Below the pieces are notes generated by a model that was given only the letters and a program-made list of their open reading frames with translations, made no database searches and was not told the DNA's origin. 40,982 bases of DNA from [Eubacterium] cellulosolvens LD2006 (GTDB taxonomy: Bacteria; Bacillota; Clostridia; Lachnospirales; Lachnospiraceae): positions 21,559-62,540 of the forward strand of contig NZ_JHXY01000022.1 of NCBI RefSeq assembly GCF_000621585.1, given 5' to 3'. Made by a program: the position numbers and the translations under genes. Positions 1 through 40,982 of this stretch are shown piece after piece (position 1 is the first letter of the stretch; every line of letters begins with the position of its first letter).

Positions 1-331
1 GCTGCGCTCCCCTCAGGAGTGAGGGGATGGGGGAGTCGAAGTCCGCTTGCGGACTTTGTTCTGGTATAGGAAATTAACGCTCCGCGGGATGCGCAGCTCG
101 CAGATAAGAAGATCGCTTACGCGATTCTGCTCGCGCGCCAAAGTCCTGCTGCGCTCCCCTCAGGAGTGAGGGGATGGGGGAGTCGAAGTCCGCTTGCGGA
201 CTTTGTTCTGGTATAGGAAATTGCTCCGCAATCCCTATACCATAACGCTCCGCAGGATGCGCACTCGCGCGATATGTAGATGCGTTGCATCCGCGCTCGG
301 CGCGAGAATGTCGCTAGCGACATTCTTTTTT
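1..331 (+). repeat. Modular hairpin-rich intergenic repeat, tandem copies
   Basis: This stretch has no gene and is built from modules that recur at 1501, 7010, 8883 and 28341. A partial long (L) body at 1-61 is cut by the window edge. A full L body follows at 76-208, containing the stem CCCCTCA/TGAGGGG and the terminal stem AGTCCGC-TT-GCGGACT. A head hairpin lies at 209-242 (TGGTATAGG...CCTATACCA). A short (S) body at 244-331 ends in the perfect 20-nt palindrome GAATGTCGCTAGCGACATTC (306-325) and a T run (326-331). L and S bodies share the opening ACGCTCCGC(G/A)GGATGCGCA and then diverge. The final hairpin plus T run looks like a plus-strand terminator facing the 3' end of the lacI-type gene. 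Confidence 0.85.
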
Positions 332-344
332 ATGGATAACGTCA

Positions 345-1427
345 TCAGCCGGAATTTTCTCCGCTGGACTCCCGCAGGATCAGGTCGCTTTCGACATAAA
401 AGGTTTTGCAGGAATAGTCTCTTCTTTCCATGAGGTGCGTGATGAGATCGACGAGCGTTCTGCCCATAGCAGCGCCGTTGATCCGTATGGTTGTGAGCCG
501 CGGCGTGAAGTAACGGGAACGCTGGGTGTCATCAAAGCCGCAGATCCATACGTCATCCGGGACCTTGTAACCGAGACTGTGCAGGGCGTTAATGACGTCA
601 AAGGCCGCAAAGTCGTTGGCACAGACGAGAACCTCGGGGATCTCTTTCATCGCCCGGAAGGAATCCGTCAGATAATCCTTGTAGGTGTGGATGGTGTCGG
701 AGGCGGGAAGGTTGTCTGTTACATTGTGGATGCAGGAATGGCTGACACCGTAGTAATTGCAGGCTCCGTTCAGTGCACAGTAACGTTCGTAGAAAGACTG
801 GCAGTGCATGACATCTCCGATGTAGCCGAAGGATTTTTTGCCGTGGGAGACTGCATGGCCGACAAAACGGTAGATGCCGGAGCGGTTATCCATTTCCAGG
901 AGAGCGGCGTTCAGCGGCTGCATGACATTGTTTACGGGTGCGTCGGCAAAAACAACCGGTAGGTCGAGGTCACAGAGCATTTTTGCGTAATCATAGTTGA
1001 AGATCTCGACACATACGAGTGCAGCTGTGGTATCCAGGCTGAAGGACGGCGGAAGTCGTCTGGCAGCGATGTCAGCGGCGGAAAGGTTGTAAATGACGAG
1101 ATGAAAGCCCATCTGCTCGAAAATTTCATTCGCAGTGCGGACCATCGAAGAAGCGAAGTGCGCATTGTCGAGGAGCATCGCCGTGAACAGGGCGATATTG
1201 GCCTTTACCGGATGGACTGCAGGAGCAGCGGCGGCGGACTCTTCTTTGGCGAGAACAGCAGGATCGAAATAGGAGAACTGTTTGTAGCCCATCTCTTTTG
1301 CTTTGTTCAGCACCATTCGTCTGGTGGATTCGGCAAGAATGCCGGAATTGTTGATTGCTTTTGAAACGGTATTTCTGGATAAGCCGAGGGCATCGGCAAT
1401 ATCCTGAATGGTCACTTTTTTGGCCAT
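345..1427 (-). CDS. LacI-family transcriptional repressor
   Basis: Probable sugar-responsive repressor of the neighbouring carbohydrate locus. It has 360 residues, the usual LacI/GalR length. The N-terminal helix-turn-helix (about residues 5-27) reads TIQDIADALGLSRNTVSKAI, the typical LacI DNA-binding core. A periplasmic-binding-protein-like effector domain follows from about residue 75, with the late motif VWICGFDD typical of the family. The ATG at 1427 has GGAGG about 8 nt upstream on the minus strand. It lies downstream of yesL and the 211-residue gene on the same strand but is separated from them by a repeat element, so it may be transcribed on its own. The likely target is the divergent transporter promoter near 3.2-3.3 kb, by position only. 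The effector is unknown; fructose, sucrose or an oligofructoside is inferred from the GH32 gene. Confidence 0.9.
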   Translation of the reverse strand: MAKKVTIQDIADALGLSRNTVSKAINNSGILAESTRRMVLNKAKEMGYKQFSYFDPAVLAKEESAAAAPAVHPVKANIALFTAMLLDNAHFASSMVRTANEIFEQMGFHLVIYNLSAADIAARRLPPSFSLDTTAALVCVEIFNYDYAKMLCDLDLPVVFADAPVNNVMQPLNAALLEMDNRSGIYRFVGHAVSHGKKSFGYIGDVMHCQSFYERYCALNGACNYYGVSHSCIHNVTDNLPASDTIHTYKDYLTDSFRAMKEIPEVLVCANDFAAFDVINALHSLGYKVPDDVWICGFDDTQRSRYFTPRLTTIRINGAAMGRTLVDLITHLMERRDYSCKTFYVESDLILRESSGENSG

Positions 1428-1500
1428 GATGTGTAACCTCCGCGGTTTTTATTTCTATTCATTAATATCCCTGTCAGGCAGAGCTCTTGGTGATTCTTCA

Positions 1501-1624
1501 TCTCATAGGAAATTCCTCCGAATTTCCCATGAGACAATACGCTCCGCGGGATGCGCACTCGCGCGATATGTAGATGCGTTGCATCCGCGCTCGGCGCGAG
1601 AATGTCGCTAGCGACATTCTTTTT
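1501..1624 (+). repeat. Modular intergenic repeat: head hairpin plus short body
   Basis: The head hairpin at 1501-1534 pairs TCTCATAGGAAATT with AATTTCCCATGAGA, with one mismatch. The short body from 1539 matches the copy at 244-331 almost base for base. It includes the stem CTCGCGC/GCGCGAG, the inner stem GATGC-GTT-GCATC, the terminal 20-nt palindrome (1600-1619) and a T run (1620-1625). The T run overlaps the TAA stop of the minus-strand 211-residue gene, so the element abuts that gene's 3' end exactly as the first copy abuts lacI. Confidence 0.85.
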
Positions 1625-2259
1625 TACAGATGCCCGTGCAGCAGATAGTGCAGGTAGGATGCAGCGGTATCCGGATGTCTGGTATTGGCGATGATTCCGA
1701 TGTATAAATCACCGGAAATCCCGGAATCCTGAAAGATTCCGGAGCCGTTGCGGCAGATGACCGCTTTTCCCTCTTCCGAGAGAACTGCATTATCCTTTGG
1801 AAGAGAAGCTGTGATCCCCCGGTCGAGTTTTTGCAGATAGTTACCGGCAAGAAAAATCCGGTAGGCTTTCTCGTTCATAATCGCAACGTCCATCTGCTCT
1901 GCTTCGATCATTGCGATGATTTTCAGACTGGAGGCGTAGGCATAACCGCTTACGTCTTCGTCTTTTCCGGTGAGAACAAGTTTGCCGGCAAAATTGATTT
2001 TGCTGCGCCCGGGGTCGATGCCGGCTTCTGTCAGGAAGTCAGTGGAAAGCTTTCGGGTGAGCGCCGGCCCTGCCTCAAAATTGACAGCGGCAACTCCGAG
2101 AACCGCATCCTTGCGGGTCATTTTTGCGTGGACGGCGCCGGCGCAAATCAGGAGTACAAGAACTGCCAGAAAAAGAGGGAGCTTATAATAATCCAGGATG
2201 TACCGGACTTTTTTTCCTGGAGACAACGAGCGAAATGTACTTTTTTCTTCAGTCTTCAT
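1624..2259 (-). CDS. Membrane-anchored protein of unknown function, co-transcribed with yesL
   Basis: I do not recognise a named family. The 211-residue protein has a basic, short cytoplasmic N-terminus. One strong membrane segment follows at about residues 32-45 (LPLFLAVLVLLICAGAV), and then an extracytoplasmic domain of about 165 residues rich in Asp, Gly and Ala. That tail resembles the size and make-up of a small solute-binding-like fold, but this is only an impression. The ATG at 2259 is preceded by an AAGAAG-type site and lies inside the 3' end of yesL (11-nt overlap), so the two are translationally coupled. Proteins of this layout next to YesL are common in Clostridia sugar loci. Its stop codon sits in the T run of a repeat element. 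Confidence 0.6.
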   Translation of the reverse strand: MKTEEKSTFRSLSPGKKVRYILDYYKLPLFLAVLVLLICAGAVHAKMTRKDAVLGVAAVNFEAGPALTRKLSTDFLTEAGIDPGRSKINFAGKLVLTGKDEDVSGYAYASSLKIIAMIEAEQMDVAIMNEKAYRIFLAGNYLQKLDRGITASLPKDNAVLSEEGKAVICRNGSGIFQDSGISGDLYIGIIANTRHPDTAASYLHYLLHGHL

Positions 2260-2935
2260 GTGCTTTCTTCTTTTTCTTATGATCAGCTTCTTTTTTGAGA
2301 TCTTTCAGGTTCCTGAAATCCTCCGGTTTCTCGCAGAAATGTATGATGTTTTTCAGGAGATACGAACTGAGCAGAGCACAGAGCCCTTCTCCAAAGAGGA
2401 GGATCGGGGTAAAAATGCTCACTGCGATCCAGATCATTGCCGCGTGGATGGCGGCGACGAGAATCGTGCAGATCAGAAAACGCACCGCAAGCACAAGCGA
2501 ATTTTTGATCATCATGGGAATGGTGTTCTCGAAGCGAGCCATGAGCGGAAAGATATAAATGACAATCATGCAGAATACAATCATCATCAGAATCCATACC
2601 GCATAGAGCAGCACCCAGACGGCCGCCTGGTTCTTCAAATGGTAGAGAACGTAGCCGTCGACGGCGAGAACAGAACCGGCAAGAAGAAGGATGATGCCGG
2701 TGATGGTTCCCTGCTTCAGGTTGGATCGGAACTGCCGGAAATATGTCTCGATCAGTCTCGGCGAGCGGTCCTCCGCAAATGCCAGCGTACAATAGTAAAG
2801 AGCCGTGGTAGAAGCGCCGATAGTTACTATAGGAAGTGATGTGAGCAGCCACAGGATATTCAGCAGCATGACATCGGCCAGATGGCCGAGAAAGCTCATG
2901 ATCGGGCTGTCAGGGTTTACCAGATTTTTGAACAT
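2249..2935 (-). CDS. yesL: YesL family membrane protein (DUF624)
   Basis: Small integral membrane protein of 228 residues, matching the YesL/DUF624 family. The start has the family look (NPDSPIMSFLGHLADVMLLN), followed by WLLTSLPIVTIGASTTALYY, and there are about five hydrophobic segments. The C-terminus is strongly basic (Lys-rich) and probably cytoplasmic. The ATG at 2935 follows AGGAGG at ideal spacing. YesL genes typically sit beside LplABC-type sugar transporters and glycoside hydrolases, as here; the biochemical role is not established. It is the first gene of a minus-strand unit with the downstream 211-residue protein, and its promoter can be read at 2969-2998. Confidence 0.85.
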   Translation of the reverse strand: MFKNLVNPDSPIMSFLGHLADVMLLNILWLLTSLPIVTIGASTTALYYCTLAFAEDRSPRLIETYFRQFRSNLKQGTITGIILLLAGSVLAVDGYVLYHLKNQAAVWVLLYAVWILMMIVFCMIVIYIFPLMARFENTIPMMIKNSLVLAVRFLICTILVAAIHAAMIWIAVSIFTPILLFGEGLCALLSSYLLKNIIHFCEKPEDFRNLKDLKKEADHKKKKKAHED

Positions 2936-2968
2936 GAAAACCTCCTGTCAGTTTTCTTCTATTATTAT

Positions 2969-2998
2969 TTTATAACAAAACGTAACATAATGTAACAA
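2969..2998 (-). promoter_or_regulatory. Probable promoter of yesL
   Basis: On the minus strand a TTGTTA -35 (2993-2998) and a TATAAA -10 (2969-2974) are separated by 18 nt. This places the start of transcription about 25-30 nt before the yesL ATG. Confidence 0.5.
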
Positions 2999-3000
2999 TG

Positions 3001-3330
3001 TAGCCGCAGGAAATTGCAGGCCGGTATGCCGGCGGAAGCACAGACCGGAAATGAATGCTCCGGAGCTGTGTTTTGTGCGCGGCACAAGGCTGGAACGCCC
3101 GTGGCGCCTGTCACATCGGTAATGCACGCGATCGTCCCGATAGGGGCTTCGTGTTGCTTGCAATTCTATTTTATTGTGCATATGTAAAAATGTCAAATGT
3201 AAATACGTGAGAGGTGAATTCACAAATACACAAATTCGTCACATGTTTTTACACTATATTTCACAAATGCACAAAAGAGGAGGCGATCAGCATTGACATA
3301 TGCAACAATATGACGTAAATTATGTTATAT
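3001..3330 (+). promoter_or_regulatory. Divergent control region with promoter of the sugar transporter operon
   Basis: About 330 nt of non-coding DNA lie between yesL and the permease genes. A perfect TTGACA (3293-3298) is followed after 17 nt by TAAATT (3316-3321); an alternative -10 TATGTT/TTATAT lies just downstream. About 75 nt upstream is the 10-nt palindrome GTGAATTCAC (3214-3223), with near-repeats of CACAAATxCACAAA at 3221 and 3261. These are plausible operator sites for the nearby LacI-type repressor, but position is the only support. The part at 3001-3170 is GC-rich with the local hairpin GCCGG-TAT-GCCGGC and no coding signal that I can defend. Confidence 0.5.
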
Positions 3331-3375
3331 AAAAACAACGCACGCATGTGCAAATGTAAAAACGGAGGATCGGAA

Positions 3376-4314
3376 ATGAAAAAACCATCGGCCGCAGCGG
3401 CCAAAACTGGTGTCAAATCCGGTGAGAGTTTTCTCTCATATGTAATGAAGCATTGGCAGTTATATGTGATCTTTATGCTGCCGGCATTCCTGTTGACAAT
3501 CATATTCAAGTATATTCCCATGGGCGGTGTCCTTATTGCGTTTGAGAGATACAACCCGATTCGCGGAATTTTCGGAAGTCCCTGGGTTGGTTTCCGGCAT
3601 TTCAGCCGATTCATCACATCTCCGGATTTCCTGCAGTATCTCGGGAATACATTGAAACTGAGTGTGTACGGATTGCTTTGGGGATTCCCGATGCCGATTA
3701 TTCTGGCGTTCCTTCTGAATAGGATTCAGAGGAAAAAAATTCAGAAAAATCTTCAGCTGATCCTTTACCTTCCGAACTTCGTTTCTGTCATTGTTCTCTG
3801 TGGTATCGTGAGAATCCTTCTCTCGGTCACAGGTCCTGTGAATCTGCTGTTGGGAACACAGATCAATTTTATGACAATGCCGGAAGCGTGGAGAACGATC
3901 TACATTGTGTCCGGTATCTGGCAGGGAGCCGGCTGGGCTTCGATCATGTACACCGCGTCTCTTTCCAATGCGAGTCAGGAGCTTCGCGAAGCTGCGATCA
4001 TGGACGGCGCAAATATCTGGCAGCAGATCAAAGTGGTTGAGTGGCCGGCAATCAAGAACATGGTTATTATTCAGTTCATTCTTCAGGCCGGAAACATTAT
4101 GAGTATCGGTTTTGAAAAAGCATTCGCGCTTCAGACAGATATGAACCTGAGTGCTTCGGAAATCATCGCTACTTATGTGTATAAGAAAGGTCTTCTCGAC
4201 GGAGACTACAGTTTCTCGACAGCAGTGGGTCTGTTCAATGCGGTCATCAACGTAGTGCTGCTGATTGCGGTGAACTTCACTGTCAAGAAGATGAACGAAG
4301 GCAAGGGCCTTTAA
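3376..4314 (+). CDS. LplB-type carbohydrate ABC transporter permease
   Basis: Inner-membrane permease subunit of a sugar importer, 312 residues. Six predicted membrane segments start with LYVIFMLPAFLLTIIFKYIP. The EAA loop that contacts the ATPase reads ELREAAIMDGANIWQQIKVV near residues 205-225. The sequence follows the LplB/YteP branch (COG4209-like) used for oligosaccharides in Firmicutes. The ATG at 3376 is preferred because GGAGG (3364-3368) lies 7 nt upstream; the frame is open further back but has no ribosome site. A partner permease follows 21 nt later. No ATPase gene is present in the locus, as is usual for this family, which shares an MsmK-type ATPase encoded elsewhere. Confidence 0.9.
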   Translation: MKKPSAAAAKTGVKSGESFLSYVMKHWQLYVIFMLPAFLLTIIFKYIPMGGVLIAFERYNPIRGIFGSPWVGFRHFSRFITSPDFLQYLGNTLKLSVYGLLWGFPMPIILAFLLNRIQRKKIQKNLQLILYLPNFVSVIVLCGIVRILLSVTGPVNLLLGTQINFMTMPEAWRTIYIVSGIWQGAGWASIMYTASLSNASQELREAAIMDGANIWQQIKVVEWPAIKNMVIIQFILQAGNIMSIGFEKAFALQTDMNLSASEIIATYVYKKGLLDGDYSFSTAVGLFNAVINVVLLIAVNFTVKKMNEGKGL

Positions 4315-4335
4315 TTAGAAGGAAGGAGAAAATCA

Positions 4336-5232
4336 ATGAAAAAGCAAAAATTCAGCAGTTATTCATTGTCAGATAAGCTCTTTCTGATTATTGGATTTAC
4401 ATTCCTTGGCTTGTTCGCTCTGGCAATTGTTGTTCCGATGATTTATATCGTCATTGCATCCTTTATGGATCCGGTTACTCTTCAGAACAGCGGAGTTACC
4501 TTTGATTTTTCCAAGTGGACAACGACGGCCTATCAGAGAGTTGTTGAGAATAAGCAGATCTGGGTCGGCTTCGGAAATGCAGTGTACTATTCCATCCTGT
4601 TCACCTTTATTTCGGTGGCAGTGACAATGCTGGCAGCCTATCCGATGTCCAGACCGGATTTCCGTGGAAAGGGTTTCTTCAAAACACTTTTTATGATCAC
4701 AATGTTCTTCGGCGGCGGACTGATCCCGACCTACCTTCTGATCAGTAAACTCGGTCTGATGGATTCCGTATGGGCAATTGTTCTTCCGGGTGCGTTCAGC
4801 GTCTGGAACATGATTATTGCGAGAACCTATTTCGAAGGTGTGCCGAGCGAGCTTCGCGAGGCGGCGGAAGTAGACGGCGCTAATGAGATCGTATATTTCT
4901 TCCGGATTCTTCTTCCGGTATGTAAGCCGGTCATCATGGTTCTGGTGCTCTGGCAGTTCGTCGGTATGTGGAACAGCTACTTCGATGCGATGATCTATCT
5001 GAGCTCCGAGTCCAAGCAGCCTCTGCAGCTGGTACTTCGTTCGATCCTGATTCAGAACCAGCCGCAGCAGGGCATGATCGCAGATATGCAGAGTACAGCC
5101 GCAAGAGCACAGCTCGGCGAGCTTCTCAAATATGCAACAATTATTATTTCCAGTATCCCGCTTCTGGTAATGTATCCGTTCTTCCAGAAGTACTTCGACG
5201 CAGGTATTATGGCCGGTGCAGTTAAGGGATAA
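4336..5232 (+). CDS. YtcP/LplC-type carbohydrate ABC transporter permease
   Basis: Second permease subunit, 298 residues, with about six membrane helices. The EAA loop reads ELREAAEVDGANEIVYFF near residues 175-192, and the C-terminal end MYPFFQKYFDAGIMAGAVKG is characteristic of the family. Strong ribosome site AAGGAGA upstream of ATG 4336. It forms the membrane channel with the preceding permease and receives substrate from the lipoprotein encoded next. The spacing of only 21 nt to the upstream gene indicates one transcript. Confidence 0.92.
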   Translation: MKKQKFSSYSLSDKLFLIIGFTFLGLFALAIVVPMIYIVIASFMDPVTLQNSGVTFDFSKWTTTAYQRVVENKQIWVGFGNAVYYSILFTFISVAVTMLAAYPMSRPDFRGKGFFKTLFMITMFFGGGLIPTYLLISKLGLMDSVWAIVLPGAFSVWNMIIARTYFEGVPSELREAAEVDGANEIVYFFRILLPVCKPVIMVLVLWQFVGMWNSYFDAMIYLSSESKQPLQLVLRSILIQNQPQQGMIADMQSTAARAQLGELLKYATIIISSIPLLVMYPFFQKYFDAGIMAGAVKG

Positions 5233-5329
5233 GCAAAAATATGCGATGCAGCACGTTTTTGCGCGAACTATATAAGGTGGAAAAACACGAAATACATCGT
5301 GTAGAAAATACAAAAAGGAGAGGTATCAT

Positions 5330-6997
5330 ATGAAAAGAAACATCTTAAAGAAAGCAACAGCACTTGTTCTTGCTTCCGGTATGGCACTGTCAATGACAGC
5401 CTGCGGCAGCGGAAGCAGCACAGCAGCAACATCCGTGAAGGAATCCAGCGTGGGAGATCTCAAATTCCCGCTCAAGGAGAAAGCAACTCTTACAGGTCTT
5501 ACCAGTTACCCGAGCGGTTCCGAGTCTGAACCGAACAACAGAACCATCTTCAAAAGACTGGAGAAAGACACCAATGTACATGTAGACTGGACGGCAATCC
5601 CTTCCGATCAGTGGGGAGATAAGATCACACTTCAGATGTCCAACATGGACCAGCTGCAGGACTTCGTTTTTTCCGCAAGCTTCGGTGACACAGATCTGCT
5701 CAGATATGCAGAGCAGGGTGTGATCATCAACCTGGAGGATTATATCGACAAATACATGCCGAACCTGAGCAAAGTATTCAAGGATCATCCGGAGTACCGC
5801 ACAATGTCCACAGATAAGGATGGACACATCTGGGCACTTCCGTGGATCGAGCAGCTCGGTGAAGGCAAGACCGCAATTCAGGCAGTCGGCAATATGGCCT
5901 TCATCAACAAGAAGTGGCTGGATTTCCTCGGACTTGAGATTCCGAAGACAACAGATGAATTCGAGAATGTGCTCAAACAGTTCAAAGAGCATTCTTCTGA
6001 AATTCAGAAGGAATTTGGCATTGACGGTTCGGTAATCCCGATGTCCTGTATCGTGGGCGGCGGCAATGAGGACTGCATGCTGCTGATCAACGGTTTCGGC
6101 GAGGGTTACGGTGACAATGACAACGGCAAACACATTGCAGTTACAGATGACAACAAGGTTGTATGTACAGCAACAACAGAAGGATACAAGAAAGGTGTGA
6201 AATGGCTGCACCAGCTGAACGAGGAAGGACTGATCGATCCGGAGGCCTTCACACAGGACTGGTCCACATATGTAGCAAAGGGTAAATCCGGCCGTTACGG
6301 TGTATGCTTCACATGGGATGTTGCTAACATTGACAACCTCAAAGACTGGGTTCCGCTTCCGGCACTGACAGCAGATGTCCGCAATATCACTCCGATGAAC
6401 GGATCCTACACATCCGGTTTCGACAGAGGACGCTGCGTCGTTACTTCCAAGGCAAAAGATCCGGCACTTGTATGTGCCTGGCTGGATCAGATGTATGCAC
6501 CGATTCAGTCCCCGCAGAACAACTGGGGAACATATGGAGAAGAGGATGATTTCGACATTTTCGAGATGTCCAAGAATGACAAGGGTGAGCCGATGCTCAA
6601 ACATGCACCGCTCGGAGATGCTTCTCCTGTAGAGGTTCGTGAGGCAGAGTGTGTCGGAGGACCGCTTGCAGTTCTCAATGATTACTACAATGTATATGTG
6701 ACATGTCCGGATGATGCACAGTATCGTCTCGACTGGATCAAGGACATTTACACACCGGATATGAAGATGAAGAATGTATATCCGAACGTATTCATGGATA
6801 CAGAGGATATTGCGGAGCTCTCCGATCTTCAGGCTGATCTGGTTACAGAGATCAACACAACCAAGGCAGACTGGATAATGAACGGTTTCACAGATGCGGA
6901 CTGGGATAAATACCTCAAAGATCTCGAGGGTTACAAGCTTTCCGAGTATCTTGATATTTACCAGAGAAACCTGGATGCATTCAACAAAAATTCATAA
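5330..6997 (+). CDS. Extracellular sugar-binding lipoprotein of the ABC importer
   Basis: Solute-binding protein of 555 residues, in the large LplA-like class rather than the 400-residue MalE class. A lipoprotein signal peptide runs to about residue 24 with lipobox SMTAC, making Cys25 the lipidated residue. A Ser/Thr/Ala-rich linker and the two-lobed binding domain follow. Start ATG 5330 with AAGGAGAGG upstream. The 97-nt gap after the permease holds two small hairpins (GCAAAAA/TTTTTGC at 5233-5262 and ACACGA/TCGTGT at 5285-5302) that could stabilise or process the transcript so the binding protein is made in excess. A repeat element is inserted between its stop codon and its terminator. The substrate is inferred, not shown, to be sucrose or a fructo-oligosaccharide from the downstream GH32 enzyme. 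Confidence 0.9.
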   Translation: MKRNILKKATALVLASGMALSMTACGSGSSTAATSVKESSVGDLKFPLKEKATLTGLTSYPSGSESEPNNRTIFKRLEKDTNVHVDWTAIPSDQWGDKITLQMSNMDQLQDFVFSASFGDTDLLRYAEQGVIINLEDYIDKYMPNLSKVFKDHPEYRTMSTDKDGHIWALPWIEQLGEGKTAIQAVGNMAFINKKWLDFLGLEIPKTTDEFENVLKQFKEHSSEIQKEFGIDGSVIPMSCIVGGGNEDCMLLINGFGEGYGDNDNGKHIAVTDDNKVVCTATTEGYKKGVKWLHQLNEEGLIDPEAFTQDWSTYVAKGKSGRYGVCFTWDVANIDNLKDWVPLPALTADVRNITPMNGSYTSGFDRGRCVVTSKAKDPALVCAWLDQMYAPIQSPQNNWGTYGEEDDFDIFEMSKNDKGEPMLKHAPLGDASPVEVREAECVGGPLAVLNDYYNVYVTCPDDAQYRLDWIKDIYTPDMKMKNVYPNVFMDTEDIAELSDLQADLVTEINTTKADWIMNGFTDADWDKYLKDLEGYKLSEYLDIYQRNLDAFNKNS

Positions 6998-7009
6998 ATA
7001 AACAGACAA

Positions 7010-7178
7010 GAACAAAGTCCGCAAGCGGACTTCGACTCCCTCATCCCCTCAATCCTGAGGGGAGCGCAGCAGGACTTTTGCGCGCGAGCAGAATCGCGAA
7101 GCGATCTTCCCATCTGCGAGCTGCGCATCCCGCGGAGCGTTTTGTCTCATGGGAAATTCGGAGGAATTTCCTATGAGA
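7010..7178 (-). repeat. Modular intergenic repeat, long body, inverted orientation
   Basis: This is the reverse complement of the long form seen at 76-208 and 8917-9051. It includes the AGTCCGC/GCGGACT stem (about 7016-7033), the CCCCTCA/TGAGGGG stem, an ATCGC/GCGAT stem, the shared CTCCGCGGGATGCGCA block, and the head hairpin at 7145-7178. That head is the exact reverse complement of the head at 1501-1534. It lies between the binding-protein stop codon (6997) and that gene's terminator (7185), so it interrupts an original 3' untranslated region. Confidence 0.85.
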
Positions 7179-7184
7179 AAAAAT

Positions 7185-7226
7185 GCAGGGCTGGCCGGTA
7201 ACTTCGACCGGCCCTGTATTTTTTCT
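7185..7226 (+). terminator. Intrinsic terminator after the binding-protein gene
   Basis: A GC-rich hairpin with stem GGCCGGT/ACCGGCC and outer pairs CAG/CTG is followed by ATTTTTT. It ends the transporter transcript, possibly with partial readthrough into the GH32 gene. Confidence 0.7.
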
Positions 7227-7338
7227 GATCAGAGAGGAACAGATCAGAACTGACCGGAACCCGCAGAACAATCAGGCTTCGACGGAGCGAAAAGCATCGG
7301 GAAAGCGAGTTTTGACAGACAGGAAGAGGTATAGAATA

Positions 7339-8826
7339 ATGGCAAGTCAGATATTAGAAAAAGCAAGAGAATACGAGAGTAAGGCGGCAAAGCAGATCAA
7401 AGCGGAAGAACGTCCGGCATTTCATCTGGTACCGCCGGCGGGATGGATGAATGATCCGAACGGTTTCTCCGTCTATCAGGGAAAATATCATCTGTTTTTC
7501 CAGTATTATCCGTACGCATCTCACTGGAACGATATGCATTGGGGCCATGCAGTGAGCGACGATATGCTTCACTGGGAATATCTTCCGTGTGCTCTGGCAC
7601 CGGACTGCGACTATGACAGCTTCGGCGTATTCTCCGGAAGTGCGGTAACTGCGGAAGACGGAAAGCAGCTTCTGATGTATACTGCGGTCAGGAAAGAACA
7701 GACAGAGGGGGAAACCCACGAGTTTCAGACACAGGCAGTTGCCTTCGGAGACGGTGTAAACTATGAAAAGGTACAGCCAAATCCGGTCATCGATTCCAAT
7801 GAGCTGCCGGAAGGCGCCAGCAGGATTGATTTCCGGGATCCGAAAATCGTCCGTGACAAAGACGGAAGTTACACGGCTTACGTGGCCAACCGAGCTGCTG
7901 ATACACTTGGGCAGATTCTTGCATTCCACAGTGAGGACGCCGTTCACTGGCACTTCGCAAATGTGCTCGTGAAGAATGACGGAACCTTCGGGAAAATGTG
8001 GGAGTGTCCGGACTTTTTCGAACTCGATGGAAAGCACCTCCTTCTTGTGAGCCCGCAGGACATGGAGGCAACCCGTGATCTGGAATATCACTGCGGCAAC
8101 GGAACGCTCTGCCTGATCGGAGAATATGACAAAGCCAACGAGGTATTCCATCCGGAGAAGGATCAGAGCATCGATTACGGCATTGACTTCTATGCTCCGC
8201 AGACACTTCTGACAGAGGATGGCAGAAGAATCATGATCGGGTGGATGCAGAACTGGGATACCTGTGCAATCCGTCAGCCGGACGCGCCGTGGATGGGACA
8301 GATGACAATTCCGAGGGAGATCTTCCTTAAAGACGGCCGTCTGTATCAGAAACCCTCCCGTGAAGTCGACGCACTTCGCGGCAAAAAAACAGAGTACAAA
8401 AACGTAACAGTAAAAGACGAGTGTGTCCTTGAGGGAATCAACGGCAGGGTCGCAGATATCGAGATGACAATCCGTGCAAAGGACGCAGAAGATCTGTTCC
8501 GCAGATTTGAACTTCGTTTTGCACAGGTCGACAGATATTTCACATCAGTGAGCTACCGTCCGCATGAGGGCACTGTAAAAATCGACCGCAAATACAGTGG
8601 AACCAGACGTGCGGTTGTGCATCAGAGACGTTGTCTGGTACAGCCGGATACAGGAGATATCAAGCTTCGTATTATTCTGGATCGCTTCAGCGCAGAGGTG
8701 TTCATCAATGACGGTGAAAAAGCCATGACGACCACGTTCTATACGGGGCAGGAGGCGACAGGAATTTCCTTCTTCTGCGACGGAGAGGCAGAGATGGACG
8801 TCACAAAATATGAACTGAATATCTGA
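7339..8826 (+). CDS. GH32 beta-fructosidase (sucrose/fructan hydrolase), cytoplasmic
   Basis: Hydrolyses terminal beta-fructosyl bonds (sucrose, kestoses, inulin- or levan-type oligomers, or their phosphates). It has 495 residues with the GH32 catalytic triad visible: WMNDPNG with nucleophile Asp39, FRDPK with the transition-state Asp near 167, and WECPD with the acid/base Glu near 222. The C-terminal beta-sandwich follows from about residue 350. There is no signal peptide, so it acts on imported sugar. Start ATG 7339 is chosen for AGGAAGAGG upstream and the match to family length; the frame is open back to 7183 but that extension reads through a repeat and terminator. No PTS gene is nearby, so unphosphorylated substrate delivered by the ABC importer is likely. 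No clear separate promoter was found. Confidence 0.92.
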   Translation: MASQILEKAREYESKAAKQIKAEERPAFHLVPPAGWMNDPNGFSVYQGKYHLFFQYYPYASHWNDMHWGHAVSDDMLHWEYLPCALAPDCDYDSFGVFSGSAVTAEDGKQLLMYTAVRKEQTEGETHEFQTQAVAFGDGVNYEKVQPNPVIDSNELPEGASRIDFRDPKIVRDKDGSYTAYVANRAADTLGQILAFHSEDAVHWHFANVLVKNDGTFGKMWECPDFFELDGKHLLLVSPQDMEATRDLEYHCGNGTLCLIGEYDKANEVFHPEKDQSIDYGIDFYAPQTLLTEDGRRIMIGWMQNWDTCAIRQPDAPWMGQMTIPREIFLKDGRLYQKPSREVDALRGKKTEYKNVTVKDECVLEGINGRVADIEMTIRAKDAEDLFRRFELRFAQVDRYFTSVSYRPHEGTVKIDRKYSGTRRAVVHQRRCLVQPDTGDIKLRIILDRFSAEVFINDGEKAMTTTFYTGQEATGISFFCDGEAEMDVTKYELNI

Positions 8827-8832
8827 CAGCGG

Positions 8833-8880
8833 AAAGCCCGCCTTCTTCACACTTATGTGAAGAAGGACCGGGCTTTTTTT
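8833..8880 (+). terminator. Intrinsic terminator of the GH32 gene
   Basis: Long stem AAAGCCCG + CCTTCTTCACA pairing with TGTGAAGAAGG + CGGGCTTT, then a run of seven T. It is immediately followed by a repeat element. Confidence 0.9.
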
Positions 8881-8882
8881 CG

Positions 8883-9051
8883 TCTCATAGGAAATTGCTT
8901 CGCATTCCCTATGAGACAAAACGCTCCGCGGGATGCGCAGCTCGCAGATGGGAAGATCGCTTCGCGATTCTGCTCGCGCGCCTTTCGTCCGCTGCGCTCC
9001 CCTCAGGATTGAGGGGATGGGGGAGTCGAAGTCCGCTTGCGGACTTTGTTC
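8883..9051 (+). repeat. Modular intergenic repeat, head plus long body
   Basis: The head hairpin at 8883-8916 (TCTCATAGG...CCTATGAGA) is followed by the long body. The body has the shared block ACGCTCCGCGGGATGCGCA, the stem ATCGC-TTC-GCGAT, the stem CCCCTCA-GGAT-TGAGGGG and the terminal stem AGTCCGC-TT-GCGGACT. It is a near-identical plus-orientation copy of 7010-7178. It sits directly behind the GH32 terminator. Confidence 0.85.
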
Positions 9052-9080
9052 GTGTATCTTTCGTGCGGCGACACGGTCTC

Positions 9081-9109
9081 ATGACAGGGACGTTCGGATG
9101 TGCTATGAT
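9081..9109 (+). promoter_or_regulatory. Promoter of the small membrane protein gene
   Basis: ATGACA (9081-9086), a 17-nt spacer and TATGAT (9104-9109), with an upstream TGC giving an extended -10. The leader then contains a GCCCGG/CCGGGC hairpin (9192-9215) just ahead of the ribosome site GGGAGG, which could modulate translation. Confidence 0.55.
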
Positions 9110-9231
9110 GGAAGGATAAAAAATGATACAGAAGCGATATGGCAGGTATCCTGCGCGAACGGGAGTTTTTATTCGCTGCAGGAATCAGAAAGCCCGGAAC
9201 CTTCGCGGACCGGGCAGAGGGAGGTATGTGT

Positions 9232-9444
9232 ATGCTGGAAGTATTATTTGCGATCGGACTGATCTGGCTTTTGTGGAAACTAATCGTTCTTGCCGTCAAG
9301 GCGGCCTGGGGTATAACGAAGGTACTTGTGTTTATCATCTTTCTGCCGCTGATTTTGATCGGATTGGTAATTGGCGGATTGGTCTACATTGCGATCCCGA
9401 TCCTCATCGTCGTGGGAATTGTGGGCCTGTTGTTCGGAAAATGA
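9232..9444 (+). CDS. Small hydrophobic membrane protein
   Basis: A 70-residue protein made almost entirely of two to three hydrophobic stretches. It has few charged residues (Lys near 18 and 25) and ends GLLFGK. No family is recognised. ATG 9232 is chosen because GGAGG (9220-9224) lies 7 nt upstream; the nearer ATG at 9226 is too close to that site. The gene stands alone between a repeat and the YitT gene, with its own promoter at 9081. A short membrane stress or shock peptide is possible, but nothing in the sequence shows it. Confidence 0.6.
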   Translation: MLEVLFAIGLIWLLWKLIVLAVKAAWGITKVLVFIIFLPLILIGLVIGGLVYIAIPILIVVGIVGLLFGK

Positions 9445-9638
9445 ATCCTGTGAGAGATGCGGCAATCTGAAGAAAGACCGGTATCTGCGGTTTCCTGCGA
9501 TTATAAAAATCGTGAAGGACTTGTGGGACATGGTCTAAAGAAAGACCTGCATCCGTTGTTTCATGCGGGAGAAGAAAAGAAAACCGCGGGAGCGGGGCAG
9601 GCACGATACATATTAGGAAAAGGAAATAAATAAAAGTT

Positions 9639-10511
9639 ATGATAAAAATTTCACTGGTAAAAGAAGTTCTGATTTTGACACTGGCCACGGCCATCATCGG
9701 TGCCGCCGTCTTCTTTTTCCTTATGCCCAGTCATGCGTCCGTCAGCAGTATATCCGGCCTGTCTATTGTATTGACGAATTTTGTACCGCTGTCGGTCTCT
9801 GCAATCACAATGATTCTGAATGTAGTGCTTCTGATCGTCGGCTTTGTCACCTGCGGATCTGAATTTGGATATAAGACCGTATATACCTCGATCCTGCTTC
9901 CTGCGGTGATCGGGGCACTGGAGAGATTTTTTCCCGATTTTAAATCTTTCACCGGAGACGCCGCGCTGGATGTACTGTGTTACATCTTCTTTTCGAGCAT
10001 TGGTATCGCTATTCTGTTCAACAGAAACGCATCCTCGGGAGGTTTGGATATCGTCGCGAAAATCCTCAATAAATATCTGCGGATTGATCTGGGAAAAGCA
10101 ATGTCGGCGGCAGGCTTGTGCATTGCGGGCTCCTCGATCCTGGTATACGATGCGAAGACATTGATACTCAGCATTCTGGGAACCTATTTCAACGGAATGA
10201 TTCTCGATCATTTCATCTTTGATCAGAAGCTCAAGAGAAGAGTCTGCATTGTTTCACCTTTCGAGAAGGAAATCCGCAATTTTATCCTCAATGAGCTGCA
10301 CAGCGGAGCAAGCATCTATAAAGTCACGGGCGCTTACCGCATGAAGGAGCACGACGAGATCATCACCATTGTAGATAAAAGCGAATTTCAGAAGCTGATG
10401 GCTTATATCGATCAGGTGGATCCGCAGGCGTTTGTTACGGTATACAAGGTCAGCGAAATGCAGTACCGGGCAAAAAATATGCCGGAGAGAATTTTCGATG
10501 AACCTTCCTGA
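9639..10511 (+). CDS. YitT family membrane protein with C-terminal DUF2179 domain
   Basis: Integral membrane protein of 290 residues. Five hydrophobic segments occupy roughly residues 5-190. They include the family hallmark NRNASSGGLDIVAKILNKY near 127-145 and the loop FNGMILDHFIFD. A cytoplasmic DUF2179 domain follows (about 205-285), with the typical pattern HSGASIYKVTGAY...EIITIVDKSEF. The function of YitT proteins is not settled; transport has been suggested. A purine-rich site (AGGAAAAGGAAA) lies rather far upstream of ATG 9639. The 195 nt before it show no gene. A terminator follows at 10561. Confidence 0.9.
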   Translation: MIKISLVKEVLILTLATAIIGAAVFFFLMPSHASVSSISGLSIVLTNFVPLSVSAITMILNVVLLIVGFVTCGSEFGYKTVYTSILLPAVIGALERFFPDFKSFTGDAALDVLCYIFFSSIGIAILFNRNASSGGLDIVAKILNKYLRIDLGKAMSAAGLCIAGSSILVYDAKTLILSILGTYFNGMILDHFIFDQKLKRRVCIVSPFEKEIRNFILNELHSGASIYKVTGAYRMKEHDEIITIVDKSEFQKLMAYIDQVDPQAFVTVYKVSEMQYRAKNMPERIFDEPS

Positions 10512-10560
10512 GCAAGAACGGAAGCCGGGACAGTCTGAAAATTTGCGGTGCATACAGCAG

Positions 10561-10604
10561 GAGCTGTCTTTATATCTCTTAGAGATGTAGAGACAGCTCT
10601 TTTA
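10561..10604 (+). terminator. Intrinsic terminator after the YitT gene
   Basis: Outer stem GAGCTGTCT/AGACAGCTC and inner stem ATCTCT/AGAGAT, then TTTTA. It separates the YitT gene from the defence operon. Confidence 0.8.
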
Positions 10605-10694
10605 TGATATGGTATAGGAGATTTATAATTTCTGTGATTTGGAAAATAGCGTCTATACACAGAACTGCTGTATGGACTTGACGAATTGAGCTGC

Positions 10695-11771
10695 ATGTTG
10701 AATAACAATAGGGTGAGAATTTTGAACGTAAGGGAACGGCTTGTCGCCTACGGCAGAAAAACCATAACGCTGGAGGCTTTTAAAGCGATGATGAACATCG
10801 GCGCTATGGATGAGAAAACAGCATATGAGAGAATCTCCGGGCTGCTGGAGGAAGCTGCGCTGGAACCGGTGAAGTCTTCCGGGACAAACGGAAATGTGAG
10901 TTATCCTCTCTATAAGAAATACAGGATCCTTTTGAAAATCGATGCGGACGGAGTGCTTATGGAAGAAATCAACCGTCTGCATCCACTGCTTCTACGGAGT
11001 GGTTACCTGTCGGCTGAGCCTGCGGTTTTTCAAACATATAAATCAGAGATCCGAAGTCTCAGCACTTACCTGTTCCGGGAAAAGGAGGAGATCTATATAT
11101 CCAGAAAAGAGCGTTCCTACGAAATCTTCGGAAGGGAAAAGGTGCTGGATGACAGCGGAATAAAGGCTCTTTTGCGGAAACTCCGGATCACGGAGACGGA
11201 TCTGAAATTCTACGATACACCGGAGTATTGTTTCCATGATTACATCCCGGTGAGGAAGGAGAAGATGACGCTCCTGATCTGTGAGAATAAGGATATCTGG
11301 TTCAATATCCGCAGATGTATGTTTGAGGAGGGGACAGGAAAACTCTTCGACACGGCTCTTGATGGCGTGGTCTACGGGGAGGGAAATAAGATCTCCAACA
11401 AAAAAGGCGCTCTGGATGAGTATGTGAAGTTCATGGGGAACCCGGAGGTGACCTTCCTGTACTGGGGCGATATTGACAGGGAGGGCTTCGATATTTTCCG
11501 GAGGACGAGGGAGGCAAATCCCGGTCTGGAGATGGCTCTTTTTGTCCCCGGTTACAGAACGATGATGGAACGGGCAAGGAACCGTGAGATCGGGGACAGC
11601 CCTTCCTCCAGGAAACAGGGAGAAAGTTTTGAAGATCTCATCCATGCTTTTTCTCCGGAGGAACAAATCTTTCTGCGGGACATTTTTGACCGAAACAAGC
11701 TGATCCCGCAGGAGATCATAACGTATAAAGACTTGAGAAATGATTGGAGGAAAGAAAATGCTTCGTTCTGA
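10695..11771 (+). CDS. jetD: JetD-like nuclease subunit of a Wadjet anti-plasmid system
   Basis: Toprim-fold DNA-cleaving subunit; in Wadjet, JetD nicks or cuts plasmid DNA after the SMC-like motor has extruded it. About 358 residues. An N-terminal DNA-binding/arm region is followed by the DUF2220 (Toprim) domain. Its metal-site residues are visible: LLICENKD with Glu about 197, and [12 protein letters not shown] with Asp about 259 and 261. The start is uncertain. ATG 10695 has no good ribosome site, while TTG 10722 lies just after AGGGTGAG and may be the true start. A TATAAT at 10624-10629 could serve transcription. It is first in the operon and overlaps jetA by 14 nt. Gene order D-A-B-C fits the type III-like arrangement. 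Confidence 0.85.
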
Positions 11772-13305
11772 TATTAAAGAGATGCTTGCGGACTTTCAGA
11801 ACAGAATGAAGTTTATCGATATCGTAAGGAGTATCACGGTTACCAGCTACCCGGACGAGATCAAGAAGATGTTCGGGGGCGATTACGATATCATAAACAA
11901 CCTGGTGGTCGCGGTTCTCCTGTATATCAAAGAACGCACACTCAGCGATATGCAGTCCTGCACACTGAAAGATATCGCCGGTTTTCTCGACAACCTTCTT
12001 CCGGTCATACCCGAAGAGTACAAAGTTGATACGTATAAGCTCGCCGGCTTCATTGTCGTAAATATTCTGCAGAACAACGGTAAGCTCATCGAGTACAATA
12101 CTTTTTTTGCCGACAAAGAGGAATTCAAAAAGATGCCGGTTCGTCTGGTGAATGAGGAGAAGGGCTCCTATCACCTGACAGATGACGTCTTTGATTTCCT
12201 GTACCGGTCGAAGGAGATCGAGTCGGAACTGGACTACTCCGTCACGCGCTTCAAGATGCAGGAGTACATGAAGAGAAAGAATTACTCCGAAGCCTTGTCC
12301 CAGAGCAGGGAACTTGTGGCGCGACTTAGGAACATGAGCCACAGCATGGACGACTTCATTCTTCGCTGCCGGGAGAATATCGCGAAGATCACGGTGGATG
12401 AGTATGAGCGCATCGTCGGGCAGTTCCGGAATCTGATGTACGATGAGCAGAAGGAACTGGCGGAGATTCAGCAGAACGCCCGCAGAGAGGCGGAGACCAT
12501 ACGGAAAGCACTGGATCAGGGAGCGGACACGGAAGAGGCGAGAAAAAATCTGAAGTCCCTGGAGGAGATCAACAGGAATCTGGATATCACGATTCTGGAG
12601 CAGCGGGCGCTCATCAACGCGAAGAGCTCAGTATCGGAGAGTTACAAACAGATGCTTCGGGACAGCTTTGTGATCAAAAGTTTTGAACGCATGAATTTCG
12701 AACAGGATATCATGGCGAAACTGCGCAGAATGGGAGACGGTCTCGGAGATGCCGTCCGCGTCTTCATGGAACCTCTGATCCGGCCGGAACTTGAGAAGAG
12801 GTTCAGCATTGAAAATTTCTATGCGGCCTGCGGAACCATCAGCGAGGAGGAAGAGGACAGCGGATTCAGGATCGAGGACGAGGACAGCAGGGCAGAGGAA
12901 CTGGCCAGAGAGCGAAATCAGAGATACATGGAAATTTGCACAGCATTTTTTTCCTATCTTCAGAGGGAGGATTCCTTTGAGATCAAGAAATTTATCCGCT
13001 CGCTCTCCATGGATGAACTCATGCGGTGGAACAGGGAAAACGCCCTGCCCAATACACTCATGACCATTTATCAGAAAAAGGTGATCGACGTGGAAGCTCT
13101 TCATAAAGAAGGGAATCTTCTGGCGAAGGAACCCCTGGGAGAGTTTGATCTTCTCTGGGTTCTGGGGAACCTGCCCCGGAATTATCTGGACATGAAGAAG
13201 ATTCTGTTTTTTACCTCCGACCGGAAATGTGAGTTTACGGTAGAGGATGGGGATGTGTCCATGACAATCGAAATGACGAATTTTACAGTTGAGGTGGAAC
13301 GATGA
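11758..13305 (+). CDS. jetA: JetA-like subunit of the Wadjet system (DUF5716-like)
   Basis: Kleisin-like/architectural subunit of the Wadjet SMC complex, 515 residues. The N-terminus ([19 protein letters not shown] and the following [20 protein letters not shown]) matches the DUF5716 class as I know it. A long charged helical stretch at about residues 180-300 suggests coiled coil. ATG 11758 is chosen for TTGGAGG 7 nt upstream; the ORF is open a few codons earlier. Its start overlaps jetD and its stop overlaps the jetB start as ATGA. It is expected to link the JetC heads and contact JetB in the cytoplasmic complex. Confidence 0.85.
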
Positions 13306-14009
13306 ATACAAATGCTCTCAGGCTATACCATGAGCTTATGAAAAAAGGATGGATCGACCGGGACGAGAACAGTGTGCTTTGGAGTTTCGTGGAAGATCCG
13401 GAGGCAAGGGACGCCCTGGATCAGATGGGCGCGGAACTGGGCTTCGAAATTGTGCCTGCCCAGAACAGGATCTACATGGTTCCCACGCAGGACAATGATC
13501 TTTTTTTGAAAAACAACGTGGACTACAGGGCTGATATAAAAGCCGCCAATGATGTGCGAGTGAGGGATTTATACCTGCTGAACTATCTGGCGATTTATGT
13601 GCTGTTCACCTTTTTCAAAGGAGAGGGGGCGGATGCCCTGGTCAGAGAGTTCATCACAAAGGAAGAATTGCTGAAGGAATTCACGAAGCACTGTCTGAAC
13701 GCAACGCAGAAAGGCGTGGACGGTGAGGAAAAGGCGGAGGATTTCAGCGAAAACTTTTTTATGCTGGCGGAAGACTGGCTGGGTAAAAAGGAAGGCGATC
13801 CTTCCAGCAGAAGAGTGGAAGACAGATACGGCGTCATAAACAAGATCCTCTTAAAGTTCCGGGCAGATGATCTGTTCCTGGAAGGGGATGACGGCAGAAT
13901 CGTGCCCACGAAGAAAACAAAGGATCTGATGCCCTATGTTCTCCGAAAAGAGCGGGTTCAGGTGATAAATGCATGGATAGAGGGGGATGAAAATGCCGCA
14001 GATCAATAA
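13302..14009 (+). CDS. jetB: JetB-like subunit of the Wadjet system (DUF6063-like)
   Basis: Small winged-helix-type subunit of 235 residues, corresponding to the KITE/MukE-like partner of SMC complexes. Features are a helical N-terminus ([20 protein letters not shown]), a basic C-terminal wing ([20 protein letters not shown]) and no catalytic motif. It is coupled to jetA by the ATGA overlap at 13302 and overlaps the jetC start. The size and place between JetA and JetC support the call more than any single motif. Family number given from memory. Confidence 0.8.
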
Positions 14010-17000
14010 GATCAGAATCGTTAATTTCAGTTACAATGACGGGAACCGTTTTATACCCGATGAACTCTATGATCTCTCATCGGGTGGCGGCGAGGCGCTG
14101 AATTCTCTGTTCAATCTGAACAACGGAGGAGGAAAGACGGTGCTTGTACAGCTGATGATGCAGCCCGTGCATCCAAGAGCCATGGCGGGAGGCCGGCGGA
14201 TCGAGGACTATTTCGGCCGTCCGGGCGACCACTCCTTCGTTCTTCTGGAGTGGAATCTGGATGGAAGCGACAATAAACTTCTCACCGGAATTGCCATTGC
14301 CGGCAGCACCGCCGCAGGCGGCGATGAAAAACAGAGAGGAAATTCCATCCGTTATTATACCTTCAAGACCATCTATGATAATTCCGCTTCCCCTTACAGC
14401 ATTGCTGCTATGGAGCTGTCCGCAAACGAGAAGGGAAAGTATGTGCCGGCTTCTTTTGAGTATGTCAGAGAAAAAGCAAAAAACAGCAGAGGCATGCTGG
14501 AATACTATTCCTCTGACGACAGCGTGAAATGGGCGAAGGAGCTGGCTGCTTACGGGATTTTCCGCTCGGAATGGGAGACGGTCATCGAGGCTCTCAACAA
14601 GGATGAGGGAGGACTGAACCAGTATTTCGACGAGGCAAAAACCTCGGATAAGCTCATCTCGAAATTTTTCATCCCTGCCATCGAGAACAAAATGAAGAGC
14701 GCGGAGGCGAAGGGCACAGATTCTTCTCTGGAGACCATGCTGATCAACTACGCGAAGAAGATCTCCGAGAAGGAAAACGTGATCAGGGAAAGAGATACCA
14801 ACAGGAAACTTCTTGGATCCCTTTCCGGGCTGGAAGAGCAAAGCAGAGAACTGTATAAGTCCGGAGAGGAGCTGGCGGACGGAATCGGGGAAGTCTGCGC
14901 CTTCAAGGCTGCTGTGGGCAGAAAAAACGATGAGCTGGGCGAGAACATCTTGAATAAAACCCGCGAGGTTCAGCTGTTGGAAGAGCAGATTCGGCACATC
15001 GAACACGAGGAGAGGTCAAAAGAATTTTATCTTGCCGGTGAGGAGTTTGACGCCTCGCATCTGGCTTTCTCCAAAGCAGGGCAGGCACTGGAGCAGGCAA
15101 GGGAAGAGGAGTCTGCGAAAAAGCACGACGAAGATGTACTTCAATCTGCAAGACTTCACAGTCAGATTCTCTGCGAAGACAGCGATATTTCTTCCTATAA
15201 AACGCTCATAGAAGAAAAAGAGAACAACTCTGAGGATGCGGAGGCGGTGGCAAAGCTGAAGTACTCTGTGTATGTAAAAGCCGGGCAGGAAAAGGCTGAA
15301 TTGACACAGAAGCTCAGAGAAATGGATCAGCAGATCAGTCAGCAAAAAGAAAAACTGCAGGCCGGCAGCATTGCACTGGAAAAGAGTGAGAAAGAAAAGG
15401 ATGCGGCCGTAGAGAACTATGCACGCATCCGCGCGAAGCTGGAGGTTTCCAAAGAGAATACAGATGCCAGGGCCGAGGCTCTGGGGCTGGCTGCCATGCG
15501 AATGCTTGACGGTTTTTATTCCGGCAGCGAGATAGAAGAAGAGAGAAAGCAAAAAGAAGAAGAGCGGGAGATGGTCTCTGCCTCTGCCGCAAAGATCCGT
15601 GAGGAGCGAAGTACTCTGGAAGAGCGGAAGAACGCGATTCCGGAGGAACTGGCGGATGTAAAGCTCTCTCTCGGAAAACTGGAGACAGTAGAGAAGCAGG
15701 CGGAGGCGGAGCTCTCTCTGTACGGGGAGAGACTGGAAGAACTGATTCAAATCTGCGACAAATACAGTCTGGAAGCTGAGTCTGTTTTTTCCGGCCGGTT
15801 AGGTCGCGTCCTTCAGGAAGAAACGGAAACTACTGCGGCTGCTGTCCGCAAACAGCAGCAGGACAGACAGTCTCTGGAAGACAGGTTGAAGGCGGCGGGA
15901 GAAGGCCATGTACACATTTTTTCGGACATTATGAAATATGTGATTTCCACGGGGCTTTCTTATCAGACCGGAGAGGAATACCTGACAGCCCTGCTGGAAA
16001 ATGGAGCCCTCACCGGTGAGAAGGTGGAAGAAATCCTGACTGCTCATCCGGAGTTTGCTTTTTCTCTTCTCTTTAACAATGAAAAAGATCTGGCAAAACT
16101 CCTTTCCGCAGGAAACGTGGACTGGCTGCCGGCAACAGTGCCTCTTTTCACCATGGAGCAGGTAAATGAACTCATGGAAGGAAGGGGAGACGCCGGATCT
16201 CATCTCGCAGTCTATGACAAAACATATTTTTCTGACCGGGCCGGCTACTGCGACAGACTGGAGGCAGAGATCCGGGAGAAGGACGAGCGGCTGAAGCGTC
16301 TTCAAGAGAAGCTCTCTGTCTGTGAGGCTGAGAAAAAGCAGGCGGATGATTTTTCATATCCGGAGGACTGGAAAGCTCTGCAGGAGAAAAAAATACAGGA
16401 GCTGCAGGAGAAGGAAGGTCAGCTGGAAGAGAAACGCAAGTCACTGGAAGAGGAACTGGAAAGAACAAAGGAGCAGATGATTGCTCTGGAGAAGGAGCTG
16501 GAGTCCTGCAGGCAGACTTTGCAGAAACTCGAGAAATGGCTGGAATCTTTCGAAGAACTCGAGAATATGTTGTCCAGAGAGAAGGAGTGGTATGACCGGT
16601 CTCAGGAAGCATATGGCGCCTTAAAAAAAGCGGAGAACCATTATCTGGCAAAGCAGGAAGAACATAAAAAAGCAGTTGAGGCGCTCTCCGAACTGGAAAA
16701 TCAGAGCCGTCAACAGGCGGAGTATCTGGCGTATGTGGAAACTGTTCTGGAAAATGTGGATACGGCGAAGGAAACAGAGATTCAGGAGGGTACCCTCGAA
16801 GAACTCTATTCCGGCTACCGCACACTTTCCGGAAACTTGAGTGAAAGTCTGGAACAGCTGAGGCAAAAGCTGGCCGGCGCACAGAAGAACAAGGCAGGAT
16901 TGGAGAAGGAACTTGCGGATAATGGCTGCGAGCGGACGGAATATGAGGCAGTGCGTTTTTCTCCGGAGGCTCTGAAGATCATCCGGGATGCATTCCGGGA

Positions 17001-18372
17001 AGCTTCGGGGAAGCGGGAAAAGGCGCAGGCCGTGTATGTCGATTGCAATGCCAGAGAGGCTGCGGCAAGGCAGCGGCGCGAAGCTTCAGAAAGATCGCTG
17101 GAGGAGTTTGAAGGAAAAGCGCTTCCGCAGAATGAAATCGGAGCGGACTTCAAAAAACGTATCAGGGCTGCGAGACAGGAGATCCGGAAACTTGAGGAGC
17201 TCAGAAATGCACTGGGTGAAGAGAAGAGAGCACTGGAGAGAATCTATGACAGTGTGGGAATCGTCCTGAAACCATATCAGAGTGTTGAAAGAACCGTGAC
17301 GGTGGAACTCTCCGGAAAACCGGAGGCACAGTGGCAGGGACTCCACGATCACCTGCTTCAGAAAGACGCCGTCTTTAAAAAACTGAAAGAAAAGATGCTG
17401 AGCGGCATTCGTGAAATTGTTGGTGAATACCGGAATATCGCCCTCTTTGAAATTGTGAATAAGCTGGGCGCGATCGGTGAGATGCTGGAGGATTCCGGCA
17501 TCCGCGGGGATCGCCTGTTCACGGTCAGTGAGAGCATCGGTGCCATGGTGGCTTCCATAGAGAAGATCAACAGCAAGATCGAGACGGATCTCAAGGAAAT
17601 CGAGAACGACTTCAACGACATTGTGGATCAGTGCATGAATCAGGGCAAGAGAATGTATCTGGATCTGCGAATGATCGCTGCAAGCTCCAGGGCACATATA
17701 TTTGAAGGAAAACCTCAGACCCAGATGGTGAAAATGAACCTTCCGGAAGAAAAAGAGATCTCCGAGGAGGCTTCTCGAATATCCATCAGGACAGAGATCG
17801 AACAGGGCGCCAATGAGATCCGGGAACTTCTGCGGAACGAAGCGGAGGAAAAACAGATCCGGAAGCGGGCAAGAGCCATTGTGTCCAGCGAACGCCTGCT
17901 TCATAAATATATCCGTCAGGAGTCGATACAGATCAAGGTGTTCAAGATCGATATGAACAGCGCCAATTCCGTGTATAAGCGGTGGGAAGATACCCTGACG
18001 CAGAGCTCCGGCGCCGAGAAATTCGTGGTCTTCTTCTCCGTCGTGCTGACTCTTATGAATTACACAAGGTCGTCGGCAGGACTTGTGAGCAGGAATATAC
18101 GAAGTGTGCTGATCCTGGACAACCCATTTGGGAAGATCACTTCGGCGCACCTGCTGAAACCCATGTTTGATATTGCGAAGCATTTCCACGTACAGCTCAT
18201 CTGTCTGTCGGACATCAACAAGAGCGATGTCGTGGGCTGCTTTGACTGCGTCATCAAACTGGTGATCAAGGCGCAGAGCCTCTCGAATTTCGAAGTCATG
18301 ACCCATGAGGGAAATGAGAGAATTGAGCATGGATACTACAAGATTATGAACGGGCAGATGAGTCTGTTCTGA
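13993..18372 (+). CDS. jetC: JetC-like SMC ATPase of the Wadjet system
   Basis: SMC/MukB-like motor that extrudes DNA loops and senses small circular plasmids. 1459 residues. The Walker A is near residues 42-50 (NLNNGGGKT, Lys about 48), a variant with NGGGKT in place of GxxGxGKS. Very long Glu/Lys/Leu-rich coiled coils run from about 250 to 1150, broken near 630-750 by a non-coiled hinge-like part. The ABC signature SSGAEKF lies at about 1337 and the Walker B VLILDNPFGK at about 1371. ATG 13993 is preferred over ATG 13987 because the GAGGGGG run sits 6 nt upstream of it and touches the earlier one. It overlaps jetB by 17 nt and ends the operon; no strong terminator was seen. Confidence 0.88.
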   Translation: MPQINKIRIVNFSYNDGNRFIPDELYDLSSGGGEALNSLFNLNNGGGKTVLVQLMMQPVHPRAMAGGRRIEDYFGRPGDHSFVLLEWNLDGSDNKLLTGIAIAGSTAAGGDEKQRGNSIRYYTFKTIYDNSASPYSIAAMELSANEKGKYVPASFEYVREKAKNSRGMLEYYSSDDSVKWAKELAAYGIFRSEWETVIEALNKDEGGLNQYFDEAKTSDKLISKFFIPAIENKMKSAEAKGTDSSLETMLINYAKKISEKENVIRERDTNRKLLGSLSGLEEQSRELYKSGEELADGIGEVCAFKAAVGRKNDELGENILNKTREVQLLEEQIRHIEHEERSKEFYLAGEEFDASHLAFSKAGQALEQAREEESAKKHDEDVLQSARLHSQILCEDSDISSYKTLIEEKENNSEDAEAVAKLKYSVYVKAGQEKAELTQKLREMDQQISQQKEKLQAGSIALEKSEKEKDAAVENYARIRAKLEVSKENTDARAEALGLAAMRMLDGFYSGSEIEEERKQKEEEREMVSASAAKIREERSTLEERKNAIPEELADVKLSLGKLETVEKQAEAELSLYGERLEELIQICDKYSLEAESVFSGRLGRVLQEETETTAAAVRKQQQDRQSLEDRLKAAGEGHVHIFSDIMKYVISTGLSYQTGEEYLTALLENGALTGEKVEEILTAHPEFAFSLLFNNEKDLAKLLSAGNVDWLPATVPLFTMEQVNELMEGRGDAGSHLAVYDKTYFSDRAGYCDRLEAEIREKDERLKRLQEKLSVCEAEKKQADDFSYPEDWKALQEKKIQELQEKEGQLEEKRKSLEEELERTKEQMIALEKELESCRQTLQKLEKWLESFEELENMLSREKEWYDRSQEAYGALKKAENHYLAKQEEHKKAVEALSELENQSRQQAEYLAYVETVLENVDTAKETEIQEGTLEELYSGYRTLSGNLSESLEQLRQKLAGAQKNKAGLEKELADNGCERTEYEAVRFSPEALKIIRDAFREASGKREKAQAVYVDCNAREAAARQRREASERSLEEFEGKALPQNEIGADFKKRIRAARQEIRKLEELRNALGEEKRALERIYDSVGIVLKPYQSVERTVTVELSGKPEAQWQGLHDHLLQKDAVFKKLKEKMLSGIREIVGEYRNIALFEIVNKLGAIGEMLEDSGIRGDRLFTVSESIGAMVASIEKINSKIETDLKEIENDFNDIVDQCMNQGKRMYLDLRMIAASSRAHIFEGKPQTQMVKMNLPEEKEISEEASRISIRTEIEQGANEIRELLRNEAEEKQIRKRARAIVSSERLLHKYIRQESIQIKVFKIDMNSANSVYKRWEDTLTQSSGAEKFVVFFSVVLTLMNYTRSSAGLVSRNIRSVLILDNPFGKITSAHLLKPMFDIAKHFHVQLICLSDINKSDVVGCFDCVIKLVIKAQSLSNFEVMTHEGNERIEHGYYKIMNGQMSLF

Positions 18373-18502
18373 TTTTTTGTACAGAAAAGCGGGTTTCTCT
18401 TTCAATTGTTTTATGAAAATGATACAATGGCTTTAGCACTTTTACGCATTAATGTTATTACGTAAAAAAGCGAGAGTTTGATCAGTTAGGGGGACTGCTA
18501 TC

Positions 18503-19864
18503 ATGGAAATACCATACAAAATTTATCTTGAAGAAAACGAACTGCCGGAGAGTTGGTATAATGTCCGTGCAGATATGAAGAAGAAGCCGGCGCCGCTTCT
18601 GAATCCCGCGACCCATGAACCGGTTACGCTGGATGAGCTGTCTCATGTGTTCTGCAGAGAACTGGCAGAACAGGAGCTCAACGATCAGGATGCTTATATC
18701 AGCATTCCGCAGGAGATTCGCGACTTCTACAAGATGTATCGTCCGGCTCCTCTGGTACGCGCGTATTGTCTGGAGAAGAAGCTGGGTACACCGGCGCACA
18801 TCTATTACAAATTCGAGGGAAATAATACTTCCGGAAGCCACAAACTCAACTCTGCGATCGCGCAGGCATACTACGCGAAGAAGCAGGGACTCAAGGGAGT
18901 GACGACCGAGACAGGTGCCGGTCAGTGGGGTACTGCACTGTCGATGGCATGTTCTTATTTTGATCTGGACTGCCAGGTATACATGGTTAAGGTTTCTTAT
19001 GAGCAGAAGCCGTTCCGCCGTGAAGTTATGCGTACCTACGGGGCAAATGTCACACCGTCTCCGTCTATGCTGACAGAGGTCGGCCGCAAGATCAACGAGG
19101 AGTTCCCGGGAACAAACGGAAGTCTTGGCTGCGCGATCTCCGAGGCTGTTGAGGCTGCGACATCTCAGGAAGGTTACCGTTACGTTCTCGGTTCCGTATT
19201 ATCCCAGGTTCTGCTTCATCAGTCCGTCATCGGTCTGGAGACAAAGGCTGCTCTGGACAAATACGGCGTAAAGGCAGATGTAATCATCGGCTGTGCAGGC
19301 GGCGGATCCAATCTCGGTGGTCTGATTTCACCGTTCGCAGGAGAGATGCTCCGCGGAGAGGCGAATTACGACATTATTGCGGTTGAGCCGAAATCCTGTC
19401 CGTCTCTCACCAGAGGATCGTATGTATATGATTTCTGTGACACAGGAAAAGTATGTCCTCTGGCAAAAATGTACACCCTGGGCAGCAGTTTCATGCCTTC
19501 ACCGATCCACGCCGGCGGTCTCCGCTATCACGGCATGAGCTCCGTGGTATCCGAGCTCTACGATCAGGGAATTCTTCGCGCGACGAGCGTATCCCAGACA
19601 GAAATCTTCAAAGCAGCCGAGGAGTTTGCCCGCGTCGAGGGTATTCTTCCTGCACCGGAGTCCAGCCATGCCATCAAGGTTGCCATTGATGAGGCACTCA
19701 AGTGCAAGGAGACCGGGGAGGCGAAGAACATCGTCTTCGGTCTGACCGGAACAGGCTACTTCGATATGTATGCTTACGGCGCATTCAACGACGGAAAAAT
19801 GGTTGATTACGTGCCGACAGATGAGGAGATCGCAAAGGCCCTCGCAGGTACTCCGAAGATGTAA
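18503..19864 (+). CDS. TrpB2-type tryptophan synthase beta-like PLP enzyme
   Basis: PLP-dependent enzyme of 453 residues, longer than TrpB1 and with the TrpB2 N-terminal extension. The PLP lysine lies in NNTSGSHKLNSAIAQ (about residue 114). The substrate site is ETGAGQWG, the phosphate loop is GCAGGGSNLGG and the C-terminal motif is GLTGTGYFDM. It probably condenses indole with serine to make tryptophan. No trpA or other trp gene is adjacent, so it may salvage free indole. Strong site AGGGGG before ATG 18503. The upstream TGATACAAT (18420-18428) can serve as an extended -10. No T-box or leader peptide was recognised. Confidence 0.92.
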   Translation: MEIPYKIYLEENELPESWYNVRADMKKKPAPLLNPATHEPVTLDELSHVFCRELAEQELNDQDAYISIPQEIRDFYKMYRPAPLVRAYCLEKKLGTPAHIYYKFEGNNTSGSHKLNSAIAQAYYAKKQGLKGVTTETGAGQWGTALSMACSYFDLDCQVYMVKVSYEQKPFRREVMRTYGANVTPSPSMLTEVGRKINEEFPGTNGSLGCAISEAVEAATSQEGYRYVLGSVLSQVLLHQSVIGLETKAALDKYGVKADVIIGCAGGGSNLGGLISPFAGEMLRGEANYDIIAVEPKSCPSLTRGSYVYDFCDTGKVCPLAKMYTLGSSFMPSPIHAGGLRYHGMSSVVSELYDQGILRATSVSQTEIFKAAEEFARVEGILPAPESSHAIKVAIDEALKCKETGEAKNIVFGLTGTGYFDMYAYGAFNDGKMVDYVPTDEEIAKALAGTPKM

Positions 19865-20207
19865 GGAGGCGCACACTTGCGCTGTGCGCAGCTGCTTTGC
19901 ATCCGCGTTTATCGCAAGCATGACGTAAGCCAAATTTTTCTTACATATGATTCGGTTTCATACGGAGCCCGGTTTTTTGCAAAAGTCGAGAGATTTTGCA
20001 AAAGCCCGGACTCCTTTTTTTTCGGGATTGGTGGTACAATCGACATCAGATGCCGGAATAGCTTTTCTTAAATAATTTAACCAGGTACCTGCCTGAATTG
20101 TATGCATCAGATACATCAGAGAAGCCTCGCCGTAGACCGGGGCCGATTTCTGTGCATCGGGCGGGGCTTTGAGGATGCTGTACCGGGGGATGGAAGGAGC
20201 CTGTGAG
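19865..20207 (+). other. Intergenic region with terminator at 19964-20022
   Basis: About 340 nt without a gene. A long imperfect stem at 19964-20022 (GGAGCCCGG...GCAAAA pairing with TTTTGC...CCGGACTCC), followed by eight T, is the trpB2 terminator. Before it, 19875-19925 holds CTTGCG/CGCAAG arms around GCATCCGCG, faintly like a decayed short body of the repeat family. After it I see no structure I can name up to the ribosome site AAGGAG of the next gene. Confidence 0.6.
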
Positions 20208-20795
20208 ATGGAAGAAAGACTGAAGAAGCAGCTGAATTTTTCATTGGAAATCGATAAGGAGAAAAATATCTTCCGCCAGACGCATCTGTCCGGCCACGGA
20301 AGAAATGAAAACGATGCCGAGCATGCGTGGCACATGGCGATCATGGCCTATCTGCTCCGGGAATACGCGAACGAGAAGGTGGACATCGGCAGGGTTATGC
20401 TGATGTGTTTGATCCATGATATTGTGGAGATTGACGCCGGCGATACCTATGCCTATGATGCGGAAAATCTGAAGACGCAGAAGGCCAGAGAAGACGCGGC
20501 GAAGGAGCGGATTTTTTCCCTGCTTCCGGAGGATCAGAAGGAGGAACTGACTGCCCTTTTTGACGAGTTTGAGGATTACGAGACGCCGGAATCGAAATTC
20601 GCCCATGCCATGGATAATCTTCAGCCGTTGATGCTCAACAACAGCAACGGCGGAGCGGACTGGAAGGAACACGGGGTGAATGCAAAGCAGGTATACGGAC
20701 GTCAGAGCAAGACAAAACTCGGTTCCGAAAAACTCTTTGAGGTGATTGACCGGGTGATTCAGGAAAACATCCGCAAGGGGAATATTCAGGAGTAA
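20208..20795 (+). CDS. HD-domain phosphohydrolase (YfbR/5'-deoxynucleotidase-like)
   Basis: Predicted metal-dependent phosphohydrolase of 195 residues. The metal ligands of the HD superfamily are visible: His in TENDAEH-like NENDAEHAWHM (about residues 35-40), the HD pair in CLIHDIVEIDAGD (about 69-75), and a later Asp in AHAMDNLQP. The pattern matches the COG1896 group that removes phosphate from deoxynucleoside monophosphates, so nucleotide clean-up is the likely job. ATG 20208 has AAGGAG 9 nt upstream; the ORF continues open for 13 codons before it without a better site. It is a single gene, followed closely by an sbcDC remnant. Confidence 0.85.
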   Translation: MEERLKKQLNFSLEIDKEKNIFRQTHLSGHGRNENDAEHAWHMAIMAYLLREYANEKVDIGRVMLMCLIHDIVEIDAGDTYAYDAENLKTQKAREDAAKERIFSLLPEDQKEELTALFDEFEDYETPESKFAHAMDNLQPLMLNNSNGGADWKEHGVNAKQVYGRQSKTKLGSEKLFEVIDRVIQENIRKGNIQE

Positions 20796-20837
20796 AAAAG
20801 GAAGCGCAGTTTTTTTCAGGAGGTTTTTCGGAATTAT

Positions 20838-21401
20838 ATTACGTAATAAATATTTGGGAATTCTACGACAAATCCATTCCCAGTGAGGCGGCGACAAGGC
20901 TTCTGGATTCGTTCCTGATCCGGCTCTCGGAACGAAGTGTCCGGACGTTTATGATCAGCGGAAACCACGATTCTGACGAGCGTTTGAACTACGGCAACAG
21001 TCTGTTTCGTACGAACCGGATTTATATCTCCGCGAAATATGGCGGTCAGATGGATAAATACGTTCTGCGGGACGGGGAAGAGGAGATCTGTGTCTACCTG
21101 CTGCCCTTTGTGAAAGCGTCGCAGGTGAGACGTTTTTTTCCTGAGGAAGAGATCAGAACCTATGAGGATGCTTTCCGTGTGATTCTCGCGCACACAGAGC
21201 TTGATGAGACGAAAAGGAACATCCTGGTGGCTCATCAGTTTGTCGCGGGGAAGGGGGAGGATCCGATGCTGTCCGGTCGGGGTCCAACAAGCTCGTGGGC
21301 GTGATCAGTCACCGGGAGGAGCTGATCGAGAACATCCCTCAGCAGATCCGCGTAAGAAAGACAAAAGAGGGAAGACAATTACCGTCGATCTTGGCATCTG
21401 A
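20838..21401 (+). pseudogene. Deletion remnant: middle of SbcD fused to the C-terminal end of SbcC
   Basis: The frame from about 20843 encodes an internal piece of the Mre11-like exonuclease SbcD. It begins near DKSIPSEAA and includes the metal-binding MISGNHDSDERLNYG (20951), LLPFVKASQVRRFF and NILVAHQFVAGKGEDPMLSG. The N-terminal catalytic part (the usual start and first metal site) is missing. At about 21270-21283 it jumps to SNKLVGVISHREELIENIPQ, the typical last residues of SbcC. A one-base frame change then follows before TITVDLGI and a stop at 21401. A single deletion has therefore removed the end of sbcD and nearly all of sbcC, with further 5' loss. The product cannot be an active SbcCD nuclease. 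Whether another sbcCD exists elsewhere cannot be seen here. Confidence 0.85.
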
Positions 21402-21668
21402 AATGGTTCGCGAAACGAACTGGTTATATACAAACATAAAACCTTTTTTCGCCGAAGACGGGAGGATGGACGGCGCGCTGCCGCGATGTTTTGCGCAAAT
21501 TGTCGGATCGAAATTCCATGCGAGTGAGTTCGCTGACGTGAGTTCGTTGGCGTGCACTCACTCGAGTGCCGTCGTCCTGCTTCCTGCCCCGGTGGAGATC
21601 GTGCGGCGGGAGATATGTCCGGCGAATAGACAGAATGAAATTACAGAAAGAAATGAGACAAGAAAGAA
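21402..21668. other. Non-coding stretch with short tandem repeat
   Basis: Between the sbcDC remnant and the nuclease gene. Two imperfect direct copies of GTGAGTTCGYTGRCGTG-type sequence occur at about 21524-21552, next to ACTCACTCGAGTG. I see no convincing gene or promoter. Confidence 0.35.
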
Positions 21669-22772
21669 ATGAAAAAGAATAAAGCAATCCTTATTTTTAC
21701 TGCGACACTTCTTATGGCCGGTTGTGTGCAGGCGTCAGGAATGACAAAAGATGAGCCAAAGAATACCAGTGTGGCAGTTTCTTCGGAGACAAAACACACG
21801 GTAACGCAGGAACCGACGAAAGAGCCTGCGACGAGTCCGACAGAAACACCTGCTACGCCGACGCCGGATGCAGAGAAGGCATCTTCTTCCACGCAGGCAG
21901 AGCCGGCCGCAACCGTTGTCTCACCGGAGGACCATGTCGCTTCGCCGAAATATGATATGACCGGTGTGCCGGATTACAACGGCACGATCACGAAATATGT
22001 CGTAAACAACAACGTGCCGTTTTTTACAGAAGATCAGATTCGAAGCGGCGCGCAGAGCTTTGAGTATTATGCTCCGCTGGACAGGCTCGGAAAAACCACG
22101 TACGCGATGGCGTCGATCGGACAGGATCTCATGCCGACGGAAGAGAGGGGGGATATTTCGTCGATACATCCGGTCGGCTGGTGGTCGATGAAGACCAGCG
22201 ATATTTGTCCGGAGAGATGTCATATGATCGGCTACCAGTTGTCCGGAGAAAACGCTAGGGCAACGAATCTCATGACCGGTACCCATCAGCTCAATGTGAC
22301 GGGCGGTATGCTGGAGTATGAGAATAAGGTTGCGGATTATGTTCACAGCACCGGCAATCACGTGCTCTACCGGGTGACCTGTGATTTCCGGGAGAATGAA
22401 GATCTGGCCCGCGGAGTTCTGATGGAGGGACGTTCGATCGAAGATAACGGAGCCGGTGTTCAGTTCTGCGTGTACGTCTACAACGCGCAGGAGGGCTGGA
22501 CGATTGATTATCTGATTGCGACCGCCGAGCGGGACATCACGCCGGAGGAACAGAATCAGTACGTCGAGAGCGGCGCGGAATATGATGCGGGAAATGAGGC
22601 GCCTGCAGCAAATACCATCACCTATGTGCTGAATACGTCAACAAAGAAAATCCATACGCCCGGTTGTCCCAGCGCGCGTCAGATTGCGGATCACAACCGG
22701 TCCGAGAGTAATCTCTCCATCCAGGAACTTCTGGCACAGGGATATTCGACCTGTAAGAGATGTCTGGGATAA
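21669..22772 (+). CDS. Secreted DNA/RNA non-specific endonuclease lipoprotein
   Basis: Predicted cell-surface nuclease of 367 residues. The signal peptide has lipobox LMAGC (Cys19 lipidated), then a Thr/Pro/Glu-rich wall-spanning linker to about residue 85. The nuclease domain runs from about 115 to 290 and resembles the EndA/EssD-like (Endonuclease_NS_2) family. Recognisable blocks are DLMPTEERGDISS, the catalytic RCHMIGYQL (His about 185), NLMTGTHQLN and GNHVLYRV. The final 50 residues form a separate small domain with the Cys pattern HTPGCPSAR...CKRCLG, often found at the end of Clostridia nucleases and probably metal-binding. Likely roles are nutrient scavenging from DNA or DNA processing at the surface. 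AAGAAAG upstream of ATG 21669 is a modest ribosome site. Confidence 0.85.
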   Translation: MKKNKAILIFTATLLMAGCVQASGMTKDEPKNTSVAVSSETKHTVTQEPTKEPATSPTETPATPTPDAEKASSSTQAEPAATVVSPEDHVASPKYDMTGVPDYNGTITKYVVNNNVPFFTEDQIRSGAQSFEYYAPLDRLGKTTYAMASIGQDLMPTEERGDISSIHPVGWWSMKTSDICPERCHMIGYQLSGENARATNLMTGTHQLNVTGGMLEYENKVADYVHSTGNHVLYRVTCDFRENEDLARGVLMEGRSIEDNGAGVQFCVYVYNAQEGWTIDYLIATAERDITPEEQNQYVESGAEYDAGNEAPAANTITYVLNTSTKKIHTPGCPSARQIADHNRSESNLSIQELLAQGYSTCKRCLG

Positions 22773-22907
22773 AATTTCAGTATGTGCTATTTAGAATAAT
22801 TAATATGTAATAAGTAAATCCTTGCGTTTTGTATAGTATCTTTTTTGTCGATATAAATAATAGGTATGGCATCTATTCGGACATTCTGCAGTTGACAAAC
22901 AAGGAGG

Positions 22908-23144
22908 ATGGATATGTCGGCAAAGAAAGTGACAAGAGTATGGCCGCATCAGTCGATTTTGTTTCGCGTGATTCTGACCATCATCACCACATCCGTCAAT
23001 GAAAGTACAACAGCGATCAGCATGTCGGCAAGAAATTCGAATGAAATCGTAAAAGAAATGAAGGGTGTCAGTGTTGCCATGGATAACAGCAAGAATGTAA
23101 CGTCACAGCTTTCCGACAGCACAAAGCAGTTTGTCACCTATTAA
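22908..23144 (+). pseudogene. Remnant of a methyl-accepting chemotaxis receptor
   Basis: A 78-residue reading frame with a good ribosome site (AAGGAGG). Its start (KVTRVWPHQSILFRVILTII) looks like the N-terminal membrane segment of an MCP. It then jumps directly to an MCP-like C-terminal helix (NESTTAISMSARNSNEIVKE...). The sensor, HAMP and signalling hairpin are missing, so this is an internal-deletion product and not a working receptor. It could still be translated as a short peptide. Confidence 0.6.
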
Positions 23145-23170
23145 ACATGAAAGATTAGACAAAAAAACTC

Positions 23171-23211
23171 TTGAAATTTAAGCGAAAATATGCTACAACT
23201 AACTAGAGTTA
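23171..23211 (+). promoter_or_regulatory. Promoter with overlapping candidate operator of the DUF3793-flavodoxin unit
   Basis: TTGAAA (23171-23176) and TACAAC (23194-23199) are spaced by 17 nt. Overlapping the start point is the near-palindrome TAACT-AG-AGTTA (23200-23211), with more TTAG/CTAA words at 23154 and 23217 and a further TTAGATGAAACTAA near 23299. Such half-sites resemble DtxR-family metal regulator boxes. Iron control would suit a flavodoxin but is an inference. Confidence 0.45.
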
Positions 23212-23332
23212 ATCAAGTCTAATACATGGTACCGTTGCGGCATATGACAGGTTTTCCTATGTGAACGATTTGTCATCTGCCACAATATTTATCCAGAGGT
23301 TAGATGAAACTAATTGTAATTAGGGGTGTGTT

Positions 23333-23893
23333 ATGTCAGATGAAATGATCATTGAGCACTGTTCTCCGACGCTTGCCGGAATCAAAACGGGCAATTTATT
23401 CTCCTGTGAGTACAGTGACAGGCATTGTTTTCTGAAAGAGATCTGCAGACTCAATCGTGTATTGGCGAAGAAAGGAATCAACGCTATTCCGGTGCGGTAT
23501 TCGGAGAACAGAGTTTTGATTTACGTTTTTCGACCGGCTTTTCTCGCCAAAGACTTCAGCGACAGCGACACGGCGAGACTTCTGAAGGAACTCGGGTACG
23601 AGGCGACGGATGTCCGCGCGTGTGTCAGAAGTCTGAGCAAAAAGTTGTTCAATCTATCCTCGAACAAAGACTTTCCGCACGAGATCGGCCTTTTCCTCGG
23701 TTATCCGGTGGATGATGTGAAAGGCTTTATGCAGCACAGAGGCGGGTGTTCGAAGTGCACCGGCCGCTGGAAAGTCTATGGAGATGTTGAGAGAGCAAAA
23801 CAGATCTTTGATAAATATGACAAGTGTACCCGTGATTACAAGAAGCGTTTTCGCGACGGAACTTCGCTTGACAGTCTTACTGTAATCGCATAG
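23333..23893 (+). CDS. DUF3793 family protein
   Basis: 186-residue cytoplasmic protein of the DUF3793 family, recognised from the pattern HCSPTLAGIKTGNLF near the start, then LGYPVDDVKGFM and CSKCTGRWKVYGD near residue 140. Its Cys residues (C..C pair about 139-142 and others) suggest redox or metal binding, but no activity is known. In Clostridia it is typically encoded beside flavodoxin or ferrous iron transport genes, and here a flavodoxin follows 91 nt later. GGGGTG precedes ATG 23333. It is probably co-transcribed with the flavodoxin from the promoter at 23171. Confidence 0.85.
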   Translation: MSDEMIIEHCSPTLAGIKTGNLFSCEYSDRHCFLKEICRLNRVLAKKGINAIPVRYSENRVLIYVFRPAFLAKDFSDSDTARLLKELGYEATDVRACVRSLSKKLFNLSSNKDFPHEIGLFLGYPVDDVKGFMQHRGGCSKCTGRWKVYGDVERAKQIFDKYDKCTRDYKKRFRDGTSLDSLTVIA

Positions 23894-23984
23894 CGGATGA
23901 GTGCTTTGTGTCAATGAGAGAAACACGGATTTTATCTGTGCTTTCATAAATTGAGGATGAGGGGAAACCCGGAAAGGAAAAAGA

Positions 23985-24407
23985 ATGAGTAAAGTAGCAG
24001 TAGTTTTTTGGAGTGGTACGGGTAATACAGAGGCGATGGCCAATGCCGTTGCCCAGGGGGCAAAGACGACCGGTGCAGATGTGACTATGTTTGAAGCCGG
24101 AGAGTTTACACCGGCAAAAGTTTCGGAGTTTAACGCCATTGCATTTGGATGTCCTGCAATGGGCGCAGAGGTTCTCGAGGAGACAGAGTTCGAGCCGATG
24201 TTTGCGTCGGTTGAGTCTTTTCTTGCAGGAAAGAAGACCGGTATTTTCGGTTCCTACGGTTGGGGAGACGGTCAGTGGATGAGAGACTGGAAGGACAGAT
24301 GCGACGCGGCGGGAGCTGCGCTTGTGAATGACGGCGTTATGGCAAATGACGCGCCGGGAGATGCAGAGATTGAAGAGTGTAAAGAACTCGGAGCTGCTCT
24401 GGCATAA
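23985..24407 (+). CDS. Flavodoxin
   Basis: Short-chain flavodoxin of 140 residues, a soluble FMN electron carrier that can replace ferredoxin when iron is scarce. The FMN phosphate loop is near the start (FWSGTGNTEAMA, residues 8-19). The loops around the flavin ring are FGCPAMGAEVLEE (about 53-65) and GSYGWGDGQWM (about 88-98). Ribosome site GGAAAGG upstream of ATG 23985. It follows DUF3793 in a probable two-gene unit, and a terminator hairpin lies 77 nt after the stop. Confidence 0.95.
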   Translation: MSKVAVVFWSGTGNTEAMANAVAQGAKTTGADVTMFEAGEFTPAKVSEFNAIAFGCPAMGAEVLEETEFEPMFASVESFLAGKKTGIFGSYGWGDGQWMRDWKDRCDAAGAALVNDGVMANDAPGDAEIEECKELGAALA

Positions 24408-24483
24408 AACAGGAAATCCGGAATAAATAGGTAATAATGAACAACTCTAAGCGAGTTTGATTCCTTATCATACACATTAAGCA

Positions 24484-24510
24484 GGAGGCGGTTTTGACCG
24501 CCTCCATTTT
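24484..24510 (+). terminator. Terminator of the flavodoxin gene
   Basis: Perfect stem GGAGGCGG-TTTTGA-CCGCCTCC followed by ATTTTG. Confidence 0.75.
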
Positions 24511-24571
24511 GTGCGATAAAGCTCTTAACCGGGAGCCGTGCATGCACGGACACACCTTTAACTAAAGCGCG

Positions 24572-24605
24572 GCAATCGCGTAGGGATATTTCCCTACGCG
24601 ATTGC
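24572..24605. repeat. Perfect 15-bp inverted repeat between convergent genes
   Basis: GCAATCGCGTAGGGA, the 4-nt loop TATT, then TCCCTACGCGATTGC. It lies between the flavodoxin terminator and the stop of the minus-strand acyltransferase. There is no T run on either side, so it is an atypical terminator; it could be a bidirectional stop or a protein-binding site. Confidence 0.7.
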
Positions 24606-24626
24606 GCGAAATGTGTGATTTTAGTT

Positions 24627-25637
24627 TTACTGAGTGACAGATGGATCGATGCCGGCGGGGCTCTTGTTCGACGTCTGACGGAATGCTTTCTCCTGCAGAA
24701 GCCTGTTCAGGATCTTTTGCGCTGTATAAGAGAACATACATGCTCCTGAGAAGACGAGGAGCAGCGTGATGCAGTATTGTAAAACACCTGTGCCAAATCT
24801 CGTGTTTAAGCGCATTTTTTCAACCACACGGAAGATGAACATATGTGACAGGTAGATTTCCATGCTGATTCCGCTGATCAGGCGGATCGGTGTTGTCAGA
24901 GGCGCCTTGACAGAAATCGAGAACATCAGGAGGGAAGCGGTAACGGCAATCCTCGTAAAGACATTTTCTCCGAAAAAGTAATAGCAGCCGGTTGTCAGCA
25001 CAAGAACAGACAACAGATAGTACCACCGGACGTCTTCGATCGCTTCACTGTATTTGTAGATCAGTCCGCCAAGGACAAAATAGCAGGCGGAATATAGAAA
25101 GTATCTTCTGGTTAATCCAAAATACCGGTCGCATACCATATTCAGTCCAACGGCGACGAAGAGGGAGAGCCAGGCACGTCTTTTGGTTTTTATCAATACG
25201 GTAAAGAAAGGGAAGAGCAGATAAAAAATGAATACAATTCCAAGGAACCAGCCGACGCCGACCACATGCATGTCTGTCGGTAGGAATTTATGAAGAAGGG
25301 TCATTTCTGCAAAGCCTTCTGCCATAGCAAATGTGCTGAAATCATGAATCAGGTCTATTGCGATCATCAGTGTGAAGAACGGAAGGATCTTCAAATATCT
25401 CTTTTTGTAGAAGTTTTCCCAGCTGATTCTGCCGTCCATTACCTTTTGATAATATCCGCAACACAAGCCGAACGCAGAGAGAGCCATAAATACATACACG
25501 AAATCTGTGAATGAATCCAAAACTGTGTTGTAAAAAACACCGCTGATTTTGTATGTATTATTGGCCATCATATGCATGGATACGATGCCGATACAAGCAA
25601 TCACTTTTAGCCATTCTATTCCACTGTATTTCTTCAT
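24627..25637 (-). CDS. Acyltransferase 3 family membrane protein
   Basis: Predicted O-acyltransferase in the cytoplasmic membrane, 336 residues with about ten membrane segments. It has the family opening (GIEWLKVIACIGIVSMHMMA, with the catalytic-type His about residue 22), the basic loop after helix 2 (YKKRYLKILPFF) and a late YLSHMFIFRVVEK. Such proteins acetylate or succinylate surface sugars and peptidoglycan. ATG 25637 has GGGG upstream. It is a single gene; the nearest same-strand gene upstream is the Pro-rich precursor peptide, separated by a terminator and about 300 nt. A role in that cluster is possible by position but not supported by sequence. Confidence 0.85.
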   Translation of the reverse strand: MKKYSGIEWLKVIACIGIVSMHMMANNTYKISGVFYNTVLDSFTDFVYVFMALSAFGLCCGYYQKVMDGRISWENFYKKRYLKILPFFTLMIAIDLIHDFSTFAMAEGFAEMTLLHKFLPTDMHVVGVGWFLGIVFIFYLLFPFFTVLIKTKRRAWLSLFVAVGLNMVCDRYFGLTRRYFLYSACYFVLGGLIYKYSEAIEDVRWYYLLSVLVLTTGCYYFFGENVFTRIAVTASLLMFSISVKAPLTTPIRLISGISMEIYLSHMFIFRVVEKMRLNTRFGTGVLQYCITLLLVFSGACMFSYTAQKILNRLLQEKAFRQTSNKSPAGIDPSVTQ

Positions 25638-25943
25638 AACGATTACCCCATTCCAAAATGATTTTACCTCCCATAAAGTGCGGAGGGACTACTCTTTATC
25701 AAAAAACTTCTATTAATGTTAGAAAACTCACCTATATAATACACCTTTTTGTCTCCGAATACTATATTTTCGGACATTTTAAATATGATTTTTGATGTGA
25801 ATTGTTTTTGACGAGAGCTTTGGAAAGCGCTTTTTCATCTTCTGCAAGCAGTATTCGCATAGAGTTCCCCCGTTTTCACAGAATATTTTTCTTATTATAA
25901 CGCAGAAAGCTTAAGTGAAGCTAAAGGATAAAAAAACGATGAC
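25638..25943. other. AT-rich intergenic region upstream of the acyltransferase
   Basis: About 300 nt. It contains A/T-rich stretches suited to a minus-strand promoter for the acyltransferase (TATAAT-like words around 25733-25740), but I cannot fix one confidently. No gene is seen. Confidence 0.4.
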
Positions 25944-25980
25944 GCAAAAAGTGTCCAAGGCGAAATGCCATGGACACTTA
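25944..25980 (-). terminator. Terminator of the second precursor peptide gene
   Basis: Minus-strand hairpin AAGTGTCCATGGC...GCC.TGGACACTT followed by TTTTTG. The stem is the same sequence as the terminator behind the first precursor (28441-28474), evidence that the two peptide genes are duplicated cassettes. Confidence 0.8.
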
Positions 25981-26011
25981 ATAATAAACAAGATTTGTAC
26001 GATGCACAGCT

Positions 26012-26194
26012 TCAGCTGAACCTCTCAGGATCAGGGATCGGAATACCGGTGGGATCCGGAATAGGAGTACTGGTTGGATGATGCGGGCGGCGAGTTGGCC
26101 TTGGAGTGGGTGTTGATGGCCACCAGCAATTAATGGAAGCTGCTGTATTGCTAATATCAACAGATACAATTTCAGGAGTTGCCCAGTTTTTCAT
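26012..26194 (-). CDS. RiPP-like precursor peptide with Pro/Thr-rich core
   Basis: 60-residue peptide, probably ribosomally made and then modified. The N-terminal 17 residues (MKNWATPEIVSVDISNT) share W4, P7, D13-I14-S15 and T17 with the other precursor at 28511. They fit the aromatic-x-x-P...T layout of lasso-type leaders. The rest is unusual: ASINCWWPS, a run of TP/RP/HP dipeptides, then two PIPDP motifs and the ending PERFS. It has one Cys (residue 23) and no Asp or Glu near the start of the core. ATG 26194 is chosen to align with the partner (both 60 residues); AAAGGA lies 9-12 nt upstream and an ATG at 26200 is also usable. It has its own promoter and terminator, downstream of the synthetase-like gene. 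Confidence 0.7.
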   Translation of the reverse strand: MKNWATPEIVSVDISNTAASINCWWPSTPTPRPTRRPHHPTSTPIPDPTGIPIPDPERFS

Positions 26195-26250
26195 AAGCAT
26201 GTTTCCTTTCTGCAATACTTGTTGAATAATTTAAATTCGGTACGTATATC

Positions 26251-26259
26251 AGTATAGCA
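26251..26259 (-). promoter_or_regulatory. Extended -10 promoter of the second precursor
   Basis: Minus-strand TGCTATACT, with TTAACA about 18 nt further upstream as a -35. The surrounding 15-nt block ATATCAGTATAGCAG is identical to the one ahead of the first precursor (28757-28770). Confidence 0.6.
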
Positions 26260-26363
26260 GAAAATATGGGGAAATGTTAAAATCTAACCATGCAGATAGA
26301 TAAAATGTGATATGTAACAGAAAAATATGTAATATTGGTGAATTATACACAACAAAAAGCAAC

Positions 26364-28325
26364 TTATGTGACAATTATGTTACCTTTTTTCACGACAGAC
26401 GAGAGAGGATCCGAATGCAGAAAACTCATGAAGGAAAGGATGATGCAGAGATCAAGTTCCAGTGAGCGGTTTTTTTCCTCGATATGAGGATGAGCTTCGA
26501 TGTAAGCGCGGATTTCGTCAGATTTGATCCAGGACGGCGCGTCTTTTACGGCAGAAACCTCCAGTTTCCGGACACGTTCTGCATCAGCGTCCAGGCGCAC
26601 AAGCCAGTCCGCATTCTGGATTCCGACCCTGGCATGGAAGGCGGTGATCGCCTTTGGCAGGTAATCTTTCATTACTTCCCGGATGAAATACCTCTGACTT
26701 CCGTTCCACGCGAAGTACTCATAGGGCACGGAATTGCAGAAGCTGAGCAGATCCATATCCCTCGTCGGATCGCGGAGAAGAAGACCGTATTTCAGACTCA
26801 TCTTGGTATCCATCACGCCGAGATAGGAGTAGATACACTTGCTGTACAGGGAGGCGCGGTTGGTCGCTTCGTCCGACGGATAGTACTCGGTGGTGTACAT
26901 AATTCCTTCCGGCAGTCGTTTCTTCAGATCATATTCTTCGAGAATTTCCCGATCTAAAAAAGAATTCAGCAGTGACAGATCAATGATAGGGTCTTTTTTT
27001 ATCCGTTTGGCAGTGCGGTAGCTTTTCCAAAGATACCGGAAGTGTTTTTTTCTGCTGTATCCGGCTTTTTTACAGTATTCGGAATAGAGGCGGAGCCAGC
27101 GGAAAGGTCTCTTTTTCCGGTATAAATCGTAGAGAATGTCATCTGCGTAGCCGTAAGATACCGTGGAATTGCCGCACTGACCGGTCAAAAAAACACGGCA
27201 TCCCTCTCTGCAGGCCGCTTCATAGATTTCCGTCAGGCTGGATAGGTTGATAAAAGCTTTATAAGGAATCTCCAGTGTCTCTGTGATTTCCGGAATCGAG
27301 TCCGTAAAATCTCTGCCGTCCTGATCGGAAAAATGCATTTCGATATTCGGGTACATCCTTCCGATGGCCTTAACTCCTTCTGTTTCATCGGTGACTTCAT
27401 AATAGCGGGATTTGGTTTTGTAATGAGGAATATACGTATAAGAATAGAGTTGTTTTTCCTCATTTGCCAGTTTCCGCGCGGCCAGAGCGGCGACGGAAGA
27501 GGAGTCACAGCCACTGCTTAGAGCGATCCCTACTTCCCCGGAAGTGCGCAGGGCACGGTGGACGGCGATTTTATAGGTATCCAGGAACTGTTCCGCAGCG
27601 TTTTTGATGTTTCCTGAGACTTTTATATTCTCCGGTCGCCAGTATTCTGTTTTTTTTGTCCATTCCGGCCCGATGAGGACATAAGTGCCGGCTTCCAGCA
27701 TTTTTACACCGCTCCACGGAGTGTCTTCGGAGGAAAAATTCGGAAACAGGCCGGGTGAGATCAGATAATCTTTGTAGTAAAGTCTGTCCGGTTTGATTTC
27801 GGGGTGAAGCAGGCGGATCGGCGTAATCCGTGTGGAAAAAACAACACGGTTGTCGGCTTTGTAATAATAGAGACAGCGGTTCGACAACTGATCGGTACAG
27901 AGAAAGAGTTCTTCTTTTTCGGTATCGAAAACCGCAATCGAGAAGAGTCCTTTCAGATGTTTGACGAAATTATATCCCCATACTTCAAAGGCACGTTGCA
28001 ACAGTTGACCGTCGGCGATGATGGGATTGTTGTTTTGAGGGATAGCAAGATCCGGACAGGAAGTTTCCAAATCCGATATCAGTTCCTTCCGGTTGTCCAG
28101 AACGACATCGGCAGTCATCATATATCGTCCGTCGTGAAAGCTGATCGGAAGCTGTTCTGCAGATGCCTCCGGCGTAAAAAACTGAAGGCCGCAGCCCATG
28201 TAACAGCGGTCGGTTTGTATCTCATCGAAACGGTCAATTTTGCAATGTTTTTCATAATGATTGCGCATCAGCGCAGTCTGTGCCGGATCGATGGTTTTGT
28301 CTATGATTCCCCAGATAGCTGACAT
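26364..28325 (-). CDS. Asparagine-synthetase-like enzyme (lasso-cyclase type, no catalytic Cys)
   Basis: 653-residue protein with an N-terminal class II amidotransferase-like domain and a C-terminal ATP-pyrophosphatase domain. The mature start is MSAIWGIID. The Cys2 that releases ammonia in true asparagine synthetases is absent, as in lasso peptide cyclases. The pyrophosphate loop LSSGCDSSSVAAL is present near residues 267-279, so adenylation of a carboxylate is expected. Start ATG 28325 with AGGAGA 8 nt upstream; earlier in-frame codons run through a repeat. It lies between two precursor peptide genes on the same strand, with an HPr-kinase-like gene divergent. Likely job: activate a side chain or terminus of the peptide for amide bond formation. 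The substrate bond is unknown because the cores lack the usual acidic acceptor. Confidence 0.85.
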   Translation of the reverse strand: MSAIWGIIDKTIDPAQTALMRNHYEKHCKIDRFDEIQTDRCYMGCGLQFFTPEASAEQLPISFHDGRYMMTADVVLDNRKELISDLETSCPDLAIPQNNNPIIADGQLLQRAFEVWGYNFVKHLKGLFSIAVFDTEKEELFLCTDQLSNRCLYYYKADNRVVFSTRITPIRLLHPEIKPDRLYYKDYLISPGLFPNFSSEDTPWSGVKMLEAGTYVLIGPEWTKKTEYWRPENIKVSGNIKNAAEQFLDTYKIAVHRALRTSGEVGIALSSGCDSSSVAALAARKLANEEKQLYSYTYIPHYKTKSRYYEVTDETEGVKAIGRMYPNIEMHFSDQDGRDFTDSIPEITETLEIPYKAFINLSSLTEIYEAACREGCRVFLTGQCGNSTVSYGYADDILYDLYRKKRPFRWLRLYSEYCKKAGYSRKKHFRYLWKSYRTAKRIKKDPIIDLSLLNSFLDREILEEYDLKKRLPEGIMYTTEYYPSDEATNRASLYSKCIYSYLGVMDTKMSLKYGLLLRDPTRDMDLLSFCNSVPYEYFAWNGSQRYFIREVMKDYLPKAITAFHARVGIQNADWLVRLDADAERVRKLEVSAVKDAPSWIKSDEIRAYIEAHPHIEEKNRSLELDLCIILSFMSFLHSDPLSSVVKKGNIIVT

Positions 28326-28340
28326 AAGTTTTCTCCTAAT

Positions 28341-28434
28341 AAAAATGCCGCACACGGCATTCTCGCGCCGGGCCTGGAATGCGGAGCATTTACGCATCGC
28401 GCGAGTGCGCATGTAAACAGAGCGTTGTGTGTTA
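28341..28434 (-). repeat. Diverged short-body copy of the modular repeat
   Basis: On the minus strand it reads AACGCTC...ATGCGCACTCGCGCG, then an inner stem AATGC-TCC-GCATT, then GGCGCGAGAATGCCG-TGTG-CGGCATT and a short T run. Compared with 244-331 and 1539-1624 the inner and terminal stems have changed sequence but still pair. It lies between the terminator of precursor 1 and the ribosome site of the synthetase-like gene. Confidence 0.75.
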
Positions 28435-28440
28435 GCATAC

Positions 28441-28474
28441 AAAAAGTGTCCATGGCTGATCCACGGACACTTTT
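28441..28474 (-). terminator. Terminator of the first precursor peptide gene
   Basis: Minus-strand stem AAAAGTGTCCGTGG-ATCAG-CCATGGACACTTTTT. It separates the precursor from the downstream synthetase-like gene and may act as an attenuator that gives more peptide than enzyme transcript. Confidence 0.8.
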
Positions 28475-28510
28475 CAGAACGATTACAGACAAGAAACGAT
28501 AGCTTTGTAA

Positions 28511-28693
28511 TTAGCTCAGTCGATCCACTTCCACCACATCCGGTGCCTCTGTCGCGATCGGAATACTAGTGACAGATTCTTCATTCGGCCGGGTACCGTT
28601 CAATGCGCCATCCGGATATGCAAAGTTTATTTTTGAATTTTGTGTATCGGAAATATCGATTGTTAAAAACTGTGGCTCATTCCAATTCTTCAT
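28511..28693 (-). CDS. RiPP-like precursor peptide
   Basis: 60-residue peptide. The leader-like part MKNWNEPQFLTIDISDT matches the second precursor at W4, P7, D13, I14, S15 and T17. It is followed by QNSKINFAYPDG, an Asn/Glu/Thr-rich middle and the ending EVDRLS. Both precursors end in (D/E)-R-(L/F)-S; in the paeninodin lasso locus the HPr-kinase-like enzyme phosphorylates such a C-terminal Ser. If cleavage leaves Thr at position -2, the first Asp of the core is residue 10, just outside the 7-9 positions used for lasso rings. GGGGGG lies 6 nt before ATG 28693. It has its own extended -10 promoter (28761) and terminator (28441). Confidence 0.75.
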   Translation of the reverse strand: MKNWNEPQFLTIDISDTQNSKINFAYPDGALNGTRPNEESVTSIPIATEAPDVVEVDRLS

Positions 28694-28760
28694 AGGTTTC
28701 CCCCCTGTTACATAACGAAAACAATGTAAGTTACACAGACGTGTTTCTTAGATGGATATC

Positions 28761-28769
28761 AGTATAGCA
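28761..28769 (-). promoter_or_regulatory. Extended -10 promoter of the first precursor
   Basis: Minus-strand TGCTATACT inside the conserved block ATATCAGTATAGCAG, 68 nt before the ATG. No good -35 is visible, so an activator or the extended -10 alone may suffice. The remaining stretch to 28946 is AT-rich divergent promoter DNA for the kinase-like gene. Confidence 0.6.
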
Positions 28770-28946
28770 GATGTATTTTTGAGAAGGGCTAAAAATAACA
28801 AAGAAGTTAGAGAAATTGGTGATAAAATACATAATAATGATGATATTACATATAATCGTCTGAAATGTATAACAGGATCTGAAGAAATGAGTCATATATT
28901 TGAGATATTATCTGCTTGATCACATTTTTTAAAGAAGGAGTGGCTT

Positions 28947-29846
28947 ATGTACTGTTATCAAATCTATGGTTTTTTACTTTCTTCCACATTGGAGTTTCCG
29001 CAATTGTTGGAAGTTTCAAAAGAACAATCCTTAGAAGAGGATCGTGTGGATTTGTACATTCGGGAGATGAGCGAATCGGAAGACCTCTCATCCGAAGAGA
29101 AAAACGCACAGTATGGAATCGGACGTGAGCGATCCTGGCTGGTAAATCGAACAGGGGAATTTCTGATTCGAAGCGGACGGGAAATATTTTATCATGCCCA
29201 TGAGGATGCCAATATCTGGTATCTTCGGAGCTATTTGCTCGGGTTTGTGATGGCAATGCTGCTGCATCAGCGCTCAATGTTTGCTGTTCACTGCAGCGCG
29301 GTCATCCACGAGGGAGAGGCAACTCTGATTACCGGAGAGAGCGGTTCCGGAAAGTCCACTCTGACAGCCCGTTTTCTGCAACATGGGGCGAAGCTGGCGG
29401 CCGACGACATTGCGGCGGTGAAACTCACTGAGGAAGGGAGTATCTGTTATCCCGCCTTTCCGTTTCAGAAACTCGTCCGTGATGCTGCTCTTGCACAGGG
29501 ATATCAGTTGGATGAACTTCTATATATCAACGAAGTAAAGGATAAATTCCTTGTACCGATGAAGGAAAAATTCGAAGCTTCGCCTTGTCCGGTAAATCGG
29601 ATGATTTATCTGTCGCCTGCTCCGGTAAGTGAAATTCAAGTCCGGCAATTGCGGGGGATGGAGCAGTTGTTTGTGTTTCGGAACAGTCAGTTTCTGCATT
29701 CTCTTCCGGGGGAGTGGGAGCGCGAGGAGGAATTTCTTCAGCTCAGTCTGAAGACAGCGGCTTCTTTTCCGATTTATCTGGTTCTCAGACCGCAAGATGG
29801 AAGTACGGAGGCGGAGGAGACGTACCGCAGAATACGCGCGATCTGA
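28947..29846 (+). CDS. HPr-kinase-like protein (lasso-peptide kinase type)
   Basis: 299-residue protein with a P-loop domain like HPr kinase/phosphorylase but without its N-terminal sensor domain. Visible are HCSAVIHEGEA leading into the Walker A GESGSGKST (residues 130-138) and the Asp pair AADDIAAV (153-154). In Firmicutes lasso clusters homologues of this size (PadeK in the paeninodin locus) phosphorylate the C-terminal Ser of the precursor; both precursors here end in Ser. GAAGGAG precedes ATG 28947. It is divergent from precursor 1 across about 250 nt. True HPr kinase is unlikely because the length, context and missing N-terminal domain do not fit. Confidence 0.8.
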   Translation: MYCYQIYGFLLSSTLEFPQLLEVSKEQSLEEDRVDLYIREMSESEDLSSEEKNAQYGIGRERSWLVNRTGEFLIRSGREIFYHAHEDANIWYLRSYLLGFVMAMLLHQRSMFAVHCSAVIHEGEATLITGESGSGKSTLTARFLQHGAKLAADDIAAVKLTEEGSICYPAFPFQKLVRDAALAQGYQLDELLYINEVKDKFLVPMKEKFEASPCPVNRMIYLSPAPVSEIQVRQLRGMEQLFVFRNSQFLHSLPGEWEREEEFLQLSLKTAASFPIYLVLRPQDGSTEAEETYRRIRAI

Positions 29847-29927
29847 TTGGATTTGAAATGAGAGGCCGGATGTTATTTTGTCTGTACTATGGTATCATGG
29901 AAAAAAATGTATAAAGAGGGTTTATAT

Positions 29928-30275
29928 TTGAAAAAAGCAGTTGTGATAATTATAGATGTTCTGTTGATGCTGGCAATGATTGTACCGGTCGGGGCGCTGC
30001 TCTGGGACTGTATCTATTCGGCGATGGAAGGAGTCATCCCGTGGGGAATGGGGTACGGACTGGATTACGGCGAGAAGATTTACGGCTTCGAAGCCTTTCG
30101 TTATGTGTTTACGTTTGATTGTGTCTTTTTCTTTATCCTGGTGATTCTGTGGGTCTGTTTGTTTGTCGGAACGGCGGCCTTTACCGTTTTCACCGTTTTG
30201 TATGTAAAGAAAAATGAGTATTTTCCGACGGCAGGCAATTCTTTGCAGCAAAAGTCAGGTGTCCACGATATTTGA
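29928..30275 (+). CDS. Small membrane protein of unknown function
   Basis: 115 residues if started at TTG 29928, which has AAAGAGGG 7 nt upstream; ATG 29889 and ATG 29907 are in frame but lack a ribosome site. There are two clear membrane segments (about 4-27 and 68-98) joined by a short loop rich in Gly and Tyr (GMGYGLDYGEKIYGF), and a polar C-terminal tail. No family is recognised. It follows the kinase-like gene by 81 nt on the same strand and could be an accessory or immunity/export factor of the peptide cluster, but only position suggests it. Confidence 0.55.
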   Translation: MKKAVVIIIDVLLMLAMIVPVGALLWDCIYSAMEGVIPWGMGYGLDYGEKIYGFEAFRYVFTFDCVFFFILVILWVCLFVGTAAFTVFTVLYVKKNEYFPTAGNSLQQKSGVHDI

Positions 30276-30337
30276 ATTGAAGGAAGAAAGAAAGGAACGC
30301 GGTGCCGTTCGTCAGACGTGCATCACGGAAGTGAAAA

Positions 30338-31402
30338 ATGGCAGAAAGCTACAGATCCGAACAATTGAAGAAACGACATGAGAAGCTTCAGGAACTGAAT
30401 GAGAAGCTTCCGTCCTATGTCAATGACGCCTTGCGACGAGGTCCCGGAGCAAATTGTCAGGTGAGTTCCCTGGTCAACTACGCCAGGGACTTTTATATTT
30501 TCTGCGAATATCTCTGCGCAAACAATCCGATCCTGACAGAGGTGGCTCCGAAGAATATTCCGATCAGCTTCATGGAAAAACTTACTGTGGATGACATCGA
30601 TGAATTTCTGATTGCTTCCCGGTCGTACACGACGCCAAAGGGGATTGTAAAGGACACGAGTCCGTCCAGACTGAAGGCGATCAAGTCAAGTTTGTCCGTC
30701 ATTTTTTCCTGGCTCTGTACGCATGACTATATTCCGAAGGATCCGACCGTCGGAGCCATGACGATACGAATCAAAAAGGACAAGATGATTAACACGCTGG
30801 AGATGCGTGAAGTCAAAAAGCTGGTAAATACAGTAGAAACTTCTGCGCTTTCCACCGAGAGGAAATCGAAACGCGCGAAAAAATCTGCTTACCGGGATAC
30901 GGCGATTATTCTTCTGTTTCTCAACACCGGGATTCGTATTTCCGAGCTGGTCGGTTTGAATCTGAAGGATATAGATTTTGAAGAATACTGCATTTATGTG
31001 ACCAGAAAAGGAGGCAAGCCGGATCAGGTATATTTCAACGACGAGACGGCCGCAGCCCTTGCAGACTATATCCAGCTGGAGCGGGGCACCTACGTGACAG
31101 AAGAGTGCGAGGATGCGCTCTTCATTTCTGCCTTCCACAAACGGATGGCGGTTAGAAGTGTGCAGGAGATGATCAGAAAATACAGCAGGGAGACGCTGCC
31201 GAACAAAAAGAAAGTCACCGGCCACGTCTTTCGCAAAACCTATGGTTCGCTTCTGTATGAGGCCAGTGACCTGAAAAATGTACAGGCTGTCCTGGGACAT
31301 GAATCGATCGTTACGACCTCTACCTACTATGTCAATGAGTCGAAAAACAGAAAGAAAACGTCCGGACGGAGAAATATCTACGAAGAGCGGGAGAATGAAT
31401 AA
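30338..31402 (+). CDS. Tyrosine recombinase/integrase (XerC/D-like)
   Basis: Site-specific recombinase of 354 residues. An N-terminal SAM-like core-binding domain spans about 40-145. The catalytic domain holds all active-site residues: Arg in NTGIRISELVG, Lys in TRKGGKPDQ, HxxR in GHVFRKTYGS, His in LGHES and Tyr in TSTYYVNES. There is no N-terminal arm-binding domain of the Tn916 integrase kind, and the protein ends with a basic tail. It stands alone, with no excisionase, relaxase or phage gene in sight. It may be a stranded integrase of a lost element or a Xer-like enzyme; no dif or att core was identified. ATG 30338 has a weak upstream site (GGAAGTG). Confidence 0.9.
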   Translation: MAESYRSEQLKKRHEKLQELNEKLPSYVNDALRRGPGANCQVSSLVNYARDFYIFCEYLCANNPILTEVAPKNIPISFMEKLTVDDIDEFLIASRSYTTPKGIVKDTSPSRLKAIKSSLSVIFSWLCTHDYIPKDPTVGAMTIRIKKDKMINTLEMREVKKLVNTVETSALSTERKSKRAKKSAYRDTAIILLFLNTGIRISELVGLNLKDIDFEEYCIYVTRKGGKPDQVYFNDETAAALADYIQLERGTYVTEECEDALFISAFHKRMAVRSVQEMIRKYSRETLPNKKKVTGHVFRKTYGSLLYEASDLKNVQAVLGHESIVTTSTYYVNESKNRKKTSGRRNIYEERENE

Positions 31403-31415
31403 TAGAATCCCCTGA

Positions 31416-31449
31416 TTGACAGTTTCACAATAAGATGAAATTATATAAT
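31416..31449 (+). promoter_or_regulatory. Possible promoter of the lipoprotein gene
   Basis: A perfect TTGACA (31416-31421) and TTATATAAT (31441-31449). The spacing to the best TATAAT is long (22 nt), so an alternative -10 at 31440-31445 with an 18-nt spacer may be used. Confidence 0.35.
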
Positions 31450-31558
31450 GATATACAAAAATTCCAGGCTGCCGTGTGGTTTTGTATGTATAGAAACATA
31501 CAGAATCCGCGACAGCTGATTTTGCGCGTTGTCAGGTATTCACACAAGGGGGATGGTT

Positions 31559-32116
31559 ATGAAGAAATATAAAAGCATACTGCTGGTTATGGTAATGATT
31601 TCATCATTTTATTCCGGGTGTGGAGACAGAAGCTTTTCAGACACCTCTTCTGCAGTTCTGACGGAGCACAGCATGACAGGGTCTTCCGTATCAGATGATG
31701 TGGAGCACATCCATGCATCAGGCAAGCTTGATGAATACTGGGTGTCCGAAGATTGCTTTGATCTTATGGGGTATATGAAGGACAACGGCTATACAGGAAG
31801 TATTGACCAGGATGAATGGAATGATCATACCAAAGTAACTTTTTTTGAATTTGAAAAAGATGAGTGGACCATTGATTTCCTTAAAGGAAAAATGTGTTTC
31901 ATTCAATGCCACGATGGTCTGACTACCACGTATACGTTTGTTTTGAAGGATAAGTTACTGAAAGAATCCAGGGATGTTTCGATCTATGGATCGGATGTTT
32001 CCTGCAAATATCATGATCTGAAAGCTTTGAACAAGTTGGTGGATAATATAAATATAACCGAATATCCTTCGGACGGATTCGAAGAATATGGTACTGCGGA
32101 GCGGGCCTCCTTTTAA
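31559..32116 (+). CDS. Putative lipoprotein of unknown function
   Basis: 185 residues. Signal peptide with the hydrophobic stretch ILLVMVMISSF and lipobox-like YSGC, so the mature protein would begin at Cys about 21. A Ser-rich linker follows, then a compact domain with many Asp, Tyr and aromatic residues (DEWNDHTKVTFFEF, FIQCHDGLTTTYTFVL). No family is recognised. ATG 31559 is chosen for AAGGGGG 6 nt upstream; another ATG two codons earlier is too close to it. It is probably a single gene. Confidence 0.65.
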   Translation: MKKYKSILLVMVMISSFYSGCGDRSFSDTSSAVLTEHSMTGSSVSDDVEHIHASGKLDEYWVSEDCFDLMGYMKDNGYTGSIDQDEWNDHTKVTFFEFEKDEWTIDFLKGKMCFIQCHDGLTTTYTFVLKDKLLKESRDVSIYGSDVSCKYHDLKALNKLVDNINITEYPSDGFEEYGTAERASF

Positions 32117-32150
32117 AATTTGTTATCTTCATCCTCCTGTTCTTTCTCGC

Positions 32151-32252
32151 GACGTCGGAGGCGGCGAGTTCACAGAAAATATTGAGAAGATGGGCGGAGA
32201 AGGAACCGCCGAATTCATTTATCAGGCGATTAAAATCTACTGTGATCGCTGA
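32151..32252 (+). pseudogene. C-terminal fragment of a TipAS/MerR-type regulator
   Basis: A 33-codon open stretch reading EFTENIEKMGGEGTAEFIYQ and ending KIYCDR-stop. It resembles the very end of TipAS ligand-binding domains of MerR-family regulators. Nothing upstream encodes the rest, and it directly follows the lipoprotein gene. Too short to be functional. Confidence 0.45.
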
Positions 32253-32320
32253 ATACGACTGCATCTTTTTTGATGCTGCGCAGTTTATTCAGCCCCCGGT
32301 CCGGACTGGATAACTGTCAA

Positions 32321-32503
32321 TCAATGGAGGCTCTTTTTATATTCGCGCGGAGAGAATTTATAGAATTTCTTAAAGGTTTCCGCCATGTAACTGGCATTGG
32401 AGAAACCTGTCCTCTCCGCGATCTGCGTCATGGACATATCGCCTTCCTGCAAAAGGTCGGCGACTTTCCTTACCCTGAAATGCATGAGGTATTCATTTAT
32501 CAC
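32321..32503 (-). pseudogene. C-terminal HTH fragment of an AraC-family regulator
   Basis: About 60 codons encode the two-helix-turn-helix end of an AraC/XylS protein (FRVRKVADLLQEGDMSMTQI, TGFSNASYMAETFKKFY, SPREYKK). In-frame stops lie immediately upstream (about 32519), so the effector domain is missing. It could in principle be translated from GTG 32503, but no ribosome site is evident. It is divergent from the ABC exporter and may be the relic of that exporter's regulator. Confidence 0.75.
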
Positions 32504-32616
32504 TATTTTACACCCCTATCGAAAACTGTTATTAAAACGAGGAAAATTATAACTATTTATAATATCCATTACTGAGTATAATGATAATCATCAATTTATT
32601 CAAGGAGAATGAGGCG

Positions 32617-33627
32617 ATGGATAAAAACGAAAACGCGATTGTGATGAACGGAATCGTAAAAGAGTTTAAGGTACTGAATCGCAGAGAAGGATTAAAGGGA
32701 AGTTTCATGGATCTGTTTTCCAGAGACTACAGGACAGTCACGGCCGTTGATCATATATCGATAAAGATCCCGAGAGGAGAAATCGTAGGTTATTTAGGAC
32801 CCAACGGTGCAGGCAAATCAACGACCATTAAGATGATGACAGGCGTGCTGGAACCCACAGCGGGAGAAATCCTGGTTAACGGAGTTGTTCCATATAAGAA
32901 CCGGACAAGGAATTCCCAGGATATCGGTGTGGTCTTCGGACAGCGCTCCCAGCTGTGGTGGGCTTTGCCCCTGATCGAATCCCTGAAAATCTTAAAAGAC
33001 ATCTACCAGATACCGGATGAGCAGTATCGGGAGATGCTTTCCTTCTACGATTCCATCACAGATATGGAAAGTCTCCTCCATAAGCCGGTTCGGCAGATGT
33101 CACTGGGACAGAGAACATTAAGCGATATTCTGGCGGCTTTTTTACACAACCCCAAGATCGTTTTCCTCGATGAACCCACCATCGGTCTGGATGTGGCAAT
33201 GAAGGCCAGGATCCGCGAACTGATAAGGCTTCTCAATGAGAAAAAACATACGACCGTTATCCTGACGACGCACGATATGGGGGATGTAGATGCGCTCTGC
33301 AAGCGTATCGTGATCATCGATAAGGGGAAGATGCTCTATGATAATGACATGCAGCATCTAAAGAGTTTCTTCGGCTCTTACAGAACTTTGAAACTCAGGA
33401 TCGCCGGGGATTCTGTCGAACAGCATGAGATGATTAAGACAATATTCCCTGATCTTGAGACCGGTATTGACGAAGGGTGGATCTCGATCCTCATTGATGA
33501 GGAAAAGACCAGTGTTATGAAGGTGTTAAATACGCTTCAGCAGTCTATGAAGATTCGCGATATGCAGATCGAGGAGATCTCCACGGAAGACGTCATCAGG
33601 AAGATTTATGAGGGAGGTGTTCGATGA
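32617..33627 (+). CDS. ABC-2 type exporter, ATP-binding protein
   Basis: Cytoplasmic ATPase of 336 residues in the COG4586-like group. Walker A GPNGAGKST lies near residues 65-73, the signature MSLGQRTLSDI near 169 and Walker B KIVFLDEPTIGLD near 187. A C-terminal extension of about 100 residues is typical of this group. ATG 32617 with AAGGAG upstream; the frame is open a little earlier without support. It overlaps the first permease by ATGA, forming a three-gene exporter operon. Two TATAAT words (32558, 32577) precede it, but no convincing -35. The substrate is unknown; drugs or peptides are typical for this kind of system. Confidence 0.9.
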   Translation: MDKNENAIVMNGIVKEFKVLNRREGLKGSFMDLFSRDYRTVTAVDHISIKIPRGEIVGYLGPNGAGKSTTIKMMTGVLEPTAGEILVNGVVPYKNRTRNSQDIGVVFGQRSQLWWALPLIESLKILKDIYQIPDEQYREMLSFYDSITDMESLLHKPVRQMSLGQRTLSDILAAFLHNPKIVFLDEPTIGLDVAMKARIRELIRLLNEKKHTTVILTTHDMGDVDALCKRIVIIDKGKMLYDNDMQHLKSFFGSYRTLKLRIAGDSVEQHEMIKTIFPDLETGIDEGWISILIDEEKTSVMKVLNTLQQSMKIRDMQIEEISTEDVIRKIYEGGVR

Positions 33628-34427
33628 ATATCAGGAAATATACCAGCCTGCTAAGGGCAGGCATTATGGAATCCCTGCATTTCCGTCTGGCTGCACTTGT
33701 GCTGTTCTTCGGGAATCTGGTATATATAGCGATCATTTTCTATTTGTGGAAAGCAATCTATGCTTCTTCACCGACAGATGTCGTAAATGGGATGACTTTT
33801 ACGGATACATTGATCTATGTGGTGTTAGCCTCCTCGCTGTTTTCTTTTATGGAGATGTATTTCGTCTGGGAAATCGGGCGGAGTATCCAGTCAGGTAAGA
33901 TCGTTTTGGAACTGATCAAACCCATGGGCTACAGACATTATCTGTTCTGGTCATATTCAGGGTCATTGGTTACGAATTTTTTCTCGGTCTTTTTGCCCAC
34001 GTTTCTTGTCATTGAGGTTGTGACAAAAGGAGCGGTCGAGCCCGGATTCAATTTGCTGTTTTTTGTGCTCTCTGTGATAATGGGCGTTGTCATCAACTAC
34101 AATATCGATCTGTTTGTGGGAACGATCTGCCTGTATACGGAATCAATCTGGGGGATCAATATCATGAAACAGGTGATCGTCCTGTTGTTTTCGGGAGCAA
34201 CGATTCCGCTTGCGTTTTTTCCCCAGAGGCTTCAGAGGATTGCTTATTGCATGCCGTTCCAATCGATATACAATACGCCGCTTCGCATTTTGCTTATGAA
34301 GACACCGGATTATTACGAGGTTATCCAGCTGCTTTTGCTGCAACTGTTCTGGTGTGTTACACTGACAATTCTGACGAGCCTCTTCTGGCGCATTTCCATA
34401 CGTCAGATTACGGTGAACGGAGGTTGA
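33624..34427 (+). CDS. ABC-2 type exporter permease (COG4587-like)
   Basis: Membrane subunit of 267 residues with six hydrophobic segments. Starts at ATG 33624 overlapping the ATPase stop. Family features include the early SLLRAGIMESLHFR amphipathic entry helix and a loop FEMYFVWEIGR-like segment (MEMYFVWEIGRSIQSGKIVL) conserved in this permease pair. It works with the next gene as a heterodimer. Confidence 0.85.
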   Translation: MNIRKYTSLLRAGIMESLHFRLAALVLFFGNLVYIAIIFYLWKAIYASSPTDVVNGMTFTDTLIYVVLASSLFSFMEMYFVWEIGRSIQSGKIVLELIKPMGYRHYLFWSYSGSLVTNFFSVFLPTFLVIEVVTKGAVEPGFNLLFFVLSVIMGVVINYNIDLFVGTICLYTESIWGINIMKQVIVLLFSGATIPLAFFPQRLQRIAYCMPFQSIYNTPLRILLMKTPDYYEVIQLLLLQLFWCVTLTILTSLFWRISIRQITVNGG

Positions 34428-34431
34428 TAGC

Positions 34432-35235
34432 ATGAAAAGGAAAGGATTGCTGTTTTATTTACGTATCTATCGCAAGATCCTTGCGCAGGATATTAAAAGT
34501 AAGATGAGCTACCGTGCGGATTTCATTATCTCTACACTCGGCATGATACTCACGAATGTGTCAGGCTTTGTAAGCTTCTGGGTGTTGTTCCAGAATTTTT
34601 CCACGATAAACGGATGGAACTATTACGAGATGCTGTTTCTATATGGCTTTTCGCTTGTATCTATCACGCCGGTTCAGTGCTTTTTTGACAATAACTGGAG
34701 CCTTCGGATGTATGTGCGGGACGGGGATTTCATCAAGTACTGTTTTCGCCCGATCAACATGTTTTTCTATTTCCAGTCGGAGGTCTTTGACATTAAGGGA
34801 CTGGGACAGCTGGCATTCGGTATCGGCACGATCGTCTATGCCTGGCATAAAATGATGATGCCGGTCACGTTTCTTGCCGTCGTGAAACTGGTCGTTTTTC
34901 TTATCTCGGCCTCTCTTGTGATGATCGCATTGCAGAACGCAGCAGCTGCCACATGTTTTTGGATGCAGAATTCGTTCTTTATTTTGGATTTCTTTTTTAA
35001 GCTGAAGGATTATGCCAAGTACCCAATCACGATATTTGACCCGATATTCCGATTTATCTTTACTTTTGTCCTGCCGATCGCGTTCATTGCCTACTATCCG
35101 AGCCTGGTGATTCTGCGACCCGATTCGGTTCCGGTCTTGTCGTGGATATCTCCGTTTATTGGTATTCTGTTTTTCTGCTTAAGTTACAAATTCTGGATGC
35201 TGGGAGCTCGAAAATACGATGGGACCGGCTCGTAA
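34432..35235 (+). CDS. ABC-2 type exporter permease (COG3694-like)
   Basis: Second permease of 267 residues with about six membrane segments. The start RIYRKILAQDIKSKMSYRAD and the loop SLRMYVRDGDFIKYCFRPIN are characteristic of this family's second subunit. It begins 4 nt after the first permease and ends the operon. It is followed by a HAD fragment. Confidence 0.85.
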   Translation: MKRKGLLFYLRIYRKILAQDIKSKMSYRADFIISTLGMILTNVSGFVSFWVLFQNFSTINGWNYYEMLFLYGFSLVSITPVQCFFDNNWSLRMYVRDGDFIKYCFRPINMFFYFQSEVFDIKGLGQLAFGIGTIVYAWHKMMMPVTFLAVVKLVVFLISASLVMIALQNAAAATCFWMQNSFFILDFFFKLKDYAKYPITIFDPIFRFIFTFVLPIAFIAYYPSLVILRPDSVPVLSWISPFIGILFFCLSYKFWMLGARKYDGTGS

Positions 35236-35274
35236 TCGAACGTTATATCACTTATATAAATGAGGAAGACAAGT

Positions 35275-35433
35275 ATGAGAAAAGCGGTGATTTTTGATCT
35301 CGATGGCACTTTGTGGGACGCTACAGATTGCGCTCCTGCTAGTGTGTATCAGGAATCCCTTATACAAAATACGAACGTGGGTGAATGGTTCCGGCCTCCT
35401 TCGCGTCGACATGGGAGAGGACGTTGTCGGTGA
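35275..35433 (+). pseudogene. N-terminal fragment of a HAD-superfamily hydrolase
   Basis: ATG 35275 has a ribosome site (GAGGAAGA) and encodes MRKAVIFDLDGTLWDATDCA, the classic HAD motif I. The homology stops after about 30 residues near 35360, where the sequence becomes the antisense of the dinB 3' end. The frame then closes at 35433. The rest of the hydrolase has been lost by a rearrangement whose junction coincides with the end of dinB. Confidence 0.75.
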
Positions 35434-36613
35434 GCATTAGTCCACGTTGGACACTAAAGTAGCCAAAGCGCCTTCGAATATCGTCGACGGCAGCGTCTGC
35501 ATCCATGCGTTTCTGCCGTGCCGATTCATCCTCGAAGAGATTCGTCTGATAGGGGATCGTATCCGGGACGAGAGAACTGGCGCGGACGGTGACCGATCGC
35601 ACCGGTTTCTCCCAGCGGTAATTCGCGCGAAAGATCCGGATGGCGTGTTGCGCGATCTCCGAGGTGATATTGGTCGGAGAGGTGATCTTTTGCTGTCTGG
35701 TGAAGCAAAGCAGAGCATTGTCCCGGACACCGACTTCAATTACGGAGGCCATGAAGTGATTCTCCCGGAGTCTTCGTCCCACACTTTCAGCGAGCATATA
35801 GATGACGACGCGCATATCCGTGTCATCCACCAGATCCCGGGGCGTGGTGATGCCGTTTCCGATGGACTTGATCGGTGCGGACGTATTCTCTTTTGCCACG
35901 GAAGCCTGATCCTCTCCAATGGCGAACATATAGAGGATCAGTCCCATTTTCCCCATACTTGTCTGTAGATAGACGGGATCGGTCCTCGCCAGATCGCCGA
36001 TGGTGCAAATTCCCATCGCGTGCAGTTTACGAGAGGAAGAGCGTCCCACGTAAAGGAGGTCTTCGACGGGGGATCGCCAGACGATATCCCGGTAGTTGTC
36101 TTTCGTGATCTCTGTAATGGCATCCGGCTTCTTGTAATCGGATCCGAACTTGGCAAAGATCTTGTTCCAGGAGATACCGATGCTGACGGTCAGACCAAGT
36201 TCCCGCTTGATGCGTGCTCGAATCTCTTCGGCGATTTGTCGGCCATCGCCTTTGATCGTGCGGCTGGCACTGACATCTGCCCAGACCTCGTCCAGTCCGA
36301 AGGGTTCGACCAGATCCGTGTATTCTCCGTAGATCTTGCGTGCCATCCGGGAAAAACGCATATATCTGTCATAATGCGGCGGGATGAAGACGATCTCCGG
36401 ACACAGCTGCCGGGCCTGCCAGAGTGCCATGCCGGTTTTCACACCTGCTTTTTTCGCAAGCTGGCTTTTCGTCAGCACGATGCCGTGGCGAAGTTCCGGA
36501 TCACCGCCGACGGCAAGGGGCTTGTCCCGCAGTTCCGGGTGATAGAGCAGTTCTACGCTGGCGTAAAAGGTGTTCATGTCAATGTGCAGAATTGTACGGC
36601 TGATGTCTTTCAC
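35360..36613 (-). CDS. dinB: Y-family DNA polymerase IV (DinB-like)
   Basis: Translesion polymerase of 417 residues. Palm metal residues are visible: Asp12 in HIDMNTFYASVE and Asp108-Glu109 in EPFGLDEVWADVS. A thumb with helix-hairpin-helix (MGICTIGDLARTD) and a little-finger domain follow. The C-terminus is longer than the minimal core and ends near a rearrangement junction, so the last residues may not be original. The start is a GTG at 36613, placed directly against GGGAGG with no spacer. Met13 cannot be the start because the catalytic Asp precedes it, so translation is probably weak or the SD is AGAAGG. A LexA box lies 67 nt upstream, so it should be DNA-damage inducible. Confidence 0.9.
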   Translation of the reverse strand: MKDISRTILHIDMNTFYASVELLYHPELRDKPLAVGGDPELRHGIVLTKSQLAKKAGVKTGMALWQARQLCPEIVFIPPHYDRYMRFSRMARKIYGEYTDLVEPFGLDEVWADVSASRTIKGDGRQIAEEIRARIKRELGLTVSIGISWNKIFAKFGSDYKKPDAITEITKDNYRDIVWRSPVEDLLYVGRSSSRKLHAMGICTIGDLARTDPVYLQTSMGKMGLILYMFAIGEDQASVAKENTSAPIKSIGNGITTPRDLVDDTDMRVVIYMLAESVGRRLRENHFMASVIEVGVRDNALLCFTRQQKITSPTNITSEIAQHAIRIFRANYRWEKPVRSVTVRASSLVPDTIPYQTNLFEDESARQKRMDADAAVDDIRRRFGYFSVQRGLMLTDNVLSHVDAKEAGTIHPRSYFV

Positions 36614-36679
36614 CTCCCTTCTAACCGTGCAAAGTCGTTCTTTGTTTAAAATGTTATGTAATTGTTTTGAAGAAAGACG

Positions 36680-36693
36680 CGAACATATGTTCG
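36680..36693. promoter_or_regulatory. LexA (SOS) box
   Basis: Perfect 14-nt palindrome CGAACATATGTTCG, matching the Gram-positive LexA/DinR consensus. It lies upstream of dinB (minus) and also ahead of a small plus-strand reading frame. Confidence 0.85.
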
Positions 36694-36717
36694 TATCTTA
36701 TACCAATTTTACGAAGG

Positions 36718-36858
36718 ATGTCAATATGTCAAGTTATAGATGAAGCCGGGGAGTTTCCGGAGAAGCTCCGGCGTGGTGTGCTTTCGGAGGATGGCATATA
36801 TAATTTCCTGGAGCGTAACAAGGAAATTATGGCTTGGATTAGAAGTAGGACAGAATAG
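36718..36858 (+). CDS. Short hypothetical reading frame next to the SOS box
   Basis: 46 codons from ATG 36718 (MSICQVIDEAGEFPEKLRRG, ending AWIRSRTE). The composition is like a real helical protein end, but no ribosome site is convincing and no family is recognised. It may be the tail of a lost gene or a small SOS-linked peptide. Confidence 0.3.
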   Translation: MSICQVIDEAGEFPEKLRRGVLSEDGIYNFLERNKEIMAWIRSRTE

Positions 36859-36910
36859 GTAAGATGAAATGCAGAGCTCTAATCAAGGCCCTGTTAATAG
36901 GGAGGTTATG

Positions 36911-37246
36911 ATGAATATTGGAACTTATATGTGTGGAGTATTGGTTATACCATTTGCAATAGTAGGATTGTTATTTGGAATATTCAAAGAAAAGGCAACT
37001 AAATTTGTTGCAGGATTTAATACTTTTTCTGATGAGGAACAGGCTATGTATGATAGAGCAGCTATTTCCCGTGATATAAGAAATCAATGTTTTATATGGT
37101 CAGCTTTAATGCTGGGAGGGACAGTTCTTTCATATGTTTTATCACCATATATGGCTATTCCCACTTTCATTATTTGGTGTTTTTTGTTTTTTAAAGATAC
37201 ACATATAGATGCACGCAAAGCATTTGAAAAGTATTTGTTGAAATGA
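36911..37246 (+). CDS. Small membrane protein, DUF3784-like
   Basis: 111 residues from ATG 36911, which has AGGGAGG 6 nt upstream; an adjacent ATG at 36908 and earlier codons are less suited. There is an N-terminal membrane helix (CGVLVIPFAIVGLLFGIF), then the motif AGFNTFSDEEQAMYDRAAIS reminiscent of DUF3784 proteins, and two more hydrophobic segments. The gene is clearly more AT-rich than its neighbours, suggesting separate ancestry. Function unknown. Confidence 0.6.
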   Translation: MNIGTYMCGVLVIPFAIVGLLFGIFKEKATKFVAGFNTFSDEEQAMYDRAAISRDIRNQCFIWSALMLGGTVLSYVLSPYMAIPTFIIWCFLFFKDTHIDARKAFEKYLLK

Positions 37247-37343
37247 TTAATAGTTCATCACCGAAATTTGTCTTTTACTATTGTCTGGAGGAATGTATAA
37301 TTGATTACAAAAAAATCAGACAATTCTGAAGAAAGAAAATAAT

Positions 37344-37817
37344 ATGTCATATACCGTTCGTTTCGCAAAGAAAGAAGATATTCCGGCGCTTATGTCGCTC
37401 TTGCGTCAGGTCAACAAAGTTCATCACGACGGCCGTCCGGATCTGTTTGAGCTGACAACCAAATACACCGAAGAAGAACTGGCGGAAATTCTGAACCAAG
37501 AACAGACGCCGGTTTTTGTCTGTGAGGATACACAGGGGAAGATTCTCGGTCACGGATTCTGCGTTCTTCAGCAGCCGGAAAATACAAGACTGCTCAGGGA
37601 TCACCGGACTCTCTATATAGACGATATCTGTGTGGATGAGGCTGCCAGAGGACAACAGGTGGGAAAAGCACTCTATGAATACATTCTCGGTTACGCCCGC
37701 GAAATCGGCTGCTACAATGTGACACTGAATGTGTGGACCTGTAATCCGGGCGCTGTAAAATTCTACGAGAAGCTCGGACTTCTGCCCTACAAAATAGGTA
37801 TGGAAAAAATCCTCTGA
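37344..37817 (+). CDS. GNAT-family N-acetyltransferase
   Basis: 157-residue acetyl-CoA-dependent acyltransferase. The core shows IDDICVDEAARGQQVGKALY, with the acetyl-CoA pyrophosphate loop (R/Q-x-x-G-x-G/A equivalent RGQQVGKA) near residues 100-107, followed by NVTLNVWTCNPGAVKFYEKLG, the usual GNAT end. Start ATG 37344, GAAGAAAG upstream. The substrate is unknown. A purine-rich non-coding gap of about 95 nt separates it from the next gene. Confidence 0.9.
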   Translation: MSYTVRFAKKEDIPALMSLLRQVNKVHHDGRPDLFELTTKYTEEELAEILNQEQTPVFVCEDTQGKILGHGFCVLQQPENTRLLRDHRTLYIDDICVDEAARGQQVGKALYEYILGYAREIGCYNVTLNVWTCNPGAVKFYEKLGLLPYKIGMEKIL

Positions 37818-37913
37818 GACAAATCGGGAAAAAGAGAGAATGCGGGATGCACGAGCGCAGGAAAAAAAATACTGTGAGAAGACTGCACACAGACAAAAGA
37901 AAGTTGGAGTGGC

Positions 37914-38780
37914 ATGAGTAAGAAAATAAGACGGAGAATCCTGTCGGCAGGTTTGGGATTTATGATCCTGCTTCTGAATCTCCTTCTTCCGGTAGAGGGA
38001 GCTGCAAAAAGCCTTGACGGGAAGCCTGCAGAACGTTTGTACGGTGTCTTTATCGGAGCAGGACCGGAAAAACTTTCCGCAATGATGAAATATGAAACCG
38101 TTGTGCTGGATGCGCAGTTTTTTTCCCCGGAGGATATGAAACAGCTGCATCAGGCAGGATGCAGAGTGTTCAGTTATATCAACGTCGGTTCCATCGAAAA
38201 CTTCCGTCCGTATTATCAGAAATACAGGGATATTACGATTGGCGCATACGAGAACTGGGACGAAGAAAAATGGGTGGACGTCTCCCGCAAGCGGTGGCAG
38301 AAATTCATACTTCAGGAACTGGCGCCGGCCATACGGGGCAAAGGCGTGGATGGTCTGTTCGTGGACAATACGGATGTCTATTACTTCCGGCATAATAAAA
38401 AGATCTACGACGGGCTTGTGAAAATTCTGCGCGGACTCAAGAGACAGAACATAGAAGTTTGTATCAACGGTGGCGACAGCTTCGTATCCGCCTATCTGAA
38501 GCGCGGCGGAAGCTTTCATGAGATTGCAGATGCCGTAAACCAGGAATCTGTGTTTGGAAAAATTAACTGGGACGAGCCGAAAGGCTCGGGCCGGTTCGGA
38601 CGAAACACACCGGAAGAGCGGAAATACTTTCAGGACTACATCGAGCGTGTAGCAAAAGACGGCGGCGAGATCTATCTGATTGAATACACCGAGGATCTTG
38701 CACTGATCCGGAAGATCAGAGGATATTGCAGGAAACACGGTTTTGTGTGTTATATCACGGCGGATCTGGAATTGAAATAA
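37914..38780 (+). CDS. Secreted endo-alpha-1,4-polygalactosaminidase-like protein (GH114-like)
   Basis: 288 residues with a signal peptide (basic start, GLGFMILLLNLLLPVEGAA) and a TIM-barrel domain of the GH114/TM1410-like family. Recognisable pieces are YETVVLDAQFFSPEDM, VFSYINVGSIENF, KGVDGLFVDNTDVYYF and INGGDSFVSAYL, with acidic residues at strand ends. It may cleave galactosaminogalactan-like exopolysaccharides; enzymatic roles for bacterial members are mostly predicted. ATG 37914 follows AAGTTGGAGTGGC. The cleavage site may leave it free or membrane-attached; no lipobox is present. Confidence 0.8.
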   Translation: MSKKIRRRILSAGLGFMILLLNLLLPVEGAAKSLDGKPAERLYGVFIGAGPEKLSAMMKYETVVLDAQFFSPEDMKQLHQAGCRVFSYINVGSIENFRPYYQKYRDITIGAYENWDEEKWVDVSRKRWQKFILQELAPAIRGKGVDGLFVDNTDVYYFRHNKKIYDGLVKILRGLKRQNIEVCINGGDSFVSAYLKRGGSFHEIADAVNQESVFGKINWDEPKGSGRFGRNTPEERKYFQDYIERVAKDGGEIYLIEYTEDLALIRKIRGYCRKHGFVCYITADLELK

Positions 38781-38909
38781 GCAACAACGGGGAGCATGTC
38801 GGGGCGATATTATGGGAAAAGAGATGATTTCCCGGAGAGAACACAGGTGATTTCCATGAAGGGGAAAATCACAGGCGGTTATAACGGACAAAAAAGGGAA
38901 AACACAGAA

Positions 38910-38996
38910 ATGAATCATATCGAGGAATTACGGGTAGGCTTTGAGACGGCCTTCGTAGATGAGTTTGATGACTTCTTAACTTCCAGTGATGGTTAA
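38910..38996 (+). pseudogene. Short N-terminal gene remnant
   Basis: 28 codons from ATG 38910 (MNHIEELRVGFETAFVDEFD, then a stop). The opening is like the start of large helicase/DUF3427-type proteins, but the similarity is short and from memory. The rest is absent. The following 200 nt up to 39156 are non-coding with a small GGCTT-GAAA-AAGCC hairpin. Confidence 0.3.
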
Positions 38997-39156
38997 CACT
39001 CAAACGAATAGAAGGCTTGAAAAAGCCCGGAAAATCAACACCAAATGGGATTTGATTTTGCCGTCAATATCAGTATGGTGATCCCAACATAGCAATCACA
39101 TACTGCGATGCTCATTTCGTATATAAATTGCTTGGCAATATAAGAATCATGTCTCA

Positions 39157-39185
39157 TTGACAAAATGCATGAAATGATATATCTT
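39157..39185 (+). promoter_or_regulatory. Promoter of higBA
   Basis: Perfect TTGACA (39157-39162), 17-nt spacer, TATCTT (39180-39185), 34 nt before the higB start. Confidence 0.65.
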
Positions 39186-39218
39186 TAAAACAGAAGTACT
39201 AATGGAGAACGGAAGTAA

Positions 39219-39500
39219 ATGATTGCAGAATGGCATGACAAAGAAGCTGAAAAAATATGGAATATGAAATTTTCGACGAAGCTGCCTCATGACATTCAGA
39301 AGACAGCGAGAAGAAAGCTTGTAATGATTCACTCGGCTGCTAGCATCAACGATTTGAGAATACCGCCTTCGAATCACCTTGAAGAATTAAAAGGTGATCG
39401 GGAAGGGCAGTATAGCATTAGAATTAATGATCAATACAGAATCTGCTTTTATTGGAATAACGGGAATGTGATCATTCAAGAAGTCGGTGATTATCACTAA
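39219..39500 (+). CDS. higB: HigB-type toxin (RelE/ParE superfamily mRNA endonuclease)
   Basis: 93-residue toxin expected to cut ribosome-bound mRNA. Family pieces visible are DIQKTARRKLVMIHSAASIN, RIPPSNHLEELKGDREGQYS and the conserved end SIRINDQYRICFYWNNG. Start ATG 39219 with GGAGAACGGAAG upstream. It is encoded ahead of its antitoxin, the HigBA order, with 13 nt between them. The pair has its own promoter. The AT-rich composition matches a mobile or recently acquired module. Confidence 0.92.
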   Translation: MIAEWHDKEAEKIWNMKFSTKLPHDIQKTARRKLVMIHSAASINDLRIPPSNHLEELKGDREGQYSIRINDQYRICFYWNNGNVIIQEVGDYH

Positions 39501-39513
39501 GGAGGTGATCAAT

Positions 39514-39876
39514 ATGATGGGATTAGAACCTACATCACCAGGCGAAGTATTACAGGAAGAATTTCTGGAACCAATGCATGTAACAGCATATAGACTTGCC
39601 AAGGAGGTGCACATCCCTCAGTCAAGGATTAGTGATATCATAAGCGGAAAGAGGGGAATTACGGCTGATACTGCAATGAGATTTGCAATGTACTTTGGAA
39701 CTACTCCGCAATTCTGGCTGAATATTCAAAATCAGTATGATTTGGATATGCTTAGGGTATCAGGTAAGATGGTTGATATGTCTGATATTAAACCTTACAA
39801 TCTGATACAGGGAAAGGATGACGTTACAGGAGCGGGCGGAAAAAGCAGTAGAGCTGAAAATGTCCGGGCAGTATAA
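39514..39876 (+). CDS. higA: HigA-type antitoxin with XRE helix-turn-helix
   Basis: Antitoxin and autorepressor, 120 residues as it stands. The HTH runs from about 27 to 50 (AYRLAKEVHIPQSRISDIIS), followed by the HigA-specific FGTTPQFWLNIQNQYDLDML. A normal HigA would end soon after KPYNLIQ; the last 20 or so residues (from GKDDVTG) are encoded by sequence belonging to another gene remnant, so the tail is a fusion. ATG 39514 is chosen for the strong AAGGAGGTGAT 8 nt upstream. It should bind its own promoter and neutralise HigB; the altered tail lies beyond the DNA-binding core. Confidence 0.88.
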   Translation: MMGLEPTSPGEVLQEEFLEPMHVTAYRLAKEVHIPQSRISDIISGKRGITADTAMRFAMYFGTTPQFWLNIQNQYDLDMLRVSGKMVDMSDIKPYNLIQGKDDVTGAGGKSSRAENVRAV

Positions 39877-40392
39877 CTGTGCCCAGGCGGTTACGGCGGC
39901 GTTGGCATTGGCAACAGCCGGGTTCGGTATCAGCATCATCCCCTTGCTTCTTACGGGCTTGGAGAGATTATAAACGGTCTGATCAAATTGACGGTCTGTG
40001 CCGGTGCGGCACTGGGTTTTGCTTGGAAGGAATTTGTCTTCTCGCTGAATATAAGCTTCCCATTCCGTAGGATCGCTGGAATGCGCGATGGAATAATTCG
40101 TCTTTCTGTTTGATGTTTGCGCAAAAACAGTACCGGCACTCAAGATCTCTTCAAACGATACACCGAGTAATTCTGAAAAGATTGGAAGATCTTCGAGCTG
40201 GACACACTTGTTCCCATTTTTGATCTGACTAATACGGTTTTGCATCTTCTGAATATCGTCGGGACACGGCGCATCCTGTCCGTCCCGAAGCTTCAGGTAT
40301 TCGATACAAAACTGCCGATCACTCTTGTAATTTTTCTTTATCAAGTCTCCAAGATACGTTCCGATTTCTTTATTGCATGGTTTGAAAATCAT
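39760..40392 (-). CDS. XRE-type HTH regulator, probably C-terminally replaced
   Basis: 210 codons. Residues 1-118 look like a genuine HTH regulator: an N-terminal helix region, an HTH around QKMQNRISQIKNGNKCVQLE, then LLGVSFEEILSAG and EWEAYIQREDK. In related proteins that last motif leads into a longer ligand-binding or ankyrin-like part. From about residue 119 (40038 downward) the frame reads the antisense of the C_GCAxxG/LysR mosaic and of higA, with no homology, so the protein is truncated and carries a chance tail. ATG 40392 has no clear ribosome site. DNA binding may survive; regulation probably does not. Confidence 0.5.
   Translation of the reverse strand: MIFKPCNKEIGTYLGDLIKKNYKSDRQFCIEYLKLRDGQDAPCPDDIQKMQNRISQIKNGNKCVQLEDLPIFSELLGVSFEEILSAGTVFAQTSNRKTNYSIAHSSDPTEWEAYIQREDKFLPSKTQCRTGTDRQFDQTVYNLSKPVRSKGMMLIPNPAVANANAAVTAWAQLYCPDIFSSTAFSARSCNVILSLYQIVRFNIRHINHLT
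39818..39973 (+). pseudogene. Mosaic remnant: C_GCAxxG_C_C start joined to a LysR-like end
   Basis: In a different frame from higA, ATG 39818 reads MTLQERAEKAVELKMSGQYN then CAQAV, the typical opening of C_GCAxxG_C_C redox proteins. It switches near 39905 to ALATAGFGISIIPLL, like the C-terminal domain of LysR regulators, and stops at 39973. Two unrelated gene pieces have been joined. Confidence 0.55.
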
Positions 40393-40462
40393 ACTTCACG
40401 TTCTGCTCCCCATTTGAGATTAACTTAAAGATACCTGCGCCGGGGCTGAAAAGATATCTCTG

Positions 40463-40524
40463 TTTTGCATATGCCATTCCTGTATGGTAATTATAGCACG
40501 CAGAAGTATATGCTTTTTGCATAT
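40463..40524 (-). promoter_or_regulatory. Promoter/operator of the XRE regulator
   Basis: The minus-strand extended -10 TGCTATAAT (40490-40498) is flanked by two copies of TTTTGCATAT (40463-40472 and 40515-40524). The second forms the inverted repeat ATATGC-N5-GCATAT. This is a likely autoregulatory operator. The rest of 40393-40697 is AT-rich DNA without a gene. Confidence 0.45.
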
Positions 40525-40697
40525 TTTTGACTGGGCAACTCGTTCATATGAACAAGCTTGGATCGTCATGATAATAGAAAATCACACATCAAAAACATTG
40601 ACTGTTACCATTGATTTTATTCGTTTGCAAGTCTAAACTATTAAGTATGTTTGCGCATGGTTCGGACATCGTTTTGCTCTAGTACATTGAATAATAA

Positions 40698-40982
40698 TTA
40701 ACTGACACTTAATGAATCATTGGATTTAACTCCAGCTGACTCTGCCTCAACAACACTGATTTCATCCATTTTGTATGTCCAATGATAAACTACAGGTTCA
40801 CGATTTACTTCTTCAAAATAGAGGTAGATACGCTGCTCAAGTTCTTCCTTGGATTTTACACGAATACCTCTAAGCATTTGCTTGGTCATCTTACTGAAGA
40901 AACTTTCTATCATGTTAAGCCATGATCCATGCTTAGGTGTAAACACAAAAACAAAACGACCTTCCGGTCTTGTTGCAAGATA
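40698..40982 (-). mobile_element. IS630-family transposase, C-terminal part, cut by window end
   Basis: The minus-strand frame enters from beyond the window and reads RPEGRFVFVFTPKHGSWLNM then IESFFSKMTKQMLRG, the DDE-domain end of IS630-type transposases (the Glu of IES is the third catalytic acid). It ends SDSLSVS at 40698. 5' end and terminal inverted repeats are outside or not identified. Confidence 0.88.

Follow-up and report, generated by a model that had tools for sequence, protein, structure and literature searches.

A candidate split paeninodin-like lasso peptide locus with an acceptor-less second precursor in Eubacterium cellulosolvens LD2006

The window, a stretch of 40,982 nucleotides from Eubacterium cellulosolvens LD2006, is likely to carry a split paeninodin-like lasso locus that shares an RRE and a leader peptidase (B1/B2) in trans. 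Precursor B would give a phosphorylated lasso peptide, and precursor A would be its acceptor-less companion (Table 1). The gene content, the register of the precursors, the placement of the RRE and peptidase genes in trans, the paralogy of A and B, and presence or absence in a sister species are read from the DNA sequence. From these we infer every enzymatic step of the locus model, the ring, the phosphorylation, the sharing of B1/B2 and expression.

Table 1. Features of the lasso-like locus and the adjoining gene, in window coordinates.
Feature	Position	Strand	Description
Membrane acyltransferase (Acyl_transf_3)	24627..25637	-	next gene; Pfam; cluster membership uncertain
Hairpin after A	25949..25979	-	arm pairing with B hairpin
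Precursor A	26012..26194	-	60 aa; MKNWATPEIVSVDISNTAA / SINCWWPSTPTPRPTRRPHHP...DPERFS
Extended -10-like element upstream of A	26248..26261	-	TCTGCTATACTGAT; 10/12 promoter match, TG before second hexamer
Asparagine-synthetase-like lasso macrolactam cyclase	26364..28325	-	653 aa, start MSAIWG; profile searches, tree
Hairpin after B, before cyclase	28442..28474	-	arm pairs exactly with A hairpin, 13/13
Precursor B	28511..28693	-	60 aa; MKNWNEPQFLTIDISDTQN / SKINFAYPDGALNG...VDRLS; predicted core Ser20-Ser60, predicted ring Ser1-Asp9
Extended -10-like element upstream of B	28758..28771	-	TCTGCTATACTGAT; identical copy upstream of A
HprK-like precursor kinase	28947..29846	+	299 aa; motif HCSAV...GESGSGKS...DD

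Cyclase, kinase and neighbouring sequences

The cyclase gene lies between the two precursor genes. Its product matches the Pfam models Asn_synthase (E 9.6e-25) and GATase_7 (E 1.7e-13), both over the cut-off. The top NCBIfam match is the lasso cyclase model NF033535 (E 6.5e-54), at 183.6 bits far under the cut-off of 525. PDB sequence searches with the cyclase and the kinase returned asparagine synthetases and similar enzymes, and HPr kinase. The window protein falls in a tree with cyclases adjoining B1/B2, as an AsnB-like macrolactam cyclase; the tree omits L039, L100 and L110 (copies of L102, L092 and L091), L101, whose cyclase is broken across two frames, and the truncated L119. A first search of the genome contigs with the window cyclase as single query found no relative. 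The sequence-only reading of this DNA had singled out the absence of an amidotransferase Cys. The protein does start MSAI, without Cys2, but this is no oddity, with all five aligned sequences starting MSAI. The missing Cys was rejected as an anomaly; most of the 44 cyclases compared have a similar start.

The kinase-like P-loop protein is divergent, as had been proposed: Hpr_kinase_C is matched at E 7.7e-6, under the cut-off, and the H...GxxGxGKS...DD motif is present, which is the lasso kinase motif (PMC10368454). Both A and B end in Ser. A C-terminal Ser is found in 17 of 19 precursors of the cyclase clade vs 5 of 34 others (L101 precursor left out), with clade labels assigned by hand from the tree and L119, absent from the tree, labelled outside. 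Judged from these features, the C-terminal Ser of A and B is the probable target of the window kinase.

Sites matching TCTGCTATACTGAT with one mismatch or none number two in the window vs 0.02 expected, and none of 100 shuffles gave two, for a pattern picked post hoc. The consensus promoter search did not have the element upstream of B among its matches, the terminator search of the region listed neither the hairpin after A nor that after B, and the totals of promoter and terminator matches in the region equal those of shuffles. The acyltransferase also adjoins the cyclase in the sister species (G402; 67% identical, L087) and was not detected at 21 other loci compared. Genes labelled by eye as ABC-transporter-like (an ATPase and two membrane proteins, 32581-35235) begin about 2.7 kb past the kinase, with a recombinase gene in between.

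Register of the precursors and the ring acceptor

The two 60-residue peptides reported to have MKNW..P, DIS.T17 and a (D/E)R(L/F)S ending in common are indeed present, both as minus-strand ORFs. The pattern ATGAARAAYTGG(N6)CCN has two sites in the genome, A and B; a reversed control gave 0 matches. Both leaders have W4xxP7 and T17, as in paeninodin-like loci. The W-to-T spacing is 13 in 57 of 57 collected precursors, a figure partly built in, since the collecting patterns required W/F, P/A and a later T in that region; the position of Asp was left free. A spurious ORF (L098:7826-7927) and duplicates under two locus ids were left out of the precursor list. Profile searches with A and B gave no match in Pfam and a sole NCBIfam match, TonB to A (E 0.13).

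With the conserved Thr at -3, 49 of the 52 related precursors carry Asp or Glu at core positions 7-9; shuffles average 20.9 and reach 32 at most. The Thr(-2) register gives 27 of 52, inside the same shuffle range, and was rejected. This set contains neither A nor B; the L101 precursor was kept, and L100 and two L107 rows were left out as near-copies of L092 and L106. Gly stands at T+3 in 34 of 54 precursors. Ruminal lasso peptides are likewise described with Thr at -3 and with an Asp that lies 8-9 residues from where the core begins (PMC7533575). In the Thr(-3) register B reads Ser1...Pro8-Asp9, and on this alignment it carries an ordinary lasso ring acceptor, Asp9. In A the first acidic residue is at core 28. 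The statement that neither core has Asp/Glu at positions 7-9 thus stands for A but not for B, where it came from a register off by one; the earlier reading presumably took Thr17 as -2. The Thr-to-Asp distance in the clade is not constant (T+10 or T+11), which leaves some play in the predicted cut site. B may instead form a ten-residue ring with Thr at -2. Its orthologue in the sister species also has Glu at T+8, core 7 under Thr(-2), but the window B has no acidic residue there.

RRE and leader peptidase at a second lasso locus

Searches of the window's contig with PF13471 and PF05402 gave no match, in keeping with the report of no PqqD-like RRE or peptidase by the genes. The genome has both, however, on contig C2: its single PF13471 match, a transglutaminase-like leader peptidase, is found at C2:202818, and an RRE, a PqqD of the lasso type, at C2:216325. 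They lie beside a second cyclase and precursor, another lasso locus, as the option of a split cluster had foreseen. The C2 precursor is identical to the entry for E. cellulosolvens LD2006 in Table 3 of PMC7533575. Further C2 genes were read by eye from sequence, with no scan, as a flippase, an NTP transferase, CotH and a tyrosine kinase.

The arrangement recurs in the clade. For example, RRE and peptidase are on a contig other than that of the cyclase in four of the six clade genomes searched whole (G000, G402, G115 and G380). G203 has its peptidase in cis with the cyclase and its RRE on another contig. The whole-genome search of G285, which has the cyclase, gave no PF13471 match; the peptidase may therefore be dispensable at times, or the assembly may be incomplete. 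Across the 16 rows of the cyclase clade, ten have neither RRE nor peptidase in the examined stretch, and L092, L093 and L108 have both in cis with similar precursors. This co-presence suggests that B1/B2 may be shared in trans between loci.

In the split-locus model the C2 RRE and peptidase would bind the W4xxP7 leader and cleave after residue 19, that is before Ser20, which would place Thr17 at -3. The window kinase would phosphorylate Ser60, and the window cyclase would close a nine-residue ring in B by linking the Ser20 amino group to Asp28, leaving a long phosphorylated tail. A would be a paralogue of the B cassette that has no acceptor but retains the leader and the kinase site, the element upstream and the hairpin. 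Most likely, A either leaves the pathway in linear form, phosphorylated and with its leader removed, or is a derived copy being lost.

Precursor A and its rival readings

A is a full-length paralogue of B; the score of the core alignment was equalled by one of 2000 shuffles, and a Ser (Ser27) of A stands opposite the acceptor Asp of B. The leaders are identical at 10 of 20 residues, and at 5 of these the same residue is encoded by different codons (dN 0.48, dS 1.74 over 20 codons). The case for A being maintained is built on these 20 leader codons. A is an intact ORF with, judged by eye, a ribosome-site-like stretch. The Pro/Thr-rich tail that had been assigned to the second core belongs to A, the precursor downstream of the cyclase. 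As an oddity in itself the tail was rejected, similar tails occurring together with an acceptor in L033, L089, L091 and L114b. The idea that A is merely a normal core read out of frame was also rejected; the overlapping ORF (25978-26169) is without a DGG or PDG core.

The sister species has an orthologue of B (L049:4014-4181) which retains YPDG (Asp at T+11) and DRLS. Between the two species dN and dS are 0.38 and 1.23 for B and 0.21 and 2.08 for the cyclase; the kinases are 75% identical, with dN 0.18 and dS saturated. An A cassette was looked for at the G402 locus, and neither it nor an orthologue of A was found there, which could reflect recent gain or loss. Loss of the acidic residue and absence of the peptide from related loci, named beforehand as signs of a decayed locus, are thus seen for A, since its counterpart Asp is present in B and in the orthologue of B, but not for B.

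It is quite possible, if somewhat short of an even chance, that only A is decaying, as a duplicate of B without a product in a locus that otherwise works. The Ser opposite the acceptor Asp in this paralogue and the cassette missing from the sister species fit such a history. It sits less well with the intact ORF and its by-eye ribosome-site-like stretch, with the upstream element and hairpin common to B, with leader residues kept despite synonymous changes, and with another acceptor-less second precursor at L108:9610-9834.

Comparable weight is given to a second course for A, release as a linear, C-terminally phosphorylated peptide acting like the linear polyphosphorylated peptides (LPPs) of Bacilli. 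Leader and C-terminal kinase site are retained and the acceptor is gone, linear phosphorylated relatives of paeninodin-type peptides are on record (PMC13381572), and the L108 peptide, which ends DTMS without an acceptor, would be a second case. Its Gly-rich core is, however, unlike that of A by eye, and LPPs have YxxP leaders and a signal-peptidase-like enzyme, whereas A is of the WxxP kind. A broader proposal, which we hold only tentatively and think rather unlikely, is that clade loci make two products per machinery, a tail-phosphorylated threaded lasso and a deliberately uncyclised acceptor-less partner (A in the window; L108:9610-9834 would be another instance), and that loci share RRE and peptidase in trans.

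That the whole locus is a dead lasso cluster is improbable. B1/B2 are not in cis, the acceptor present in B is lost in A, and A is not in G402, all as decay would have it; against this, dN is well under dS for the cyclase and B (the kinase having dN 0.18 with dS saturated), ten of the 16 clade rows likewise have neither RRE nor peptidase in the examined stretch, and both enzymes are available in trans in the same genome. A new bond type, in which the cyclase would join the N-terminus of A (or a Ser, Thr or Cys) to a partner other than an Asp/Glu side chain at 7-9, is very improbable: A keeps its leader beside an intact cyclase and Ser27 aligns with the acceptor of B, but this earlier suggestion gained no positive support, B offers this cyclase a substrate of normal appearance, and with no A orthologue found in G402 there is no conserved residue to point to as an alternative.

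Known systems and implications

The paeninodin core has Ala1 and Thr(-2). In the window core 1 is a Ser, and the Thr stands at -3. Paeninodin-type clusters (paeninodin, pseudomycoidin and ThcoK, as covered in PMC9266682) resemble the window locus in the WxxP leader, the AsnB-like cyclase, the HprK-like kinase with H-GxxGxGKS-DD, the C-terminal Ser and the ring Asp9 of B; they differ from it in that the window has RRE and peptidase in trans and an acceptor-less second precursor. Ruminal lasso peptides from Butyrivibrio, Lachnospira and E. cellulosolvens LD2006 (PMC7533575) have the same kind of leader, Thr(-3) and Asp 8-9. In contrast, the cores in Table 3 of that paper start with Gly, and by eye they include neither A nor B nor a DGGYIGDG-type core as in the window clade. 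A may be like the LPPs (PMC13381572) in being leader-guided, kinase-modified and without a macrolactam. The LPPs differ, as described there, by YxxP leaders (the motif is absent from A, which has W4xxP7), phosphorylation on Ser3 of the core, an RRE of their own, the signal-peptidase-like LppS and a gene set with no cyclase.

Loci of this clade may escape common lasso mining rules. For example, one rule in PMC13289728 takes PF13471 with Asn_synthase (or the micJ25 or mcjC profiles) and then a Gx7D core, whereas PF13471 is missing in cis from the window and the core of B is Ser-x7-Asp. The acceptor-less A offers a clear test case for the release of linear phosphopeptides by lasso machinery. If loci do share enzymes in trans, the lasso 'fragments' seen in rumen Lachnospiraceae would be working loci, and the lasso diversity there would be undercounted.

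Locus layout and core register

The window (contig C16, 21559-62540, within a 3.33-Mb genome) carries two precursor genes, A and B. The enzyme encoded between them is assigned to the asparagine synthetases by Pfam and NCBIfam, and its best match is to lasso cyclases, under the curated lasso cut-off. The kinase has a weak HprK match, yet a complete His-GxxGxGKS-Asp-Asp motif, as described for lasso kinases (PMC10368454). A tyrosine recombinase gene (Phage_integrase; 30338-31402) lies near the kinase gene. Past it are ABC-transporter-like genes (32581-35235; one ATPase and two membrane proteins, labels by reading) that may supply a candidate peptide exporter.

Features of the window locus and of the second lasso locus on contig C2
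Feature	Coordinates	Strand	Remark
Precursor B	28693-28511	minus	first in minus-strand gene order
Hairpin		minus	between precursor B and cyclase
Cyclase	28325-26364	minus	between B and A
Precursor A	26194-26012	minus	3' of cyclase
Hairpin		minus	after A, resembling B's hairpin
Acyltransferase		minus	beyond A's hairpin
Kinase	28947-29846	plus	
Second cyclase, precursor, peptidase	C2:199-217 kb		precursor with plain Gly1...Asp9 core
HprK fused to glycosyltransferase-like part; surface-polysaccharide type genes	C2:199-217 kb		labels partly by reading

The sequence-only reading found no Asp or Glu at positions 7-9 of either core, a claim that fits core positions numbered with the conserved leader Thr17 at -2. 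From cyclase loci 57 precursors were gathered, and 52 were left after near-copies and A and B of the window were dropped. With this Thr at -3, 49 of the 52 have Asp/Glu at core 7-9, versus 27 with Thr at -2; shuffled cores averaged 20.9 in either register and never exceeded 32. The eleventh residue after the Thr (T+11) alone is Asp/Glu in 38/52 (shuffles: mean 8.1, maximum 15), and T+3 is Gly in 34 of 54 precursors. The same register is stated for ruminal lasso precursors in PMC7533575. With Thr at -3 the core of B is therefore Ser1-Lys-Ile-Asn-Phe-Ala-Tyr-Pro-Asp9, and the claim fails for B; for A it holds, there being no acid within core 1-27. Ring residue 1 varies, Asn having been reported at position one (abstract of PMC12670498).

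The B orthologue in the sister species (G402) retains Phe, Tyr-Pro-Asp-Gly, Asn-Gly and the DRLS end, and the kinase beside it is 75% identical to that of the window. For B, dN is 0.38 and dS 1.23, similar to the C2 precursor pair (0.41, 1.55); for the cyclase the values are 0.21 and 2.08.

Precursor A and other acceptor-less precursors

A can be aligned to B over its full length with a few gaps. Of 2000 shuffles, 1 reached the alignment score from residue 21 on; once the last four residues were left off, 14 of 2000 did. Opposite Pro27-Asp28 of B stand Pro26-Ser27 of A, which lacks one residue (Lys21). The leaders agree at 10 of 20 residues, five of these with synonymous codon differences; dN of 0.48 and dS of 1.74 over these 20 codons are no more than suggestive of constraint on the A leader. 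Both genes have TCTGCTATACTGAT upstream and a GTGTCCA hairpin downstream. The A cassette is judged absent in the sister species because the intergenic block that trails A's hairpin in the window starts there 6 bases after the cyclase stop. What is missing between cyclase and acyltransferase is about 430 bases (window ~25930-26363: upstream element, precursor A and hairpin), which fits either a gain of the cassette in the lineage of the window's genome or its loss in that of the sister species. A short stretch starting ATGCGAATACTGCTTGC (window 25860; L045:2057) is kept in both genomes between cyclase and acyltransferase, and by eye is like the start of a response-regulator coding sequence.

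Four of 54 distinct precursors have no acid at core 7-9: A, L108b, L101, where the cyclase is split over two frames, and L038a, which has an acid at T+8. Besides A, only L108b (L108:9610-9834) has no acid anywhere from T+6 to T+14. Its TAH leader end is intact, its Gly/Asn-rich core has no acceptor, and it ends in DTMS; in its locus a normal precursor accompanies cyclase, kinase, RRE and peptidase. In searches of open-access literature, none of the listed titles and abstract openings reported the window locus or an acceptor-less lasso companion. The nearest idea for A is the linear polyphosphorylated peptides (PMC13381572), which differ in leader motif and peptidase.

RRE and leader peptidase in the genome and in relatives

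A split cluster was among the earlier suggestions, and genome-wide searches place RRE and peptidase genes on contig C2. The genome has a single PF13471 match (C2:202818-203111). PqqD matched at three places, and the match at C2:216325-216528 is called lasso type because it is similar to RREs adjoining the peptidase in other genomes. The second cyclase there is 33% identical to that of the window, and the kinase-glycosyltransferase-like fusion (L012:4306-6423; label by reading) has 705 aa. C16 and C2 are separate contigs, with the lasso loci about 78 kb apart or more, as computed from distances to contig ends. The C2 precursor is identical to one listed under Eubacterium cellulosolvens LD2006 in Table 3 of PMC7533575; going by this one peptide, the organism would be that species or a close neighbour of it. 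At L014:674-4345 the genome has another RiPP-like locus, in which two HprK-like proteins accompany a radical-SAM-like and a PqqD protein (all but the PqqD label by reading).

Cyclase relatives occur, own genome included, in 2/16 genomes of the genus (E 1e-40), 11/397 of the family (E up to 1e-60) and 12/392 of the order (E 1e-90); a genome collection gave 22 loci. A quick tree of 39 cyclases, without bootstrap, places the window cyclase in a clade of 16 (SH-aLRT 99). Within the locus stretches examined (for the window, its contig), RRE and peptidase are both nearby in three clade loci (L092, L093, L108), RRE alone in one (L090), peptidase alone in one (L033) and neither in 10; L094, on a contig of just 3.2 kb, was left outside this judgement.

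C-terminal Ser is found in 17/19 precursors of the clade versus 5/34 outside (Fisher p 1e-7, uncorrected for relatedness). The paeninodin kinase acts on the C-terminal Ser of its precursor prior to maturation by B2 and C, according to a review (PMC9266682). Many clade precursors have the core pattern TAH.W...DGGYIGDG..SG, which by eye is absent from the precursors of Table 3 of PMC7533575.

Six clade genomes were searched whole. RRE and peptidase lie on a contig other than that of the clade cyclase in four (the window's genome, G402, G115 and G380), always on the contig of a second cyclase; another contig need not be distant, since the genomes are drafts. In G203 only the peptidase is near the clade cyclase, the RRE being on a different contig. 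G285 gave no PF13471 match in the whole-genome search, and its PqqD match, on a contig apart from the cyclase, is weaker; its clade cyclase and kinase (L039/L102) are present despite this. We infer all of the chemistry of the proposed lasso mechanism. As judged from co-presence, the distribution of RRE and peptidase genes is compatible with their sharing in trans.
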